From Dehalogenimonas etheniformans (lineage in GTDB: Bacteria > Chloroflexota > Dehalococcoidia > Dehalococcoidales > Dehalococcoidaceae), in NCBI RefSeq assembly GCF_014672715.2, contig NZ_CP058566.2, positions 1,054,001 to 1,118,000 of the forward strand: DNA of 64,000 nt. The letters are read 5' to 3'. Made by a program: the position numbers and the translations under genes. This document shows, piece after piece, positions 1-64,000 of this stretch. Under the pieces are notes generated by a model. The model saw only the letters and a program-made list of their open reading frames with translations. It had not been told where the DNA came from and did not search any database. Each line of letters starts with the position of its first letter. Position 1 is the first letter of the stretch.

Positions 1-627
1 AGGGCGGTTTCAAGAAATCTGGACCGGCATGTAATTTTGATTCTGGCTCTAATCGCTGTCGGGTATATTATCTTTTCTTTTAATGGCTGGCCTTTGTCGG
101 TACCCGTGTTAGCCGGCGCCCTTGCTCTTTTAGCCATAACATCAATCCGCAGGATCAAATTAACTCAGATTTTCCGATCGGTTAGCTGGTCCATCTTGCC
201 GTTTGTCGCTGGATTGGCGGTGTTAGTCCAGGGCCTCGAGAATAGCGGTGTCACGCAATACATCGGCGAATTATTCACCGGTCTGCTTAATCACGGGCAA
301 TTGCCAGGCGCCCTGGCCACATCCATCGGTACTGCCGCCGGTTCTAACTTGATGAACAACTGGCCGATGATGATGGTTTCCGTCACCACCCTGTCGGGCA
401 TCCCGGATGCCGTCGCGGCCAATCCCGGTTTGCCGTATCAGGCCATCATCGGTGCTGCCCTTGGGCCTAACATTGCCGTCCTCGGATCGCTGTCCTCGAT
501 GCTGTGGCTGCTGATCCTCCGGCGCAGAGGTCTCAACGTCACCGCTGGTTCATTCCTGAAACTTGGCTTGCTGGTCACTCCAGTTGCCCTGTTATGCGGT
601 AGTTTGGTGCTCTACCTGTTGAGTTGA
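1..627 (+). CDS. ArsB/NhaD-type anion (arsenite) pump, 5'-truncated by window edge
   Basis: The reading frame is open from the first base, so the 208 visible residues are the C-terminal half of a larger protein (about 420 residues in the family). It is almost entirely hydrophobic, with about five membrane segments. A NLMNNWPM motif in the middle and a GPNIAVLGSLSSMLW motif near the end resemble the discontinuous-helix regions of ArsB, which extrudes arsenite or antimonite across the cytoplasmic membrane. Other ion-transporter (IT) superfamily substrates cannot be excluded. It ends one base before the MFS gene, so the two are probably co-transcribed. No arsR or arsA is visible, so the substrate is inferred only. 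Confidence 0.75.
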   Translation, partial: RAVSRNLDRHVILILALIAVGYIIFSFNGWPLSVPVLAGALALLAITSIRRIKLTQIFRSVSWSILPFVAGLAVLVQGLENSGVTQYIGELFTGLLNHGQLPGALATSIGTAAGSNLMNNWPMMMVSVTTLSGIPDAVAANPGLPYQAIIGAALGPNIAVLGSLSSMLWLLILRRRGLNVTAGSFLKLGLLVTPVALLCGSLVLYLLS

Positions 628-628
628 T

Positions 629-1945
629 ATGAGAAGTTTCACCACCAATCCCACTGTAAATAAAAGCCTCAGACTTTCAGTCTTCGATGGCGCTGCGTTC
701 AACGCCATGATGGGTTTGACCCAGGATTTCATGTCGCCGTTCGCTTTGGCTCTCAAGGCTTCGACGGCCCAGGTGGGTTTGCTTGCCAGCCTGCCCAACC
801 TGGCTTTAGCGCTGTCGCAACTGGGGTCTCCCTGGATTTCGGAACGGCTTCGCAGCAGAAAAAGCCTTCTCGTGCCCATGGTCATTATTCAGGCCGTTCT
901 TTGGCTGCCGATATTCATCATGCCTCAGCTTTTCCACAATATGGCTGTCTGGTGGCTTATCGCCCTATTCACCGCCGGGAGCGTTTTCGGCGCCTTGGGC
1001 AACCCCGCTTGGGGCAGCATGATGGCTGACCTCGTTCCTGCCGGTATGCGCGGACGCTACTTCGGGTTCCGTAACAGGATCGGCGGCGCCACTCTGCTCT
1101 CATGTTTTTTCATAGGTGGGCTTATCCTTCAATTGTCATCAAAACAGGTTATGCTTGGATTCGGTACGCTGTTTGGCAGCGCAGTCATCTTCCGATTGGC
1201 CTCAGCATATTTTCTTTCCAAGATGTACGAGCCCCCGATGCGGCGTTGTCCCGATCCGTGGCACCCCATGCAGGAGCTTAAAACTTTGCCCGCCACCAAC
1301 GCAGGCCGGCTCAGTCTGTTCGTCGGTGCTATGATGTTCGCCACCTACGTTGCCTCGCCGTTTTTCGCCGTATACATGCTCACAGAATTGGGATTCGGTT
1401 ACGGCGCTTTTGTCATTGTCACAGCATCCGCGAGTGTCGCCAACTTCCTTTTTATGGGCTATTGGGGTCGCCGTGCCGACAAATCAGGTCACCTGAAAGT
1501 TGTTCGGCTGACAGCGCTGATGATTCCTCTCGTACCGGTAGTTTGGCTGGTGAGTCATAACCTGATCTACCTCATCGTCATCCAGGTTTTCTCCGGGTTT
1601 GTCTGGAGCGGCTTTAACTTATCCAGTACCAACCTGCTGTACGAATCCGCCGCGCCGGAACGCCGAACCCGGGCGATAGCTGTGTATAATTTCCTTTCTG
1701 GTACGGCGATGTGCGTCGGAGCCGCTATCGGAGGCGTCATCGCCACCAGACTCCCGGAAATATCGGGGCAATCCTTCTTGACCCTGTTTCTGCTCTCGGG
1801 AATATTGCGCGGTGCCGTCACTTTGTTCATGCTTCCTGGATTGAGTAGATCAAGCCGCGACGAAGATGCCCCAATTATTTCGAACGGTGTGCCCTCGCGC
1901 TCGGTTTCCCGGATTTTCAAGGTTTTTCAGCGTTTCATTGACTAG
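629..1945 (+). CDS. MFS transporter, 12-TM type
   Basis: Predicted cytoplasmic-membrane permease of 438 residues, the usual length for a 12-helix major facilitator. After a short charged N-terminus come evenly spaced hydrophobic segments. The loop between helices 2 and 3 (about residues 65-80) reads SPWISERLRSRK, in the position of the MFS GxxxDRxGRR signature, and a second such loop with GYWGRRADKSG lies near residue 280, giving the expected internal duplication. The start follows the ArsB-like stop by one base, implying an operon. No substrate can be assigned. It is separated from the next gene by a strong promoter, so it is probably not part of the aminomutase operon. Confidence 0.8.
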   Translation: MRSFTTNPTVNKSLRLSVFDGAAFNAMMGLTQDFMSPFALALKASTAQVGLLASLPNLALALSQLGSPWISERLRSRKSLLVPMVIIQAVLWLPIFIMPQLFHNMAVWWLIALFTAGSVFGALGNPAWGSMMADLVPAGMRGRYFGFRNRIGGATLLSCFFIGGLILQLSSKQVMLGFGTLFGSAVIFRLASAYFLSKMYEPPMRRCPDPWHPMQELKTLPATNAGRLSLFVGAMMFATYVASPFFAVYMLTELGFGYGAFVIVTASASVANFLFMGYWGRRADKSGHLKVVRLTALMIPLVPVVWLVSHNLIYLIVIQVFSGFVWSGFNLSSTNLLYESAAPERRTRAIAVYNFLSGTAMCVGAAIGGVIATRLPEISGQSFLTLFLLSGILRGAVTLFMLPGLSRSSRDEDAPIISNGVPSRSVSRIFKVFQRFID

Positions 1946-2006
1946 GTTCCATTTGATTAACATTAAAAATATTTTTTATCATAGCTGGCTCAAAGCTAGA
2001 GAATCC

Positions 2007-2034
2007 TTGACGTCACATACAGGTTTGCTACAAT
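2007..2034 (+). promoter_or_regulatory. Sigma-70-type promoter of the aminomutase operon
   Basis: TTGACG (2007-2012), 16-base spacer, TACAAT (2029-2034) preceded by TGC, an extended -10. Transcription would start near 2041, about 23 bases before the GTG start at 2064, which has AGGAG at 2053-2057. This gives the downstream four-gene operon its own promoter. Confidence 0.65.
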
Positions 2035-2063
2035 GAATACATTCATATTTCTAGGAGCATCAA

Positions 2064-3365
2064 GTGAAAGAAGAAACTCTAATAACCGAAGATCCGGCTG
2101 ATCCCCCCTCGTGTTCGCACGAAGCTGACGAACCTCCCCTTACTTCGTCACAAGTTTTTCGCCTCAAGTTTTACCCCGATGTCAGCGATATCCAGTGGAA
2201 TGACTGGCACTGGCATTTCAAGAACCGCATCACCTCAATAGAAGACCTCATCCGATTTATTCCCCTGTCCGTCAAGGAAAAAACCCGTCTCAAACTGGTA
2301 ACCGCCCGTTATCCGTTAGCCATCACGCCTTATTATCTCTCCTTGATGGATCTTTCCAATCCCAATGACCCCATTCGACTCCAGGCTGTCCCATCAACGC
2401 TGGAAATGGCCGGCGGCATCGGCAACGAAGACCCCCTGGCTGAAGAACGGGATTCTGTAGTTCCCGGTCTGGTCCACCGCTACCCCGACCGTGTCCTGAT
2501 GGTGTTGACCGATATCTGCGCCATGCTCTGCCGCCACTGCACCCGCAAGCGGGAATGGCAGCACGGTGGCTGGATCCACACCCCTGAACAAGTCGAACGC
2601 ATGCTGGACTATATCCGGAAGAACACTCAGATCAGGGATGTCATCATCTCCGGAGGCGACCCGCTGACCCTTTCGACCCACCAACTCGAGAAGGTCCTGA
2701 TTGCGTTACGTCAGATCAAGCACGTCGAGATCATCCGCATCGGCACCCGGTTCCCCGTCGTTCTGCCGCAGCGTATCGATGCTGAGCTCTGCGACATGCT
2801 TTCCAAATACGGACCCATCTGGCTCAATACCCACTTCAACCACGTAAATGAGATAACCCCGGAAGCCGCCGCTGCCTGTGATCGCTTACTCCGGGCTGGT
2901 GTCCAGGTTAATAACCAGAGTGTCCTGCTGCATGGCATTAACGATACCGTGGAAACACAGCTAAAATTGTGCCACGGTCTGTTAAAAGCCAAGGTACGTC
3001 CCTACTACCTCTTCCAGTGCGATCAGGTTCAGGGCACGGAGCATATGTGGACGCCCGTCGAGGTCGGTTTGCGCATCATCGAAGGCATGCGTGGACACAC
3101 CTCCGGCCTTGCCATCCCGAACTATGTAATAGACCTGCCGGATGGCCGGGGCAAGATCCCGATTAGCCCAAACTATGTTTTGACCCGCACTGACAGCGAG
3201 TTGGTTGTCCGGAACTATGAGGGACACATCAGCCACTTCGTCAATCCCAAGCCGGCGCCCGCTCCCCGCAAGCCCCGCCCGGTTTCTCCACCTGTGCCCC
3301 AACTTTCGCTTGATTGGACAGTAACTGAGGTAAAGAATGAAAATAGGGCTGGCGTACGACCTTAA
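2064..3365 (+). CDS. kamA: KamA-family radical SAM lysine 2,3-aminomutase-like protein
   Basis: Predicted PLP- and [4Fe-4S]/SAM-dependent enzyme that moves an alpha-amino group to the beta carbon (L-lysine to beta-lysine in the type enzyme). The radical SAM CX3CX2C motif is C152, C156, C159. K364 in DGRGK fits the PLP-lysine position. Asp320 and Asp357 align, from my memory of clostridial lysine aminomutase, with Asp293 and Asp330, which hold the lysine side chain; glutamate aminomutases lack this pair. The Cys-rich C-terminal zinc motif of the clostridial enzyme is absent, replaced by a Pro-rich tail (about residues 395-415). GTG start with AGGAG upstream. First gene of an operon with two ATP-grasp ligases and a GNAT. 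Substrate is inferred, not proven. Confidence 0.88.
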   Translation: MKEETLITEDPADPPSCSHEADEPPLTSSQVFRLKFYPDVSDIQWNDWHWHFKNRITSIEDLIRFIPLSVKEKTRLKLVTARYPLAITPYYLSLMDLSNPNDPIRLQAVPSTLEMAGGIGNEDPLAEERDSVVPGLVHRYPDRVLMVLTDICAMLCRHCTRKREWQHGGWIHTPEQVERMLDYIRKNTQIRDVIISGGDPLTLSTHQLEKVLIALRQIKHVEIIRIGTRFPVVLPQRIDAELCDMLSKYGPIWLNTHFNHVNEITPEAAAACDRLLRAGVQVNNQSVLLHGINDTVETQLKLCHGLLKAKVRPYYLFQCDQVQGTEHMWTPVEVGLRIIEGMRGHTSGLAIPNYVIDLPDGRGKIPISPNYVLTRTDSELVVRNYEGHISHFVNPKPAPAPRKPRPVSPPVPQLSLDWTVTEVKNENRAGVRP

Positions 3366-4350
3366 ACAATCCGTTACCGCTGTGCCCGCCGCCCCAGTTG
3401 ATGCTTTAGAAGAATACGATTCAGCCGATACTGTCAATCTCCTCGCCGCCGCTATCGAGGAAGCCGGTCACCGGCCGGTCAAACTCGGCGGCGGTCGCGA
3501 GTTTTTAGACAATGTTCTGACCAATCCGGTTGATTTCGTCTTCAACATCTCTGAGGGCCGGGGTGCCTATCGTTCCCGAGAGGCCCAGGTACCTTCCGTG
3601 CTGGAAATGCTGGGCATTCCATATTCAGGAGCCGATCCGCAGACCCTTGCGATCGCCCTAGACAAGCCGCTGACCAAGCAGATCGTTCAACTGGCAGGAG
3701 TCACGACGCCGCAGTGGCGTTTCTTCAATAAACCGGAAGAAGCCCGCCGTGCGGACTGGCATGATTTCCGTTTTCCTGCCTTCGTTAAACCGGCGTTCGA
3801 AGGTTCAAGCAAGGGCATCCGCCTGACCTCGACAGCCGCCAACCCCAATGAGGTGATTGCCCATGTGCGGCAGCTTTACGAGGGTTACGGTCAACCTGTC
3901 ATTGTTGAAGAATTTATCGACGGCGACGAGGTCACCTGCGGAATCATCGGCAATGTCACGGCAAACGGTCCGCAGCCTCTGGTTTTGCCCATGCGCATTA
4001 TACTCCGTCAGAAAAAGGGCCCTTTCATCTATTCTCTTGAGGTTAAACGGGACTACAAAAAGCTGGTCGACTATGAGTTTCCAGCGCAGCTTCCGGAGTC
4101 CATCATCGATCGCATCAAATCGCAGGCGTTGACTGTATTCACCACCCTTGGCTGCCGGGATTTCACCCGAATGGATTTCCGCATCGCCGCCGATGGCACG
4201 CCTTACTTCCTTGAGGTCAACCCCCTGCCCGGCCTCTCACTGGATAGTGATCTCTTTATTATCACCACCAGCATGGGGTGGAGCCATTCCAGGTTGATTG
4301 TCACAATTCTCGAGAACGCACTTTCCAGATACCCTTCCTTATGCAAATAG
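3337..4350 (+). CDS. D-Ala-D-Ala ligase-like ATP-grasp enzyme 1
   Basis: 337 residues, close to the 300-350 of D-alanine-D-alanine ligases. ATP-grasp features in order: N-terminal Rossmann-like part, NISEGRG (about residue 68), KPAFEGSSKGI (about 150), VEEFIDGDEVT (about 189), and the metal-binding EVNPLPGLS (about 298). Such enzymes couple ATP hydrolysis to amide bond formation through an acyl phosphate. The ATG overlaps the end of kamA by 29 bases and has GAGGTAAAG just before it. A second ligase follows with overlap. The absence of any other cell-wall gene and the linkage to an aminomutase suggest joining of a beta-amino acid rather than housekeeping D-Ala-D-Ala synthesis; this is inference. 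Confidence 0.85.
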   Translation: MKIGLAYDLKQSVTAVPAAPVDALEEYDSADTVNLLAAAIEEAGHRPVKLGGGREFLDNVLTNPVDFVFNISEGRGAYRSREAQVPSVLEMLGIPYSGADPQTLAIALDKPLTKQIVQLAGVTTPQWRFFNKPEEARRADWHDFRFPAFVKPAFEGSSKGIRLTSTAANPNEVIAHVRQLYEGYGQPVIVEEFIDGDEVTCGIIGNVTANGPQPLVLPMRIILRQKKGPFIYSLEVKRDYKKLVDYEFPAQLPESIIDRIKSQALTVFTTLGCRDFTRMDFRIAADGTPYFLEVNPLPGLSLDSDLFIITTSMGWSHSRLIVTILENALSRYPSLCK

Positions 4351-5336
4351 CGCTTATCTATAATGCTCCCATCCCCTCCCTCTACGATGCCCGTGGCGAA
4401 TCCAAAGCCGAATCGGGAGTTCTTGAAGCAGTAAAAGCTGTCCGGCGCTCCATCCGAGCATTGGGGTACAATCTCGTCGAATTTCCTTTGGTACCGCCGC
4501 TATCGAGCGTCAGAAAAACACTCTCGTCGGTTAACGCGGATTGCGTTTTCAATCTCTTTGAAGGTTTCGCCGGCCTACCACGGACTGAGGCCGAGGTTGC
4601 CGATTGCCTTGAGGAATTGGAACTACCGTTCACCGGATCGCCGTCATTAGCACTTTTATTAGCTCTAGATAAAGCGGCCACAGCACGGGAGTTGAGCCGT
4701 CATGGTATTCGCACTGCCGCCCAACAATTGCTCAACACTGAAACCGTCTCCGGTTTTCGTTTGAAATTCCCTTGCATCGTAAAACCGCGAGCCGACGATG
4801 CTTCACACGGTCTTTCTGAAAACAGCGTCGTGTTTGATACCGGCGCACTTTTCCAGGAGGTAAAAGCCACCGTCGATCGTTACGACGGCGCGCCCGCCCT
4901 GGTGGAAGAGTTTCTTCCGGGGCGTGAGTTCAATGTCACCGTTTTCGGCAATTCAACTCCGGAAGTTTTGCCATTATCGGAAATTATCTACACTCTCCCC
5001 GCGGGCCTACCCAAGATTTTAACCTTCGCAGCCAAGTGGGAGCCGGAGAGTTCCTATTTCCAAAACACCAACGTTAAATGCCCGGCTGAAGTTACGCCGG
5101 AACTCGCGGCCGATCTAAGGTCAACCGCATTGGCGGCTTTTAAATCCATCGGCTGCCGAGGCTATGCCAGAGTCGACATGAGGCTTGATCCCGAGGGACA
5201 TCCGGTGGTCATGGAAGTCAACGCCAATCCGGATCTTTCACCAGACGCCGGTACAGTTCGTCAGGCAAAGAAATCAGGCCTATCATATAAGGGCATGGTG
5301 TCTCGCATCATCGAATTTGCTTTGGAGAAAGCATGA
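4341..5336 (+). CDS. D-Ala-D-Ala ligase-like ATP-grasp enzyme 2
   Basis: Start taken at the ATG at 4341 (331 residues), where the recognisable N-terminus MQIALIYNAP begins and overlaps the stop of ligase 1 by ten bases; the frame is open further upstream to 4278, but that part is only a shadow of ligase 1. ATP-grasp motifs: NLFEGFAG, KPRADDASHG, VEEFLPGREFNV and the metal-binding EVNANPDLSPDAG near the end. It is clearly a diverged paralogue of ligase 1 and not a duplicate, so the two probably use different acceptor or donor amino acids. No obvious Shine-Dalgarno, consistent with translational coupling. Cytoplasmic. Confidence 0.83.
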   Translation: MQIALIYNAPIPSLYDARGESKAESGVLEAVKAVRRSIRALGYNLVEFPLVPPLSSVRKTLSSVNADCVFNLFEGFAGLPRTEAEVADCLEELELPFTGSPSLALLLALDKAATARELSRHGIRTAAQQLLNTETVSGFRLKFPCIVKPRADDASHGLSENSVVFDTGALFQEVKATVDRYDGAPALVEEFLPGREFNVTVFGNSTPEVLPLSEIIYTLPAGLPKILTFAAKWEPESSYFQNTNVKCPAEVTPELAADLRSTALAAFKSIGCRGYARVDMRLDPEGHPVVMEVNANPDLSPDAGTVRQAKKSGLSYKGMVSRIIEFALEKA

Positions 5337-5809
5337 TCGCCTACCGTGATCTTATTGCCGCCGACCGCCCGGCCATCACTGAGTTCTTGAAGTGGATACC
5401 GGAGTTCGCCCCGGACGAGTTGCCTGTGGCTGAGGAAGTTCTCGACGATTCCCTTGACGAGTCCCACGAGTCAGGCTATTACACAATCGTCGCCGTCAAA
5501 GATGGTTGCCCTGTGGGGTACGTCACTTATGGCAATACCCCGTTATCGAAGGGCAACTGGGAGATCTACTGGGCGGCTGTGAACCCGACTGAGCAGGGCA
5601 GGGGCATTGGGCGGGAACTGATGTACAGAGCTGAGGAAGCTATTAAGGGATTGGGTGGCTGGCAGATAACCCTGGAGACTTCTTCGACACCACTGTACGA
5701 AAAAACGCGCCGGTTCCACATGAAATGCGGTTTCAAAGAGATCGTGCGCATCCCGGATTTTTATGACCGGGATGATGATCTTGTGATATTCTTCAAAAAA
5801 CTGGAATAG
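5333..5809 (+). CDS. GNAT-family N-acetyltransferase, last gene of aminomutase operon
   Basis: 158 residues, single GNAT domain. The acetyl-CoA pyrophosphate loop is EQGRGIGRELM (about residues 86-96), followed by the helix and the typical C-terminal strand ending in DLVIFFKK. The ATG overlaps the ligase 2 stop (ATGA), so translation is coupled. In organisms making N-epsilon-acetyl-beta-lysine, an aminomutase (AblA) pairs with an acetyltransferase (AblB); AblB is longer than this protein, so the resemblance is of logic, not of proven orthology. The protein could acetylate the product of the ligases or remove toxicity by capping an amine. Confidence 0.8.
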   Translation: MIAYRDLIAADRPAITEFLKWIPEFAPDELPVAEEVLDDSLDESHESGYYTIVAVKDGCPVGYVTYGNTPLSKGNWEIYWAAVNPTEQGRGIGRELMYRAEEAIKGLGGWQITLETSSTPLYEKTRRFHMKCGFKEIVRIPDFYDRDDDLVIFFKKLE

Positions 5810-5832
5810 GACGGTTACCATTTTCCGGAATC

Positions 5833-6135
5833 TTATCCCGAGTGCGACATAAGTTTACAGAAATTCCGCCCGTTGCCTTGAGCTAGCTCACATTCGCTGC
5901 AAAGGCATTCGACACCCACCGTAGTATCATCCACGGCCGGCGCTCCAGCTGCCTTGCGACAGTAAAGTCCTTGGAACTTATCCTCCGGTTCTTCATCGAA
6001 CATGTTTCCCATAAGCTCTTTCAGTCTGTTGCTGTTGCATGCTCGCTGTTTTGAAGTGCTGCAGTCTGGGCAGCGGCAACGAAGCAAATCTTCGGGAATT
6101 TCTTGGGCAGTAATATTCAAGTCTTCAATTGTCAT
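5833..6135 (-). CDS. Small Cys-rich protein, DUF2769-like
   Basis: 100 residues with eight cysteines arranged as CRCPDC near residue 20, LYCRK in the middle, then CLCSEC and a final FCK. The two CxCxxC clusters with a YC/FC residue after each recall DUF2769 proteins, which are small, uncharacterised and probably bind zinc or an iron-sulfur cluster. Family assignment is from memory of the pattern. Convergent with the GNAT gene (24 bases away) and divergent from the histidine kinase at 6207. No function is claimed. Confidence 0.65.
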   Translation of the reverse strand: MTIEDLNITAQEIPEDLLRCRCPDCSTSKQRACNSNRLKELMGNMFDEEPEDKFQGLYCRKAAGAPAVDDTTVGVECLCSECELAQGNGRNFCKLMSHSG

Positions 6136-6191
6136 CTGAATCTATTAGTTTCTCTGGTGAAGTGATTATGTCCGGAATCTCGTTCGTATAG

Positions 6192-6206
6192 TATAATGTA
6201 ATTGGT
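6192..6206 (+). promoter_or_regulatory. -10 box next to a start codon (possible leaderless mRNA)
   Basis: TATAAT at 6192-6197 lies nine bases before the ATG at 6207. No good -35 is visible 16-18 bases upstream (TGTCCG). There is no Shine-Dalgarno before the ATG. Transcription would start almost at the start codon. Confidence 0.45.
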
Positions 6207-7436
6207 ATGGTTGATAAACACGACGAATCGAAAACTTCCGCCAAAACCCAAACGGGTCATATGATCGTTCAGAATGAAACCCCCTGTGGATCAGAGGAGC
6301 AAGAAGCGTTACGTCAGAGCGAACGCAAATTTCGCATGCTCTTCCACAACGCCGGCGACGCCATTTTTCTCTGGGAATTGATACCCGGTGGAGCTCCCGT
6401 TTTGATCGAGGCCAATGAGATCGCCGCCCGCCGTTTGGGCTACCGCCTCGGCGATATGCCGGGAATGCTCCTGACCGATATTTCTCCCATGTCGCCAGAT
6501 GAGATGTCGGTTACCATCGGTAAAGTTATCGCTGAAAAACACCGTACTTTTGAATCGGCGTATCGCACGCGCGACGGTGCTTACATCCCTATCGAGATCA
6601 GTTCCCACGTCTTCAAACTGGGTGAAAAAACAGTAATGCTTTCCATCGCCCGCGATATTTCAGCCCGTAAGGCAGAATCAAAATCACTTACCGAGGCCTA
6701 TAACCGCGAGAAAAAACTACGCCAGGACCTCGAGACCGAAATCGGTAAAAGAGTTGATTTTACACGTGCCCTGGTTCATGAACTAAAGACTCCGCTGACC
6801 CCGCTCATCGCCTCGGGTGAAGCTTTGTTGGAAATCTCCCAGGGTGAAACCGAATTGCGTTTAGCCGGAAACATTTACCGCGGCGCGATGAACCTGGAGC
6901 GGCGCATCAACGATCTGTTAGACTACGCCCGCGGCGAAATGGGTGTCCTAAAAGTTCGGGTTCAACCGCTCAACATCTCACCCTTGCTTCTCGACCTTGC
7001 GGCGGAGGTCTCGCCCCAGTTCGACCGCAAACAACAGTCATTGGAACTCGAAATCGATGATGACATTCCATTGGTCACCGCAGATGAGGATCGGCTGCGC
7101 CAGGTTCTGCTCAACCTACTCAACAATGCGGCCAAGTTCACGCAACGCGGCGGGCAGATTACCATTGGCGCAACCGTTAGTGGTAAAATGCTTCAATTAA
7201 GCGTCGCCGATACTGGGCGCGGCATGTCGCCTGAGGAGCAGGCTCATATCTTCAAGCCGTACTACCGGGTTGAAGATGAGATTGATCCGAACGACGGCAT
7301 GGGCATCGGGCTCACTTTATGTAAGATGCTGGTTACCCTTCAGGGCGGAGACATCTGGTTCGAAAGCGAAAAAGGCCGAGGCAGCACATTTTACTTCACG
7401 CTGCCACTGGCGATGAAAGTGGAGAGAGATGGTTAA
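6207..7436 (+). CDS. PAS-domain sensor histidine kinase (soluble)
   Basis: 409 residues without membrane segments or signal peptide. Domain order: short polar N-terminus, PAS domain (about residues 36-155), coiled linker, HisKA dimerisation domain with H191 in VHELKTPL, then HATPase_c with N box (LLNNAAKF), G1 box DTGRGMSP and G2 box GMGIGLTL. It should sense a cytoplasmic ligand or redox cue and phosphorylate the regulator encoded next, whose start overlaps by eight bases. A -10 box sits just before the ATG, so the message may be leaderless. Confidence 0.88.
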   Translation: MVDKHDESKTSAKTQTGHMIVQNETPCGSEEQEALRQSERKFRMLFHNAGDAIFLWELIPGGAPVLIEANEIAARRLGYRLGDMPGMLLTDISPMSPDEMSVTIGKVIAEKHRTFESAYRTRDGAYIPIEISSHVFKLGEKTVMLSIARDISARKAESKSLTEAYNREKKLRQDLETEIGKRVDFTRALVHELKTPLTPLIASGEALLEISQGETELRLAGNIYRGAMNLERRINDLLDYARGEMGVLKVRVQPLNISPLLLDLAAEVSPQFDRKQQSLELEIDDDIPLVTADEDRLRQVLLNLLNNAAKFTQRGGQITIGATVSGKMLQLSVADTGRGMSPEEQAHIFKPYYRVEDEIDPNDGMGIGLTLCKMLVTLQGGDIWFESEKGRGSTFYFTLPLAMKVERDG

Positions 7437-8130
7437 CAAACCTGAGCTGACCGTAGTCCTCATCGAAGATGACGCAGAGATCATCGAGGCAATAACCCTG
7501 ACCTTCAAGATCAGGTGGCCCCAGGCTACCTTCCTCTCGACCGATTCCGGTCAGGAGGGCTTAACACTGATTGAAAAACACAATCCCGATCTGGTTATAT
7601 TGGACCTCGGATTGCCCGATACTAACGGTTATAATGTATTAAAAGAAATCCGGCGTTTCAGCCACGTGCCGGTGATCATCCTCACTGCTCGGGGCGATGA
7701 GACAGATATTGTCCGCGGCCTGGAACTAGGCGCCGACGAGTACATCATCAAACCTTTCCGCCAGATGGAACTCCTTGCTCGTGTTAAAGCGGTCCTGCGT
7801 CGCCAGGAAGCCGTCTCCGAGGAATTGCCTCTTGCCGTTGGAACTATGACACTTGGTCCCTCGATCCGTGATCTAACCCTCAAGGGTAAAAAGATCAACC
7901 TTACTCGCACCGAGGGCATCGTGCTCGGTCAGCTCATGCGTCATGTCGGCCATCCGGTATCTCACGCCGTCCTGGCTAAGGCGCTCTGGGGTGAGGAATA
8001 CCCCGGCGCGGCCGAGAGCCTGAAGGTGTATGTCCGCCATCTCCGGGAAAAGATCGAAGAAAATCCCAGCGACCCGAAGCTCCTGCTCACCCGAATCGGG
8101 GCCGGTTATCAGTTAGCTAAACCCGAGTAG
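7429..8130 (+). CDS. OmpR/PhoB-type response regulator
   Basis: 233 residues. Receiver domain at residues 7-125: acidic pocket E13/D14/D15, phosphoacceptor D59 in VILDLGLPD, and the conserved lysine in IIKPFR. Winged-helix DNA-binding domain at about residues 135-230, ending with VYVRHLREKIE and the RIGAGYQL wing typical of OmpR/PhoB. ATG preceded by GGAGAG; overlaps the kinase by eight bases, so it is its probable partner. All phosphotransfer residues are intact. Target genes are not shown by the sequence. Confidence 0.92.
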   Translation: MVNKPELTVVLIEDDAEIIEAITLTFKIRWPQATFLSTDSGQEGLTLIEKHNPDLVILDLGLPDTNGYNVLKEIRRFSHVPVIILTARGDETDIVRGLELGADEYIIKPFRQMELLARVKAVLRRQEAVSEELPLAVGTMTLGPSIRDLTLKGKKINLTRTEGIVLGQLMRHVGHPVSHAVLAKALWGEEYPGAAESLKVYVRHLREKIEENPSDPKLLLTRIGAGYQLAKPE

Positions 8131-8142
8131 ATTTTATCTAAA

Positions 8143-8170
8143 GGGCGGGTCACAAAGCCCGCCCGTTCCT
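8143..8170 (+). terminator. Probable terminator hairpin after the two-component system
   Basis: GGGCGGG (8143-8149), eight-base loop, CCCGCCC (8158-8164), then GTTCCTT. Strong GC stem but only a weak T tract, so termination efficiency is uncertain. Confidence 0.5.
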
Positions 8171-8216
8171 TATCTCCCCATCGTATTCTCAACGCATCGA
8201 GGTTACATCGGAAACC

Positions 8217-8996
8217 ATGGCTATTTTTAAAGTGGCAATGCTGCATCTTGACCCCCGCCCCGGCGAGTTGGATGCCAACCGCTCGCTCATCGAGAGGGCA
8301 GTGCGTTTGGCCGCCGTCAGGGGTGCCCGATTCATTGTCACCCCCGAGCTTGTCGAGAGCGGCTATCATTTCCGCGATCACATCGGTACCGATTGGGTTG
8401 GTCCTGAATCGAGAGCCTGGCTCGATCGCATGAACGCCCTGGCCTACGAACTTGGCGTGACTCTTCTACTCGCCACTGCCGAGCGCGACACCGGGACCGG
8501 GCAACTGTACAACACCATGTTCGCCCTGACGGGGGACAAGCGATACACCGGCAAGCACCGGAAGATCAACATTCACCCCTCCCACACCCTGGAGTCGTGG
8601 TCAGGGGTCAGCGATAGCGCCGAAATTATCGAACTGCCTCAATTCAAGATCGGCGTGCTCATCTGTGCCGATGCCTGGCGGCCTTCCATCGCCAGAGAAC
8701 TGGCGGCCAAGGGTGCCGAACTCCTGATCTCCGGCGCCAACTGGGGGGAAAGGCCGTGCCCGCCGGGAGACTGTTGGGAAAAACGCTCGCTGGAGAACGG
8801 CATCCCTGTCTGGGTCTGCAACCGCACCGGCGTCGAGGCCGAGCTAAATTTCGAGGATGCCCCGAGTGTGGTCTCAGTGGGTGGCAAGCGGTTGCTCAGT
8901 CATACCGGTTCAGGTTCGGCGGTGCTTCTTTTCGATTGGGACCTGGAAAAGAAAATGCCGCTTCAAAACGAGTTCGAAGTCGTCCCCGTTTTCTAG
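8217..8996 (+). CDS. Nitrilase-superfamily carbon-nitrogen hydrolase
   Basis: 259 residues, one CN-hydrolase domain. The Glu-Lys-Cys triad is visible: E44 in TPELVESG, K116 in KHRKI and C150 in LICADAW, in the correct order and spacing. Members hydrolyse amides or nitriles; the length and lack of extra domains fit an omega-amidase/aliphatic amidase-like branch, but substrate cannot be read from sequence. It stands alone, following a terminator hairpin and convergent with the rhodanese gene on the other strand. ATG chosen because the fold starts immediately (FKVAMLHLDP). Confidence 0.85.
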   Translation: MAIFKVAMLHLDPRPGELDANRSLIERAVRLAAVRGARFIVTPELVESGYHFRDHIGTDWVGPESRAWLDRMNALAYELGVTLLLATAERDTGTGQLYNTMFALTGDKRYTGKHRKINIHPSHTLESWSGVSDSAEIIELPQFKIGVLICADAWRPSIARELAAKGAELLISGANWGERPCPPGDCWEKRSLENGIPVWVCNRTGVEAELNFEDAPSVVSVGGKRLLSHTGSGSAVLLFDWDLEKKMPLQNEFEVVPVF

Positions 8997-9036
8997 ATCC
9001 GCTCCAAAATTCGAGCGCCTGATTGTGACGGGAATT

Positions 9037-9456
9037 TTATACCACCGGGTAACCCGCCGCCAGCCAAGCCTCGGTGCCGCCGTCCATATCGTATGCCTCG
9101 GTAAAACCGAGGTCTTTCATGATGTCCGTCGCCAGGCCCGACCGATGTAAAGTCCGGCAATAGACTAGGTAGCGCTTGTTCCGGTCCAGGTTCCCGACTT
9201 CGCTCTGGAAATTCCCTGCGTTGTAGTCAATATTGATAGCACCGGCCAGGTGTCCCTGGTTGAATTCCGAGGGCGTACGGACGTCCAGTACAAAAAAATC
9301 AACCTTTCCGGCGTTGTCATGGATCAAGGCACTAGCATCAGACACGCTTATCTTGCGGATGGTCTGGTTCGGACTCGTTTCAGAAGAGCTCCCGGCGCAG
9401 CCCACGATAGTTACCGTTACCGCCGCCGTCATGATCACGATCCTCAAAATTCTCAA
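9037..9456 (-). CDS. Rhodanese-domain lipoprotein
   Basis: 139 residues. Hydrophobic N-terminus followed by lipobox IVGC with C20 as the predicted lipidation site, so the protein is exported and membrane-anchored. The rest is a single rhodanese domain with LDVRTPSEF and GHLAGAINID motifs. The active-site loop is CRTLHRS with C100, a complete six-residue sulfurtransferase loop, so it should carry persulfide sulfur from a donor to a thiol acceptor. Last gene of the folE-containing minus-strand run, 15 bases after folE. Confidence 0.85.
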   Translation of the reverse strand: MRILRIVIMTAAVTVTIVGCAGSSSETSPNQTIRKISVSDASALIHDNAGKVDFFVLDVRTPSEFNQGHLAGAINIDYNAGNFQSEVGNLDRNKRYLVYCRTLHRSGLATDIMKDLGFTEAYDMDGGTEAWLAAGYPVV

Positions 9457-9471
9457 TGAAATGGTCCTATT

Positions 9472-10035
9472 CTATTTCTGGATCAGGGACATGAATTCTG
9501 CCCGGGTCGCCGCCCGTTTGGAGAAGATACCCCGCAAGGCGCTAGTAACCACCTTGGCGCCCGGTTTTTTGATCCCCCGCATGGTCATGCACATGTGTTC
9601 AGCCTCGATGACCACTCCCACCCCATCGGGTTTGAGTCCGTCCATAATGGCATCGGCAATTTCGGTAGCCATGCGTTCCTGGATCTGGGGGCGCCGCGCG
9701 ATAATATCCACCACCCTGGCTAGCTTAGATATCCCGACGACTCTTCCGTCCACACCCGGTACGTAAGCGACGTGCGCCACGCCGGAAAATGGCAGAAGGT
9801 GGTGCTCGCACATCGAATAAAATGGGATATCTCTTAGTATCACCATTTCCCGATGCCCTAGTTCATATCCAACCTTGAGTTCATCCACCGGGTTTTGGTT
9901 CATCCCACCGAAAATCTCAGCGTACATCTGCGCCACCCGTTGAGGCGTGTCGATGAGTCCTTCGCGTAGAGGATCGTCGCCAATTGCTTTCAGAATATTC
10001 TCGACAGCAGTTTTTATGGTCTTTTCGTCGATCAT
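9472..10035 (-). CDS. folE: GTP cyclohydrolase I
   Basis: 187 residues, the normal length. Converts GTP to 7,8-dihydroneopterin triphosphate, first step of tetrahydrofolate and related pterin synthesis (and of queuosine-type pathways). Key motifs: zinc-binding CEHHLLPF (about residue 75), [18 protein letters not shown] and the second zinc cysteine in EHMCMTMRG. Cytoplasmic. Lies 11 bases after the flavin reductase gene on the same strand. No folP, folK or queD is in the window. Confidence 0.95.
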
Positions 10036-10046
10036 ATATTTTCCAA

Positions 10047-10613
10047 TCAGCTTCTAATTCTTTCGATTTTTTCAACTGTCGGTTTTTGCTTGGTGATGTA
10101 CTTGTCATTTCCAAGATAAAAGGCCGGCGTTACCGCTCTGGCGTTGAGGGAACCGTCTTCGGTAAAGGCTTCAACTGCCAAATGCACCGCCACCACCTCT
10201 CCAACCAACAGTTGATGATCGCCGTATTGCCGGTCTTCGGTCAGTCTGCATTCATAGGCAGCGTAGGCGTCGGCCAGAACCGGCGAATTCGTTTTCAGGG
10301 GAATATCGCGGGAAATTTTGAACGCGGCGAATTTATCGGTTGTCTCTCCCTTTGTTCCTCCCACGGCGGACAGTAGTCCGACCGATTCAGCGGACATGAA
10401 ATTTACTGAAAATTCTCCGCTGTCGATGATAAGTTGATAAGTGAATCTTTTAGGTGACAGGAGTATCCCGAAGAGCGGTGGTTTGGAAGAAAGCGGGCAA
10501 TGCCAGGTGCAGGTCATCGCGTCCATTTTGCCGTCATGGTAGGCGCAAATTATGACTGCCGTCCTGGGGTAATGCTGATAAAATGCCCCGGTGCTCTCGG
10601 AGACCTCTTTCAT
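10047..10613 (-). CDS. Flavin reductase / FMN-binding split-barrel protein
   Basis: 188 residues of the flavin reductase-like family (related to the FMN-binding domain of flavoredoxin and HpaC). Evidence is the N-terminal PRTAVIICA strand, [13 protein letters not shown] in the FMN-phosphate position, [10 protein letters not shown], and the [20 protein letters not shown] segment near residue 135. Probably binds FMN and passes electrons from NAD(P)H or a ferredoxin to a partner. Physiological partner unknown; the neighbouring folE and rhodanese genes give no firm hint. Confidence 0.82.
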
Positions 10614-10715
10614 CTGAACGCTCCTGTATAACGGCTGGGAAAGATGACCTTATTATAACACCGGGACTTCTTGGTCCGATGTTTGGAGTTCGATTTTTTG
10701 GGAATCCGTACGCCG

Positions 10716-11768
10716 CTAGAAACCGAGTGCTTTTTCCAGAGCCCGTAATTCGGCGGGGATCTCGATGAATTTGCCCGAGAAGCCTTTGATGGCCGTATCC
10801 GCATCCTTGAGGCCGCTGCCGGTGACGACACACACCGCCGTTCTGCTGCTGAAATCGAAACCCATCCGGCTCATCTTGATCAGCCCGGCCAGCGAAGCGG
10901 CTGAAGCCGGTTCGCCGAAAATGCCGCCTTTTTCAGCCATGATGTGATAGGCTTCTAAAATTTCTTGATCGGCAACCGAATCGATATTGCCGTGAGATTC
11001 GTCCCTTGCTGCCTCGGCTTGTTTCCACGATGCCGGGTTGCCGATGCGGATGGCGGTGGCAATAGTTTCCGGTTTCTCGACAGGGTGTCCAAGAACTATC
11101 GGCGCAGCCCCGGCTGCCTGAAATCCCATCATCCTTGGTACCGAGCTTATGATACCCTGTGCGCGGTATTCCTTGAAGCCTTTCCAGTACGCGGTAATGT
11201 TGCCGGCGTTCCCGACGGGCAAAAACAGCAAATCGGGCGCTTTCCCGAGCACATCGCAGACCTCGAAGGCGGCCGTCTTCTGCCCCTGGATCCGGTTCGG
11301 GTTGACCGAGTTCACCAGGGCGACCGGTTGTTTCTCGGTTAGTTCACGCACCAATCTCAATGCGTCATCGAAATTGCCGTCTACCATTATTATCTTAGCC
11401 CCATAGACGATGGCTTGCGCCAGCTTGCCAAGCGCGATTTTACCTTTGGGTATGACGATGATTGACTCGATGTCGGCGGCGGCCGCATAGGCTGAAGAGG
11501 AGGCCGATGTATTCCCGGTGGAAGCACAGGCCACAGCTTTGTAGCCGGATTCCAGCGCCTTGGCCACCGCCACCACCATGCCCCGATCTTTAAATGACCC
11601 GGTCGGGTTGCAACTCTCCAGTTTGAAATACAACTCGCCGACGCCAAGCTCTTTTTCAAGCCTTGGCGATCTGACCAGCGGAGTTTCGCCCTCGCCGAGT
11701 GTCAAAAGCGGAGTCTTATCCGTAACCGGAAGATATTGCCGATAGTGAGAGAGGACCCCGCTTTTCAT
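10716..11768 (-). CDS. thrC: Threonine synthase
   Basis: 350 residues, PLP-dependent fold-type II enzyme converting O-phosphohomoserine to threonine. K60 in NPTGSFKDRG is the predicted Schiff-base lysine; STGNTSAS binds substrate and the phosphate of PLP is held by a later GNAGN motif. Length fits the short bacterial class. Start ATG has TAGGGGA six bases upstream. It follows the homoserine dehydrogenase gene on the same strand but with an 86-base gap that contains a dispersed repeat. No homoserine kinase (thrB) is visible in the window. Confidence 0.93.
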   Translation of the reverse strand: MKSGVLSHYRQYLPVTDKTPLLTLGEGETPLVRSPRLEKELGVGELYFKLESCNPTGSFKDRGMVVAVAKALESGYKAVACASTGNTSASSSAYAAAADIESIIVIPKGKIALGKLAQAIVYGAKIIMVDGNFDDALRLVRELTEKQPVALVNSVNPNRIQGQKTAAFEVCDVLGKAPDLLFLPVGNAGNITAYWKGFKEYRAQGIISSVPRMMGFQAAGAAPIVLGHPVEKPETIATAIRIGNPASWKQAEAARDESHGNIDSVADQEILEAYHIMAEKGGIFGEPASAASLAGLIKMSRMGFDFSSRTAVCVVTGSGLKDADTAIKGFSGKFIEIPAELRALEKALGF

Positions 11769-11780
11769 ATTCCCCTACCT

Positions 11781-11816
11781 GTCTTTCTGAGCGTAGCGAA
11801 GAATCTCCATGCTTCG
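11781..11816. repeat. Short dispersed repeat (TCTGAGCGTAGCGAAGAATC type)
   Basis: Sequence of the form TTTCTGAGCGTAGCGAAGAATC lying between thrC and hom. I recognise this as a short interspersed element common in environmental Chloroflexota and other genomes; it shares a GAGC-N-GCGA core with the element at 46987. Confidence 0.5.
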
Positions 11817-11854
11817 TTTGCCGAGATCATACTCGTATGCGATTGGATTTTTAC

Positions 11855-13156
11855 TCAAATGCCAACGCGAATAAAATTATGCACCGCTTTAATGCTCTCA
11901 AGTCCTTTGAGGGACTCTACCGCCCGCCGCACCGCCGATTCTTTGGCGGGGTGGGTCATAATCACTACTTCGGCGCTCTCGGTGACTTCATCAACCTCTT
12001 TCTGCAGCACGGAGGCAATGCTGATCTTGTTGTCGCCGAAAATGCCGGCGATGTGCGCCAGCACACCCGGTTTGTCGGCCACGTTCAGCCGGAAATAATA
12101 CCGGGTCACAACCTCGGACATCGGCATGAGCTTCTTGCCCCCGTCCAGCCTCCACCGCATCCGGTTGCCGACACACGAAGCCACGTCTTGCGCCGCGGCC
12201 AGTACGTCGGCGACGACAGCCGATGACGTCGGCGCGGGGCCAGCCCCTTGCCCGGAGAAAATGACGTCGCCCACCAGATCGCCGGTGGTCAGCACCGCGT
12301 TGAACACCCCATCGATGTTGGCCAGGAAGTTGTCGTCCGGCAAAAATACCGGGTGGACCCGAAGTTCTATCTGACCATCGGATTCCTTGGCGATGGCCAG
12401 CAGCTTGATGACGAAGCCCAGTTCCTTGGCGTACTGGAAGTCCCGCCCCTGGAGCTTGGTGATGCCTTCGCGGTAAATGTCCTCCGGCTTGACCTCCGTG
12501 TCGAACGCCAGCATTGAAAGTATGGCCAGTTTGTAAACGGCGTCGTTACCCTCGATGTCGTTCTTCGGATTGGCCTCGGCGTAGCCCAGTGCCTGGGCTT
12601 GTTTCAAGGCTTCGGCGAACTCGATGCCCTCCTGTGCCATCCGCGTCAGGATGTAGTTGGTGGTGCCGTTGATGATGGCGAAAATGCCTTTTATCTCATT
12701 GACGGATAAATCGTATTGGAATGGTTCCAACAAGGGGATGCCGCCGCCGACGGACGCCTCGAAACGCAGTCCGACGTTGTTCTTCCGGGCCAGGGCCAAC
12801 AGTTCGGCGGCGTGCTTGGAAATCACTTCTTTGTTAGAGGAAACGACGTGCTTGCCGGCCACGAGCGCCTTTTCCAGGTAGCGGAGGGCCGGGAATTCGC
12901 CACCGATAGCCTCGACGACAATATCGATATCCGGGTTACCGAAAAACTCAGCTTCGTCGGTGGTGAAAAGCTCGGCGGAAAATTCCTTGATGATCGGCCG
13001 GGTCAGGTCGACGGGGGCTATCTTGATCTTCCGGAGGACGACCGGAGCCCCGGCCAGTTCCGCCAGTTTGGCCGAACGATCCTTGAGGACGCGCGCTACC
13101 GCCCCGCCGATGACGCCGATCCCTATAAGCCCGATGCCGATGCTGTCTTTCTTCAC
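11855..13156 (-). CDS. hom: Homoserine dehydrogenase
   Basis: 433 residues. NAD(P)-dependent reduction of aspartate semialdehyde to homoserine, the branch point to threonine and methionine. N-terminal Rossmann loop GLIGIGVIGG, central catalytic domain with GTTNYIL and ANPKNDIEG, and a C-terminal ACT domain (from about residue 350, starting YYFRLNVADKPGVLA) that usually mediates threonine feedback. GTG start with AAGGA upstream. It lies ten bases after the foldase gene, so the two are in one transcript. Confidence 0.94.
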   Translation of the reverse strand: MKKDSIGIGLIGIGVIGGAVARVLKDRSAKLAELAGAPVVLRKIKIAPVDLTRPIIKEFSAELFTTDEAEFFGNPDIDIVVEAIGGEFPALRYLEKALVAGKHVVSSNKEVISKHAAELLALARKNNVGLRFEASVGGGIPLLEPFQYDLSVNEIKGIFAIINGTTNYILTRMAQEGIEFAEALKQAQALGYAEANPKNDIEGNDAVYKLAILSMLAFDTEVKPEDIYREGITKLQGRDFQYAKELGFVIKLLAIAKESDGQIELRVHPVFLPDDNFLANIDGVFNAVLTTGDLVGDVIFSGQGAGPAPTSSAVVADVLAAAQDVASCVGNRMRWRLDGGKKLMPMSEVVTRYYFRLNVADKPGVLAHIAGIFGDNKISIASVLQKEVDEVTESAEVVIMTHPAKESAVRRAVESLKGLESIKAVHNFIRVGI

Positions 13157-13166
13157 TTCGTTGTCC

Positions 13167-14459
13167 TTATGATTTCTCGGATTGCGAGGCGATCAGGTCG
13201 CGCTGGGCCTCGGTCAAGGTCACCAGGTCGATCTTGTTGGCCGGATCGTCGGCCAGGGCTTTAGCCCAATCTGAAAAAGCCTTGTTGACCAGCGTCGTCT
13301 GGTCGTCGGACGTGAAATCGCGGTTAGGCTGCTCCGAAACGATCTGGTACAGCCAGTACGCCCCGGTGGTGGCCGCGTCTTTGGTCTGGATCGGGTCGCT
13401 GACCGCTCCCACCTGGGTGTTCTCGTTGAAGACCCAGTCCACGTAAGCCCCGGTCGATGTCCCCTGTGTCAGTGTCGCCAGGACGCCGCCGTTATCCTTA
13501 GTAGTAGAATCCTGGGAATTGTCCTTGGCTAGGGTGGCGAAATCACCGCCTTCCGCCAGCTTTTGTAGGACCTCCTGGGCTTTCTCCACGGTAGGCAGCA
13601 GGATGCCTGACACCTTGGCGGTGGTGACGCCGTTTGAGGTGCTCTTTTCGGTGACCTTGATTATCCAGTAGCCGAGCTGCTTGCTCTTGGTATCGTCGTA
13701 GAAGTAGGAAGTGTCGTTAACCGCGCCGGCAAAGATCTTGTCGTCGAGCCCAGTGGCGGTTAGAAGCCCGTCGATAATCCCCTTGGGATGGTAGCCTAGG
13801 TCGCCCTTGTCGGTGACAGTGGTCGAATCAAGGGACAGTTCGGCGGTGATGGCGGCAAAACTCTCGCCGGCCTTGAGCCGCGCAATGACGGCATCGGCCT
13901 GGGCGGCGCTCTCCAGGAGCATCACATAACTCTGCCGCTGCGGCCCGGATGAGCCGATCTCGCGCTTGAACTTCTGATCGACCAGCTTCTGGTAGAGAAG
14001 CGAACCGTAGGCGATGTCGCGGGTAGTCTGATTGTCTTTTAATTTAGCATCGGCCAGGTACGCCTTGACCTCGTCGTCGCTGACGGTGATCCCCAGTTTG
14101 GCGGCTGCTTCTTTGATCAATTGGTCCTGCTTGGCCGTCTCAATGGCGTAATCAATGTAGAGGTAGGCATAGGTAGGATCGCCGCCGGTGAAATAATTGA
14201 CTAGTCTGGAGATATATTTGGCGTTGTATTGCACGCCGTTGACGGTTAAGACCGTCTTGTTAAGAGGAAGTATCACCGGAATCAGTTGTTGGGTAACGAA
14301 GCCGGTCAGGAGTATGATCGCCACAAGGGCGACGACACCGATGCTGGCCCAGAGGGTAACTTTCTTCCTCTGTTTTTGTTTGGCCAACCGGGATTGCGCT
14401 AGTTTTGAGATCCCGACCGATGGGTGTTCCTGGTGTTGACGATGGTGTTTTTTAGCCAA
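13167..14459 (-). CDS. Membrane-anchored PpiC-type peptidyl-prolyl isomerase/foldase
   Basis: 430 residues. A basic His/Lys/Gln-rich cytoplasmic head (first 30 residues) is followed by one membrane segment (about 36-62), a SurA_N-like helical region (70-170), and two parvulin-like modules (about 175-285 and 290-395). The second contains the ILLPTVEKAQEVLQKLAEGGDFA strand-helix typical of PpiC. Topology is inside-to-outside, so it should assist folding of exported proteins. TTG start after AGGGGT. Upstream of hom, an unusual operon partner. Confidence 0.82.
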   Translation of the reverse strand: MAKKHHRQHQEHPSVGISKLAQSRLAKQKQRKKVTLWASIGVVALVAIILLTGFVTQQLIPVILPLNKTVLTVNGVQYNAKYISRLVNYFTGGDPTYAYLYIDYAIETAKQDQLIKEAAAKLGITVSDDEVKAYLADAKLKDNQTTRDIAYGSLLYQKLVDQKFKREIGSSGPQRQSYVMLLESAAQADAVIARLKAGESFAAITAELSLDSTTVTDKGDLGYHPKGIIDGLLTATGLDDKIFAGAVNDTSYFYDDTKSKQLGYWIIKVTEKSTSNGVTTAKVSGILLPTVEKAQEVLQKLAEGGDFATLAKDNSQDSTTKDNGGVLATLTQGTSTGAYVDWVFNENTQVGAVSDPIQTKDAATTGAYWLYQIVSEQPNRDFTSDDQTTLVNKAFSDWAKALADDPANKIDLVTLTEAQRDLIASQSEKS

Positions 14460-14924
14460 TTTTTTCTACCCCTGTCAGATGATGTTAACGAGCCTTATAT
14501 CTTACCAGAAAATCGTGGATACTTTATGTGAATTACCTATTCCTTTAGTCTTAGAACGCTTCAAGCCGGGAAAAGTTGTCTCTGAAAAGCTTAATAAAGC
14601 TAAATTATAAGCACGCTTCCGCGTGCCAACCGTCCCATTATAAGTTGTAGACTTGAGCCTTGCAACGGAGATGCTCAATAACTAAACGCCATCGGTCATG
14701 TTGGGCAGCCCAATAGGTCATTGGCCTTGTTCCTTCGCCAATTATTATCATTTCTGTGAAATTTGGAATCCAATCCTAACCCATGGTGAAGCAATCTCAG
14801 TCACACTTATAGAGAAGCCCTCTCTAGCCTGTCTTTGTGCGAAAAGAATATGTACGGAAGGTTCTCGCCTGTCATCTGGTCAAGGGGGATGGGGGTAACC
14901 AAGGGATAATTATCCCCAAGAAGT

Positions 14925-14962
14925 CCGTTCGTGGTGAGCTTGTCGGATCCATGAACGAACGG
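14925..14962. repeat. Palindromic dispersed repeat, GTTCGTGGTGAGC family (copy 1)
   Basis: Arms CCGTTCGT (14925-14932) and ACGAACGG (14955-14962) flank a GTGAGCTTGTCGG core, forming a long hairpin. Related copies lie at 49988 and 55454. Confidence 0.7.
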
Positions 14963-14970
14963 AATTTGCT

Positions 14971-14999
14971 TTGACTCGCCCCGGTTTATAGATTAGAGT
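14971..14999 (+). promoter_or_regulatory. Promoter of the DUF503-helicase pair
   Basis: TTGACT (14971-14976), 17-base spacer, TAGAGT (14994-14999); transcription near 15006 leaves a 16-base leader holding GAAGGTG before the ATG at 15022. The -10 is a moderate match. Confidence 0.45.
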
Positions 15000-15021
15000 A
15001 ACCTTTAATTGAAGGTGTTGT

Positions 15022-15306
15022 ATGAATATCGGAGTTTTACAGTTCAGCCTCAGGCTCCCGGAGAGCCACTCGCTCAAGGAAAAGCGGATGGTGGTCAAAT
15101 CGCTGGTCGCCCAGCTTCACAACCGCTTCAACGTCTCCGCGGCGGAAGTCGAGGACCATGACCTGTGGCAGTCGGCGGTTATCGGCGTCGCCTGCATCTC
15201 CAACGATAAAAAACACACCAACGAGGTGCTGAACAAGGCGCTGGCGTTCGCCACCACCTACGACCTCGAATTGGTCGAATCCAATATCGAGATCATCGAT
15301 TACTGA
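15022..15306 (+). CDS. DUF503 family protein (YlxP-like)
   Basis: 94 residues. Matches the small ferredoxin-like-fold DUF503 family: N-terminal strand MNIGVLQFSLRLPES, then HSLKEKRMVVKSL, and the HDLWQSAVIGVACIS strand. Members are often linked to translation or ribosome-binding-factor genes, but function is not established. GAAGGTG lies six bases before the ATG. The helicase gene starts one base after its stop, so the two are probably translated together. Confidence 0.82.
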   Translation: MNIGVLQFSLRLPESHSLKEKRMVVKSLVAQLHNRFNVSAAEVEDHDLWQSAVIGVACISNDKKHTNEVLNKALAFATTYDLELVESNIEIIDY

Positions 15307-15307
15307 C

Positions 15308-17614
15308 GTGGACGTTTCCGAGTTCGTCGACTATCTCCGGGCAACCTCCGAAATGGTGGGCCAGATTGCCCACCTGGAGCCCATTCCTCCCCGCGATGCC
15401 GTCTTCGGCGACGTCGAAAAGGCTCTTGATCCTCGGTTGGAAACTTGTCTAAAAGAGAACCATCTCTGGCCGCTCTACAGCCACCAGGCGGAGGCGGTAA
15501 ACACGGCGGCGAGGGGTAAGAACGTCTTCATCGCCACGCCGGCGGCATCCGGCAAGAGCCTGGCCTTCTATATCCCGATATTCGAGTTTATGCTCACCGA
15601 TCCCAAGGCCACTGCCCTGTACCTCGCGCCGACCAAAGCCCTGGCGCAGGACCAGAAGAAACACATCAAAGAGCTGTTTTCATCCTATGTCATAAACCGT
15701 GGCGATTTCGATACCTTCGACGGGGACACCTCCGGTCCCAACCGGGCTGCCATCAGGCGCGATGCGCGTCTCATCCTGTCTAACCCAGATATGCTTCACG
15801 TGGGTATCCTACCCAACCACGAAAACTGGCGCCGGTTCTTTGCCAATCTGAAGTATGTCGTCATCGACGAAGCTCATTACTACCGGGGGGTTTTCGGCTC
15901 TCACCTGGGATTGGTGCTCCGCCGCCTGCGAAGGATTTGCAGCCGGTACGGTTCCAAACCTCAGTTCATCCTGGCCTCGGCCACCATCGGCAACCCGCGG
16001 GAGTTCGCCCAACTGCTCACGGGTCTGGAATTTACTGTCGTCGACCGGGACGGCTCCCCCTATGGCGGCAAGGACTTCATCTTCTGGAACCCTCCGCTTA
16101 TCGATCCAGCCAAATCTACCAGGCGGAGCGCCTCGGCGGAAGCGACATCGCTATTTGCGGAGCTTATCGCCCACGATATCCGCACCCTGGTTTTTGCCCG
16201 CACCCGGCGGCTGGCTGAGGTGATCTTCGTCCATGCCAGGGAACGGCTTTCCAAACTGGCGCCTGACAAGGTCGATCGGATCAAGCCTTATAGAGCTGGA
16301 TATCTGCCCGAAGACCGCCGACGGATAGAAAAAGAGCTGTTCGGAGGTCACTTAGATGGGGCTGTTGCCACCTCTGCTTTCGAACTCGGCGTGGATATCG
16401 GATCGCTGGATGCGACTGTTTTAACAGGGTATCCCGGTTCGACGGCAAGCGTCTGGCAGCAGGCGGGCAGGTCGGGCAGGCGGCGACGCAAATCTCTTTC
16501 GATGCTCATCGCCCGTAACGATCCCCTGGACCAGTATTTCATGCACCACCCGGACTTTTTCTTCCACGGTTCAGGCGATGCGGCGCTGGTAAACCCGGAG
16601 AATAAGTATATTGCCGGTGTCCATCTCCTGTGCGCCGCCTGGGAGGCGCCGCTTTCGATTGCCGACGAGCAGTACTTCGGCCTGTCATTCGGCGAAAGGT
16701 TGGCCGACCTCATCTGCCGAGGCTTGCTTAAAGAAAGAAAAGGGCATTACTTCCTTTCGGCCAATCTGACCTACCCGGCCCAGGAGGTCAGCATCAGGGG
16801 CATGTCCGGCAGCGAATACAACGTCATCGACGGCGCGACTGGGGCCCTTTTGGAGGTTCTGGATTCGTCTACCGCCATGTTCCAGCTCTATCCCGGGGCG
16901 ATCTATCTTCACCAGGGCGAGAGCTATTTCATACGGTCTCTAGACCTGGACACCCGCATCGCCACCGCCGAGCTCACCGACAGCACCTATTACACCGAAA
17001 CAAAGGATATTACCGAGCTTGAGATCAAGAAAACTTTGCGATCAGTCTTCGTCCGGGGCGTCCCAGTGCATCTTGGCGAGGTCGAGGTGACGATAACGGT
17101 GATCGGCTTCAAGCGCAAGGCCCAGTTCACAGAAGAGGTGCTGGGCGAAGAACCGCTGTCCTTGCCGCCGCAGAAATTTGAAACCGTCGCCCTGTGGTTT
17201 GAAGTCCCGGAAAGCCTGACCCAGAAAATAGCCGGTGACCTCGACCTGGCCGGCGGGCTACACGCTGTCGAGCATGCAGCCATCGGGATCTTGCCTCTTT
17301 ACGCCCTGTGTGACCGGAACGATATCGGCGGTCTGTCCACGCCGCTGCATCCCGATACCGGCTCGGCGACCATCTTCATCTATGACGCCCACGCCGGCGG
17401 CGTCGGTATCTCTGAAAAAGGCTACGAGATTATAATCCAACTTTGGGAGGCTACGCTGAGAGCGGTCGAAGAATGTCCCTGTGATTCTGGCTGTCCTGCC
17501 TGTATTCAATCTCCCAAATGCGGCAATAACAATGAGCCGTTGGATAAACGGGCGGCACAGGTCCTATTGAGGGGGTTGCTGGCGATAAATCGGTCCTTGG
17601 ATGAAGTTGATTAG
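15308..17614 (+). CDS. MrfA-type DEAD/DEAH-box helicase with C-terminal DUF1998
   Basis: 768 residues. Superfamily 2 helicase: Q-like start, Walker A ATPAASGKS (about residue 77), DEAH box VIDEAHYYRG (about 187), motif III SATIGNP, and motif VI QQAGRSGRR (about 390). The C-terminal DUF1998 region has four cysteines in CPCDSGCPACIQSPKCG, the signature of MrfA, a metal-binding 3'-5' DNA helicase needed for mitomycin C damage repair in Bacillus. The partner nuclease MrfB is not seen here. GTG start one base after the DUF503 stop. Role in repair is inferred from the family. Confidence 0.88.
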   Translation: MDVSEFVDYLRATSEMVGQIAHLEPIPPRDAVFGDVEKALDPRLETCLKENHLWPLYSHQAEAVNTAARGKNVFIATPAASGKSLAFYIPIFEFMLTDPKATALYLAPTKALAQDQKKHIKELFSSYVINRGDFDTFDGDTSGPNRAAIRRDARLILSNPDMLHVGILPNHENWRRFFANLKYVVIDEAHYYRGVFGSHLGLVLRRLRRICSRYGSKPQFILASATIGNPREFAQLLTGLEFTVVDRDGSPYGGKDFIFWNPPLIDPAKSTRRSASAEATSLFAELIAHDIRTLVFARTRRLAEVIFVHARERLSKLAPDKVDRIKPYRAGYLPEDRRRIEKELFGGHLDGAVATSAFELGVDIGSLDATVLTGYPGSTASVWQQAGRSGRRRRKSLSMLIARNDPLDQYFMHHPDFFFHGSGDAALVNPENKYIAGVHLLCAAWEAPLSIADEQYFGLSFGERLADLICRGLLKERKGHYFLSANLTYPAQEVSIRGMSGSEYNVIDGATGALLEVLDSSTAMFQLYPGAIYLHQGESYFIRSLDLDTRIATAELTDSTYYTETKDITELEIKKTLRSVFVRGVPVHLGEVEVTITVIGFKRKAQFTEEVLGEEPLSLPPQKFETVALWFEVPESLTQKIAGDLDLAGGLHAVEHAAIGILPLYALCDRNDIGGLSTPLHPDTGSATIFIYDAHAGGVGISEKGYEIIIQLWEATLRAVEECPCDSGCPACIQSPKCGNNNEPLDKRAAQVLLRGLLAINRSLDEVD

Positions 17615-17635
17615 GTATATCTTCACTGGTATAAT
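17607..17635 (+). promoter_or_regulatory. Strong promoter for the membrane sensor gene
   Basis: TTGATT (17607-17612), 17-base spacer, TATAAT (17630-17635) with an upstream TGG extended -10. It overlaps the helicase stop codon and gives a leader of about 107 bases before the ATG at 17749. Confidence 0.6.
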
Positions 17636-17748
17636 TTAATTATCTTCAAGTTAACTTCGTACTCAACTAGTTACTGTTCAGCAACCCCGCTGACTACCTC
17701 GTTAACCACTGTCATTATTATTTTACTTAGCACCTACGGTGTGATTAA

Positions 17749-18480
17749 ATGCTAGCCTATATCCGGGCAGGAGTCCCTGTGAAACTTTATCGCAAGCGGG
17801 AATTTTGGCTTATTCTGCTCCTTGGCGTACTTTTCGTAGTCACAATCTACGCCGATTTCGTGCGCGGCGGCGCCGCCCTCTCCGTCGACGAGTTCCAGCT
17901 GACCCTGTTTGCTCTTCAGCAAGTACTCTACCTATCCGCCATTGCCATTGCCACATGGCGCTTCGGCTTCTCCCTCGGACTGTTTTTCTGGGGAATTATG
18001 GGAGCCATCACCATCCCGTATTCGGTGGTTTATCTTTCGGCCAACTGGCACCCGAACCTGTTTCTTGAAATGATCATCATCGGCCTTGTCGGGCTGGCTG
18101 AAGTCTTCCTCATAAATGCGTACGATGTTGGCAAGAAACGCCTTCTCGAATACCAGCACACGTTGGAAGATCGCGTTCAGGCAAGGACCATTGACCTCAC
18201 AAAATCTAACCTGGCTCTGGAGAAAGACATCGTCGAGAGGCGCAGGGTTGAAGGAGAATTGAGGGAGGCATTGGCTCAAGTTAAGACTTTAACCGGTCTG
18301 CTCCCCATTTGCGCTAATTGTAAAAATATCCGTGACGACAACGGTTATTGGAGTTCCGTCGAAAAATATATCAGCACCCACTCTGAGGCTGAGTTCACCC
18401 ACGGCATATGCCCGGAATGTCTTGAAAAGCTTTATCCCAGCTATTACGGACCAGGGAAAAAGAGGTCTTCAGGCCAATAG
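17749..18480 (+). CDS. Orphan four-TM membrane sensor with C-terminal double-CxxC domain
   Basis: 243 residues. Four hydrophobic segments (about residues 20-40, 48-69, 73-96, 100-122) are followed by a long charged coiled coil (about 125-180) and a C-terminal module with LPICANCKNIRDD and GICPECLEKLYP. That double-CxxC module is common at the end of hybrid histidine kinases and response regulators, where it probably binds a metal; here it is attached directly to a membrane domain with no kinase, receiver or output domain. It has its own promoter with a 107-base leader. Function unknown. Confidence 0.72.
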   Translation: MLAYIRAGVPVKLYRKREFWLILLLGVLFVVTIYADFVRGGAALSVDEFQLTLFALQQVLYLSAIAIATWRFGFSLGLFFWGIMGAITIPYSVVYLSANWHPNLFLEMIIIGLVGLAEVFLINAYDVGKKRLLEYQHTLEDRVQARTIDLTKSNLALEKDIVERRRVEGELREALAQVKTLTGLLPICANCKNIRDDNGYWSSVEKYISTHSEAEFTHGICPECLEKLYPSYYGPGKKRSSGQ

Positions 18481-18486
18481 GCTCTG

Positions 18487-19113
18487 TCAGCGCCTGTCCC
18501 GGAGGCTCTTACGGAAAACAGCGTCTTTTAAGCTTGTCGATTTTTGACCGATCTGCTTGACTCTGACCAGGTACTGGAAACCGGGAATCGCCAGCAACAT
18601 GGCCGGGTAGATCACAAATGCCCAAGAATGATATATGAACCAACCTACCAATGGAAAAACAACGAAGGCGGCGCTGTAGCTAAAGGTCGGGAACTTGGTG
18701 ATTAAAAGAAAAAGCCCGAACGCGGCGGCGTATATCGGGATGCCCCAGGGCATCAGGAATGCAAGCACGCCGATACAGGTCGCCCCGCCCTTGCCGCCTT
18801 TGAATTTCAACCATACCGGCAGGACATGCCCAATCACTGCCACCATTCCGGCAAGCAATTCAATAACCTGAGGAGCATCCAGGGCACGCGCGATCGCTAC
18901 GGCGACCGCTCCCTTGCCAATATCGAAAGTCATTACCAGAAGCCCAGGCAGGAATCCGACCTCATAAAAGGTATTCATCGTGCCCATGTTTTTGGAGCCT
19001 ACCTGCCTGATGTCCAGATGCTTGATCCAGCGTCCCATAAGGTAGGCCAGCGGGACGCTGCCGACAAGATAACCGGCTGCCAAAGCTGCTAATATTGCTA
19101 TCGTGTCGTTCAT
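18487..19113 (-). CDS. plsY: Glycerol-3-phosphate acyltransferase PlsY
   Basis: 208 residues, multi-pass membrane enzyme that transfers an acyl group from acyl-phosphate to glycerol-3-phosphate, the first step in phospholipid synthesis. Three PlsY motifs are visible: GSKNMGTMNTF (about residue 40), HVLPVWLKFKGGKGGAT (about 100), and a late hydrophobic loop. Motif 1 usually reads GSGNIGATN, so Lys/Met substitutions are slightly atypical. AAAGGAT precedes the ATG. Last gene of fabF-recJ-plsY; the link to fatty-acid elongation by FabF is sensible. Confidence 0.9.
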   Translation of the reverse strand: MNDTIAILAALAAGYLVGSVPLAYLMGRWIKHLDIRQVGSKNMGTMNTFYEVGFLPGLLVMTFDIGKGAVAVAIARALDAPQVIELLAGMVAVIGHVLPVWLKFKGGKGGATCIGVLAFLMPWGIPIYAAAFGLFLLITKFPTFSYSAAFVVFPLVGWFIYHSWAFVIYPAMLLAIPGFQYLVRVKQIGQKSTSLKDAVFRKSLRDRR

Positions 19114-19128
19114 AATGATCCTTTGAAG

Positions 19129-20808
19129 TTAGCTTGCGGCTGCGAAGTCGACTATATTCAGCCTGAGGGTTTCGCGCCCGTTAAACTTGTCCAGTTCCAG
19201 ATTATATACAACATCAATCGGTCCCGGGAGAAGTTTTTTCATTTCTTCTGCTTGCCGGAATGCCACCGCCTCCCAGACCGATCCGCCCTGGGTTAAACGC
19301 ATTTTTATATGTTCCTGAGCATTCCCCATCGTCCTGTGGTCGAGTACGGTAACACACCTTGAAACGAACAACGGCGGCCGGTTTGCTTCGCCGAACGGGC
19401 CGAGACGGTTTAGAATCTGAAACAAGTTGCCGCCGATCTCGTGGAACCGCGCCTCTGTGTCGATCGTTAAGACAGGTTGCAGATCGATTGAGGCAATTTC
19501 TTTGGCGGCAATTTCCGATATCAGAGACGACAATTTGGGCAAGTCCTCTGTTTTCAGGCTGAACCCTGCCGCCTGGGCGTGGCCGCCGTAATGGCACAGA
19601 AGATGACCGCATTGGTCAATGGCTTGCGTGATGTTGAAACCGGGAATAGAGCGGCAACTGGCGGTGGCCATGCCATCTTCCCGTCGAATGACGATGCTCG
19701 GGCGATAAAATTCATCGGACAGGCGTCCCGCCACCAAACCGAGGATGCCCGGCGGGCATTCCGCGTCTTCAACCAAAAGCAATGGGTCCAACGGACCGGA
19801 TAAAACCTGTTCCCTCGCCCGAGCGACGAACTTGGCAGTCAGCCTCTGGCGCTCTAGGTTTCGATCTTCCAATATTAAAGCTAAATCTTTAGCTTTATCG
19901 GGTGTCGCTGCCATCAAGAGGTCATAGCCCATTATGGCATGTTCCAACCGACCGGCGGCATTCAATCGAGGCGCCACTTGCCAGGATATGCTCTCGGCAT
20001 CAAGTTGACCAGCCCGCAGACGTGCCATGTTGATAATCTCCAGCAACCCCGGAGAAGGATGATCATTAAGATGTTTCAGGCCTTCTTTTACCAGGTAGCG
20101 GTTCTCGCCGGTGAGAGGCATGATGTCGGCGACAGTGCCGATTGCCGCGAGTTCGAGGAAATGTTCCTTTGGCAACGGTCTGCCCATCCCGGCAAAGAGA
20201 GCCTCGACTACCTTGAAAGCGACGCCTACGCCGGCCAAATCCTGGAAAGGGTATACAGAATCAACACGCCTGGGATCAATCATAGCCACCGCGGGAGGCA
20301 GGGTTTCAAGAGGCAAATGATGGTCGGTGATGATGACGTCGAGCCCGAACCGCTTGGCTTCCTTAACTTCGGTAACGGCAGTAATGCCGCAGTCAACGCT
20401 GACAACCAGCGAAACCCCTTCTTCCGCCAGTTTCTTCAGGGCATCGGTTTTCAGTCCGTAACCCTCGGTCAGCCGATGCGGAATATAAGGTATCGCCTCG
20501 GCGCCGAGGGATCTGAGCCCGGTGACCATGAGTGCCGTCGCCGTGATTCCATCGGTGTCGAAATCGCCGTAGACGGCAATGCGTTCTCCCGAAAGGATAG
20601 CCCGATAGATACGCGCCATTGCGGGTCGAATGTCGGGCAGCAGCCTCCAGTCGTTCGACAATCGGGCGTCGCCAGCCAGAAACAGTTCAGCGGCTTCAAG
20701 AGTCTTGATGCCCCGCCCGGCCATGATGCGCGCCATCAACACCGGGTAATGTCCGGCAAGCTCCGGCGGCACCTCAGCTGAAGCTACCTGCCAGCGGGCG
20801 CCGCGCAA
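19129..20808 (-). CDS. recJ: Single-stranded-DNA-specific exonuclease RecJ
   Basis: 559 residues, the typical length. 5'-3' ssDNA exonuclease of recombination and mismatch repair. DHH-family phosphoesterase motifs: YGDFDTDGITA (about residue 80), SVDCGI (about 137), the DHH in IITDHHLP (about 158), and a DHHA1-type domain with GGHAQAAGFSL (about 405). TTG start preceded by AGGGGGT, nine bases after the fabF stop, so it is the middle gene of the operon. Confidence 0.94.
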   Translation of the reverse strand: MRGARWQVASAEVPPELAGHYPVLMARIMAGRGIKTLEAAELFLAGDARLSNDWRLLPDIRPAMARIYRAILSGERIAVYGDFDTDGITATALMVTGLRSLGAEAIPYIPHRLTEGYGLKTDALKKLAEEGVSLVVSVDCGITAVTEVKEAKRFGLDVIITDHHLPLETLPPAVAMIDPRRVDSVYPFQDLAGVGVAFKVVEALFAGMGRPLPKEHFLELAAIGTVADIMPLTGENRYLVKEGLKHLNDHPSPGLLEIINMARLRAGQLDAESISWQVAPRLNAAGRLEHAIMGYDLLMAATPDKAKDLALILEDRNLERQRLTAKFVARAREQVLSGPLDPLLLVEDAECPPGILGLVAGRLSDEFYRPSIVIRREDGMATASCRSIPGFNITQAIDQCGHLLCHYGGHAQAAGFSLKTEDLPKLSSLISEIAAKEIASIDLQPVLTIDTEARFHEIGGNLFQILNRLGPFGEANRPPLFVSRCVTVLDHRTMGNAQEHIKMRLTQGGSVWEAVAFRQAEEMKKLLPGPIDVVYNLELDKFNGRETLRLNIVDFAAAS

Positions 20809-20817
20809 AGCAACCCC

Positions 20818-22080
20818 CTATTCGTATTGACGTAGAATGAGCACAGAGTTATGGCCGCCGAAACCGAACGAGTTCGACAGGGTTGTTCGCACTTTTTTAT
20901 GTTTAGCCACATTGGGCGTGTAATCAAGGTCGCAGTCCGGGTCGGGCGTTATGTAGTTGATGGTCGGCGGGATTATACCATTTTTTATGGTAAGGGCGCA
21001 GATGGCGCACTCAATAGCACCGGCACCCCCAATCAGGTGTCCCAGCATCGATTTGGTCGAGGAAATGGAGACTTTATAGGCATGATCGCCCAGCACCTGC
21101 TTGATGGCTGTAGTCTCCATTTTGTCATTAAGTTGAGTCGACGTGCCGTGGGCGTTAATGTAATCGATCTCGGTGAACTCGATGCCTGCCCGTTTGATCG
21201 ACATCCTCATGGCCCGGGCGGCGCCTTCGCCGGTCTCGATCGGTTGGACGATATGAAAGGCATCGCAGGAAGATCCGTAGCCGATGACCTCGGCGTAGAT
21301 GTTCGCCCCACGGGCAAGGGCGGTATTGAGTTCTTCAAGCACAACCACAGTGGCGCCCTCGCTCATGACAAAACCGGTCCGCCCGGCATCGAACGGGCGT
21401 GAGGCATGTTGAGGATCGTCGTTGGCCGTCGAAAGGGCATTCAGGGCGTTGAATGCGGCAAAAGCCAGCAGGTTCATACCGCTCTCGCTGCCGCCGGCCA
21501 GCATGGTATCGGCGCGGCCTTCGCGGATGCTCTCGTAAGCGGTGCCGATGGCATCGGAGCCCGAGGAGCAAGCGGACGTTGTGCAGAAGTTGGGTCCCTT
21601 TAGACCCATCGAGATGGCGATCTGTGCCGCAGCAATATCGGAGATCATCATCGGGATGAGGAACGGGCTGACCTTGGATGGACCTTTCTCGATGTAGACG
21701 CGAGCCTGGTCGAACAGGGTGGTCAGTCCGCCGATACCGGAGCCAACGATGACCCCTATCTCATCGCCTTTGGCAGCGACATCGATCTTCGATTCATCAA
21801 CAGCCATCCGAGCCGCGGCAACGGCCAGTTGGGCGAAGCGGTCCATGCGCCGAACGTCTTTCTTGTTGATATAGTTGGTCGGTTCAAAACCCTTGCACTC
21901 ACCGCCAAAATGGGTTTCTAAAGGTGAGGCGTCGAAAAGGGTAAGATTTTCGATGCCGTTTCTGCCGTTAACCAGACCATCCCAGGTGGTGGCGGTGTCT
22001 AAACCGAGAGGGCTTACCATACCGATGCCGGTGATGACCACTCTGCGGTTGTAATCCGGTTTTTGACGGGTGTCGGACAT
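20818..22080 (-). CDS. fabF: Beta-ketoacyl-ACP synthase II
   Basis: 420 residues from the ATG at 22080, which has GAGGTGA 11 bases upstream; a GTG at 22095 would add five residues. Condenses malonyl-ACP with acyl-ACP in type II fatty acid synthesis. The catalytic Cys-His-His triad is visible: the Cys in TTSACSSGSDA, the His in NAHGTSTQLND, and the His in SMLGHLIGGAGA. N-terminal RRVVITGIGMVSPLG is typical. First gene of fabF-recJ-plsY, behind a promoter whose -35 box lies in a palindrome. Confidence 0.95.
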   Translation of the reverse strand: MSDTRQKPDYNRRVVITGIGMVSPLGLDTATTWDGLVNGRNGIENLTLFDASPLETHFGGECKGFEPTNYINKKDVRRMDRFAQLAVAAARMAVDESKIDVAAKGDEIGVIVGSGIGGLTTLFDQARVYIEKGPSKVSPFLIPMMISDIAAAQIAISMGLKGPNFCTTSACSSGSDAIGTAYESIREGRADTMLAGGSESGMNLLAFAAFNALNALSTANDDPQHASRPFDAGRTGFVMSEGATVVVLEELNTALARGANIYAEVIGYGSSCDAFHIVQPIETGEGAARAMRMSIKRAGIEFTEIDYINAHGTSTQLNDKMETTAIKQVLGDHAYKVSISSTKSMLGHLIGGAGAIECAICALTIKNGIIPPTINYITPDPDCDLDYTPNVAKHKKVRTTLSNSFGFGGHNSVLILRQYE

Positions 22081-22116
22081 TGTATTTACGTTCACCTCAA
22101 TCTTAAATTGGCTAGA

Positions 22117-22145
22117 GTTATAGCACTTTTTGAATGATTATTCAA
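22117..22145 (-). promoter_or_regulatory. fabF promoter with overlapping palindromic operator
   Basis: On the minus strand: -35 TTGAAT (22145-22140), 17-base spacer, -10 TATAAC (22122-22117) preceded by TGC. The -35 lies inside a palindrome TTGAAT-GATT-ATTCAA (22130-22145). A repressor there would block the fabF-recJ-plsY transcript; the regulator is not in the window. Confidence 0.55.
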
Positions 22146-22363
22146 CGATTTACAGGTGCCTTATGGGACTTATGCTGTTCAAAGGAGGATTGTTTCATAT
22201 CGGATGCGAATCCCAGTCTATCTGGATTGTACAGACAGATTTGGGAAGAATTTCCGTGAGGGATTGATAAACTGAAATCCTCCTGGAGGGTTCTCCCGAG
22301 CGAGATGTATCCAATACGTCTGAAGTATTATTCCCAAACAACGTATCTTCCCAACTAATTTCA
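22146..22363. other. Intergenic stretch without recognisable gene
   Basis: Between the fabF promoter and the surface-protein promoter. A 60-codon minus-strand frame at 22195-22377 has no ribosome binding site or family features and overlaps the plus-strand promoter, so I do not call it. Confidence 0.5.
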
Positions 22364-22392
22364 TTGACATACCGCATTATTTGGTAGATAAT
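22364..22392 (+). promoter_or_regulatory. Strong promoter of the surface-protein cluster leader
   Basis: Perfect -35 TTGACA (22364-22369), 17-base spacer, -10 GATAAT (22387-22392). The same -35/-10/spacer combination precedes the initiator tRNA. Transcription near 22399 makes a leader of about 290 bases. Confidence 0.65.
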
Positions 22393-22398
22393 TTACGC

Positions 22399-22547
22399 GT
22401 TTTTGTAACTTTCCGAAACCTTTTAATGGGAACAGGTAAAACGGATTCATGATTGCCCCAAATCTTGACCAATCCGGTATCTCATTTCCAGGGTCGAACC
22501 GATTAACTTCGAAAAACATGCGAACCAGCAAAAAACGCTGGTTTTTT
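22399..22547 (+). ncRNA. Candidate regulatory leader RNA or small RNA
   Basis: About 149 bases from the predicted transcription start to an intrinsic terminator. Complementary segments CGGATT (22442-22447) and AATCCG (22471-22476) could form a stem. The terminator lies 143 bases before the first surface-protein start. It does not match any riboswitch consensus I can recall. It could be an attenuator for the downstream genes or an independent small RNA. Confidence 0.45.
22523..22547 (+). terminator. Intrinsic terminator inside the leader
   Basis: AACCAGC (22523-22529), seven-base A-rich loop, GCTGGTT (22537-22543), then TTTT. Classic Rho-independent form, located upstream of the coding region rather than after a gene. 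Confidence 0.65.
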
Positions 22548-22689
22548 AATGCCCAAACAGAGTTAGTTGTAAATCATGTTTATGCCCATGGGTACCAGAG
22601 GAAGGTGCCGGTCGATCATGGGCTGCTTTATTCGGATATTAGCTTAGTTTAGATATCTAGATGAAGAAAGAATTGGGAAGGAGAGTATC

Positions 22690-23433
22690 TTGAAGCAAAG
22701 AATCCTGGGATTGTCAATCGCCCTTATGTTAACTGTTGCCACGATAATGCCAGCAGCTCTATCTGCAGCTGACACAACAACCGTCACGGGGGATGTTCTA
22801 GGACCTACCGTCACCAGCGTGGACATTGTCTCCGGAATGCAAGGAGCTGACCTGCCAGTAGTAAATATTGGGGGAACAGCTTTTGAGGGCGTCACAAGTG
22901 TAAGCTTTGGTGCTGGAATCACAGTTAATAGTTTTCAGTTGCTATCTTCTGTCGATATAAGAGCTGATATAACGATTGCTGGTAATGCCACCCCAGGCGC
23001 AAGAGACATCACGGTAACTACGCCTGAGGGTCCAGGCACTTTAGCGAGCGGATTTACAGTTACAGAGGCACCTTATATTACCGTCACCGCCCCCACCGGT
23101 TTTAGCTTGAACACCATGGCACGTGGCGGCTACACTACGAGTCTTGTACAACATGGGTCGGTAAGCACGAACGCTGAAAACTGGATCATTACGGCTACGG
23201 GCTCTGAGTCACATGGTGGTTTCATGTACAATGGTTCGGCTTCTCCAACGGCACCTTTCCAAATCAGCAAAGTTGGTGGCGATACTTGGATTGATGCAAG
23301 TGGAAGCTTATCCTATGGCCCAAGCGACCTCATGGATCAGAATTTCGATTTCTATGCCAGACAAAATATCGATTCGGACGACCCCGCAGGAGCATATTCG
23401 ATAACAATCACGTTCACGGGAAGTATCCCATAA
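22690..23433 (+). CDS. Secreted IPT/TIG-domain protein
   Basis: 247 residues. TTG start chosen because AAGGAGAG lies four bases upstream and a clean signal peptide follows (basic start, hydrophobic core, cleavage near ALSAAD, about residue 27). Residues about 37-120 form an IPT/TIG immunoglobulin-like domain with GGTAFEGVTSVSFG and ARDITVTTPEG strands. The rest is Ser/Thr/Gly-rich beta-type sequence without recognised family and without a membrane anchor. Likely an extracellular structural or adhesion protein, first of three surface-protein genes. Confidence 0.78.
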   Translation: MKQRILGLSIALMLTVATIMPAALSAADTTTVTGDVLGPTVTSVDIVSGMQGADLPVVNIGGTAFEGVTSVSFGAGITVNSFQLLSSVDIRADITIAGNATPGARDITVTTPEGPGTLASGFTVTEAPYITVTAPTGFSLNTMARGGYTTSLVQHGSVSTNAENWIITATGSESHGGFMYNGSASPTAPFQISKVGGDTWIDASGSLSYGPSDLMDQNFDFYARQNIDSDDPAGAYSITITFTGSIP

Positions 23434-23440
23434 TATTCTT

Positions 23441-23475
23441 ATGTGGGATGAGTCCACTGCGGACTCATCCCACAT
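23441..23475 (+). other. Perfect 15-bp intercistronic hairpin
   Basis: ATGTGGGATGAGTCC (23441-23455), ACTGC loop, and its exact complement (23461-23475). No T tract follows, so it looks less like a terminator than an mRNA-stabilising or processing element between the first and second surface-protein genes. Confidence 0.7.
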
Positions 23476-23505
23476 TCATCGTTCAACATTCAATGGTGAA
23501 GAATA

Positions 23506-24531
23506 GTGAAAACCAAGATAATTTTCAGTCTAATTTCCGTAATATTCTGTCTTGCAGTTACCACGCAGCCTCTTACGGCGGCGGGTGGTCTTACAGTTTA
23601 TAATGGGAAGATAGAAACCTCGGTCCAACCGGGGAGCAACAACGTTTACACAATGGAAATTGCTAACACTTCTGACGCACCAATGGATATCGGAGTGGAA
23701 ATCAAAGGCTACGGCATGTCGCCAACCCAGGATTTTATTTCCCTGCCACCAAAAGATGACGTCAGTGCTTATTCAGCACTTTCGCTACTCAACGCCTCTC
23801 CGTCAACGTTCCACCTCGAGCCAGGAAAATCCCAGGTGGTTACAGTTACTGCTATTATCGCCGCGGGGATTGGCAACGGTGGAAGATACGCCATCGTATA
23901 CATTCACACCACCGCTACCGGAAGCGGTGTCGGAGTGATCAGCGCGGTTGCTGCGAGAGTCCTTTTAACCATTTCAGGCTCGAAATTGGATACCACGAGC
24001 CAAATCGCTAGTGCGGATCTGGTTAAATCAACTGCTCAACAACCAGCCGGAATATCCTTTACGGTTGGCAACAACGGCAATTATCATTTTAAACCCAAAT
24101 TAAAGGCTACGGTTCGAAATGGGACCATTGTTGTGGCAACGACCGATTTGGTCGCTCCTGGTTGGCCAATAATCCCAGGCTATTCAAGACAATTCAAGCT
24201 GGATCTGATCGGAACCTCGCCTCTACTGCCGGGCACGTACCAAGTGGAGATCGAAGTCAAAGACGAATCAGGAATCCTGATCACTAAGGGCACTTTCCCA
24301 CTGTCGGTGACCGAGAACCAAACTCTTTTGCCACCCGCAACGACAACTCCAAAGACCTCGACAATTCCACCTTCAACATTACCCACCTCAACAACCATAA
24401 CCCTGTCGCCATCGACGACTTCAACTGTCGAACAAAATTCCCGGTCTTTCCCAGCCCTTCTCGCCGGAATCGCAGCAGGCGCGATACTTCTCGTTATAGC
24501 CATGGTCGCGGTAGGAAGAAAACGAAAATAG
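23506..24531 (+). CDS. Surface protein with DUF916/WxL-like domain and C-terminal TM anchor
   Basis: 341 residues. Signal peptide ending near TAAGG (about residue 26); beta-sandwich region (about 27-265) with strands like NNVYTMEIANTSDAPMDIGV and GRYAIVYIHT, reminiscent of the DUF916/WxL-associated and pilus-chaperone-like folds. Then a Thr/Pro/Ser stalk (about 270-310) and a single C-terminal membrane helix ending in KRK. Expected to be anchored in the membrane and displayed outside. GTG start. Its last base is the first base of the next gene's GTG. Confidence 0.72.
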   Translation: MKTKIIFSLISVIFCLAVTTQPLTAAGGLTVYNGKIETSVQPGSNNVYTMEIANTSDAPMDIGVEIKGYGMSPTQDFISLPPKDDVSAYSALSLLNASPSTFHLEPGKSQVVTVTAIIAAGIGNGGRYAIVYIHTTATGSGVGVISAVAARVLLTISGSKLDTTSQIASADLVKSTAQQPAGISFTVGNNGNYHFKPKLKATVRNGTIVVATTDLVAPGWPIIPGYSRQFKLDLIGTSPLLPGTYQVEIEVKDESGILITKGTFPLSVTENQTLLPPATTTPKTSTIPPSTLPTSTTITLSPSTTSTVEQNSRSFPALLAGIAAGAILLVIAMVAVGRKRK

Positions 24532-25976
24532 TGGCGAATAATTTTCTAAGGTTGATCGTTTTCATTTTGCCACTATTGCTAATATCAGCCTACCCGGTTG
24601 CGGTCGCCGCTCAGGGAACCGACATCACCGGCACCATTCCGCTGGTAGCTTCCAATATTAACTCCTCCGGACTCACAACTTCCGGTGCGGTTATAACGTG
24701 GGAAACCAATGGCAGAGCTACCTCTCAGATTTATTACGACGCTTCATCGCATGCGGACATCAACGATTACGCTTATAGTTCCGAACTCGATCTGACTCTG
24801 GTTTCCGCTCACAGCGTGACACTCTCGGGGCTTACCGCCGGTACTATCTACTATTACCGGGTAAAATCGACAATCCCTGACACATCCTTCAATGCGATTT
24901 CCGAGGATGCTACTTTCACTACGACTGCCTCGGGCGGTGGCGGAGGTGGAGGAGGAGGCGGCGGCGGTTTCGGCAGCCAGCTCATCGGTATAGGCCTCTC
25001 GGGAACGTCACCTTTCATGGACGGCAACGGAAGGGCGATAACGGCAGGTGAAATCAAGACCTCCGACGGCAAGGTCTCTCTCAGCATTCCGGTGGGTGTC
25101 TACATCTGGAACGCCGCGGGCGCCGCCCAATCTTTCCTCTCAGCCCAACCGATCAACAACCCGCCCACTGCGCCGCCGGAGAACAGCCTGGTCATGGCTC
25201 ATGAACTGGGCCCCAACGGCGTCACTTTCAATCCTGCGATCACTCTGACTTTCAACTACAAGGATGACGACCTATCACCCGGCGCCAGAGAAATCGATCT
25301 CTACATCGCCTGGTGGGACGGAACACAGTGGGTAAAGCTCATCGGCACGGTTAATACTACCTCCAATACCGTCTCCGTTCAGGTCACCCATTTCACCAGT
25401 TATGCGTTGCTCATCCCGTCTTCACTGCCTGTACCAACTCCAACGCTCAAAATAGCCACCCCCTCTACCGGGGCCTCGTTCGATTCCGGCAATGTAACCA
25501 TTTCGATCAACGCGGGCAACATCAACCTGGTGCCCGACAACCGGCCCAACGCTCCGGGCGAAGGTCGAGTTGTTTACTACCTCGATGTGCCGATACCCAC
25601 CACCGCGGGATCAAGCGCTTTGAGCAACGCGGGGGCCTACAAGGAGAGTGAATCGACCACCAACGCCTGGACTAACCTGTCGCCTGGCGTCCATATCCTC
25701 GGCGTTCAGTTGGTGCAGAACGACCACACCCCATTCAGCCCGCCCCTTTTCGCCACTGTCAGCGTTACCATCAAAGAGGCTGTGATAGCGCCTCCGACGA
25801 CAACCCCTGCCCCGACTTCCGAGTCGCCGATAATCACGATACCTTCCGGATCGAACCCAACCAAGACGAATTGGACGATACCTGTCCTGTTTCTTGTTGC
25901 GGCGGCAGGGCTGGGCGGTTTCATCTATTGGAGATCGCGGAAACCGGAAACGGATTTGAAGTACACTAACCGATAA
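24531..25976 (+). CDS. Surface protein with fibronectin type III domain, Gly linker and TM anchor
   Basis: 481 residues. Signal peptide (first 28), a fibronectin type III domain (about residues 30-132, with VITWETNGRATSQIYYD and TIYYYRVKST strands), an uninterrupted run of about eleven glycines (about 136-146), a ZU5-like/unknown beta region (150-300), a second beta domain (305-425), a Thr/Pro stalk and a C-terminal membrane helix with Arg/Lys stop-transfer. GTG overlaps the stop of the previous gene by one base. Probably works with the two preceding secreted proteins at the cell surface; function unknown. Confidence 0.75.
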   Translation: MANNFLRLIVFILPLLLISAYPVAVAAQGTDITGTIPLVASNINSSGLTTSGAVITWETNGRATSQIYYDASSHADINDYAYSSELDLTLVSAHSVTLSGLTAGTIYYYRVKSTIPDTSFNAISEDATFTTTASGGGGGGGGGGGGFGSQLIGIGLSGTSPFMDGNGRAITAGEIKTSDGKVSLSIPVGVYIWNAAGAAQSFLSAQPINNPPTAPPENSLVMAHELGPNGVTFNPAITLTFNYKDDDLSPGAREIDLYIAWWDGTQWVKLIGTVNTTSNTVSVQVTHFTSYALLIPSSLPVPTPTLKIATPSTGASFDSGNVTISINAGNINLVPDNRPNAPGEGRVVYYLDVPIPTTAGSSALSNAGAYKESESTTNAWTNLSPGVHILGVQLVQNDHTPFSPPLFATVSVTIKEAVIAPPTTTPAPTSESPIITIPSGSNPTKTNWTIPVLFLVAAAGLGGFIYWRSRKPETDLKYTNR

Positions 25977-25993
25977 ACAGGCTTTCCCGTGCG

Positions 25994-26030
25994 AATATAA
26001 AAGCCCCCGTCGAATGGGGGCTTTTATATT
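25994..26030. terminator. Bidirectional intrinsic terminator
   Basis: Perfect 15-bp stem (25994-26008 with 26016-26030) and seven-base loop; A-rich on the left and T-rich on the right, so it can end both the surface-protein transcript and, on the other strand, the peptide-binding lipoprotein transcript. Confidence 0.85.
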
Positions 26031-26045
26031 CGGTGTTCAACGATG

Positions 26046-27695
26046 CTAGTGCGAAGCCACGACAACCTGATCAAGCACCAGCATCCCCATGGGATTGATC
26101 TGGAAACCGGTGACATATGGTTTAACCAGGATATACTCCTGGCCGAAGAACAGGGGCATCACCGCAGCATCAGCCAGAATCAACCGCTGAGCCTGCTGAT
26201 AGAGGGATAGGCCGGCGTTGGAATCGGTGGTGGCGGCTGCCTGATCCAGCAGGGCATCGACCGCCGGGTTAGAATAGCCGCCCGAATTGAAGTCCGCGCC
26301 CGTTCTGAACAGGATATCCAGGAAATCCTGGGGATTGGGATAGTCCGCGATCCACCCGGAATAAAACATCTGATCCTTTTCCTGCTTCAGGTTGTAGAGG
26401 AACACGCTGGGCTCTAACTGCCGTACGTTGATCGTCACTCCGAGATTGACCTGCCACTCGTTGATAATGGCCTGTAAACCGCCGTCGATAAGCCCGCCGT
26501 AACCCGAGGTGGTGATGGTGATGGCTGGCAGGTTTGCCACTGAGCCGTATTTGGACTGGGCGATCAGAGCTTTGGCCTGGGTAATATCAAAGCCGAGGGC
26601 TTTCGAGTTGGCGTCGTAGCCCGGAATCCCAGTTGGTAAAACGCCGTTGGCGGCATCGACGGCATCATTGAAGGTTAAACTAACCATTTTATTCAGGTCG
26701 ACTGCCATTGAAAAAGCCTTCCTAATTAACGGGTCGTCGAACGGGGCTTTTTCGACGTTGAAGCCGATGTACGACAGGCTAAGTTCAGGCACCGATTTAA
26801 GCTGAGAGGCGAAAGAGCCGGCGGGATCGGATGCCCGGTCGAGGTCGTCGCCTCCGATTCCGGCGACATCGATTTGATTGGTCTCGTAGAGGTCCATTGA
26901 GCGTCCGGCCAAGAACTTGAACACGGCAGACCCGAGTTTGACGGCGCCGCCATAATAATTCCGGTTCTGGCTAAGCGTAATGGACGTGGTTTTAACCCAA
27001 CTGCCTAATTTGAACGGACCGGTGCCGCTGGGCGTCTCCCACCAGTTGGCGCCGGACGCCACATTTGTTTTATCCACTGCAAACGCAGTAACAAATGCCA
27101 ATTTGTAAATGAGGTACGAAGCCGGCTTAGCCAAAGTGATCTGGAGGGTATAATCGTCAACCACTTTTACGCCGGAAAGGCTCGTGGCTCGCCCGGTGAG
27201 CATCTCGACGGCGCCGGCGATATCGGCAAGATAAGTCGCCGCTGTCGTAGAGCCGACTGATGGGGTGCAAGCCCGCTCCCAGGAGTATTTAAAGTCGTTT
27301 GCCGTCAGCCGGTGGCCGTTTTGAAACGCCACGTCGTTCCGCAGGTGGAAGGTGTACGTCTTGCCGTCGGTGCTGATATCCCAACTTGTGGCGATGTCGG
27401 GCAGGATGCCGGCGTTACCCGTTTTGACCAGCCCGCTGAAGATCTGGTTCACAAACAGGATCGATCCCGATTCCGCCGCCAGTGCCGGATCCAGGGTATA
27501 GGGCTCGGATGCCTCAAGATTGAGGACAGTGCTGGAGGCCGGGGCGGTGGTGATGGGAGCGGCAGTTGTAGAGCCGGGTGTGTTTGTGGTCGAATCCGGC
27601 GGTGATGTCGTCTGTCCGTTGCCGGTACAGCCAACCGCGAGAGCAAGCAGCAATACCAGGGCCGCCGGTATCATCAAGACCTTTTTAATATTCAT
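26046..27695 (-). CDS. Peptide/oligopeptide ABC transporter substrate-binding lipoprotein
   Basis: 549 residues from the ATG at 27695, which has GAGGA five bases upstream; a TTG at 27707 would add four residues. Lipobox LAVGC (C23) predicts a membrane-anchored lipoprotein, followed by a Thr/Pro linker and an SBP family 5 domain (DppA/OppA type) with the SEPYTLDPALA opening and the FDDPLIRKAFSMAVD signature (about residues 318-332). Captures peptides or similar ligands outside the cell. No permease or ATPase genes are adjacent, so it is an orphan binding protein here. Confidence 0.9.
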   Translation of the reverse strand: MNIKKVLMIPAALVLLLALAVGCTGNGQTTSPPDSTTNTPGSTTAAPITTAPASSTVLNLEASEPYTLDPALAAESGSILFVNQIFSGLVKTGNAGILPDIATSWDISTDGKTYTFHLRNDVAFQNGHRLTANDFKYSWERACTPSVGSTTAATYLADIAGAVEMLTGRATSLSGVKVVDDYTLQITLAKPASYLIYKLAFVTAFAVDKTNVASGANWWETPSGTGPFKLGSWVKTTSITLSQNRNYYGGAVKLGSAVFKFLAGRSMDLYETNQIDVAGIGGDDLDRASDPAGSFASQLKSVPELSLSYIGFNVEKAPFDDPLIRKAFSMAVDLNKMVSLTFNDAVDAANGVLPTGIPGYDANSKALGFDITQAKALIAQSKYGSVANLPAITITTSGYGGLIDGGLQAIINEWQVNLGVTINVRQLEPSVFLYNLKQEKDQMFYSGWIADYPNPQDFLDILFRTGADFNSGGYSNPAVDALLDQAAATTDSNAGLSLYQQAQRLILADAAVMPLFFGQEYILVKPYVTGFQINPMGMLVLDQVVVASH

Positions 27696-27726
27696 CCAAT
27701 TCCTCAATTAAACTTGCCTCGCCGGG

Positions 27727-28866
27727 TTATTTGCCGTAGACCGAATTTTGCCACAGCGTGTTCAGTCCTGCGATATCAAAGCCATAAACCGTCTTGAAGG
27801 CATTGTCGTAGGTTGAACCCTGCGCAAAAGTGGTTAGAAGCGAGGAAAGTTTTGATTGCCCGTACCTGTCTACCAGGAACTTTACCAGGTAGTAGCTTTC
27901 GGCATATGAAATGTATGCTTTTGTCGAATCGGCGGAGAACGGGCTGTCCAGGGTCCGGACCGAGATCAGGCTCTTGCTCAGGACAGCCAGGCTGAAAACG
28001 GTGACGAACGTCGAATCCAGCGGGCCCTCGGCGTACATCGAAAGCCCCTCGTTCAACCAGACGGGGATGCCGCTGTAGGGGTTGTTCGTCATCTGGTTGG
28101 TCACCAGGTGGGTCAGTTCGTGTATCACCGCCCCAGTGCCCCAGGCTAGATTGTCCGTAGAGACCCCGATGGTAATGATATTGAAATCGGTGAAGGCCAC
28201 GCCGCCGGTCCACTCCCGCGGGAACACCATGGCGCCCTGAAGATCCGCCGAACCGTTATAGATGTAGATGGTAACCGGCTTCTTGAGCTGGGCCCCGGTA
28301 TCGGCGGCTAACTTCACCAGCGCCTGCTGGGCGGTGGTCATCAGCGTCTGGGCGAACTGGTTATTGCCCTGGTACCATTTCAGGGTCACCAGCCCCTGGG
28401 TGATGCTCTGCCAGGCATATTTAGTGTCCTCAAAACTGAAGGAGGCGGTAGCGCTTTGGGTCACGTTGTTATCCGTGTCTTTCAGCGTCCACCAGTATAC
28501 GATCTTCGTGCCCGTCGGCACGCCGCCGATGTACCGCAGGTCAAGAGTATAGCTTGAGTTGATGGATTTCGAGGGCGTGATCTTGGCGATGGCCTCGCTG
28601 GTCACCTGAGCGAACGACGTCCGTTCTATCCGGTAGTGCAGCCTGGCATCCACGATATTGGATGTTCCCAGCGCGACGATGTTGAATTTGATGGTCAGGG
28701 GAAATGAGGGCTGGACCGAAGTCGAGGTGATTGAAATTGAACCCTGTGACTGGTTGGTAGCCGTTTGCGGTGCAACCGGGGCCATTGCGACGGCGCTCTG
28801 CGGAGCAAGAGGGATGATTACCGCAAGAATAATCGAACCCAGGACTAACCGAAGCCGTTTTAACAT
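27727..28866 (-). CDS. Secreted peptidase MA-like gluzincin metalloprotease
   Basis: 379 residues. Signal peptide at 1-28, a beta-rich domain (about 40-150), then a peptidase MA-family catalytic region with HELTH (about residue 248) and downstream WLNEGLSMYAEG, in which the Glu is the usual third zinc ligand, and a YAESYYLVKFLVDRYG helix. Expected to be an exported zinc protease or a related non-hydrolytic protein. It lies just upstream of the peptide-binding lipoprotein on the same strand, so one may produce peptides that the other captures; this is inference. Confidence 0.82.
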   Translation of the reverse strand: MLKRLRLVLGSIILAVIIPLAPQSAVAMAPVAPQTATNQSQGSISITSTSVQPSFPLTIKFNIVALGTSNIVDARLHYRIERTSFAQVTSEAIAKITPSKSINSSYTLDLRYIGGVPTGTKIVYWWTLKDTDNNVTQSATASFSFEDTKYAWQSITQGLVTLKWYQGNNQFAQTLMTTAQQALVKLAADTGAQLKKPVTIYIYNGSADLQGAMVFPREWTGGVAFTDFNIITIGVSTDNLAWGTGAVIHELTHLVTNQMTNNPYSGIPVWLNEGLSMYAEGPLDSTFVTVFSLAVLSKSLISVRTLDSPFSADSTKAYISYAESYYLVKFLVDRYGQSKLSSLLTTFAQGSTYDNAFKTVYGFDIAGLNTLWQNSVYGK

Positions 28867-28936
28867 GGTGCCCCCGGAGTGTTCTTTGTATTTGCGGAAA
28901 TTATACCTTCAGTGCGGATGATAATGAAACTCCGAA

Positions 28937-28957
28937 CAAACAAAAAGCCCGGCTTTT
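28937..28957 (-). terminator. Terminator of the initiator tRNA
   Basis: On the minus strand: AAAAGC, CGG loop, GCTTTT followed by TGTTTG. Short stem, but well placed 22 bases after the tRNA 3' end. Confidence 0.5.
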
Positions 28958-28978
28958 CAGACGAGCTTATCTTCAAAT

Positions 28979-29053
28979 TGGTAGCGGGGGATGGATTCGA
29001 ACCACCGACCTTCGGGTTATGAGCCCGACGAGCTGCCACTGCTCCACCCCGCG
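28979..29053 (-). tRNA. tRNA-Met(CAT), initiator type
   Basis: 75 bases with encoded CCA. Acceptor arm CGCGGGG, anticodon stem with the three consecutive G:C pairs (GGGCTCATAACCC) and the T-loop GGTTCGAATCC are clear. Position 1 is C opposite T, an unpaired 1:72 combination, which together with the three G:C pairs marks it as initiator rather than elongator. Confidence 0.95.
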
Positions 29054-29067
29054 ACGGAAAACTCTTA

Positions 29068-29096
29068 ATTATCCCATTTCAGTGTAATGTTGTCAA
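29068..29096 (-). promoter_or_regulatory. Promoter of initiator tRNA
   Basis: Minus strand: perfect TTGACA (29096-29091), 17-base spacer, GATAAT (29073-29068), 14 bases before the mature tRNA 5' end. Confidence 0.7.
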
Positions 29097-29129
29097 TGTC
29101 ATAGCTACCAGTGATAACCAAATTCCTGG

Positions 29130-29158
29130 TTGCCACGATTCAGGCTTTAGTTTATAAT
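29130..29158 (+). promoter_or_regulatory. Promoter of the NuoEF-FdhA-like operon
   Basis: TTGCCA (29130-29135), 17-base spacer, TATAAT (29153-29158). Transcription near 29165 leaves about ten bases before the ATG at 29176, or about 55 before the alternative ATG at 29221. Confidence 0.6.
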
Positions 29159-29175
29159 TATTCATCTCCAATGTT

Positions 29176-29715
29176 ATGTCATCTGTCTCCCTGTCGTTGA
29201 TCGAGTATTCCCTTATCGATATGTCAATCGACGTCGTTCAGAATCAAACCGAAATCAATGCCGTTTTGGGCGAATTCAAGCGCGATCGAGATAGCCTGAT
29301 TCCGGTGCTGCAATCCATCCAGGGGCGTCTTGGCTATTTACCGCCCGAAGTGATCTCAGCCGTGGCCGAGCACCTGGGGCTATCAGAAAGCACTGTCTAC
29401 AGCGTGGCTTCGTTTTACACCCAGTTCAAGTTCAAGCCATCCGGTAAGAACATAATCAAGGTCTGCCGCGGCACCGCCTGCCACGTGGGAGGCGGCGAGA
29501 GGATACTTGCGGAGCTCGAGCGCCAACTAGGCATAAAACCCGGCGAAACAACCCCTGACCTTCAATTCACCCTTGACACCGTCGCCTGCATCGGCGCCTG
29601 CGCCCTGTCTCCGGTCGTGACCGTCAATGAAAACATCCACGGCCGCGCCGTAGTGAGCAAGATCCTCGAAGCGGTTGCACAGAAGAAAGGTGTGGCGGTC
29701 TGCCAATGCCCGTGA
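29176..29715 (+). CDS. NuoE/HndA-like [2Fe-2S] thioredoxin-fold subunit
   Basis: 179 residues (164 if the ATG at 29221 is used; neither has a clear Shine-Dalgarno). N-terminal helical bundle (about residues 20-90) with LIPVLQSIQGRLGYLP, then a thioredoxin-like [2Fe-2S] domain with CRGTACHVGGG (about 98) and CIGACALSPV (about 138), giving the four-cysteine cluster. Passes electrons to or from the NuoF-like flavoprotein encoded next. It overlaps that gene by ten bases, so the proteins are made together. Soluble. Confidence 0.92.
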   Translation: MSSVSLSLIEYSLIDMSIDVVQNQTEINAVLGEFKRDRDSLIPVLQSIQGRLGYLPPEVISAVAEHLGLSESTVYSVASFYTQFKFKPSGKNIIKVCRGTACHVGGGERILAELERQLGIKPGETTPDLQFTLDTVACIGACALSPVVTVNENIHGRAVVSKILEAVAQKKGVAVCQCP

Positions 29716-31574
29716 CCGTTGATTTCAAAGCCATTCAGACCGAATCCATGGCTTCTTGGCAGGCGTTGATCGAAAGCCCCACCCCCCACATTCTGATCGG
29801 CACCGCTACCTGCGGCAAGGTCTCAGGCGCCATGAGCGTTTACGATGCCATCCTTGCCGCCATCGAACGGCTGGGAATCAAAGCCACCGTCACCCAGGTC
29901 GGTTGTTTCGGCATGTGCTACGCCGAGCCGACGATGGACATCGCCCTGCCCGGCATGCCCCGCATCAGTTACGGTTTTATGACACCGGAAAAAGCCGGTC
30001 AGATTATTGAAGATTACATCGTAAAAGGGGACCCCAGGGCGGATCTGGCGCTTTGCACCATAGGTGATGGCCTTATTGAAGGCATTACGCCGTTCGATGA
30101 GATGCCTATGCTAAAAGGTCAGCACCGCATCGCCTTACGCAACGGCGGCCACATCAATCCATTGCGCATCAACCATTATATCGCTCGGGGCGGCTATGCC
30201 GGGCTTCACCTCGCCCTAACCTCTCTAACACCCCAGCGGGTTATCGACGAAGTAGCCAAATCGGGGCTTCGCGGCCGCGGCGGCGCAGGTTTTTCTACCG
30301 GTCAGAAGTGGCAGTTCTGCCGTGACGCCAAGGGTTCATCCAAGTACATGATCTGCAACGCGGACGAAGGCGATCCCGGAGCGTTCATGGACCGTTCGAT
30401 CCTGGAGGGCGATCCTCATTCTGTCATCGAGGGGCTTATTATCGCCGCCTATGCCATCGGCGCCGCCGAAGGTTTCATCTACGTCAGGGCGGAATATCCC
30501 CTAGCCGTTTCAACGGTTCGACATGCGGTTGAACAGGCCAGAGAGCTTGGATTTCTCGGCAAAAACATCATGGGTTCCGGCTTCGATTTTGATGTAAAGA
30601 TAAAAGAAGGCGCCGGAGCCTTTGTCTGCGGCGAAGAAACCGCCCTGATGGCCGGCATCGAGGGCAAACGCGGCATGCCCCGCCCCCGCCCGCCGTTTCC
30701 CGCCCAATCAGGGTTATGGAGCAAACCGACGACGATCAACAATGTTAAGACCCTGGCGATGGTCTCGTTTATACTTTCCGAGGGGGCTTACAGATTTGCC
30801 GGTTTGGGCACCGACAAGAGTCAGGGCACCTGCGTTTTCGCTTTGGCCGGAAATATCAACCACATGGGCTTGATCGAAGTGCCCATGGGCACGCCCCTCA
30901 ACGACGTCATTTTCAAAATAGGTGGCGGAATACCGAAAGGCAAGAAATTGAAAGCCGTTCAGATCGGCGGCCCGAGCGGCGGTTGCATCCCGGCTGACCT
31001 TTCGTCAACAACTCTGGATTACGAATCCTTGATCAAATCCGGCGCCATCATGGGCAGCGGCGGCCTCATCGTCATGGACGAGGGCAACTGTATGGTGGAT
31101 GTCGCGCGCTACTTCCTTTCCTTTATTCAGGCTGAATCGTGCGGCAAATGCACTCCGTGCCGCCTCGGTACTAAACAGATGCTGGACATCCTCGAGCGTA
31201 TAACCAAAGGTGAGGGCAAACCCGAGGACATACCGACTCTGGAAGAATTAGCCAAGCAGATCAAGGTATCATCGCTGTGCGCCTTGGGCGGCACTTCCCC
31301 CAACCCTGTTCTCACCACTCTGAAATATTTCGGTGACGAATATGAAGCTCACATAAATGAAAAACGCTGCCCGGCGGGCGTGTGTAAGTCGCTCATCAGG
31401 TATTCGATCGTAAATGAGAAATGCAACGGCTGCCGCCTGTGCGTGACCGCCTGCCCGGCTAAAGCAATCACGTTTGTCGGTAAGCGCAAGCCCGTCATCC
31501 TAGATGAGACATTATGCAACCGCTGCGGCATCTGCCGCGATGTCTGCAAACTAGATGCGGTGGCGGTGAAATGA
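29706..31574 (+). CDS. NuoF-like NAD(P)-binding flavoprotein with N- and C-terminal Fe-S domains
   Basis: 622 residues. N-terminal thioredoxin-like [2Fe-2S] domain (to about residue 115), NuoF core with NADH-binding GLRGRGGAGF and FMN-binding CNADEGDPGAF (about 220), SLBB (about 380), a [4Fe-4S] site ESCGKCTPCR (about 480), and a C-terminal two-cluster ferredoxin domain with CNGCRLCVTACPA and CNRCGICRDVC. This architecture is that of HndC/HydB-type diaphorase subunits, which link NAD(P) to ferredoxin-level carriers. Start overlaps the NuoE-like gene; its end overlaps fdhA-like by four bases. Confidence 0.93.
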   Translation: MPVTVDFKAIQTESMASWQALIESPTPHILIGTATCGKVSGAMSVYDAILAAIERLGIKATVTQVGCFGMCYAEPTMDIALPGMPRISYGFMTPEKAGQIIEDYIVKGDPRADLALCTIGDGLIEGITPFDEMPMLKGQHRIALRNGGHINPLRINHYIARGGYAGLHLALTSLTPQRVIDEVAKSGLRGRGGAGFSTGQKWQFCRDAKGSSKYMICNADEGDPGAFMDRSILEGDPHSVIEGLIIAAYAIGAAEGFIYVRAEYPLAVSTVRHAVEQARELGFLGKNIMGSGFDFDVKIKEGAGAFVCGEETALMAGIEGKRGMPRPRPPFPAQSGLWSKPTTINNVKTLAMVSFILSEGAYRFAGLGTDKSQGTCVFALAGNINHMGLIEVPMGTPLNDVIFKIGGGIPKGKKLKAVQIGGPSGGCIPADLSSTTLDYESLIKSGAIMGSGGLIVMDEGNCMVDVARYFLSFIQAESCGKCTPCRLGTKQMLDILERITKGEGKPEDIPTLEELAKQIKVSSLCALGGTSPNPVLTTLKYFGDEYEAHINEKRCPAGVCKSLIRYSIVNEKCNGCRLCVTACPAKAITFVGKRKPVILDETLCNRCGICRDVCKLDAVAVK

Positions 31575-34228
31575 TCAGAATCCGCATAAACGACCAAGAA
31601 ATCGAAGCCGTCGAGGGACAAACTGTACTCGAAGCCGCCCGGCAGGCAGGGATTTATATCCCGAGTTTATGTTACTCACCCGATCTGAAACCTTATGGCG
31701 GTTGCCGCATGTGCGTCATCGAGATCGATAAGATGCGCGGCCTGCCCACCGCTTGCACTACACCGATAACCGAGGGCATGGTGATGCGTACCGAAACCCC
31801 CGCTTTATCTGATGCCCGCAAAGCTATCCTCGACCTGCTGCTGGCTGAACATCCTCTAGATTGCGTCTCATGCGTTAAAAACGAACGATGCGAACTCCAG
31901 GATGTCGCTAGGTATCTGGGGATCAGTGAAAGCAGATTGCCTCGAAATTCCCGCGTTCAGGCGATCGACGATTCCAATCCCTTTTTCACCCTCGACCGCA
32001 ACCGCTGCATCCTCTGCGCCCGCTGCACACGGGCCTGCGATGAGATTACCGGCAACAACGCCATCGAAATCGTCGATCGAGGTTATGAAAGCCGCGTTGG
32101 AACAGTGGCTGATCGCCCTCTGGTTGAGACCAACTGCGCCTCCTGCGGCGAATGCGTCGCCCATTGTCCTGTCGCGGCTTTTATCCCTAAAGATTATGTA
32201 AAACCAGAGGGACCGGTGTCTACCATCTGTCCCTATTGCGGTGTCGGATGTAGCATAAATCTGGAGATCTCCAGAGGAAAGATCGTCGGCGTTTCCGGGG
32301 ATCTTAACAACCCCATTTCGAACGGGCGGCTATGCGTCAAAGGGCGCTATGGAATCAAAGAATTCGTGCATCACCCGGACCGGTTGACCAACCCATTGAT
32401 CAAGCGGGATGGGGAATTCGTCGAGTCAGCCTGGGATGAAGCCCTGGAATATGCCTGCTCAAAGCTTTACCAATACCGGCCGGAAGAGGTCGCCGTAATC
32501 GCCTCGGCCAAGGCTACGAACGAAGAGAATTATCTCATTCAAAAATTCGCCCGGGCGGTTTTGAAAACAAACAATGTGGACCATTCCGCCCGGCTGTGCC
32601 ATGCACCAACAGTCACCGGTCTGGCCGCCGCATTCGGTTCCGGTGCCATGACCAACTCAATCGGCGACTTAAAAGAATCAGCGTGTTTCTTCATCCTGGG
32701 GGCAAATACTTCGGAAACTCACCCGATCATCGGTTTCGACATCAAGCAGGCTGTAAAAAACGGCGCCAAACTCGTCGTGGCTAATCCCGTAAAAATCCCG
32801 CTCGTTCGCTACGCCGATGTGTATTTGCAGATAAATCCCGGCAGCGACGTCATGTTGCTCTCGGCGATGTGCAAAATTATTAATGACGAGGGTTTGCTCG
32901 ATCAAGAATTCATTGACCAACGCACCGAGGAGTTCGATCAATTCAAGAAATCGCTCAAGAAGTTCGATCTCGAACAAGCCGTCGCCGTCACCGGGGTCCC
33001 GTTGGAGGACATACGAAAGGCGGCCCGCCTCTATGCCAGCAGCAAACCGGCATCCATTCTCTACGCGATGGGCGTTACCCAACACCGCCACGGCACCGAC
33101 AATGTGTCTGCAGTAGCCAACCTGGCAATGCTCACCGGCAATCTGGGCAAGCCTGGCGGCGGAGTAAATCCATTGCGCGGCCAGAACAACGTCCAGGGCG
33201 CCTGCGACATGGGAGCCCTACCCGATGTCTTGCCCGGTTACCAGAAGGTGTCCGATGATCAGGTCAGGGCTAGATTCGAGTCCGCATGGGGAGTGAAGTT
33301 GCCTCCCGCACCCGGCTTATCCCTACTCGAAATTATCGATGCCGTCGATCGAAAACAGATCAAGGCTCTGTACGTCGTCGGTGAAAATCTTATGCTGTCG
33401 GATCCAGATCTAAATCATCTTAAAAAAGCTTTGATGAAATTGGAATTTCTCGTGGTTCAAGATATTTTTATGAACGAGACGGCTGAACTAGCCCGCGTCG
33501 TTCTTCCTTCGACGACTTTCGCCGAAAAAGAAGGTACCTTCACCAACACCGAACGCCGCGTCCAACGCCTCAGGAAGGCGATAAATCCGGTCGGTTACTC
33601 AAAACCGGACTGGTGGATCACCGCACAGCTTGGGAAACGACTCTGCGGGAAGGGTTTTGATTTTTCGAACTCGACTCAAATCTTTGAAGAAATCCGTTCA
33701 CTAACTCCATCTTATGCCGGCATTACATACGAAAGGGTGCAAAACAACGGCATGCAATGGCCCTGCCCGTCTATAAACCACCCAGGCACCCCTATTCTCC
33801 ATGTCGAGGCTTTTACCCGTGGCAAAGGCGTCTTCAAAGCGGTTAAATACCTTCCACCTGCCGAATCGCCTGATACCGAATACCCTTTCATCCTTACTAC
33901 CGGCCGAAGCTTGTACCATTTCCACACCGGAACCATGACCCGAAGAGTCAGGGGGCTTAAGCAACTGCAGCCGATGGAAACTCTGGAGATTGCTGCTACA
34001 GATGCAGTGGGTTTGGAGATCGAGGACAATGATCTGGTTAACGTCTCCTCGCGCCGTGGTTCAGTCCGCGCCAGAGCACGGATCTCAAAACGGATTAAAC
34101 CGGGAACGATTTTCATGACATTCCACTTCCCCGAAACCGCCACCAACATCCTGACCAACGCTGTTCGCGATCCCGTTGCGAAGATACCTGAACTCAAGGT
34201 GGCAGCCGTCAAAATCGAGAAGGTATAA
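31571..34228 (+). CDS. Formate dehydrogenase-like molybdopterin/tungstopterin subunit with NuoG-type N-terminus
   Basis: 885 residues. The frame is open from 31514, but the ATG at 31571 (ATGA overlap with the NuoF-like stop) starts the [2Fe-2S] ferredoxin domain. Order: [2Fe-2S] domain (C residues in GGCRMCVIE), His-Cys3 [4Fe-4S] site, two-cluster ferredoxin domain, then bis-MGD oxidoreductase starting with CPYCGVGC. Cys343 in RLCHAPTV sits where many formate dehydrogenases have selenocysteine. No Tat signal, so cytoplasmic. With the two preceding subunits it forms an NAD(P)-linked, possibly bifurcating, formate dehydrogenase; direction is not shown. Confidence 0.88.
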   Translation: MIRIRINDQEIEAVEGQTVLEAARQAGIYIPSLCYSPDLKPYGGCRMCVIEIDKMRGLPTACTTPITEGMVMRTETPALSDARKAILDLLLAEHPLDCVSCVKNERCELQDVARYLGISESRLPRNSRVQAIDDSNPFFTLDRNRCILCARCTRACDEITGNNAIEIVDRGYESRVGTVADRPLVETNCASCGECVAHCPVAAFIPKDYVKPEGPVSTICPYCGVGCSINLEISRGKIVGVSGDLNNPISNGRLCVKGRYGIKEFVHHPDRLTNPLIKRDGEFVESAWDEALEYACSKLYQYRPEEVAVIASAKATNEENYLIQKFARAVLKTNNVDHSARLCHAPTVTGLAAAFGSGAMTNSIGDLKESACFFILGANTSETHPIIGFDIKQAVKNGAKLVVANPVKIPLVRYADVYLQINPGSDVMLLSAMCKIINDEGLLDQEFIDQRTEEFDQFKKSLKKFDLEQAVAVTGVPLEDIRKAARLYASSKPASILYAMGVTQHRHGTDNVSAVANLAMLTGNLGKPGGGVNPLRGQNNVQGACDMGALPDVLPGYQKVSDDQVRARFESAWGVKLPPAPGLSLLEIIDAVDRKQIKALYVVGENLMLSDPDLNHLKKALMKLEFLVVQDIFMNETAELARVVLPSTTFAEKEGTFTNTERRVQRLRKAINPVGYSKPDWWITAQLGKRLCGKGFDFSNSTQIFEEIRSLTPSYAGITYERVQNNGMQWPCPSINHPGTPILHVEAFTRGKGVFKAVKYLPPAESPDTEYPFILTTGRSLYHFHTGTMTRRVRGLKQLQPMETLEIAATDAVGLEIEDNDLVNVSSRRGSVRARARISKRIKPGTIFMTFHFPETATNILTNAVRDPVAKIPELKVAAVKIEKV

Positions 34229-34235
34229 TAGCGCT

Positions 34236-34595
34236 GTGAAACAGTACCTCGGCGTCGACATCATCGAGATTAGCCGCATCGAAAAGGCCGTTACCCGTTG
34301 GGGAGACTCTTTCTTGGACCGTGTTTTCACTGCTGCCGAGAAAGAAAAATATCTCAATCGGCCGGAATCGCTGGCCGCGCGCTTCGCTGCCAAAGAAGCC
34401 ACGGTTAAAGCCCTCGGTACCAACGAGATTATTTACCGGGACATCGAGATCGTCTCTGGGCCGGGAGAGCGCCCTCAGATCAAGCTCGTGGGTCGGGCGT
34501 ATGCCATCGCCGGTGGCCTGGGAATCAGCAGCTTGGCCGTCAGTCTCTCGCACAGTCGAGATTATGCAGTAGCCGTCGTTTCCGGGCTCGGTTAG
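34236..34595 (+). CDS. acpS: Holo-[acyl-carrier-protein] synthase
   Basis: 119 residues starting at the GTG at 34236, where the conserved strand QYLGVDIIEISRIE begins; the frame continues upstream to 34176 but that lies inside the preceding gene. Transfers 4'-phosphopantetheine from CoA to ACP. Motifs: GVDIIEI (metal-binding Asp), RFAAKEATVKAL (about residue 49) and SLSHSRDYA near the end. Seven bases after the formate dehydrogenase-like gene, so probably the last gene of that operon although functionally unrelated. Confidence 0.92.
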   Translation: MKQYLGVDIIEISRIEKAVTRWGDSFLDRVFTAAEKEKYLNRPESLAARFAAKEATVKALGTNEIIYRDIEIVSGPGERPQIKLVGRAYAIAGGLGISSLAVSLSHSRDYAVAVVSGLG

Positions 34596-34622
34596 CATCG
34601 CAGCCGCAGTAAAATGATAAAC

Positions 34623-34648
34623 AAAGGAGGCTCTTTCGAGCCTCCTTT
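34623..34648. terminator. Bidirectional intrinsic terminator
   Basis: AAAGGAGGCTC (34623-34633), TTTC loop, exact complement (34638-34648) followed by TAT. Ends the acpS transcript and, on the other strand, the DUF3068 gene. Confidence 0.88.
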
Positions 34649-34667
34649 TATCTTCCAGGAATTTGCG

Positions 34668-35519
34668 TTAGGCCGCTTTAGGTTTGGATTTTAGAACCAG
34701 TCCAAGGATGACCAAAACGGCACCAAGGGCAATGGCTCCCCAGAAGCCGTAAACGCTAGCCCACATGATCTTGTTCATGTTTGCCTTGCCTTCGGTAACC
34801 ATTTCATCAATGGTAGCCTGGGTGAAATGGCTTTCGTTGATGAGAACAGCCATCGATGAGCCATTGGCTAACAGCTGATTTACAGTGGTAGTGAGTTTTG
34901 AATCAACGGGAGTACCGGACACGGGTTCAACCTTGATTGTAGCCGCGACATCGATTCTTTGGGTAGCACTAGTAGGACTAGTATTTCCTTTTGAATCAAT
35001 ATTGAACACGTAGACTTTAAGACCATCTACGGTTTCTTCGCCCACGAAAGTAGCCGGAAGGGTAGAGTTAGTTGTAGCTACCCAGTATTGGTATGTTTCT
35101 TTCTGAACATCTAAGGGGAAGGTGAATTGCCCGCTTCTAGTTTTATCGCCACCAGCCAGGTTTACTCGAGTCGTGCGATCGATCGCATATGTTTCGTGCG
35201 AGTCTAATGCGGCAAGCGTTGAAGCTCCGGGAGCTGAGGATAGCGGTGCACCGTTAGCTGCGAGAAAAAAAGTGATGTCTTGCTTAAGCACTAGGGCATC
35301 ATCAGCATTGATTTCGGTTCCTTTTAAGATACGATCCATTTTCGTGGCTATAGGAACCAAAGTTCCCGCAGTCTGATTGAAAACTTGGACTTGGCCTTCA
35401 AAATGATAGGTAACCGAATAATCTGCCGGGAGTTTTGCCATGCCTGGGAAAATGAGGTAGAGCCAGACCATCGCAAACGCGATAACCAAAACGCCAAGGG
35501 CAACCAGTGCTCGACGCAT
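34668..35519 (-). CDS. DUF3068-like membrane-anchored protein
   Basis: 283 residues with a hydrophobic helix at each end (about residues 5-25 and 253-275) and a long beta-rich external part between them. The layout and the segment DKTRSGQFTFPLDVQKETYQYW (about 125) recall the DUF3068 family of two-helix proteins, known mainly in actinobacteria and Chloroflexota. Function is unknown; homologues are described as porin-like (PorA family) by annotation only. GAGGAAAGGGG precedes the ATG. Two palindromes lie in its promoter region, indicating regulation. Confidence 0.65.
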   Translation of the reverse strand: MRRALVALGVLVIAFAMVWLYLIFPGMAKLPADYSVTYHFEGQVQVFNQTAGTLVPIATKMDRILKGTEINADDALVLKQDITFFLAANGAPLSSAPGASTLAALDSHETYAIDRTTRVNLAGGDKTRSGQFTFPLDVQKETYQYWVATTNSTLPATFVGEETVDGLKVYVFNIDSKGNTSPTSATQRIDVAATIKVEPVSGTPVDSKLTTTVNQLLANGSSMAVLINESHFTQATIDEMVTEGKANMNKIMWASVYGFWGAIALGAVLVILGLVLKSKPKAA

Positions 35520-35536
35520 CGACGACCCCTTTCCTC

Positions 35537-35571
35537 ATTGAACAGATTGAATACCTGTTCAATACAATATA
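35537..35571 (-). promoter_or_regulatory. Palindromic operator with -10 box upstream of DUF3068 gene
   Basis: ATTGAACAG (35537-35545), nine-base spacer, CTGTTCAAT (35555-35563): a perfect 9-bp inverted repeat, TetR-operator-like. On the minus strand a -10 box TATATT (35571-35566) precedes it, so the expected transcription start lies inside the palindrome. Confidence 0.6.
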
Positions 35572-35613
35572 ATGGCGACCATCATATGGCTAATATGTCC
35601 TAATGTCAATACT

Positions 35614-35633
35614 TTGAATGAACTATCATTCAA
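35614..35633 (-). promoter_or_regulatory. Second palindrome upstream of DUF3068 gene
   Basis: TTGAATGA (35614-35621), ACTA, TCATTCAA (35626-35633): perfect 8-bp inverted repeat. Resembles the fabF palindrome at 22130 (TTGAAT-N4-ATTCAA). Confidence 0.55.
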
Positions 35634-35665
35634 TATGAAAGGGATGGCTCAGTTCACTTGGATTG

Positions 35666-37225
35666 TCAGGAATGATTTACGACAGAATACCTTTTTGAAG
35701 GTTTGTAATTAATGAATAGCGCCACTGCCGCGCCCGCTGCCGCTACGAACATGGTAACGGTCATCGCGGTCGAAATGGCGCCGTTGAATTGTTCCCGCAT
35801 GATCTGTCCGATAAGTTCCTGTAGGAATGAAGGTGCATCGGAAAATGACGCGCCGGTCATCCCACCTTTACTGACCGCTTCCAGCATGGCGTCTTTAGCT
35901 GATTGCGGCATGAATGGGATATAGCCGAACAAGTAGGTTAAGTTAGCCACCAGTTGAAATTGTAGGACCGCCCCCAATGCCGAAATACCAAGTGTTGCCC
36001 CCACCTGGCGCATTGTCGTCAACACTCCAGATGCCGCTCCGGAATTAGCTACCGGCGCAGAACCCATAACTACCGTACCTAGCGGAGCCATCACCAATCC
36101 CAGTCCAATTCCGGCGCCTGCCATCGGCAGGGCGATCATTACCCATCCGGTGTTCATCCCGAATTGTTTCAGGAAGAAGAACGCACCTGCCACGATCAAC
36201 ATCCCGGCGGACATCGCCCACCGCATTGGTACGTGATCTGCCAGCCGGCCGGCAAGTGGCGAAATAATCATCAAGGCGAGGGGTAATGGTAATACTAACA
36301 ATCCGGCATGCATGGGCGTGAATTGCCTCACCATTTGCAAATACATTACCGAAAGGAAGATTCCCCCTACCAAGCAGAACATAAGCAGCAGGCCTAAAAT
36401 ATTGCCGGCGGAAAACGATAAATTGCGAAACAGCGAAAGTTCGATCAGAGGGGCGGCGCTTTTGGCTTCGGCGACGATGAACGCAACTCCGGCAAGCAGG
36501 CTGATGCCGAACAAGCCTAGGATAACGGGAGACGTCCAACCGAATGATTGGCCTTCCACGAGGGCGTAAGTCAGCGTTCCCAACGCCAATGATGCGGTGA
36601 CGATCCCGGCGAAATCGATCCGTTTACCAGCATCCGGATCACTCGACTCAGGTATTATCCTTCTTGCCGCAACAAGGGCTGCCAACCCTATCGGCAGGTT
36701 AACCAGGAATATCCACTGCCAGCCGAGGCTGCCGACAAGCAAGCCACCGATCAGCGGTCCGAGTGCGGCGGCCGCTCCCGCCGAAGCCCCCCAGATACCC
36801 ATCGCCAACCCGCGCTGACCGCGGTGGAAAGTGATGTTAAGGATTGAGAGAGTCGCCGGCATCATCGCCGCTCCGCCCGCAGCCTGTAGCACCCTGGCCG
36901 TAATCAGCCATTCGATGCCGGGCGCTAGTCCGCAAAGGAGCGATGCCCCGGTAAACAGGGCGAGGCCGCCGGTGAACAGTTTCTTCCTACCGAACATGTC
37001 GCCCAACCGCCCCATAGTAATAAGAAGGACGGCGAAAACCAGGACATAGGCATTCAGGATCCATTCACCGTCGGCAAGTGAAGCTGACAGTTTATCCATG
37101 ATGTCCGGCAGAGCGATATTGACTATCGTCACGTCGAGATTGATCATGAACAGCGCGGCTGACAATACAGCCAATATCAGCCATTTGCTGGAAACATTGC
37201 CGGGAATCTTGGCGTTTTGAGACAT
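35666..37225 (-). CDS. DHA2-family (14-TM) drug-efflux MFS transporter
   Basis: 519 residues, about 14 membrane segments, the size of EmrB/QacA-type exporters. Motif A GRLGDMFGRKK follows helix 2 (about residue 75), ARVLQAAGGAAMMPAT is motif B (about 115), and motif C-like GPLIGGLLVG follows helix 5 (about 155). Uses the proton gradient to expel drugs or related compounds. It is upstream of the DUF3068 gene on the same strand; the two palindromes lie between them. The yebC gene is divergent, 126 bases away. Confidence 0.9.
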   Translation of the reverse strand: MSQNAKIPGNVSSKWLILAVLSAALFMINLDVTIVNIALPDIMDKLSASLADGEWILNAYVLVFAVLLITMGRLGDMFGRKKLFTGGLALFTGASLLCGLAPGIEWLITARVLQAAGGAAMMPATLSILNITFHRGQRGLAMGIWGASAGAAAALGPLIGGLLVGSLGWQWIFLVNLPIGLAALVAARRIIPESSDPDAGKRIDFAGIVTASLALGTLTYALVEGQSFGWTSPVILGLFGISLLAGVAFIVAEAKSAAPLIELSLFRNLSFSAGNILGLLLMFCLVGGIFLSVMYLQMVRQFTPMHAGLLVLPLPLALMIISPLAGRLADHVPMRWAMSAGMLIVAGAFFFLKQFGMNTGWVMIALPMAGAGIGLGLVMAPLGTVVMGSAPVANSGAASGVLTTMRQVGATLGISALGAVLQFQLVANLTYLFGYIPFMPQSAKDAMLEAVSKGGMTGASFSDAPSFLQELIGQIMREQFNGAISTAMTVTMFVAAAGAAVALFINYKPSKRYSVVNHS

Positions 37226-37351
37226 AGGCGACCCATTCTATCGGCGGAATTGTTTTATGTCAAAGAGCCCAGGGTACCATTTCTTTCACTTGTCCGAAAT
37301 GCTAGAATATAAATTGACTTAAATTGTCTTTAGATCGGGAGTTTTGAAGGT

Positions 37352-38104
37352 ATGTCCGGACATTCCAAATGGGCTAACATCCAGCATGAAAAAGGCGCCG
37401 CCGACGCCAAACGAGGCCAGGCTTTCACCAAGCTATCCCGCGAAATTATCATGGCTTCCAAGGAAGGCGGCCCTGAACCCGACATGAATGCCCGACTGCG
37501 CCTGGCTATTCAGAAGGCTAAGGACGCCCGCATGCCCGCCGACAACATTGAGCGGGCGATTAAAAAAGGCTCTGGGCAACTGGAGGGCGAGGTCATGGTC
37601 GAATTGAACCTGGAAGGTTACGGCCCCGGAGGCGTCGCCGTGCTCGTCCAGGCTGTGTCGGATAACCGCAACCGCACGGTTTCCGACGTTCGGCACCAAT
37701 TTACCCGCAGCGGCGGAGCCATGGGCGAGGCCGGATGCGTCTCCTGGATATTCGAATCGAAGGGTTCGATTATTCTCAAAACCGGCGGAAAGGACCCCGA
37801 AGAATTAACCCTGGAAGCGATCGACGCTGGAGCCGATGACGTCAAACAGGAAGAAGATGTTTTAGAGGTCATCACCGCTCCTGACCAGTTGGAAAAGGTC
37901 CGCAAGGCACTGGAAGCCAAGAAGATAAACGTGGAATCGGCCAGCATTGAAAAACATCCCAAGACCCAGGTCGAACTCAACGAAGAAACTGCGATACAGG
38001 TGCTTAGGCTTCTCTCCAATCTTGAAGACATGGATGATGTCCAGAATGTCTACTCCAACGCCGATTTTGATCCGGCTGTTGTCGATAAATTTGCCGCAGG
38101 ATAG
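37352..38104 (+). CDS. yebC: YebC/PmpR-family protein
   Basis: 250 residues, full length. Starts with the invariant MSGHSKWANIQHEKGAAD and continues with AFTKLSREI and NMRLRLAIQKAK-like helices, the three-domain YebC fold. Family members were described as transcriptional regulators, and more recent work ties YebC/TACO1 proteins to relief of ribosome stalling on proline runs. Lies 25 bases before ruvC, the common bacterial arrangement yebC-ruvC(-ruvA-ruvB); ruvA is elsewhere in this window. GAAGGT precedes the ATG. Confidence 0.95.
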   Translation: MSGHSKWANIQHEKGAADAKRGQAFTKLSREIIMASKEGGPEPDMNARLRLAIQKAKDARMPADNIERAIKKGSGQLEGEVMVELNLEGYGPGGVAVLVQAVSDNRNRTVSDVRHQFTRSGGAMGEAGCVSWIFESKGSIILKTGGKDPEELTLEAIDAGADDVKQEEDVLEVITAPDQLEKVRKALEAKKINVESASIEKHPKTQVELNEETAIQVLRLLSNLEDMDDVQNVYSNADFDPAVVDKFAAG

Positions 38105-38129
38105 TTAAGCGGCTCGCGCAAGTCTGTTT

Positions 38130-38633
38130 ATGAGGATCATTGGTATCGACCCCGGCACCCGGTGCCTCGGATACGGCATCATTGATGCCGCCGGTTCCAA
38201 TGTCACCTATATCGGTTCCGGCGCCGTCACATGTTCTGATAAGCTCCCTATGACTGACCGGTTGGTCAGGCTCTACGCGGAACTTACCAGGATTATCTCA
38301 GAGCACCGTCCTGATTGTGCCGCCGTTGAAACGCCCTTCTTTTCCGAAAATGCCCGCTCAGCCCTGGCTGTCGGTAAAGCCCAGGCGGTCGCAATTTTAG
38401 CCGCGGCTAATGCCGGCCTACCTGTTTATGAGTATCCCCCGGCTAAAATCAAAGCCCACATCTCCGGCTTCGGCGCCTCTGACAAGGACCAGGTATCCCG
38501 GATGGTTGTCCTTCAACTGGGTCTGTCTCAGCCCCCCGCCCCTGCCGACGCCTCCGACGCACTGGCCTGTGCCCTGTGCCATCTCCAGGAGATGCAAACC
38601 TCAGCCATTATTAAACGAAGTGCCGGTACATAA
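38130..38633 (+). CDS. ruvC: Holliday junction resolvase RuvC
   Basis: 167 residues, normal length. Endonuclease that cuts four-way DNA junctions in homologous recombination. Catalytic acidic residues visible: D7 in IGIDPGTRCLGYG, the Glu in AVETPFF (about residue 68) and the late pair in ADASDALACAL (about 140). KSGLAVGKAQAV-type helix is also present (ALAVGKAQAVAIL). ATG at the start of the first strand; follows yebC closely. ruvA lies 20 kb away, so the ruv genes are split. Confidence 0.95.
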   Translation: MRIIGIDPGTRCLGYGIIDAAGSNVTYIGSGAVTCSDKLPMTDRLVRLYAELTRIISEHRPDCAAVETPFFSENARSALAVGKAQAVAILAAANAGLPVYEYPPAKIKAHISGFGASDKDQVSRMVVLQLGLSQPPAPADASDALACALCHLQEMQTSAIIKRSAGT

Positions 38634-38748
38634 ATCGGCTCCGATGATCGGGATCATCACATCGGCTGATTGATATTACTAATGTGTCCCTTAACAGGTA
38701 CTTTTATGGGATTGTCCTCTTCTTAAATAAAGTTCAATATCATACCGG

Positions 38749-38765
38749 GGATTGTGACACAATCC
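38749..38765 (+). promoter_or_regulatory. Palindrome upstream of the HD-GYP gene
   Basis: GGATTGT-GAC-ACAATCC, perfect 7-bp arms, 21 bases before the ATG at 38786. A third GGATTGT-like half site (GGGATTGTCC) lies at 38708-38717. Confidence 0.5.
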
Positions 38766-38785
38766 GCTATGCGGTGTGAGGTTCT

Positions 38786-39901
38786 ATGGCTACGGCTGGC
38801 AAGGGTGAAATTCTGCTTGTGGTTGACGGCGATGATGGGCAGCGCAAGATTCTTTCCTCGATGCTGCTTTCAGAGGGGTACCATTGTCTGGTCAGCTCCA
38901 ATGCCGCTCAAGCGATGGAACTGGTTGAAAACCACGAGGTTGCGCTCGCATTTTTAGCAACGAATCTTTGCGGGAAATCAGGCTTTCAGCTTCTTCGTGA
39001 GATAAAAGCCAAGGGCACCGATACCTCGGTCATTATAGTTGCGGACGCGAAGGACGTCGATTTTGCGATCCAGAGCGTCAAATCGGGCGCCTACGATTTC
39101 GTGACCCGGCCGGTTAATCCGGTCCTCCTCGGTTTGAGCATTCGTCGAGCGCTTGAAACCAGGCGACTTGAATCCCTTGCGTTTGATAATAAACGTTCGC
39201 TTGAATCCAAAGTTGCTGAACGGACTCGCGATCTGTCCCAGAACCTGGCAAAGATCAAGTCAGCCTCAATCGACACCATCATGCGGCTTTCCCGCGCCGC
39301 CGAATTCAAGGATGAAGATACCGGCAGCCATATTGAACGCATGAGCCGCTACACAGCCATCGTCGCCGATCGTATGGGCTTGCCGGATGCTTACGTTGAG
39401 TCCATGTTGTACGCCTCTTCGATGCACGACATCGGGAAAATAGGCATTCCGGACAGCATTCTGCTCAAATCCGGAAAGTTATCCTCCGAAGAATGGGAAG
39501 TGATGAAGCGTCATACCATAATCGGAGCCAAGATCCTTGACGGTGCCGAGGCTGAGGTGGTCAGATTGGGCGGGATCATCGCCCTCAGCCATCATGAAAA
39601 ATGGAACGGTACGGGTTACCCCTTTGGCTTCAAAGGGGAAGACATCCCGCTGTCAGGGCGTATTGCCGCCATTGCCGATGTCTTTGATTCTCTTACTTCC
39701 AAAAGAGTGTATCGCGCCGATGACTTTACGGCGGATGAGACATTTCGAATCATCGAACAAAGCGTCGGCGTGCAGTTTGATCCGGCTGTTTTCACTGCCT
39801 TCAAAGCTGCCTGGCCGGATATTGTCTCCGAACAAGAGCGTTTCCGCCGCCTGGATTCCAGCCGCCGGGAGACCGTGGAAAGTCTTCCGTTGATATCGTA
39901 G
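38786..39901 (+). CDS. HD-GYP phosphodiesterase with degenerate receiver domain
   Basis: 371 residues. N-terminal receiver-like domain (about residues 8-125), coiled linker, then an HD-GYP domain (about 165-350) with HDIGKIGIPD, a MKRHTIIG segment, HHEKWNGTGYP and DVFDSLTSKRVYR, all expected of active c-di-GMP phosphodiesterases. The receiver has lost the phosphoacceptor: alignment puts A58 (FLATNL) where Asp is needed, and R108 replaces the conserved Lys (TRP instead of TKP). It should therefore act without classical phosphorylation. Stands alone, with a palindrome upstream. Confidence 0.88.
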   Translation: MATAGKGEILLVVDGDDGQRKILSSMLLSEGYHCLVSSNAAQAMELVENHEVALAFLATNLCGKSGFQLLREIKAKGTDTSVIIVADAKDVDFAIQSVKSGAYDFVTRPVNPVLLGLSIRRALETRRLESLAFDNKRSLESKVAERTRDLSQNLAKIKSASIDTIMRLSRAAEFKDEDTGSHIERMSRYTAIVADRMGLPDAYVESMLYASSMHDIGKIGIPDSILLKSGKLSSEEWEVMKRHTIIGAKILDGAEAEVVRLGGIIALSHHEKWNGTGYPFGFKGEDIPLSGRIAAIADVFDSLTSKRVYRADDFTADETFRIIEQSVGVQFDPAVFTAFKAAWPDIVSEQERFRRLDSSRRETVESLPLIS

Positions 39902-40005
39902 GTCTATCCGACTATCTTCACTTCTCTTGCCTTCGCCCTTCCAAAGTCATACACTTCTGTTGGCGATGTTTTCGTCACCAATAAATCCTCCGACAGTAGC
40001 TTTGA

Positions 40006-40974
40006 ATGAAAGCCCCAATCGATTGGTTGCTCGAAGGAGAACCCTGGGTAGAGTACGTTGCCAGGAGGGACCTGCTCGGGCAAGATGAAAACTCTCCCAG
40101 GGTCGGGGCAGCACGGAGAGCGATGCTTGCGGACCCGATGGTGAAAGGTCTCATCGCTGAATTGTCAGGGTGGCCTGGAACGGTCATCTCCAGCCACAAA
40201 AGTCCCGGCCAGCCGTTTCACAAGCTAACATTTATTGCGGATCTGGGATTAGTTTCCGGAGATCCCAGGATGACCGAGGTAGTTTCCAGGATTCTGGCAA
40301 ACCGTTCTCCCGAAGGTCCCTTCCTTCTTCCTGTGCCGGCTTCCACTAGCGGCAAGGAATCCGGTCAGGGCAAATGGGCATGGGCATTATGCGACGCCCC
40401 GCTTATCGTGTACGCCCTGGTGAGATTTGGTCTTGCCCACGATCCGGCGGTTGAACAAGCTGTTAATTATCTCGCTGGATTGTCGTTTGACGCCGGGTGG
40501 CCTTGCGCAGTCTCAAAGGAACTCGGAAACTTCCGTGGGCCCGGTCGCAAGGGAGAGCCCTGCCCCTACGCCACCCTCGTGATGCTCAAGCTTCTTTCAC
40601 AACTAGATAGATTTCGGGACAGTTCCGGTTGTCATCGGGGCGCCGAGTCGCTATTGTCACTATGGGCTCACAGCCGGAACAGGCACCCGTTTATGTTCTA
40701 TATGGGGACTGATTTTCGCAAACTCAAAGCGCCCTTTATCTGGTACGATTTGCTTCATGTGCTCGATGTGCTGTCACGGTTTCCGTGGCTCGGGGATGAT
40801 CCCCGTCTGGAAGATGCGATATCGGTATTGGAAAGCAAAGCCGACCCGGAAGGTCGATTCACCATCGAGTCCGTTGGGACTGCCTGGAACAATTGGGAAT
40901 TCGGGCAGAAAAGAGTGCCGTCCAGGTGGCTGACATTGTTAGCCTGGCGGGTTCTCAACAGGTTTCGGGAATAG
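40006..40974 (+). CDS. Squalene-cyclase/prenyltransferase-like alpha-toroid protein of unknown function
   Basis: 322 residues, no signal peptide or membrane segment. Repeated helical units with Asp-Gly-Trp-type turns (SGWPGT, FDAGWPCAV, SPEGPF, DPEGRFTIESV) recall the alpha/alpha-toroid fold of terpenoid cyclases and prenyltransferases. It lacks an obvious DXDD cyclase motif, so an enzymatic terpene role is not supported. Homologues in Dehalococcoidia and clostridia are annotated as hypothetical. Stands alone, followed by a strong terminator. No good Shine-Dalgarno precedes the ATG. Confidence 0.65.
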   Translation: MKAPIDWLLEGEPWVEYVARRDLLGQDENSPRVGAARRAMLADPMVKGLIAELSGWPGTVISSHKSPGQPFHKLTFIADLGLVSGDPRMTEVVSRILANRSPEGPFLLPVPASTSGKESGQGKWAWALCDAPLIVYALVRFGLAHDPAVEQAVNYLAGLSFDAGWPCAVSKELGNFRGPGRKGEPCPYATLVMLKLLSQLDRFRDSSGCHRGAESLLSLWAHSRNRHPFMFYMGTDFRKLKAPFIWYDLLHVLDVLSRFPWLGDDPRLEDAISVLESKADPEGRFTIESVGTAWNNWEFGQKRVPSRWLTLLAWRVLNRFRE

Positions 40975-41017
40975 TGCGCCGCTTTCAACCCTGAGCAGAA
41001 GAGCACCTAAAATAAAA

Positions 41018-41053
41018 AAGCCGGTGGGAGCTTTAGGGCTCCCTCCCCGGCTT
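41018..41053. terminator. Bidirectional intrinsic terminator
   Basis: Outer stem AAGCCGG/CCGGCTT and inner stem GGGAGC/GCTCCC around a short loop, preceded by an A tract. Serves the toroid gene and the convergent glnN gene. Confidence 0.8.
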
Positions 41054-41061
41054 AAGCTGAA

Positions 41062-43176
41062 CTAGAGGTTGAACAGGAGTTTTGCATAGGTCGGCATCGG
41101 CCAGTATTCGGCATCGACCATCGTCTCCAGGGCATCGGCATCCTTGCGGAGATCGCCCATGGCTTTGAAAACCAGGTCCCTGTAAGCCACGGCCTGCGCC
41201 TTGGTGTCGCCGTGCATGGGCGAGGCGGTCTGGATGGCTTCTTCCAGTTTGGTCAGGTTGGTGCTGAAAGATCTCACCAGTTGGCTGACCTGGGCGAACA
41301 GGGTGGTCTCCACCTCAGTGTTCCCTTCCACCGCCGTGATTGCCGCGATCGAGTTGGCGAGTTCCGCCTTGTAGCTCAGAACCGCCGGCAGGATCTGCCG
41401 TTTGGCCATCTCAACCATGGTTTGCGCTTCAATGTTGATCGTCTTGATGTAGATTTCGTACTGGATCTCGGCCCGGGACTCCATCTCAACAGGTGACAAC
41501 ACGCCGTGCTTTCCCATCACCGCAATGTTCTTTTCCGCTGTTATCGCCGCGATGGCATCTACCATATTGCCGATGTTCGGCAAACCCCTCTTCTTGGCTT
41601 CCGCCACCCATTCTCCGGAGTAATTGTTGCCATTGAAAATGACCCGCTTGTGCTTCTTGACAACCTCGAAAATGATGGCATTGATCTCTTTTTGTACGTC
41701 AGCGGCTTTTTCAAGCCTATCGGCGAACTTGCACAGACTTTCAGCGACGATGGTGTTCAGAGTAAAGTTCGCCTGGGCGATAGGCTGCATCGATCCAACC
41801 ATCCGGAATTCGAATTTGTTGCCGGTGAAAGCAAAAGGTGAAGTCCGGTTTCGATCGTTCGTGTCTTTAGCCCACGATGGCAGAGCGGTAGCGCCGAGGT
41901 TCATGGTGCCACCCGCTTTACTCTTGGTGGCTCCCCCGGCTTCGATCTGGGCCAGGATATCGGTGAGTTGTTCCCCGAGGAAAATGGAGATGATAGCGGG
42001 CGGAGCCTCATTGGCGCCCAGCCTATGATCGTTGCCTGGACTGGCGGCTGACATACGGAGGATTTCGGCGTAATCATCTACAGCCTGAATGACGGCGGAG
42101 AGGAACAGCAGAAACTGGCTATTCTGATGGGGATCTTTGCCGGGATCAAGCAGGTTCTGCCCCTCGTTAGTCCCCATCGACCAGTTGTTGTGCTTGCCGC
42201 TTCCGTTGATGCCGGCGAACGGTTTCTCATGCAGCAGGCACACCAGACCATGTCGCAGGGCGACCTTTCTCATTGTCTCCATGGTAAGCTGGTTGTGATC
42301 GGTGGCGATATTGGTCGTAGAGAATATGGGGGCTAGTTCATGTTGGCCGGGGGCAACTTCATTGTGTTCGGTCTTGGCAGCCACGCCCAGCTTCCATAAC
42401 TCGGTATCGACATCGGCCATAAAAGACGCCACACGATCATTTATCTGGCCGAAGTAATGATCTTCCAGTTCTTGCCCCTTGGGCGACTTGGCGCCGAAAA
42501 GGGTGCGGCCGGTCAGGATCAGGTCCTGGCGTTCGTCGAATAGTTTTTTATCGATAAGGAAATATTCCTGCTCCGGCCCCACCGTCGTGGTAACCCTCTT
42601 GACGGTCTTATTGCCGAGAGCCCGCAGCACCCGGAGCGCCTGGCGGTTGATGGCGTCCATTGAACGCAGCAGGGGTGTCTTCTTGTCGAGCGCCTCGCCG
42701 GTATAGGCGGCAAAGGCCGTTGGAATATATAGGGTGCCGTCCTTGACGAAAGCCGGTGAGGTGTAGTCCCAGGCGGTGTAGCCTCTGGCCTCGAAGGTGG
42801 CGCGAAGGCCGCCGGAAGGGAAGGAAGAAGCGTCGGGTTCGCCCTTGATAAGTTCCTTGCCCGAGAATTCCAGGATGACGCGGCCGTCAGGTGTGGGAGA
42901 AATGAAGGAGTCGTGCTTCTCTGCGGTGACGCCGGTCAAAGGCTGGAACCAGTGAGTGAAATGGGTGGCGCCCTTAGCGATAGCCCAGTCTTTCATCACC
43001 GAGGCCACTACCTCAGCTACCTGGGGATCAAGTGGCAAGCCTTCTTCGATTGTTTGCCTCAAGGACTTGTAGATCTCTTTCGGCAGGGTCTGGCGCATCA
43101 CCTGGTCGTTAAACACGTTGCTACCGTAGATCTCGGTCAGGTTGATGTTTTCTCTTCTTGCTGAACGCTGCGTCAT
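41062..43176 (-). CDS. glnN: Type III glutamine synthetase
   Basis: 704 residues, the size of GSIII (about 700-730) and much longer than GSI. Makes glutamine from glutamate, ammonia and ATP. Motifs: [12 protein letters not shown] (about residue 215), [13 protein letters not shown] (about 325) and a long C-terminal helical region special to GSIII, ending [16 protein letters not shown] lies five bases before the ATG. A TGTTA-N8-TTACA element stands 87 bases upstream. No glnB or amt is adjacent. Confidence 0.95.
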
Positions 43177-43262
43177 CGTCGCTCCTTATTCATCGACATT
43201 CTTCAATTACGCAAATAAGCTGGCCTTTTCGCCGATTACTATTCGAGATTGTACAAGAAAAT

Positions 43263-43280
43263 TGTTACGATCATATTACA
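43263..43280 (-). promoter_or_regulatory. Possible nitrogen-regulator site upstream of glnN
   Basis: TGTTA-N8-TTACA. It resembles the TnrA/GlnR box of Bacillus (TGTNA-N7-TNACA) but has one extra base between the arms. Position is plausible for control of glnN; the regulator is not in the window. Confidence 0.3.
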
Positions 43281-43323
43281 ACGCGCGGCTTAGCCCCGGC
43301 GAGACGCTCGATTGAAAACAATC

Positions 43324-43968
43324 TCAATACCTGAGGCTCACTATGAACCTGAATTCGCGTTGAGATTCCGTATCTTTCTTCTCTTTGAACGGAAAACCAG
43401 CGTCGTACTGTGCCAGTTGTTCTTCGTCGATGGAGTACGCGGCGCTTTCAACGAAATTTCCCGGCATATTCGCTAAGGCTCCCGGCTTTAGTTCCAGCGC
43501 CAGCAGCGCGGCGGCGAATTTTCCGTCGAAAGTTCTGATATCGTACTTCTCGGCGCACCTGAAACCGAAGCGGCTGTAATACCTCGGATCCCCATAGATG
43601 ACGATGGCCGGAAAGCCCATCCCCCGCGCCAGCGCGATGGTATGTGTGATAAGCAAACTGCCGATACCCTGATTTTGAAGTTCGGGTATCACGCTTACAG
43701 GACCGAAGGTAATGACTTCGTGAGTTTGCCCATTTTCGCCTCTGATAGCGCTCCTTGCGTAAGCGATCTGACCCACGATCCGTCTGTCCTTTTCAGCGAT
43801 GAAATCCAGTTCCGGGATGAAATCTTGGCTTTTCCGAAGGTTATGTATCACCAGGTGTTCGCAGCAACCGGGGACATGGACATCCCAAAATGCGTCCCGG
43901 ACCAGTTGCTCGACAAGAGGATAATCTTCTTCCTGCTCTCGTCTGATGATAAGGTCGGGCGTATGCAT
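43324..43968 (-). CDS. GNAT-family N-acetyltransferase (YhbS-like)
   Basis: 214 residues. Core GNAT domain in the first 150 residues: DLIIRREQEEDYPLVEQLVRDAF start, central strand ITFGPVSVIPELQNQGIGSLLI containing the acetyl-CoA loop QNQGIGS, and GFPAIVIYGDPRYYSRFGF. The GDPRYY-RFGF segment is characteristic of YhbS-type predicted acetyltransferases. Substrate unknown. Starts 69 bases downstream of the sensor kinase gene on the same strand; relation to it is not clear. Confidence 0.85.
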   Translation of the reverse strand: MHTPDLIIRREQEEDYPLVEQLVRDAFWDVHVPGCCEHLVIHNLRKSQDFIPELDFIAEKDRRIVGQIAYARSAIRGENGQTHEVITFGPVSVIPELQNQGIGSLLITHTIALARGMGFPAIVIYGDPRYYSRFGFRCAEKYDIRTFDGKFAAALLALELKPGALANMPGNFVESAAYSIDEEQLAQYDAGFPFKEKKDTESQREFRFIVSLRY

Positions 43969-44037
43969 GGCGTGATTATAGCTTTTTGCAGGCGTTTGTG
44001 CAGGTAATCCGATATCGTACAGTCAGTATCGCTCTAA

Positions 44038-46209
44038 CTAAGCCGTCGCTCCCACCACCACTGCCTCAGTTCCGGCAGATTCATCCCTGGAGGTTACCGG
44101 CAGTTCGATCGTAAAAATGGCGCCTTCACCCGGCTCGCTTTTTACGCTCAGGGTGCCCCCGTGTTCCAGGACTATCGACCTTGAAAGCGGTAACCCCAAC
44201 CCTGTCCCCTCCCCCGGCGCCTTGGTTGTGAAAAACGGTTGGAACAGTTTGGTCATGACATCCGGAGGAATCCCCGGCCCGTCGTCGGCGACGGTGATGC
44301 GGACGTTCTCTCCGTGTCGTTCTGTACCGATCGTCAGGGTGCCGCGGTTGTGTGCTTTCTTCATCGCGTACTGGGCGTTTATGATCAGATTGAGGAATAC
44401 CTGCTGCATCTGTCCCGGGTCAATTACCAGCCAGGGCAGATCGGGATTGAACTCCTTGACGATTTCGATGTTCGAAATCTGAAGGGAATAGGTCTGCAAC
44501 GCCAGGGTGGAATTGAGAATTTCGTTGATGTCGACCCGGGTCCGCAAAGGTTGGGTATGACGCGCAAAGGTTAACATCCTCTTCACTATCTCGGCAACCC
44601 TGGCGGAACCCTCGGCGATAGGCCTGATATCTGCTTTCACGAGTTCGGGCAGATCGCTTTCCAATAGCATATCGGTAAAACCGATGATTCCGGTTAGCGG
44701 GTTGTTGATCTCATGGGCGATTCCGGCAGCCATTTCGCCCAGAGACGCTAGCCTGTCGGTTACGATCAGGTGGCTTTCCATCTGTTTACGTTCGGTAACA
44801 TTTTTGGTAATTTGGACCATGCCAGTCATCTTCCGGTCGTCATCAATAATCGGCGCCATCGATATTTCAAGGTGAGATTCCTTGACGGCATCGTAATACT
44901 CTTCAGTCACCGGCCTGTGGGTTTTTATTATTTCCTGGTGAGCGCAATCCTTGGGAGGTGCAGTCGTCCCATGAATGATCTCGTAGCATTTCTTACCCAC
45001 TAGGTCGCCGGGTTCCATGCCGTAAGACCTGGCGAAGGCCCGGTTTACCCTCATGAAACGGTAGTCATTGTCCTGAATGGAAATGGGATCATCGATTGAA
45101 TCGAAGGTGATCCTCCATTCCTCGGCGGCTTTCTTCAAGGCTTTCTGAGAGTCTTCCAGACGATCAAGCGTATCATTAATTGCTTTACCTAGCGATGCCA
45201 CTTCGTCATTGCCATCGTCTGGCACCCGATGTTTTTCATTCCCCTTGACCCCTATCCCCGCCACCGCCCGATTCAATAGTGACAACGGAGTCACCACCGT
45301 TCGTCCCATCATGAGATACAGGACGATTCCCAAGACCGCCATCGCCGCTCCCAGCGCTAATATCATAGAGTTGAGCGTCGATGTTCCGTTTAGCAGGTAC
45401 TCGCGGGGTGCCGTTACCTTGATCAGGAATGAAGCTTTGCCTTCAAGGTCGTTGACCGATTCATAGGCCGCGATCTGGCTTGAGTCGACCGGGGCGATCC
45501 AACGGTCGTTCTCTTCAAGGTGACTCAATGCCGATTGCGCTTTTTCGTCGCTGTTCCAGGTGTCCGGGAAATCCAGGCCGACATCAGTCAACATTTTCTG
45601 GCTCAAAGCCATCCCGTAGTCCTGGGCAACATATCTGCCCCACACCAGGAATCCACGGGACGGGCCCTGCCGGTCGCTGGTCAGAATCGGATTGGAAACG
45701 ACCATCAAGGGGTGTCCGCCGATGGTGACGAACCCCGTATTGGACTGTTTCTCCTCCTCGATAAACAAAGGCGCTCCGGAGGTTTTCAGAGTATTGATGG
45801 ATTCATCCGGGATATCTGCGATTCCTGACGGTGAACTGCTCCCCTCCCATACCACGTTCCCCGAATTGTCCACATACATGATCAGGTCGATCCCCAAATT
45901 CTCAAAAATGGAAGCCACCAGATTGGATTCTACATAAGCGGAATTTCGGTCATCCATGAAATTGTACGTGTCGTCCCAGTCAGCCCAGTCTATATTTACC
46001 TTGTTCAGGTTCGCCAATTCTTCATTAATGGCGATGGTAATAAGGTCAAGGTGCTGGGACATGTGCTCATGGTCCAGGTCATCGTAATTACGGAGCAGAA
46101 TGGCGTCGGACACCACAAAAATTAGGATAATTGCAGCAATCGTCGAAACAGCGGCGATCGAGAACACTTTTACTCTTAGCGACATACCGGTTGATCCATT
46201 CTTGTTCAA
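44038..46209 (-). CDS. Membrane sensor histidine kinase with CHASE4-HAMP-PAS-HisKA-HATPase
   Basis: 723 residues. Membrane helix 1 (about 15-37), CHASE4-type extracellular sensor (about 40-275, with DWADWDDTYNFM), helix 2 (about 283-303), HAMP (304-357), PAS (365-480), HisKA with H499 in GIAHEINNPL, and HATPase_c with DDGPGIPPD and GTGLGLPLS. Detects an external signal and should autophosphorylate. No response regulator adjoins it; instead the gene eight bases upstream encodes a small HTH protein, an unusual pairing. A receiver partner must be elsewhere. Confidence 0.9.
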   Translation of the reverse strand: MNKNGSTGMSLRVKVFSIAAVSTIAAIILIFVVSDAILLRNYDDLDHEHMSQHLDLITIAINEELANLNKVNIDWADWDDTYNFMDDRNSAYVESNLVASIFENLGIDLIMYVDNSGNVVWEGSSSPSGIADIPDESINTLKTSGAPLFIEEEKQSNTGFVTIGGHPLMVVSNPILTSDRQGPSRGFLVWGRYVAQDYGMALSQKMLTDVGLDFPDTWNSDEKAQSALSHLEENDRWIAPVDSSQIAAYESVNDLEGKASFLIKVTAPREYLLNGTSTLNSMILALGAAMAVLGIVLYLMMGRTVVTPLSLLNRAVAGIGVKGNEKHRVPDDGNDEVASLGKAINDTLDRLEDSQKALKKAAEEWRITFDSIDDPISIQDNDYRFMRVNRAFARSYGMEPGDLVGKKCYEIIHGTTAPPKDCAHQEIIKTHRPVTEEYYDAVKESHLEISMAPIIDDDRKMTGMVQITKNVTERKQMESHLIVTDRLASLGEMAAGIAHEINNPLTGIIGFTDMLLESDLPELVKADIRPIAEGSARVAEIVKRMLTFARHTQPLRTRVDINEILNSTLALQTYSLQISNIEIVKEFNPDLPWLVIDPGQMQQVFLNLIINAQYAMKKAHNRGTLTIGTERHGENVRITVADDGPGIPPDVMTKLFQPFFTTKAPGEGTGLGLPLSRSIVLEHGGTLSVKSEPGEGAIFTIELPVTSRDESAGTEAVVVGATA

Positions 46210-46217
46210 GATAGATT

Positions 46218-46442
46218 TTATCGGGATTCCGATTTAGCCATGGTGATAACTGCGCTTGTCCTGGCCAACAAGGCTTTAAGTTGCTCCTCGGTGAATAATC
46301 TCCATCCCCTAAAATCCCGGTGCAGGTCGCCCGGCAATTCGTCATCCTCGCACCAACGGAAAAGCGTGTTCCGGCTGATGCCTACTCTACGGCAGACTTC
46401 GGCGGTCCTGAAGTATTTTGTTCCTTTAATTGTCACGGGCAT
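46218..46442 (-). CDS. Small MerR/excisionase-type helix-turn-helix protein
   Basis: 74 residues from the ATG at 46442, which has AGGAG six bases upstream; an upstream TTG-type start is less likely. One HTH_17/MerR-like domain: YFRTAEVCRRVGISRNTLFRWCE is the HTH, followed by the wing-like region and RLFTEEQLKALL. No ligand-binding or dimerisation domain as in full MerR proteins. It lies eight bases upstream of the CHASE4 kinase gene, so both are co-expressed. Two CCATAC repeats (46458-46463 and 46477-46482), 19 bases apart, precede it and may be its own operator. Confidence 0.82.
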   Translation of the reverse strand: MPVTIKGTKYFRTAEVCRRVGISRNTLFRWCEDDELPGDLHRDFRGWRLFTEEQLKALLARTSAVITMAKSESR

Positions 46443-46753
46443 GGTTGTCTCCTGTTGCCATACTTGGCACACTCTACCATACCAATCTAAGCAGCCATAT
46501 CCCTCTTTAGTAATGGTTGCTGGGGCTATCTATCAAACAATGGTACTAGCCTGACACAAGTTTCCGGTTACTCTCTCGGCGCATCCTATGACCTTCATCC
46601 TTTTTACCAACCTGGTAGTCACGCAAGGATGCGCTCGCCAGGGCTGCATGCTCCTTTATCTGGTTTGTGGTTTTACGAATTTTTCAGGAGAAACTCAAAT
46701 CTCCTTTGAAGAACTCTTAAAGCAATCTATAATTCAGTTATAGGAGGCGCTCT
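46443..46753. other. Intergenic stretch with two divergent promoters
   Basis: Holds the upstream region of the HTH-kinase operon (minus strand) and the promoter of the 34-residue gene (plus strand). No other gene or repeat recognised between 46490 and 46700. Confidence 0.5.
46706..46733 (+). promoter_or_regulatory. Promoter of the 34-residue gene
   Basis: TTGAAG (46706-46711), 16-base spacer, TATAAT (46728-46733). Transcription near 46740 falls immediately before the AGGAGG ribosome binding site at 46742-46746. Confidence 0.6.
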
Positions 46754-46858
46754 ATGTGCGATCATTGCCGGACCCATCATCCTGAACTTTACGTCGATAA
46801 ACCGCCGGTCAAAACTGCAAAGACCCCAAAGAAGGCTGAACCGGCTAAAAAGAAGTAG
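46754..46858 (+). CDS. 34-residue Cys/His, Lys/Pro-rich microprotein
   Basis: ATG preceded by TAGGAGG at eight bases, one of the best ribosome binding sites in the window. The protein begins MCDHCRTHHPEL, a CxxC followed by two adjacent histidines that could bind a metal, and ends in a basic Lys/Ala/Pro tail (KTAKTPKKAEPAKKK). The unit has its own promoter and intrinsic terminator, so it is a free-standing gene. I recognise no family. The tail recalls nucleic-acid-binding tails, but no function is claimed. Confidence 0.7.
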   Translation: MCDHCRTHHPELYVDKPPVKTAKTPKKAEPAKKK

Positions 46859-46861
46859 CTT

Positions 46862-46892
46862 GAAGGACTGGATAAGGGCGTCCTTCCTCTTT
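46862..46892 (+). terminator. Terminator of the 34-residue gene
   Basis: GAAGGAC (46862-46868), 11-base loop, GTCCTTC (46880-46886), then CTCTTTTTC. Begins three bases after the stop codon. Confidence 0.7.
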
Positions 46893-46986
46893 TTCAAAAC
46901 TCTGAAATCCCGCTGTGTCTCTATTGACGCCTTTCTTTGGCTGTTCTAATGGCGACCTGGCGCCCGCCCCTACCCCTTTGTTATTT

Positions 46987-47014
46987 CGGCGAGCGAAGCG
47001 ACGTGGCAATCTAG
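46987..47014. repeat. Short dispersed repeat (CGAGCGAAGCGACG type)
   Basis: CGGCGAGCGAAGCGACGTGG followed by CAATCTAG. I recognise this as a short interspersed motif of environmental bacterial genomes; related in core to the element at 11781. Confidence 0.45.
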
Positions 47015-47050
47015 GCGCCCGCCTGGTTGATGTGGTCTGTCCTTCGCCCT

Positions 47051-47533
47051 TTACGTGGATTTTACGGCGCGGAGAATCGACATCACTTTCTCGGGATCGT
47101 TGGAGGAGAAAACGAATTCGCGGTCCGGAAGGCTTCGCCGCTGGATGACGACGCCCGGTTTGCCGATAACGTTGTAAACGATTCTCCGTTTACCGTCCTT
47201 CCAGCCGAACCGTATTCCGAAGCCGCCGTAAGCCAGAGCGGAAGCGTCTTCACGGTAAATGTCGGTGAGGTCCTCCGCAGGAATGTTGTGGTGGAAAACT
47301 CCGTACCCCGCCGATACGCCCCGCGGTGAAATCTTGATGGTCAGAAAGGCGAAGTTGATCGCCACCGCCAGCAGGAACAGACCAGTTACCGGCAGAAACC
47401 AGATCATCGATGCGTTTTCGACCGTATCCGTTGCCAGCATCGAAGCAAAAAGCCCCAGTGAAAACAAACCTGCCGCCCCGGCGAGTAAAGACGCCAACCC
47501 GGAAAACATTTTCTCCTGGTACGTCTTGTCCAT
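47051..47533 (-). CDS. Two-TM membrane protein with PH-like domain
   Basis: 160 residues. Two hydrophobic helices (about residues 12-34 and 43-66) followed by a soluble beta-rich region (about 70-160) with PRGVSAGYGVFHHNIPAEDL and YGGFGIRFGWKDGKRRIVYN, consistent with a bacterial PH-like fold. Such proteins have no defined function. No operon partner; flanked by repeat remnants on both sides. Plausible gene because of length, codon pattern and fold-like composition. Confidence 0.68.
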   Translation of the reverse strand: MDKTYQEKMFSGLASLLAGAAGLFSLGLFASMLATDTVENASMIWFLPVTGLFLLAVAINFAFLTIKISPRGVSAGYGVFHHNIPAEDLTDIYREDASALAYGGFGIRFGWKDGKRRIVYNVIGKPGVVIQRRSLPDREFVFSSNDPEKVMSILRAVKST

Positions 47534-47779
47534 ATTAACTCCTTTATAATCCGTTTGCTTTACCCTGATTCAGGATTCGTCTCAATTTCTTTGCTATAGG
47601 ATAGATATTCCAGACCCCAAAGTCACCGATCGCCGGGTGAGTATTTTCCTGTCCTAAAGTAGGGATTCTCGCATCGTTGTAATTTACCCAAACCCCAATC
47701 CCTCCCTCTTTCTGTCTTTGCTAACCCCCGCCTTGAATGGTAAATTCGCCGAATAAGCACAAAGAAGTACAATGTAGGT

Positions 47780-48646
47780 ATGCTTCTGGCAATTTTATCA
47801 ATCTTCATCGGCTTGGCCACTTTGTATTTTTTAGTTTCGGCCTTGATCGCCAATGGTATGGCGGCTTCAAAAAGGATATTCCCTCCCGCCCTGGAGTACC
47901 CCGAGGTCCGTTTTGGTAATCTTTTTGATGATACCAAGATTAGCGGCTGGTTGATTCCTGCAACTGGCCAATCTTCAAAAGCTACCTTGATTGCCATGCA
48001 CGGAGGCAAGCAGAACCGGGCGGATGAGACTGTCGGCTTGTTGCAAATGTGCCGGGATGTGGCCAGACTCGGCTTTAATGTCCTGTCGTTGGATCGCCGG
48101 GGTTGCGGCCGATCCGGCACCGCGAGATTAAACGAACGCACCAAGTCTGATCGGGATTTTGGCGGCGCCATCGATTGGATTTTAAAGCAGAATCCGGATG
48201 AAAAAGTCCTGCTGTTCGGGACTTCGTTTGCGGGAGTGGCCGCTCTGGTTCACGCTTCAAAAGACCATAGGGTCATCGGCGTCGTCGCCGACAGCAGCTT
48301 TAAATGCAGTCTGGCCATGGCACAACGATGCCTTTACGAAACTTTCCCGCCGTTTAAGGTATTCGCTCATGGAGCGGTATGGATGGCGGGACCGGTGTGC
48401 GGTGTAGGCGATGACGATGCCATTGATGCCGTGAAAAAGATTATTTGCCCTGTTCTATTCACCGGTGGTGAATTGGACAGAGTGGTGCCGCCGTCCGATG
48501 CCCGGGAGTTGCTGGAGGCTTCAGGCAATCCCCTGGATGAAATTTTGATTGTCCCCGGCGCAGGGCACAGTCAAGCTTATCGTACCTCTCAGGCGACATA
48601 TATCGCCCGTTTGGATGCTTTTATCAACAAGTGCCTTCAACAATAG
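47780..48646 (+). CDS. Membrane-anchored alpha/beta hydrolase
   Basis: 288 residues. N-terminal hydrophobic helix (about residues 2-24) then an alpha/beta-hydrolase domain: HGGKQN oxyanion region, nucleophile elbow GTSFAG (Ser about residue 153), acid residue in ELDRVVPP (about 235) and catalytic His in GAGHSQAY (about 262). Serine hydrolase of unknown substrate. A TACAAT -10 box ends six bases before the ATG and no Shine-Dalgarno is present, so translation may be leaderless. The next gene starts 26 bases after its stop. Confidence 0.85.
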   Translation: MLLAILSIFIGLATLYFLVSALIANGMAASKRIFPPALEYPEVRFGNLFDDTKISGWLIPATGQSSKATLIAMHGGKQNRADETVGLLQMCRDVARLGFNVLSLDRRGCGRSGTARLNERTKSDRDFGGAIDWILKQNPDEKVLLFGTSFAGVAALVHASKDHRVIGVVADSSFKCSLAMAQRCLYETFPPFKVFAHGAVWMAGPVCGVGDDDAIDAVKKIICPVLFTGGELDRVVPPSDARELLEASGNPLDEILIVPGAGHSQAYRTSQATYIARLDAFINKCLQQ

Positions 48647-48672
48647 AAAATATCGGATTAACGGAGGGAATT

Positions 48673-48969
48673 ATGCCCATCGACGGAGATAAATCGAATA
48701 CCGGAAGAGATGATTTGAAAAATAGAGCGCCGGCCAAAGGTGATAGACTGATGTGCGGAAACTGCGGCCTGATCGTTAGTATTGAAGAAATTAATCGTTC
48801 AGCCGCCTTTGCAGAGCCCGTTTGTTGTGCCATGCCCATGAAATTGCACCTTTCAAACCCTGTAAATACTGCAATTTCCCTGAAGACACGCGGACGCCAG
48901 GCTGGGTCTTCACGGTACCAGGGCGTCACCATTCAAAAAGATACCCAGCCGAGAGATGATTGCATATGA
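48673..48969 (+). CDS. Desulforedoxin-like small Cys protein
   Basis: 98 residues from the ATG at 48673, which follows CGGAGGG; the frame is open from 48631 but has no ribosome binding site there. Central motif LMCGNCG...VCCAMPM resembles the desulforedoxin domain of desulfoferrodoxin (CxxC and CC), which binds one iron through four cysteines; the spacing between CxxC and CC is a few residues longer than in Dx. Could be an iron- or zinc-binding redox protein. N- and C-terminal parts are polar and unrecognised. Confidence 0.7.
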   Translation: MPIDGDKSNTGRDDLKNRAPAKGDRLMCGNCGLIVSIEEINRSAAFAEPVCCAMPMKLHLSNPVNTAISLKTRGRQAGSSRYQGVTIQKDTQPRDDCI

Positions 48970-49124
48970 TTTTTAAGCTTTGCATTTGCTATCTGCCCCG
49001 ATTGAGTATATAGTGGCAATAGTTGCAGTTTAGGTTATTACTCACTTACCGGAACCCTTCTTTGATTCCCCTGAGTATTGGATGACCCCGACTCTGACGA
49101 ATTTTTAAAGAGAGGAGGTTATCC

Positions 49125-49439
49125 ATGAATTTTCAAGCCAAAACGATTCCTTGTTGCGATTGCGGGACGAACTTTGAGTTCACCGTCGCCGAACAGGAAT
49201 TTTATCAATCCAAGGGTTTCGTGAACAATCCAAAACGTTGTCCCGCATGCCGGGCAACGCGCAAGTCTGATCGAACCAACAGCACCGCCAACACTACGAG
49301 CTACAATAGTTATGCTCCGCGTCAAATGTATGCTGCTGTTTGTTCCGATTGCGGCAAAACTGCCCAGGTTCCCTTCGAACCTCGTAACGGTAAACCCGTT
49401 TACTGCAGTGATTGTTACCGTAAAGTGAAAGCTGCCTGA
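49125..49439 (+). CDS. Double zinc-ribbon protein
   Basis: 104 residues. N-terminal zinc ribbon CCDCG (residue 10) with RCPACR (about residue 39), and C-terminal ribbon CSDCGK (about 73) with YCSDCYRK (about 93), separated by a Ser/Thr/Asn linker. The C-terminal pattern C-DCGK-A-VPF-P--PVYCSDC is common in small proteins of Chloroflexota. Ribosome binding site GAGGAGG is excellent. Located upstream of an RRM protein, so a nucleic-acid role is possible, but none is proven. Confidence 0.82.
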   Translation: MNFQAKTIPCCDCGTNFEFTVAEQEFYQSKGFVNNPKRCPACRATRKSDRTNSTANTTSYNSYAPRQMYAAVCSDCGKTAQVPFEPRNGKPVYCSDCYRKVKAA

Positions 49440-49455
49440 AGCCCCGATGACGGGA

Positions 49456-49487
49456 GGAACCGGTTGGGATTCCAGCCGGTTCCTTTT
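49456..49487 (+). terminator. Intrinsic terminator of the zinc-ribbon gene
   Basis: GGAACCGG and CCGGTTCC with a short extra inner pairing, followed by TTTT. Lies 17 bases after the stop codon. Confidence 0.8.
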
Positions 49488-49544
49488 CTCCGTGCTCCGG
49501 TTCATAAAACCTCAACTAATTTTGCTGCGGTGTGAGGGAGGATT

Positions 49545-49844
49545 ATGAATATATATGTTGGAAACCTTTCCCTGGCTATGACCGAGGCTGAATTGCGGAA
49601 GGAGTTTGATCCTTTTGGCACAGTAAACTCGGTCACCCTGATGAATGACAACCATATTGGCAGTGGGCAACTCCGGGGCTACGCTTACGTCGATATGCCA
49701 TCTATCGCGGAGGGCGAATTAGCCATCTCTTTCATCAATGGAAGATGCCTGAACGGAAGGATCGTGACTGCCATTCAAGCTATGCCCTTATCTAGCGAAG
49801 AGGCCAAGGGCTGTCGGAAGGCTCGAACGAGAGTTAGGAATTAG
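49545..49844 (+). CDS. RNA-recognition-motif protein
   Basis: 99 residues, a single RRM. RNP2 is IYVGNL at residues 3-8 and RNP1 is GYAYVDM (about residue 48), slightly diverged from the usual RGFGFV form. Binds single-stranded RNA; in bacteria such proteins are often cold-induced. Good ribosome binding site (GGGAGGA) six bases before the ATG. It follows a terminator, so it is probably its own unit. Confidence 0.9.
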   Translation: MNIYVGNLSLAMTEAELRKEFDPFGTVNSVTLMNDNHIGSGQLRGYAYVDMPSIAEGELAISFINGRCLNGRIVTAIQAMPLSSEEAKGCRKARTRVRN

Positions 49845-49924
49845 TCTTCTTGTTGAACGGATCAACGACTTCGACTGAAAATCACATTAAATAAAGTCAG
49901 TAATCAGGGTAACACTTGTCTTTG

Positions 49925-49965
49925 CGAGGACTTGCCAGTTGGCAAGTCCGTGGGAATCGTCCTCG
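49925..49965. repeat. Inverted repeat in the RRM/macro-domain gap
   Basis: GGACTTGCCA-GT-TGGCAAGTCC (49928-49949), a perfect 10-bp inverted repeat, flanked by CGAGGA and TCCTCG. Dispersed-repeat style rather than a terminator. Confidence 0.55.
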
Positions 49966-49987
49966 AATAGTACACCGATCAAATACC

Positions 49988-50019
49988 CGTTCGTGGTGAG
50001 CCTGTCGAACCATGAACGA
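49988..50019. repeat. Palindromic dispersed repeat, GTTCGTGGTGAGC family (copy 2)
   Basis: Arms CGTTCGTGG and CCATGAACG around GAGCCTGTCGAA; most intact copy of the family in the window. Confidence 0.7.
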
Positions 50020-50064
50020 GTAATCAATTCATTAAGGTCGCTGACCAGTTAAGCTTTTCTCACT

Positions 50065-50092
50065 TTGACCTCCACTCAACTAGGTCTATGAT
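50065..50092 (+). promoter_or_regulatory. Promoter of the macro-domain gene, leaderless
   Basis: TTGACC (50065-50070), 16-base spacer, TATGAT (50087-50092), ending six bases before the ATG at 50099. Transcription would begin at or next to the start codon; there is no Shine-Dalgarno. Confidence 0.55.
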
Positions 50093-50098
50093 AAATGT

Positions 50099-50650
50099 AT
50101 GGATACCCTCACCATCAATTCCACCACCATCAAACTGACCATGGGCGACATCGTCGCCGCGAAAGTGGACGTTCTCGTGAATGCCGCCAATTCGGAACTG
50201 GCCGGTGGCGGTGGCGTCGATGGGGCTATTCACAAAGCCGGCGGACCTGATATTCATGTCGCCTGCCACGAGATTATTTCAAAGCAGGGCCCGGTTCTAC
50301 CCGGCAAGGCAGTGATCACCGCCGCGGGCAACCTCCCCGCCAAATGCGTCATTCACGCCGTGGGGCCGATCTGGTATGGGGGTAAGCACAACGAGGCCGA
50401 GACCTTGGCCAGCGCATACACCGAGAGTTTAAAGCTGGCCACAGCTAACAATCTTGAAAGCGTTGCCTTCCCGTCTCTAAGCACGGGGGCTTATCATTAC
50501 CCACTGAATCAGGCTTCCAAGATAGCCTTGAAAACTGTTGCCGACTATTTAAAATCGAACAAAACCAGCCTTAAAGAAGTCCGGTTCGTTCTTTATGACA
50601 CTAAGACTTACGAGGCTTATGCTAAGGCGTTGGCTGAGATCGGTTCTTAA
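50099..50650 (+). CDS. Macro-domain ADP-ribose-binding protein
   Basis: 183 residues, one macro domain of the MacroD/YmdB type. Loop 1 has VLVNAANSELAGGGGVDGAIH (about residues 27-47), including the catalytic Asp-containing GGGVD segment of MacroD hydrolases, and loop 2 has PSLSTGAYHYP (about 120). Such enzymes remove ADP-ribose from proteins or deacetylate O-acetyl-ADP-ribose. Stands alone between dispersed repeats, convergent with the HEPN-like unknown gene. No DarT toxin is in the window. Confidence 0.92.
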   Translation: MDTLTINSTTIKLTMGDIVAAKVDVLVNAANSELAGGGGVDGAIHKAGGPDIHVACHEIISKQGPVLPGKAVITAAGNLPAKCVIHAVGPIWYGGKHNEAETLASAYTESLKLATANNLESVAFPSLSTGAYHYPLNQASKIALKTVADYLKSNKTSLKEVRFVLYDTKTYEAYAKALAEIGS

Positions 50651-50765
50651 ATTTCAACAACAACCATCACGCCCCTAATCGTCCCGGAGCTAGTGGATGA
50701 ATAAATGCGTTCTCCACCCCCGGCGCCTTCCCAAATTCTATCTTGTTAAACCCATTTGGATGTGT

Positions 50766-52154
50766 TTAATACCTAAACTCGCCGAGACTGTCGTATTTAA
50801 AGCTAGTTTCGTTGATGTCCGATATTGCAAGTAATTTCGCATCGATCTTTTGATTATTGAGTATTTTGATGAAATTCCTAATATAAAATTCATCATAGCT
50901 TATATTTATTAAGCTCGCGAGCTCTGCACCTAATTTTGTCAATAAGTGGACCGAGATATCCTTAAAATCTCCCGAAGGCCAGCCAACCATGATACCTCTA
51001 CACCCACATATTAATACGTCGTTGTTCGCGAGCTTAAGAGCATATCTGGCTATCAAACCAATGTTTTCAAGTGCCCCTATCTGTTCACTATCAATCTTTA
51101 ATACATCTTGTTCTAAGAGCGTAATAAAGTATTTCTGTTTGTCAGGAAATCGGAAAGTCCGATTTTTTGCCAAGTTGGTAAATAGTTCAGCTTCCTCTTT
51201 TGTTATTGCCTGCAATATTTTATGAGGAAGACCCTCAAAAAGACAGTTAGAATTAAGAAATATTGGATTGAACGGTCTTACTTTAATTTGCTTGACCTTT
51301 GTCTCTGCTGTGGCTCTCATGGGCAAGAAAGACATCGGATGACGAAGGAGATCGGGATCCAATTGCATCATCTTACCACCCAACTGTTTTTCAATTGTTA
51401 TACAAGAGCCTACCACAGTTGAGAAAAATGAGGTCAACTTATGTACGTGATATTCGATAAATTCTTGTGTTGTCCAATAGTATTCGGATGTAAGTGGGAT
51501 TTTGGGATCTGGGAATCCGCCCTTTAAGATCCGAGGAACTGGGAGATATCCAATGGGTAGTATCGGGAACATAGCTTGAATTGATGGTGACCCACGGTGT
51601 TGCCATTCATCACGAGTAGCGATAATGCTATCGGAATTATCACGATCCTTATCAAGCCATATTTCCAATTCTGATAAATGTTTCCCGATCGTCAAATCGT
51701 GTTCACCTACGTTTTGTCGGAAAGATAACCATTTAAAGTCACGCGATGGCCCCTTTTGGCCTAGTCTCAATAAATCGTTGAGAAATACTGCTAATGCATC
51801 TAGAGATGCTTTGGCGTGGGCAACAAAGTCAAAAAGGGCTTTCATGTGTTGAATTTGACCTATTGGGTCAAATGGCACCGTGTCTTGCGTTGCCCGTTCA
51901 GCAATACTCTTCTCAATGCGTATCGACTCTATTCCCGCCAATTTCGCCCATTGAATCTTTCGAAGACAATCCACAAGGGGAAAATACAATTCGGCACGTC
52001 CCATTTGATCAACCAAATGACTTAAATGGACTAAGTTTTCATATGAGATTTCAGGCAGCACCTCGAAAGATACATCATTAAAAATATGGAGTTTATGCTC
52101 GGGGAAATTTGGTAGTCGCGAATTAGTCATAGCAGTATGCCTTTTAATGTTCAT
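50766..52154 (-). CDS. Unknown AT-rich accessory gene with HEPN-like region
   Basis: 462 residues; no family recognised with confidence. A helical region (about residues 95-200) with KASLDALAVFLND and W-x-E helix pairs ends in RDEWQH: R181 and H186 form the R-x4-H motif of HEPN ribonucleases. The C-terminal 160 residues look like a mixed alpha/beta domain. Clearly richer in A and T than neighbours, with different codon use, indicating transfer. Starts: ATG at 52154 (a -10 box lies nine bases upstream, no Shine-Dalgarno) or ATG at 52130 with AAAAGG upstream. Function unknown. Confidence 0.7.
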   Translation of the reverse strand: MNIKRHTAMTNSRLPNFPEHKLHIFNDVSFEVLPEISYENLVHLSHLVDQMGRAELYFPLVDCLRKIQWAKLAGIESIRIEKSIAERATQDTVPFDPIGQIQHMKALFDFVAHAKASLDALAVFLNDLLRLGQKGPSRDFKWLSFRQNVGEHDLTIGKHLSELEIWLDKDRDNSDSIIATRDEWQHRGSPSIQAMFPILPIGYLPVPRILKGGFPDPKIPLTSEYYWTTQEFIEYHVHKLTSFFSTVVGSCITIEKQLGGKMMQLDPDLLRHPMSFLPMRATAETKVKQIKVRPFNPIFLNSNCLFEGLPHKILQAITKEEAELFTNLAKNRTFRFPDKQKYFITLLEQDVLKIDSEQIGALENIGLIARYALKLANNDVLICGCRGIMVGWPSGDFKDISVHLLTKLGAELASLINISYDEFYIRNFIKILNNQKIDAKLLAISDINETSFKYDSLGEFRY

Positions 52155-52223
52155 TCGCTATGATAATATGCTTTGGAGTTGATACCATAAACAAGATACC
52201 CCCCTAAAAACGACACGAAACGC

Positions 52224-52254
52224 TTGACAGAACACTGTACACCAGTGCTATAAT
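52224..52254 (+). promoter_or_regulatory. Strong orphan promoter with internal palindrome
   Basis: Perfect TTGACA (52224-52229), 19-base spacer, perfect TATAAT (52249-52254) with extended -10 TGC. The spacer contains CACTG-TACAC-CAGTG (52233-52247), a perfect inverted repeat, so repression by a dimeric regulator is likely. Confidence 0.65.
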
Positions 52255-52292
52255 AGCCTCTCTTTATAGCACATAGTTTCTGTGGAGGCGGT

Positions 52293-52409
52293 TTGTATAA
52301 CCAACCATCCAGTCCCGCGTTACCGGCCTTAGTTGACGCACCGGCCAAAACGAATAGCTTTGACGCCGTTTGTTTTGAAAATCAAATCCCACGTTTGTGG
52401 CAAATGTAA
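52293..52409 (+). CDS. Possible 38-residue protein behind the orphan promoter
   Basis: TTG start four bases after GGAGG (52284-52288), 38 codons, stop TAA. The product (start MYNQPSSPALPAL, with a central SFDAVCF) matches no family I know. The strong promoter 40 bases upstream makes expression likely; the close spacing of ribosome binding site and start, the rare TTG and the lack of conservation evidence keep confidence low. It may instead be the 5' remnant of a decayed gene. Confidence 0.35.
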   Translation: MYNQPSSPALPALVDAPAKTNSFDAVCFENQIPRLWQM

Positions 52410-52676
52410 TTTTTCCTGATTTGTTTCGCATAAAAGGTTTTTGGAAAATTTCGCGGAAACAATTCCGGCAGGAGCCGCCATTAAGAACCTTGCGAGACGG
52501 GAATAAATGGCTGACCGCTGATATCTGAAAACTGAAATTGAACGAAATGAATGGATTGAATGAATTGTCCGCGCCAAACGACTCAATCGTGATTATCGCC
52601 TGTTCCAATCGTGTCGTTTCGGCAAATATGAAAAAATGTGCTCGGACAATTCCAGGATGAAAACCCTTTATGGTCC

Positions 52677-52756
52677 AGGTTCTTGGTTTTGGATTTGGTG
52701 CTTTAATATTTGAATTTGTTTCGGATTTCGATATTCGGATTTCGGATTTGTAAGGC
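52677..52756. repeat. Telomere-like AT-rich repeat stretch
   Basis: Minus strand reads as repeated AATCCGAAATCCGAAT-type units with interspersed CAAATTCAAAT. I recognise this degenerate motif from many environmental bacterial genomes, where it occurs between genes. It ends about 20 bases before the valS -10 box. Confidence 0.55.
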
Positions 52757-52775
52757 TGAAAGCTGTCAGCGGACG

Positions 52776-52784
52776 TGCTAGAAT
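52776..52784 (+). promoter_or_regulatory. Extended -10 for valS
   Basis: TGC-TAGAAT (52776-52784), 30 bases before the ATG. The -35 region is weak. Confidence 0.35.
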
Positions 52785-52814
52785 ACCTTTCACTATCGCA
52801 TCAAGGATAATCTG

Positions 52815-55448
52815 ATGACTGACGCTCCTATGACCGATCTCCCCAAGGCTTACGAACCGGCTCAGGTCGAGGACAAGTGGTACCAGTTTTGGATGGAGAG
52901 GGGCTACTTCAAGCCCGCCATCGACCCGAACCGGAAGCCCTTCGTCATCATCATGCCTCCGCCAAACGTCACCGGCGAGTTGCACCTCGGTCACGCCCTG
53001 ACCGCGACGCTCGAAGACATCATGATCCGCTGGCACCGCATGAAAGGCGAACCGACTCTATGGTTGCCAGGTGTCGACCATGCCGGCATTGCCGCTCAGG
53101 TGGTCGTCGAGCGAGCCCTGGCCAAGGAGCACCGCACCAAGTACGACCTCGGCCGCGAGGCTTTTACCAAACGCATGTGGGAATGGGCTAACTCCTGCCG
53201 TTCGACCATCCGCAAACAGCACATGAGGCTCGGCGCCTCCTGCGATTGGGACCGCGAGGTCTTCACCCTGGACGCCGGACCCAGCCTGGCGGTGCGCACC
53301 ACCTTCAAGAACCTCTATGACAAGGATCTTATCTACCGCGGTGAGCGCATCATCAACTGGTGCCCCCGATGCCACACTGCCATTTCCGACCTCGAGGTCG
53401 ATCACAAGGACCTGTCCGGTCACCTCTGGCACATCAAGTATCCTCTTGCCGATAACCCCGAGAAGTTCGTCACTGTGGCGACGACCCGCCCCGAGACCAT
53501 GCTTGGCGATGTTGCCGTTGCCGTGAATCCCGATGACGAACGATATAAAGGCCTGGTGGGCAAGAAGCTGATGCTGCCACTGATGGACCGCGAGATCCCG
53601 ATAATCGCCGATTCTGTCGTCGACATGACATTCGGCACCGGCGCGGTCAAGACGACGCCCGCCCATGACCCGACTGACTTCGAGATTGCCCAGCGGCATA
53701 ACTTGCCATTGATCAACATCTTTAATGACGATGCTACTTTGAACAAAAATGCCGGGCGCTTTGCCGGCATTGACCGTTACGCCGCCCGTAAACTCATCGC
53801 CGAGGAACTGGCGCAGATGGGCTTACTGGCCCTGGTTCAGGATTATACTCATTCGGTGGGACATTGCCAGCGCTGTGCCACCGTCGCCGAACCCATAGCC
53901 TCCCGCCAGTGGTTCGTCAAGATGGCTCCTCTGGCTAAACCTGCCCTCGAGGTGGTGACGTCAGGGCAGATTAAAATTCTTCCGGAACGTTTCGAAAAAG
54001 TCTATTTGAACTGGATGGAGAACATCCGTGACTGGTGCATCTCCCGCCAGCTGTGGTGGGGCCACCGCATCCCGGTGTGGTACTGCAAATGCGGCGAGGT
54101 AGTCGTTTCAGTCGATTCTCCGACAGAGTGTCCCGCCTGCCACAATAAGGACATCGAGCAGGACCCGGACGTCCTCGACACCTGGTTCTCCTCGGGTCTC
54201 TGGCCGCACTCGACACTCGGCTGGCCTAACCAGACCGAGGACCTGAAGTACTTCTACCCAACCTCCGTCATGGAGACCGGCTACGACATCCTCTTCTTCT
54301 GGGTCGCCCGCATGATCACCATGGGGTTGGAGAACACCGGCAAGATCCCCTTCGACACCGTCTACCTCCACGGCCTGATCCGCGACGAGAAGGGCGAGAA
54401 GATGTCCAAAGTCAAGGGCAACGTTATGAATCCCCTTACCCTGATCGACAATTTCGGCACCGACGCCCTGCGTTTCGGTATCACCACCGGTAATTCTCCC
54501 GGCAACGACATAAAGCTGTCGGAGAACCGCCTGGAGGCCGGGCGCAACTTCGCCAACAAGCTCTTCAACGCCGCTCGCTTCGTCATCGGCTTCCTTTCGA
54601 AGTCCGACATCAAGCCGATCGACTACACCAAACTGCCCGTCGAGGACCGTTGGATCCTGTCGCGGCTGTCACGTACCGAGGCGCAGGTTGCCTCCTTCAT
54701 GAACGACTTCCAGTTCGGCGAGGCCGAGCGCGAGCTCCACGATTTCATCTGGGGCGAATTCTGCGATTGGTATATCGAACTGGCCAAGATCCGCCTGCAG
54801 TCCGGTTCAGAGCCATCGCCCCTACCCGTGCTCCTGAAGGTCCTCGACGAGTCGCTGCGGCTGCTCCATCCCTTCATGCCCTTCATCACCGAAGAATTGT
54901 GGCAGCATCTCCGCCAATACCTCGTCGGAGCACCTGAATCGATCATGGTCGCGACTTATCCTACCGCGCATGAGGCCCTCATTGATCCCATTTCGGAGGA
55001 GGTCATCGAGGGCTTGACCGAGGTCGTCCGCGCCATCCGCAATGTCCGTGCCGAACACAAGGTCGAGGCCGGTCGCTGGATCACCGCCGAGCTCCATGCC
55101 GGCCACAATCAGGGTGATTTGATCCAATACCGGTCTGCGATTGAAACTCTCGGCCGGGTTCGCCCACTGTCTATCACCGCTGACCGTTTCAAAGGAGAAG
55201 GCGATTCCGAACGCCTGGTGCTGGTGCTGAAGAACCTGGAGGTAGTCCTCCCTCTCTCCGGCATGATCGACCTCGAGACAGAATCCAAGCGCCAGGCTAC
55301 GGAACTTGCAGAGACCATCACCCAGGTTGAGCGTCTTCGCGCGTTGCTGGCGAGCGGTTTTGCCTCCAAAGCCCCGTCCCAGGTCGTTGCCAAGGAAAAA
55401 GCCCGCCTCGAAGCGCTTGAGGATAAGCTCCGGAGATTGAAAACTTAA
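52815..55448 (+). CDS. valS: Valyl-tRNA synthetase
   Basis: 877 residues, class I synthetase charging tRNA-Val. HIGH motif HLGH in TGELHLGHALT (about residue 57), CP1 editing domain with TTPAHDPTDFEI (about 280), KMSKS-type motif as KMSKVKG (about 530), anticodon-binding domain and a C-terminal coiled coil (about 810-877, RLRALLASG to KLRRLKT). AAGGAT lies eight bases before the ATG. Codon use is rich in G and C, unlike the AT-rich patch immediately upstream. No T-box leader is evident. Confidence 0.97.
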   Translation: MTDAPMTDLPKAYEPAQVEDKWYQFWMERGYFKPAIDPNRKPFVIIMPPPNVTGELHLGHALTATLEDIMIRWHRMKGEPTLWLPGVDHAGIAAQVVVERALAKEHRTKYDLGREAFTKRMWEWANSCRSTIRKQHMRLGASCDWDREVFTLDAGPSLAVRTTFKNLYDKDLIYRGERIINWCPRCHTAISDLEVDHKDLSGHLWHIKYPLADNPEKFVTVATTRPETMLGDVAVAVNPDDERYKGLVGKKLMLPLMDREIPIIADSVVDMTFGTGAVKTTPAHDPTDFEIAQRHNLPLINIFNDDATLNKNAGRFAGIDRYAARKLIAEELAQMGLLALVQDYTHSVGHCQRCATVAEPIASRQWFVKMAPLAKPALEVVTSGQIKILPERFEKVYLNWMENIRDWCISRQLWWGHRIPVWYCKCGEVVVSVDSPTECPACHNKDIEQDPDVLDTWFSSGLWPHSTLGWPNQTEDLKYFYPTSVMETGYDILFFWVARMITMGLENTGKIPFDTVYLHGLIRDEKGEKMSKVKGNVMNPLTLIDNFGTDALRFGITTGNSPGNDIKLSENRLEAGRNFANKLFNAARFVIGFLSKSDIKPIDYTKLPVEDRWILSRLSRTEAQVASFMNDFQFGEAERELHDFIWGEFCDWYIELAKIRLQSGSEPSPLPVLLKVLDESLRLLHPFMPFITEELWQHLRQYLVGAPESIMVATYPTAHEALIDPISEEVIEGLTEVVRAIRNVRAEHKVEAGRWITAELHAGHNQGDLIQYRSAIETLGRVRPLSITADRFKGEGDSERLVLVLKNLEVVLPLSGMIDLETESKRQATELAETITQVERLRALLASGFASKAPSQVVAKEKARLEALEDKLRRLKT

Positions 55449-55453
55449 ACAAT

Positions 55454-55486
55454 CCGTTCGTGGCGAGCTTGTCGAACCATAAATAG
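55454..55486. repeat. Palindromic dispersed repeat, GTTCGTGGTGAGC family (copy 3, decayed)
   Basis: CCGTTCGTGGCGAGCTTGTC followed by GAACCATAAATAG; left arm intact, right arm degraded compared with copies 1 and 2. Just after the valS stop. Confidence 0.55.
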
Positions 55487-55514
55487 CCGCTGGTAGATTA
55501 TCAACCTATGGTTT

Positions 55515-55551
55515 CCCTCTCCATGGCAGGGAGAGGGATTACGGGTGAGGG
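55515..55551. repeat. CCCTCTCC/GGAGAGGG-type dispersed repeat
   Basis: CCCTCTCC, short loop, GGGAGAGGG, then ACGGGTGAGGG. A recurrent environmental-genome motif. Confidence 0.45.
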
Positions 55552-55626
55552 TTACCAATGGGTGGGCTTCAACCTAGAGGTTTTCGCGAGCGGGGGCGTG
55601 CAAGCTAAAACCTCTTATAAAACTAT

Positions 55627-55684
55627 TCCCCTTCCCACGCCGAGCAACGCGAGGCGAAGGGAAGGGGAAGGGGAAGGGGTTAGG
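55627..55684. repeat. CCCCTTCCC/GGGAAGGGG-type dispersed repeat
   Basis: CCCCTTCCC arm followed by GAAGGGAAGGGG and two more AAGGGG units. Third repeat family inside 250 bases; sits just beyond the end of the NarL-type kinase gene. Confidence 0.5.
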
Positions 55685-55699
55685 TTCCTATTTGTAAAA

Positions 55700-56809
55700 C
55701 TAAGTTCGTATTCGTCGTTCAAGTTCCTGCGCCGGGGTGGGTATCTCGCACACGTTACCCTGGTTGGGGACCTCAACCGTAACAATGGTGCCATGGCCGG
55801 GATCGCTTTTCAACCATACATGTCCACCGATAAGTTGAGCCCTTTCCTGCATTCCCGCAAGGCCCAGCTTACCGCCGGCTGCCAGGTCAGAAACCCGTTG
55901 CGGGATGGGGAAGCCCTTGCCGTTGTCGGCGACAGAGACGACCGTTTTCTCATCTCCAAAGGTGACTGTGATCTCGACCTGGGACGCGTCCGAATGCTTG
56001 CGGACATTGTTGAGCGCTTCCTGGGCAATGCGGAAAAGCAATAACTGGACCTCGCTGGACAGGAGTTGTTCCCGCCCGGTGATGGTTACCTTGGCTTCGA
56101 TGCCGTGCTTTTTGATAAGGTTGTCTGCCATCCACTCGAGGGCAGGAATCAGACCAAGGTCATCGAGGATGCGCGGGCGGAGGTCCTGGGCGATGCGCCG
56201 GGTGCTCTCCAGGGCTTCTACGGTTTGGACCCTGAGGTCCTCCATCTTCTCCTTCATCACCTCGGAGAGTTTGAGGCGGTTGTTGGAGGTGATGGCGTCT
56301 ATGCGCTGGATGAGCAACAGCAAAGAGGGTGAGACCTCGTCGTGCAATTCCCTGGCGATCCGCTTCCGCTCGTCTTCCTGGGCACGGATGACCTCCTGTA
56401 CATAGAACCGCATGTTGTCCTGGAGCTGTTTCTCCGCCGTAATGTCCCGGGCGATGTGCTGAAACCCTTTAACTTCGCCGTCGACGATCACCAGGCTGGT
56501 AGCCATGCGCCAGATCGCCAGGGTGCCGTCGCTCCGGACGATTCGCTGTTCGTAAGGTTGGGGGAATTCCTCGCCCGCTGTTAAGCGCCGCCGGACTTCG
56601 CGGGCTATGTCGTGGGAACGAACGTCGGCGAGAAACTTGATAACATCATGATCAACCAGTTCGTCGTGCCCGTAGCCAGTCAGTCGCTCGGCAGCCTTAT
56701 TGGCGTAGAGGATGCGTCCTTCAAGGTCCTGCACCCAGATGGCGTCCGAGGCGTTTTCGAAGAGGTTGCGGTAGTCCTGATCGGGCAAGCTAGATTTTTT
56801 CTTTTTCAT
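55700..56809 (-). CDS. PAS sensor histidine kinase, NarX/DegS (HisKA_3) type
   Basis: 369 residues, no membrane segments. PAS domain (about residues 10-130), linker, HisKA_3 with H156 in RELHDEVSPSL, and HATPase_c with a DNGKGFPI box. This class pairs with LuxR-type regulators. Its start overlaps the preceding regulator gene by 20 bases, fixing it as partner of that regulator. It senses a cytoplasmic cue, possibly redox or ligand through PAS. The extreme C-terminus is short and Arg-rich. Confidence 0.9.
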   Translation of the reverse strand: MKKKKSSLPDQDYRNLFENASDAIWVQDLEGRILYANKAAERLTGYGHDELVDHDVIKFLADVRSHDIAREVRRRLTAGEEFPQPYEQRIVRSDGTLAIWRMATSLVIVDGEVKGFQHIARDITAEKQLQDNMRFYVQEVIRAQEDERKRIARELHDEVSPSLLLLIQRIDAITSNNRLKLSEVMKEKMEDLRVQTVEALESTRRIAQDLRPRILDDLGLIPALEWMADNLIKKHGIEAKVTITGREQLLSSEVQLLLFRIAQEALNNVRKHSDASQVEITVTFGDEKTVVSVADNGKGFPIPQRVSDLAAGGKLGLAGMQERAQLIGGHVWLKSDPGHGTIVTVEVPNQGNVCEIPTPAQELERRIRT

Positions 56810-57488
56810 AGCTCTCTATGCCCTGGGGTACATCGTCCAATGTAACGTAGCCTTCGCGGAAGCCCTTGACGATGGCCTCAGTGCGGCTGGAACAGCGCAT
56901 CTTGTTGAAGATGTTCGATAGGTGCGCTTTGACGGTGCGCATAGAAAGCTCGAGTTTCTCGGCGATGTCCCGATTGCTCATTCCTCGGGCGGCAAGCCTG
57001 AGTATCTCGATCTCGCGGGGAGATAGTTGACCACGGCTCTTGTCTTCAGGAGTCTCTTTAGACAGGTTGACCACCCGCTCTAGGAGCTTACGCGTGGCCA
57101 TGGAATCCAGGACGGATTCGCCGGATCGGACGGCGCGAATGGCGCCCACGATCTCATCAGCTCGGGCGCTTTTCAGGAGGTAACCACTGGCGCCGGCTTC
57201 GAGCAGGCCAAGAATATATCGGATATCAGAATATGCCGTCAGGATAAGAATCGCAGTCGACGGATTAGCCTTTTTGATCAGCTTGGTCGCTTCGACGCCG
57301 GTGAGCTTGGGCATGACGATGTCCATGAGCACAACATCGGGTTTCAGTTCATCGACAAGGCGGACGGCTTCTTCGCCGTCGGAGGCTTCTCCAACCACCT
57401 CCATATCCTTTTCCTGTTCCAAAAGGCGCCGCATGCCTTCGCGGAGTACGGCATGGTCGTCGGCGATCATGACACGCGTCTTAGCCAT
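56790..57488 (-). CDS. NarL/FixJ-type response regulator
   Basis: 232 residues. Receiver with acidic D10/D11, phosphoacceptor D56 in VVLMDIVMPK and a conserved Lys in LLKSA; LuxR-type HTH (about residues 150-210) with LSPREIEILRLAARGMSNRDIA and TVKAHLSNIFNKM. All phosphorylation residues are present. First gene of the regulator-kinase pair. An inverted repeat ATCGTA-N8-TACGAT at 57564-57583 lies about 75 bases upstream of its start and may be its own binding site. Confidence 0.92.
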   Translation of the reverse strand: MAKTRVMIADDHAVLREGMRRLLEQEKDMEVVGEASDGEEAVRLVDELKPDVVLMDIVMPKLTGVEATKLIKKANPSTAILILTAYSDIRYILGLLEAGASGYLLKSARADEIVGAIRAVRSGESVLDSMATRKLLERVVNLSKETPEDKSRGQLSPREIEILRLAARGMSNRDIAEKLELSMRTVKAHLSNIFNKMRCSSRTEAIVKGFREGYVTLDDVPQGIESYEKEKI

Positions 57489-57563
57489 ATAATCCTCGCT
57501 TTGGCCGGTTAAGGTTCTTTGCGGCCATTGTAATATATCTAAAGGCCAATATCAATACATTGA

Positions 57564-57583
57564 ATCGTACTATACCTTACGAT
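57564..57583. promoter_or_regulatory. Inverted repeat upstream of the NarL-type regulator
   Basis: ATCGTA-N8-TACGAT, between the divergently spaced regulator gene and the end of the GyrI-like gene. Candidate LuxR-family operator; weak. Confidence 0.3.
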
Positions 57584-57607
57584 ATAGCATGGGTTTAATC
57601 GATGATA

Positions 57608-58222
57608 TCACACGAACGGTTGCCGGATCACTGTTTTCCATTTTTCCGGTGGAATCCGCCTGGGATCGGATAGGTAGATTTCATGGTGTTTCTGTATCGC
57701 TCCGTCAAACTTGTGACCGGACCCTTTTATCAGGCTGTGGATCTTTTCGATGTTAGGTCCTTCTGCGGAATATGGGCCTATATGCATTATTTGCGCCGCT
57801 TTTCCCTCGGACAGTTGCGCAAACCTGATTTTTTCGATGGCGGCAGGATTCTTCTTTTTAGATACTTCCCTTATTGCCTGCTCAACCATCGAAGATGTGA
57901 TGAAATTCGGTTGCATTATCAGGTAAATCCACTGCCAGTTGGCTTTGTTAGTATGGATAAAATCGTTCATGTCGTCCGACCACCACAGACTCTCCAGCGG
58001 CATTACGCCAAAGTCGATGTCTTTTTCTTTCTTTATGGTGAATTTAATGGTGTATGCAACCGCATAAAGTGCTTCGATTGCGGCAATAGCGTCAGGTCCG
58101 TCCGGCAGGCCGCGGCCATCGATCATAAGATAATTGAAATCGGGGACTTCGACAAAAACCGGATTATCAACCGGCGGATTGTAGAGATGCTTGAGTTGTT
58201 TCCTTAGGTCGATCTTCTCCAC
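57608..58222 (-). CDS. GyrI-like small-molecule-binding domain protein
   Basis: 204 residues from the GTG at 58222, where the recognisable start VEKIDLRKQLKHLYNP begins and GGGGGA lies nine bases upstream; the frame also continues to 58249. Single GyrI-like fold: VPDFNYLMIDGRGLPDG near residue 30, KKEKDIDFGVMPLESLWW (about 88), AAQIMHIGPYSAEGPNI (about 145). GyrI-like domains bind hydrophobic ligands and often act as effector domains or hydrolases. Follows the ruvA/zinc-protein genes on the same strand. No DNA-binding domain. Confidence 0.82.
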   Translation of the reverse strand: MEKIDLRKQLKHLYNPPVDNPVFVEVPDFNYLMIDGRGLPDGPDAIAAIEALYAVAYTIKFTIKKEKDIDFGVMPLESLWWSDDMNDFIHTNKANWQWIYLIMQPNFITSSMVEQAIREVSKKKNPAAIEKIRFAQLSEGKAAQIMHIGPYSAEGPNIEKIHSLIKGSGHKFDGAIQKHHEIYLSDPRRIPPEKWKTVIRQPFV

Positions 58223-58279
58223 TATACTATCCCCCAAGTGCCAGCGCATCCCGTCGGAACCTGATACAGGAATTCCAGG

Positions 58280-58474
58280 TTAGTCGTCGATCTTGACCGT
58301 TCCGCTTCCTGAACAAGCGTGGCACCTGACTGTTCCAGAACCCTTGCAAGAAGTGCAAGTCTTCTTTTCGTCTTCAAAATCTCCCTCTCGGGTTATCTCC
58401 CCGACGCCATGGCAAACCGGACAGCCGATTTGACCGCTGCCATCGCAGCGAGCGCAGGTCTCATGATGGCTCAT
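58280..58474 (-). CDS. Small DnaJ-type zinc-finger protein
   Basis: 64 residues made almost wholly of four CxxCxGxG-type units: CARCDGSG, CPVCHGVG, CTSCKGSG and CHACSGSG. This is the zinc-binding cysteine-rich domain of DnaJ without its J-domain or substrate-binding part. GGGAGA precedes the ATG. Lies between ruvA and the GyrI-like gene on the same strand, probably co-transcribed. May act as a free-standing chaperone-type or redox zinc module. Confidence 0.85.
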   Translation of the reverse strand: MSHHETCARCDGSGQIGCPVCHGVGEITREGDFEDEKKTCTSCKGSGTVRCHACSGSGTVKIDD

Positions 58475-58495
58475 GTGTTATTCTCCCTGTCAATG

Positions 58496-59074
58496 TCACG
58501 TTTTGCTTAATCCGGCTAATGCGTATTTGATTTTATCCTCGAGAGACATCGCGGGATCTTTGGGGATGCTGACTACCGCCTTTGCCGCTTCGGTGGCGGA
58601 ATAGCCTAAAGCGCCTAGAGCGGCCATTACTTCTGAATCGGCAGCGCCAGCGGTAAGCGGGGTCACCGCCCAGCTCCTGGCAACCTTGTCTTTGAGTTCA
58701 AGAACGATTCTCGAGGCGGTTTTCTTACCGATGCCTGAAACTGTGCAAAGCATGGCTTCATTGCCGGTAGCTATAATGATGGCCAATTCATCAGCCTTGA
58801 ACGAAGAAAGCAACGCGAGGGCTAGTTTGGGACCAATTCCTGAAACGCTGAGCATGGTTTCGAAGATGCCCAATTCTTCGAAGGTGGTAAAACCGAACAG
58901 GCTGAGCGCATCCTCGCGGACCTGTAAGTAAGTGAAAAGTTTAACCTCTGAAATATTCTGGATCTGCGAAAGGGTTGCGGTGGAGACAAAAACCTTATAG
59001 CCTACACCGCCGACGTTCACCACCGCCCAATCGGTGCCTAACAGTTCGATTTTGCCTTTTAGGGAAGCAATCAT
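58496..59074 (-). CDS. ruvA: Holliday junction branch-migration subunit RuvA
   Basis: 192 residues, usual length. OB-fold domain I (MIASLKGKIELLG start), tandem helix-hairpin-helix domain II with SVSGIGPKLALALLS and TVSGIGKKTASRIVLEL, and C-terminal domain III (EVMAALGALGYS) that activates RuvB. Binds four-way junctions. ruvC lies at 38130; ruvB is not in the window. AGAGGAA precedes the ATG. Confidence 0.96.
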   Translation of the reverse strand: MIASLKGKIELLGTDWAVVNVGGVGYKVFVSTATLSQIQNISEVKLFTYLQVREDALSLFGFTTFEELGIFETMLSVSGIGPKLALALLSSFKADELAIIIATGNEAMLCTVSGIGKKTASRIVLELKDKVARSWAVTPLTAGAADSEVMAALGALGYSATEAAKAVVSIPKDPAMSLEDKIKYALAGLSKT

Positions 59075-59197
59075 TCAATTCCTCTAGGCTGAATTGACGA
59101 ATATTCTAGCACCATTTTGCATCCCTATCCTAGCTGGGGTGGCGGGGTTTTTCCCAATACCATAAAATATCACGCAATCTTTTCAAAGAGGGTTCCA

Positions 59198-59446
59198 ATG
59201 ATCATCGGATCCGTTGCTTTGACCATAAGAATCATTTTCTGGCTTGGTATCTTGAACGCTTTGACCGGGGCATTGTTGCTTTTCAGCTGCCGGTGCGTGC
59301 CGACCATGAGCATATTCAAAGGATTGATGCTGCGCCCGTGGTATAAGACGTTTTTCAAATATCATTGTTACTTGTGGTGGGTGTTCTGGACCTCGGTCAT
59401 AATTCACGCCGCACTTGCCATGCGGGTTTACGGAATAAATTTCTAG
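59198..59446 (+). CDS. Small two-TM membrane protein, unknown
   Basis: 82 residues from the ATG at 59198, preceded by GAGGG at five bases; the frame upstream to 59117 has no ribosome binding site. Two hydrophobic segments (about residues 5-30 and 55-75) with conserved-looking CRC and WWVFW clusters between them. No family recognised. Located between ruvA (divergent) and ridA (same strand, 42 bases on). Plausible but unproven as a gene. Confidence 0.55.
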   Translation: MIIGSVALTIRIIFWLGILNALTGALLLFSCRCVPTMSIFKGLMLRPWYKTFFKYHCYLWWVFWTSVIIHAALAMRVYGINF

Positions 59447-59488
59447 CCTCGGCTCATCCTTGCAAGCCTAAGAAAATGAAAGGACAAA

Positions 59489-59878
59489 ATGAAAAAGGAA
59501 ATCATCCACACCGACCAGGCGCCGAAAGCCATCGGGCCTTATTCTCAAGCCGTAAAAACGTCCAACCTGTTGTTCACTTCCGGCCAACTGCCTATCGATC
59601 CAGCCACGGGTGAGGTATCGGGAGACATATCGGTCCAGACTAAACGGGTGCTCGAAAATTTAAAGGCTATTCTAACCGCCGCCGGGGGATCGCTTGATGA
59701 CGTTGTCAAGGCGACGGTGTTCATAACCGATCTTTCAAATTTTTCCGCGATGAACAACGTCTATTCCAGTTACTTCAAAGCATTGCCGCCAGCCAGGAGC
59801 ACCGTCGAAGTGTCCGGATTGGCTAAAAATTCTCTTGTCGAGATTGAAGTTGTGGCGCAAATTGGGGGCGGGGGATAA
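59489..59878 (+). CDS. ridA: RidA-family reactive enamine/imine deaminase
   Basis: 129 residues. RidA proteins hydrolyse 2-aminoacrylate and related enamines from PLP enzymes. Motifs: [15 protein letters not shown] at the start, [12 protein letters not shown], the catalytic Arg in [22 protein letters not shown] (about residue 105) and the conserved terminal EVVAQ. AAAGGAC lies six bases before the ATG. Two bases before fmdB-like gene, so one transcript. In this window threonine metabolism is a plausible source of its substrate. Confidence 0.94.
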
Positions 59879-59880
59879 AG

Positions 59881-60231
59881 ATGCCAGTTTACGAATATGA
59901 ATGTCCCAAGTGCAACTCAAAATTTGAAGTAACGCGAAAATTCAGCGAAACCGGAGGAAACTCGTGTCCCTCCTGCGGGGCCGAAGGTCGGAGGATCTAC
60001 TGCGCTCCCTTCCTGGTGTTCAAGGGCCCCGGCTTTTATGTGACGGACAGCAGGACCGAGGTCGATCCCGAACTGGAGCATCGTAAGAAAGAAAAAGAAG
60101 CGGCAGAAAAAGCAGAGAAAGGTGAAACGTCACCCGAGGTCAAAAAACCGGAACCAGTTCCAGAGTCAAAAAGCAAGGGTGGGCAATCCGGAATCCCCGA
60201 GCAAAAAATGACTATCTACCCAAGTCGATAA
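59881..60231 (+). CDS. FmdB-family zinc-ribbon protein
   Basis: 116 residues. N-terminal FmdB zinc ribbon MPVYEYECPKCNSKFEV with second pair CPSCG (residue 37), then FKGPGFYVTD, the typical FmdB strand. The C-terminal half is a charged, Lys/Glu/Pro-rich tail that is not conserved in the family. Regulatory role has been proposed for FmdB homologues, not proven. Two bases after ridA. Confidence 0.88.
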   Translation: MPVYEYECPKCNSKFEVTRKFSETGGNSCPSCGAEGRRIYCAPFLVFKGPGFYVTDSRTEVDPELEHRKKEKEAAEKAEKGETSPEVKKPEPVPESKSKGGQSGIPEQKMTIYPSR

Positions 60232-60262
60232 CCGAAGCGCGTAGTAACATATCCGTCGTTGG

Positions 60263-60412
60263 CTAGAAGACGGTTTTAAATAGCCAAATAATGGCGAGAA
60301 TCACCGCTGCAATCAATGCTAGATGGATAAGACAGCCGAGCGATTTGAAAAAGAGCCTGGCGATTATCCAGATCACCAGTAGGGCTATTGCGATTAGAAG
60401 TAGAGTACTCAT
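60263..60412 (-). CDS. 49-residue lmo0937/DUF5670-like membrane protein
   Basis: ATG at 60412 with GAGGTGG four bases upstream. Two hydrophobic helices (about residues 3-20 and 26-44) around a short FFKSLG turn, ending LFKTVF. The pattern matches the tiny lmo0937-type membrane protein family (often about 50 residues, stress-related), by recollection. Convergent with fmdB. Too short for most gene finders. Confidence 0.6.
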   Translation of the reverse strand: MSTLLLIAIALLVIWIIARLFFKSLGCLIHLALIAAVILAIIWLFKTVF

Positions 60413-60601
60413 GTCCACCTCTGAGAATTGAATTTCGCCCTGGGCGTGCCTGATTTACATTCGAGGTATCATTTGATGGACTTACGAGAGATCGACCGCT
60501 TCATAAACAATATCATAAATCAGGAATAATCCTTCAAGTTTTGATTTTATATGCATTGATGTAAGATAGCGGTTAGTAACGATCACGAGGAGCCCAAAGC
60601 A

Positions 60602-61420
60602 TTGTTTAAACGAATTCTACTTCCCCTTGACGGTTCCGAAGCGGCCGAAGCGGTAATTCCTTATGCAGAGGAAATGGCAAAAAGAATGGGTTCTACTCTC
60701 ATTCTGTTTCATGCCTGCGAGGACTCACACAGGCAGGCCCGGGGAATGCACAAGCTTTACATGGACAAATTGGCGGAAATAATCAGCCAAAAGATAAACC
60801 TGAGCGGTCAACAAACGAATGTCTTGGTGGAACAGAGGATGGGAGAGTTCACCTCCAGCTTATGTGAGTATATCGAAAACAACGACATCAGCTTGGTGAT
60901 ACTGGTCGCCCACGGCTTCACCAGCCCATCGGCCAAGAGCATCGTTGATGACGTGGTTCGCCTGGCTAAATGCCCGACGATGCTTGTGCGGCATGAGAGG
61001 CAACCCGAGGGCGACCGTGGCGTCATCAGGAGGATACTTGTCCCCCTGGACGGCACGCCGTACGCCCAGCAGATTCTTTCGGTGGCGCGAAGAATCAGCG
61101 AAAATTTCAAAGCTGATATCGTGCTTTTTTCTGCGGTCAAATCTGCCGGACGCACTGCGGCTGATATCGAGAATCAAAAGAAAGAAGCTTCGAAATATCT
61201 GGACGGCGTCGCCGCGACGTTGCCCAGATTGAATGTGACGCCCATAATCGCGGAAACAAACGACTTTGCAACCGCGATAGACGAGGCAGCTTTTCAGAGC
61301 AAGTCCGATATGGTGACCATGGTTACTAATTCAAGGGTAACCGAATGGGCGGAGAACAGCATCTCCCGTAAAATTCTAAATACGGGTGCAACCTCACTGT
61401 TGATAGTTCACCGGAAATAA
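60602..61420 (+). CDS. Tandem universal stress protein
   Basis: 272 residues, two UspA domains in one chain (about 1-139 and 145-272). Each starts with a strand-P-LDGS/T unit (RILLPLDGSEAAE and RILVPLDGTPYAQ). The first carries ILVAHGFTSPSAKSIVDDV, similar to the ATP-binding loop. Such pairs act as pseudo-dimers and respond to stress or energy state. TTG start with GAGGAG nine bases upstream. Stands alone. Confidence 0.92.
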   Translation: MFKRILLPLDGSEAAEAVIPYAEEMAKRMGSTLILFHACEDSHRQARGMHKLYMDKLAEIISQKINLSGQQTNVLVEQRMGEFTSSLCEYIENNDISLVILVAHGFTSPSAKSIVDDVVRLAKCPTMLVRHERQPEGDRGVIRRILVPLDGTPYAQQILSVARRISENFKADIVLFSAVKSAGRTAADIENQKKEASKYLDGVAATLPRLNVTPIIAETNDFATAIDEAAFQSKSDMVTMVTNSRVTEWAENSISRKILNTGATSLLIVHRK

Positions 61421-61437
61421 AACACAGAAGAGGACAG

Positions 61438-61518
61438 CTACTTTTTGTCTCCACTTGTGATCAGCAAGTAGACGCCGAGCATAGCCAGCGCCACCACGAC
61501 AGACAATAACGGCCCCAT
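61438..61518 (-). CDS. 26-residue single-TM microprotein
   Basis: ATG with GGAGGG eight bases upstream. The product is one hydrophobic helix (residues 4-20) with a short charged end (SGDKK). Size and shape recall KdpF-type accessory subunits, but no kdp genes are nearby. Convergent with the universal stress gene, 17 bases from its stop. Conservation unknown, so confidence is moderate. Confidence 0.5.
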   Translation of the reverse strand: MGPLLSVVVALAMLGVYLLITSGDKK

Positions 61519-61660
61519 GGCAAAACCCTCCGCTACGACCTTGCCTAACAATATCAGGAACATGGTCGCGGAGCATCAGTAATGTTACCTGATTATTATG
61601 GCTAAAGTACTAATTGTTGACGGATTGAGCCCCCATTTTTTTAACCGAAAAGGGAAACCC

Positions 61661-62263
61661 CTAGTTTGCTATAGTCCTTGCCTTGGATATGTGAACAAAA
61701 GACTTGCAGGGAAGGCAGACGGAGGCGGACTTGGCGTCTATCTGCGAGAGGTTTCCCACTGAAAAACTCATCACGCATTTAGGGTCTTCGCAGTGGCCCA
61801 AGTTAAAAAGGTGGCCGACTTCATGGGTAGCTTCTTTGATAATACGCGATGAAACCAATCTGCTGTCCGCGGTGTCCTGTTTCAGCCGGTAAAGTGATAG
61901 TGTGGCGACTCCTGAACCCGCATCCGCCTCACCGAAAACGAAATCATAATCCGGGCAATATAGGTCAACATCGACGATACCCAAAAGCTTGTCTTCAAAT
62001 CCCTTTGAAATGGCCTTGAGTTTTTTTAGTATCTTCGGCGAGGAATACTGGTTGCGCCGGCGGTTGAAAGCAAATGAAACATCCCGGAAAAGGTCCATAT
62101 TTTCAACCGGCACACCGAATTCTTTTTGAAGATGATCCGAAAGAGCAGTCAGAACTCCGCCGATCATCGGGCTAATCAACCCGATGATGATACTGCCCGA
62201 CTTATTGAAGGTTGAATGAACTCTTGAATCTGGATCAGGGCTTACTTGGTGATTTCTTCGCAT
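61661..62263 (-). CDS. amzA: Archaemetzincin-type zinc metalloprotease
   Basis: 200 residues. Complete archaemetzincin signature: HEVGHLFNLGHC (H147, E148, H151, H157, C158), then C163, M165 of the Met-turn, C183 and C186, giving two metal sites. Family is common in archaea and sporadic in bacteria; substrates are poorly known. The ATG at 62263 lies inside the redoxin gene (22-base overlap), so translation is coupled. No signal peptide, so cytoplasmic. Confidence 0.92.
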   Translation of the reverse strand: MRRNHQVSPDPDSRVHSTFNKSGSIIIGLISPMIGGVLTALSDHLQKEFGVPVENMDLFRDVSFAFNRRRNQYSSPKILKKLKAISKGFEDKLLGIVDVDLYCPDYDFVFGEADAGSGVATLSLYRLKQDTADSRLVSSRIIKEATHEVGHLFNLGHCEDPKCVMSFSVGNLSQIDAKSASVCLPCKSFVHISKARTIAN

Positions 62264-62493
62264 TTTTGAATTAAGACGAAGTCAGCCGGTTCAACCAGGA
62301 TGGAACCATCCGGAAAAACAATGGTCGGCACACTTCGATTACCCTTGTTAGTCCGTTCGACGAAGGTACAGGCAGAAGGATCCCGTTCGATATCAATCCA
62401 GGTGTAAGAAACCTTTTGCCTGTCCAGAATAGCCCTGGAGCGGGAGGTATGGGGGCACCATGAGGTGCCGTATAGTTTCGTCACTTCAGCCAT
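62242..62493 (-). CDS. Glutaredoxin-like protein with CPHT active site
   Basis: 83 residues, thioredoxin-fold glutaredoxin/mycoredoxin type: KLYGTSWCPHTSRS with C13, and the cis-Pro loop SVPTIVFPDG (about residue 54). The usual second cysteine of CPxC is replaced by Thr, making it monothiol. Probably reduces mixed disulfides or transfers Fe-S clusters. Overlaps the archaemetzincin start, implying coupled expression and perhaps a redox link to that Cys-rich protease. Confidence 0.85.
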   Translation of the reverse strand: MAEVTKLYGTSWCPHTSRSRAILDRQKVSYTWIDIERDPSACTFVERTNKGNRSVPTIVFPDGSILVEPADFVLIQKCEEITK

Positions 62494-62583
62494 ATGATCT
62501 TACCTTCTCGCGATTCCGTCAATAATATCTTAGCCCAGAATTCGTGGAAGTGTTAGTAAACGGCCTAGCTTGAATCTGCTTCC

Positions 62584-62613
62584 TTTACAAGCCTTGAAGT
62601 TGAAGGTTAAAAT
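62584..62613 (+). promoter_or_regulatory. Promoter of tRNA-Gly
   Basis: TTTACA (62584-62589), 18-base spacer, TAAAAT (62608-62613), 12 bases before the tRNA. Confidence 0.5.
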
Positions 62614-62625
62614 AGTCTGGATTCT

Positions 62626-62701
62626 GCGGGTGTAACTCAGTTGGTAGAGTGCCTGCTTCCCAAGCAGGTTGTCGCGGGTTCGAGTCCCGTCACCCGCTCC
62701 A
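62626..62701 (+). tRNA. tRNA-Gly(CCC)
   Basis: 76 bases with encoded CCA. Acceptor GCGGGTG/CACCCGC, D-arm with AGTTGGTAGAG, anticodon stem CCTGC/GCAGG with loop TTCCCAA (anticodon CCC), T-arm GGTTCGAGTCC. All stems pair. Reads the GGG glycine codon. Confidence 0.94.
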
Positions 62702-62729
62702 TCATTTCAGCTTTGAGTGGCCAACCAAT

Positions 62730-63974
62730 TCATCGTACCAGTGAGCCGCGTTCGACTTCCCCACTGACGACAGATCCGGGCCGAATCAACGCGCCATCAC
62801 CGATCAGCGTGCCCGGATTTATCGAGACGTTTATTCCGGTTTGAACGTTATCACCGATAATCGCTCCAAATTTATGCAAACCGGTATCAACATGGCCGCT
62901 CCTTATATTGCGGTGATCGAACCGAAGGTTGGCGACCTTGGTGCCCGCCCCAAAGTTACAATTTTCACCAATCACACTGTCGCCGACATAACTGAGGTGC
63001 GGAATCTTGGTGCCAGACATGATTATCGAATTCTTGATCTCGACCGAAGCGCCGATACGACATCCATTGCCAATTGCCGTCGAACCGCGGATATAACAGT
63101 TGGGGCCGATATCGCAGTTCTCCCCGATAATCACGGGCCCGGTGATATAAGAGCCGGAACGGATCCTGGTGTTTTTTCCTAAGACACAACGACCTTCAAT
63201 GTGAGCCCCCGGTTCGATCGCGCCTTCACAACCCGATTCCATCCCAGACAATATTATTTCATTGACTCTCAAGAGTTCCCAGGGATAACTCACGGTCAGC
63301 CAATAGTTAATAGGCTGACAGGCAACGCCAGATCCATCATTGATCAGAATCTCCAGCGATCTGGTGATTTCAAACTGACCCCGGGGGGATTTTTCGGTGC
63401 GGTCGATAGCCTGGAAAATGGCTTCGGTAAATAGGTAAGTACCTGCGTTAGCGAGTTTTGAAGTAGCGTACTCCGGCTTTTCCAGAATGCTTTTAACCCG
63501 GCCGTTTTCAACCTCGATGATTCCAAGACCGGTCGTGTCGTTGACTTCTTGTACCGCGATGGAGGTCGACGGAAAGCTTGCCAACCGTTCGATGTCTGCT
63601 TTACCAATGATCCCATCACCATTCAATACGATGAAGCGATCACCTACCATCCCCTGCGCCAACTTTATAGCACTGGCGGTACCAGTCGCCTCTGCCTGGA
63701 TGAAATAGGAAATTCGGACTTTCCAGCGGGTCCCGTCACCAAAGTAGTCCCTGATTGAACCCTCTCTATAACCGATGATGAAAGCAAATTCAGTAATTCC
63801 AGCTGCGATGCACTCCAATAAAAGCCATTCAAGAATGGGTTTATTTGCTACCGTTATCATGGGTTTGGGACGCGTAAAGGTCAGGGGCTTCATGCGCCTG
63901 CCTTCTCCCGCCGCCAGAATTACCGCCTTTAAGAGGCTATTCTCCCGGTCTGTCTCCCGTTTTGCCTGAATCAT
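62730..63974 (-). CDS. Bifunctional sugar-1-phosphate nucleotidylyltransferase/acetyltransferase
   Basis: 414 residues. N-terminal nucleotidyltransferase domain: LKAVILAAGEGRRMKPLT (about residue 15) with RPKPMI, and VLNGDGII (about 117). The C-terminal third is a left-handed beta-helix of hexapeptide repeats (from about residue 255: GAHIEGRCVLG, IRSGSYITGPV, IGENCDIGPN) as in GlmU and archaeal ST0452. Activates sugar-1-phosphates, with possible acetyl transfer, for nucleotide-sugar supply. The whole gene fits within the window; the start has no strong Shine-Dalgarno. Confidence 0.9.
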   Translation of the reverse strand: MIQAKRETDRENSLLKAVILAAGEGRRMKPLTFTRPKPMITVANKPILEWLLLECIAAGITEFAFIIGYREGSIRDYFGDGTRWKVRISYFIQAEATGTASAIKLAQGMVGDRFIVLNGDGIIGKADIERLASFPSTSIAVQEVNDTTGLGIIEVENGRVKSILEKPEYATSKLANAGTYLFTEAIFQAIDRTEKSPRGQFEITRSLEILINDGSGVACQPINYWLTVSYPWELLRVNEIILSGMESGCEGAIEPGAHIEGRCVLGKNTRIRSGSYITGPVIIGENCDIGPNCYIRGSTAIGNGCRIGASVEIKNSIIMSGTKIPHLSYVGDSVIGENCNFGAGTKVANLRFDHRNIRSGHVDTGLHKFGAIIGDNVQTGINVSINPGTLIGDGALIRPGSVVSGEVERGSLVR

Positions 63975-64000
63975 TCAGAAACCCAACTTCCCGATTTCGA

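Follow-up and report, generated by a model that had tools for sequence, protein, structure and literature searches.

What does a KamA-type aminomutase make when it is encoded together with two ATP-grasp ligases and a GNAT acetyltransferase? This question is raised by four genes near the start of the window, by which we mean the whole 64,000-nucleotide stretch analysed here (positions 1054001-1118000 of a single-contig 2.07 Mb genome, which its relatives place in Dehalococcoidia, probably in Dehalogenimonas). A preliminary description, made from the sequence, had proposed a beta-lysine peptide pathway with an osmolyte, a wall cross-link, or a small peptide as the product. To evaluate this proposal, we compared the genes with curated protein families, predicted structures, and the corresponding loci of other genomes.

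Four overlapping genes lie behind a conserved promoter

The features considered here are as follows (window coordinates):

629-1945, + strand: MFS transporter (MFS family match), upstream of KamA
1964-1998, + strand: upstream element, an AT palindrome TAAAAATATTTTTTA plus a TAGCT-N7-AGCTA inverted repeat
2007-2034, + strand: predicted sigma-70-type promoter, TTGACG-16-TACAAT, kept in relatives
2064-3365, + strand: KamA, radical SAM/PLP aminomutase, GTG start; probable lysine 2,3-aminomutase
3337-4350, + strand: Lig1, ATP-grasp ligase of the Ddl fold and the most constant KamA partner
4341-5336, + strand: Lig2, another ATP-grasp ligase of the Ddl fold, its pocket altered, ATG start; fused to GNAT at locus L030
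5333-5809, + strand: GNAT N-acetyltransferase, not AblB; matches Pfam GNAT families

We placed the Lig2 start at the ATG at 4341; the mechanical open reading frame begins earlier, with a GTG at 4278. The genes run head to tail, and the open reading frame coordinates bear out the overlaps of 29, 10, and 4 bases (KamA/Lig1, Lig1/Lig2, and Lig2/GNAT) that had been noted initially. Twenty distinct loci, some of them in Dehalococcoides-like genomes, share a KamA/Lig1 overlap of exactly 29 bases. The promoter, also anticipated in the preliminary description, scores highest in the region (10/12) and carries a TG ahead of the -10 box. Immediately 5' of the -35 box lies the upstream element, whose blocks are invariant in six same-genus genomes and which is probably a regulator site. 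Because both the promoter and the two palindromes are conserved among the same-genus genomes compared, regulation probably acts at the KamA operon itself. No second exact copy of the upstream element occurs elsewhere in the genome, and we therefore rejected it as the mark of a regulon.

The aminomutase retains the residues that hold lysine

The solved lysine 2,3-aminomutase 2a5h can be aligned with most of the KamA chain. In this alignment KamA retains R161 along with the CxxxCxxC cluster cysteines C152/C156/C159, the PLP lysine K364, D320, and D357, the last six being the residues singled out in the preliminary description. We take R161 to be the equivalent of R134 in lysine 2,3-aminomutase (LAM), and D320 and D357 to be those of Asp293 and Asp330. 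In LAM, the arginine holds the carboxylate of lysine and the aspartate pair holds its epsilon-amine. Of the 161 KamA sequences that we collected, 159 have these substrate residues together with the cluster cysteines and the PLP lysine.

Against the curated NCBIfam model for lysine 2,3-aminomutase (TIGR03820), KamA scores 466.1 bits, under the equivalog cut-off of 525.4, and it also falls below the cut-offs for arginine 2,3-aminomutase (TIGR04468, 405.9 against 600), glutamate 2,3-aminomutase (TIGR04368, 452.7 against 650), and EpmB (TIGR03821, 242.4 against 369.3). The shortfall from the lysine 2,3-aminomutase model leaves room for a different basic amino acid as substrate, and the best-surviving alternative holds that the enzyme acts on ornithine, arginine, or a similar substrate to supply a different beta-amino acid peptide. 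A plasmid-borne relative (L132, described below) adjoins genes for 2,4-diaminobutyrate and 2,3-diaminopropionate, which also speaks for this alternative. Against it stand the shortfalls from the arginine and glutamate models and a comparison with BlsG of Kitasatospora, which at 646.8 bits exceeds the TIGR04468 cut-off; BlsG has the first lysine-holding aspartate and lacks the second, whereas KamA has both. By this contrast an arginine aminomutase identity is disfavoured, and we consider the alternative as a whole unlikely. From the conserved binding residues and the BlsG contrast, we infer that lysine is the substrate of KamA.

In the phylogenetic tree, the clade of the window KamA includes members from Omnitrophota and Acidobacteriota (support 0.979) and is separate from the clade containing 2a5h (0.984). 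The ligase-linked KamAs are spread over several lineages rather than forming one clade, so the product may differ among lineages. The genome has no match to the beta-lysine 5,6-aminomutase of lysine fermentation (PF09043), a result shared by the control genomes.

Aminomutase and ligase genes are linked across phyla

We collected KamA relatives from public genomes and read their neighbours by comparison with each operon protein. Lig1 or Lig2 adjoins KamA in 27 of the 30 closest relatives (L002-L031) and in none of the 49 that are more remote (L033-L081), which are chiefly from Bacteroidota and Firmicutes. Three close relatives break the pattern, and for two of them, L010 and L022, a ligase-linked KamA is present elsewhere in the genome. 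When the genome of the window is counted with 40 relatives, Lig2 is present at 280 bits or more in 20 of the 41. The order KamA-Lig1-Lig2-GNAT is found in many genera of Dehalococcoidia and in Acidobacteriota; it is permuted to Lig1-Lig2-GNAT-KamA at loci L029 and L207, and at L030 Lig2 and GNAT form a single protein beside Lig1 and KamA. That linkage survives both permutation and fusion speaks for a common pathway. KamA and Lig1 stand alone, without Lig2 or GNAT, in Dehalococcoides-like genomes and at L014.

Among 199 genomes of Acidobacteriota, Lig1 was found in 35 (at E 1e-60) and KamA in 42 (at E 1e-100): both genes in 34, Lig1 only in one, KamA only in eight, and neither in 156. KamA thus occurs in 34 of 35 genomes with Lig1 versus 8 of 164 without it (Fisher p = 1.6e-29, with relatedness among genomes ignored). 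The two genes lie close together in 28 of the 35 genomes; of the seven Lig1 loci without a nearby KamA, six are in genomes with KamA elsewhere and one is in a genome with none. Lig1-type ligases are present in 86 of 193 Omnitrophota genomes, and in all 20 loci read there KamA is adjacent to one or two of them, with no GNAT at any of the 20. Lig1 relatives occur in 46 of 301 Chloroflexota genomes, the strong ones in Dehalococcoidia. No Lig1 was found at 1e-60 in 295 Bacillota genomes, a result of little weight as the genomes listed were small and gave no positive, and phages gave distant Ddl-like matches only.

Recurrence in Dehalococcoidia, Acidobacteriota, and in part Omnitrophota leads us to reject a local oddity of gene order; the concern raised at the outset, that the order might not be conserved outside close relatives, is answered by the same data. 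Comparative genomics supports a view in which the operon genes act together, with KamA and Lig1 as the recurrent core and Lig2 and GNAT as its extension.

Related arrangements were seen at several other loci. On plasmid pTHIMO01 of Thioflavicoccus mobilis (L132), KamA adjoins a Ddl-like ligase, and the neighbours are a diaminobutyrate transaminase, SbnA, and an ornithine-cyclodeaminase-type gene; this is perhaps a diamino-acid peptide cluster. In one Omnitrophota locus (L254:6035-7021), KamA-Lig1 is followed by a protein whose sequence, on inspection, resembles ATP-grasp enzymes and has no NCBIfam match, possibly a third ligase. Rhizobial symbiotic plasmids L131 and L304 carry lone ATP-grasp proteins nearer to Lig1 than plasmid Ddls are, with no annotated KamA alongside, and on rhizobial plasmids L297 and L298 KamA adjoins an ATP-grasp protein of the carboxylase type, a further case of KamA paired with a ligase.

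The acetyltransferase is not AblB

The fourth gene was described initially as a GNAT, and its matches to Pfam GNAT families, with a weak likeness to RimI, agree. It gives no match to the AblB model (TIGR03827, cut-off 205.1 bits), and an AblB-type identity was rejected on this ground. Nor does the genome contain AblB over the cut-off: the best score is 20 bits, outside the operon, and control genomes were positive. These results bear on a second alternative, a variant of the N-epsilon-acetyl-beta-lysine osmolyte route in which KamA and GNAT make the solute while the ligases are bystanders or act in some other step. The same type of first enzyme, KamA residues like those of lysine 2,3-aminomutase, and a GNAT in the operon all favour such a route. 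The GNAT is nevertheless unlike AblB, the genome lacks an AblB, and the constant partner of KamA is Lig1 rather than GNAT, which is missing from Omnitrophota loci, Dehalococcoides-like genomes, and L014. We regard this route as quite improbable.

The MFS gene lies directly upstream of KamA in five of seven same-genus genomes fetched and in Dehalococcoidia loci L005, L008, L010, and L028, and a relative is close to KamA-Lig1 in one Omnitrophota genome. Its position suggests that it may be linked to the operon, possibly as exporter or importer of the product. On the other side, a small cysteine-rich protein (window 5833-6135, - strand) is encoded convergently with the operon and kept beside it in same-genus genomes; it has no Pfam or NCBIfam match.

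The ligases depart from D-Ala-D-Ala ligases

The two ligases were described at first as non-identical and D-Ala-D-Ala ligase (Ddl)-like, and both points hold: they are 29% identical, and each is a Ddl-type ATP-grasp fold. Structure prediction gave confident models for both (mean pLDDT 90.8 for Lig1 and 93.5 for Lig2), which match D-Ala-D-Ala ligases across the entire chain in structure comparison (Ddl fold Z >30), and both proteins keep the ATP-grasp and metal-binding residues of Ddl. The best scores against the Ddl subfamily models of NCBIfam, whose cut-offs range from 243 to 262 bits, are 162.4 for Lig1 and 135.2 for Lig2, short by about 80 bits or more. The N-terminal SxE(R/H)EVS motif of true Ddls is absent from both, and in the tree they form two clades separate from true Ddls.

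The pockets are changed as well. The substrate triad of Escherichia coli DdlB is E15-S150-Y216. Lig1 retains the metal and transition-state residues of Ddl and keeps the Glu and Ser of the triad, with R238 at the Tyr216 site; it also carries invariant E25, E26, D28, R238, and D305. Relative to DdlB, Lig2 has A154 for Ser150, W233 for Tyr216, and D298 for Gly276. For both ligases, the alignment with Ddl is uncertain in its N-terminal part. The extra acidic residues would suit a substrate bearing additional amines. Given the changed pocket residues, the missed cut-offs, and the absent motif, we rejected an ordinary D-Ala-D-Ala ligase identity for both proteins, an identity that the preliminary description had named as fatal to its proposal.

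A third alternative keeps the ligases in the envelope, as D-Ala-D-Ala ligases or makers of an envelope cross-link, and treats the operon as a wall remnant. It can draw on the Ddl fold, on the walled ancestors of Dehalococcoidia, and on the report that ddl is widely present in this class despite loss of core peptidoglycan genes in orders including Dehalococcoidales (PMC10284905). In the same report, however, Dehalococcoides and Dehalogenimonas are listed as lacking peptidoglycan or without data (PMC10284905). The constant partner of the ligases, moreover, is an aminomutase, and the two proteins differ from true Ddls in score, motif, and clade as set out above. We consider a wall remnant very improbable and a cell-wall role for the operon unlikely. 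The reported lack of peptidoglycan in these lineages (PMC10284905) also speaks against the wall cross-link offered earlier as one possible product.

The genome has a third Ddl-like ATP-grasp gene, placed at 1818174-1819304 (L291:6175-7305) or, more narrowly, at 1818204-1819139, again without the canonical Ddl motif or a score over the cut-off, and no wall genes were recognised beside it. Because the Ddl-like genes found here are Lig1, Lig2, and this non-canonical paralogue, the "ddl" of wall-less Dehalococcoidia may be mostly this pathway, and the KamA-ligase gene set may explain the reported distribution.

Proposed pathway

We conclude, with a probability of roughly 60%, that the operon is biosynthetic and that its product is a small amide or peptide containing a beta-amino acid. 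In the proposed sequence, KamA would convert L-lysine to beta-lysine by shifting its alpha-amino group to the beta carbon; Lig1 would form an acyl phosphate at the expense of ATP and go on to build an amide in which beta-lysine takes part; Lig2 would attach a further residue or amine; GNAT would N-acetylate a free amine on the substrate or product of Lig2; and the co-conserved MFS protein may transport the product. Sequence and predicted models support, for each enzyme, the assigned fold and catalytic machinery, while we infer the lysine substrate, the carboxylate activated, the partner residues, the order of bonds, the amine acetylated, and the role of the product. As to that role, our first guess would be a cytosolic protective or osmotic solute, and our second a signal. 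The earlier proposal of a beta-lysine peptide pathway thus survives in outline (a conserved gene set, ligases that are not ordinary Ddls, lysine-binding residues, and no AblB over the cut-off), with the wall cross-link disfavoured.

EpmB, which is related to KamA, supplies the beta-lysine of EF-P, and ATP-grasp enzymes such as RimK modify proteins, precedents for an operon that modifies a protein (for example, placing beta-lysine onto EF-P with an ATP-grasp enzyme replacing EpmA), but this is very improbable given a KamA score of 242 against the EpmB cut-off of 369, the use of free amino acids by Ddl-type ligases, and the better fit of a small molecule to two ligases and a GNAT.

A broader and more tentative proposal, which we put forward as possible, is that an aminomutase and ligases derived from Ddl produce, with neither NRPS nor ribosome, an undescribed and widespread class of small N-acetylated beta-lysine peptides, and that these are a common solute or signal of Chloroflexota and Acidobacteriota and, in a shorter form, of Omnitrophota. 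If the biosynthetic reading is correct, a metabolic module is conserved in at least three phyla and is kept as KamA and Lig1 even in streamlined Dehalococcoides-like genomes. It would also assign a role to the ligases that carry a Ddl annotation in peptidoglycan-free bacteria, and so bear on the argument over wall evolution in Dehalococcoidia. As the four enzymes are small and soluble, the product is directly testable in vitro.

Comparison with known systems

The operon shares the Ddl fold as a whole and the ATP-grasp and metal residues with Ddl, and differs in pocket, curated cut-offs, and wall context. Like the N-epsilon-acetyl-beta-lysine pathway (ablA/kamA plus ablB; PMC11337218), it has a KamA-type enzyme with lysine-binding residues and an acetyltransferase; unlike that pathway, it lacks AblB, and ATP-grasp ligases rather than GNAT are the constant KamA partner.

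In a blasticidin-type cluster of Kitasatospora (L301), a KamA-family 2,3-aminomutase lies beside an ATP-dependent carboxylate-amine ligase and MFS transporters, a pairing as found here, and its BlsG is 47% identical to the window KamA. The blasticidin S route uses an arginine aminomutase and gives a nucleoside, whereas lysine is the probable substrate here. The blasticidin-type ligase is not significantly similar to Lig1 (BLASTP E 0.064), although a shared superfamily is possible, and the stretch read has no second Ddl-type ligase or GNAT annotated, unlike the operon.

The Pbo cluster of Pseudomonas syringae has an MFS gene (pboE), a KamA-like gene (pboF), and an ATP-grasp gene (pboG) in one operon, with pboG likened to a Bacillus licheniformis L-amino acid ligase and NRPS-type genes in the cluster (PMC8473136). 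It shares the MFS, KamA-like, and ATP-grasp combination with our operon and differs by ligase type and by its NRPS-type genes. N-acetylglutaminylglutamine amide synthesis yields an N-acetylated dipeptide solute through an acetyltransferase and an ATP-grasp ligase, which are joined in one protein in Ngg. In architecture this fusion resembles the Lig2-GNAT protein of L030, but that system has no aminomutase and a different ligase family.

The gene set was not found described in the open-paper literature, though a 2009 survey of ATP-grasp amidoligases may mention it. None of the blasticidin-type, Pbo, or rhizobial plasmid precedents was seen to use the Lig1/Lig2 pair plus GNAT, and the gene set is apparently a widespread, undescribed variant of a known theme.
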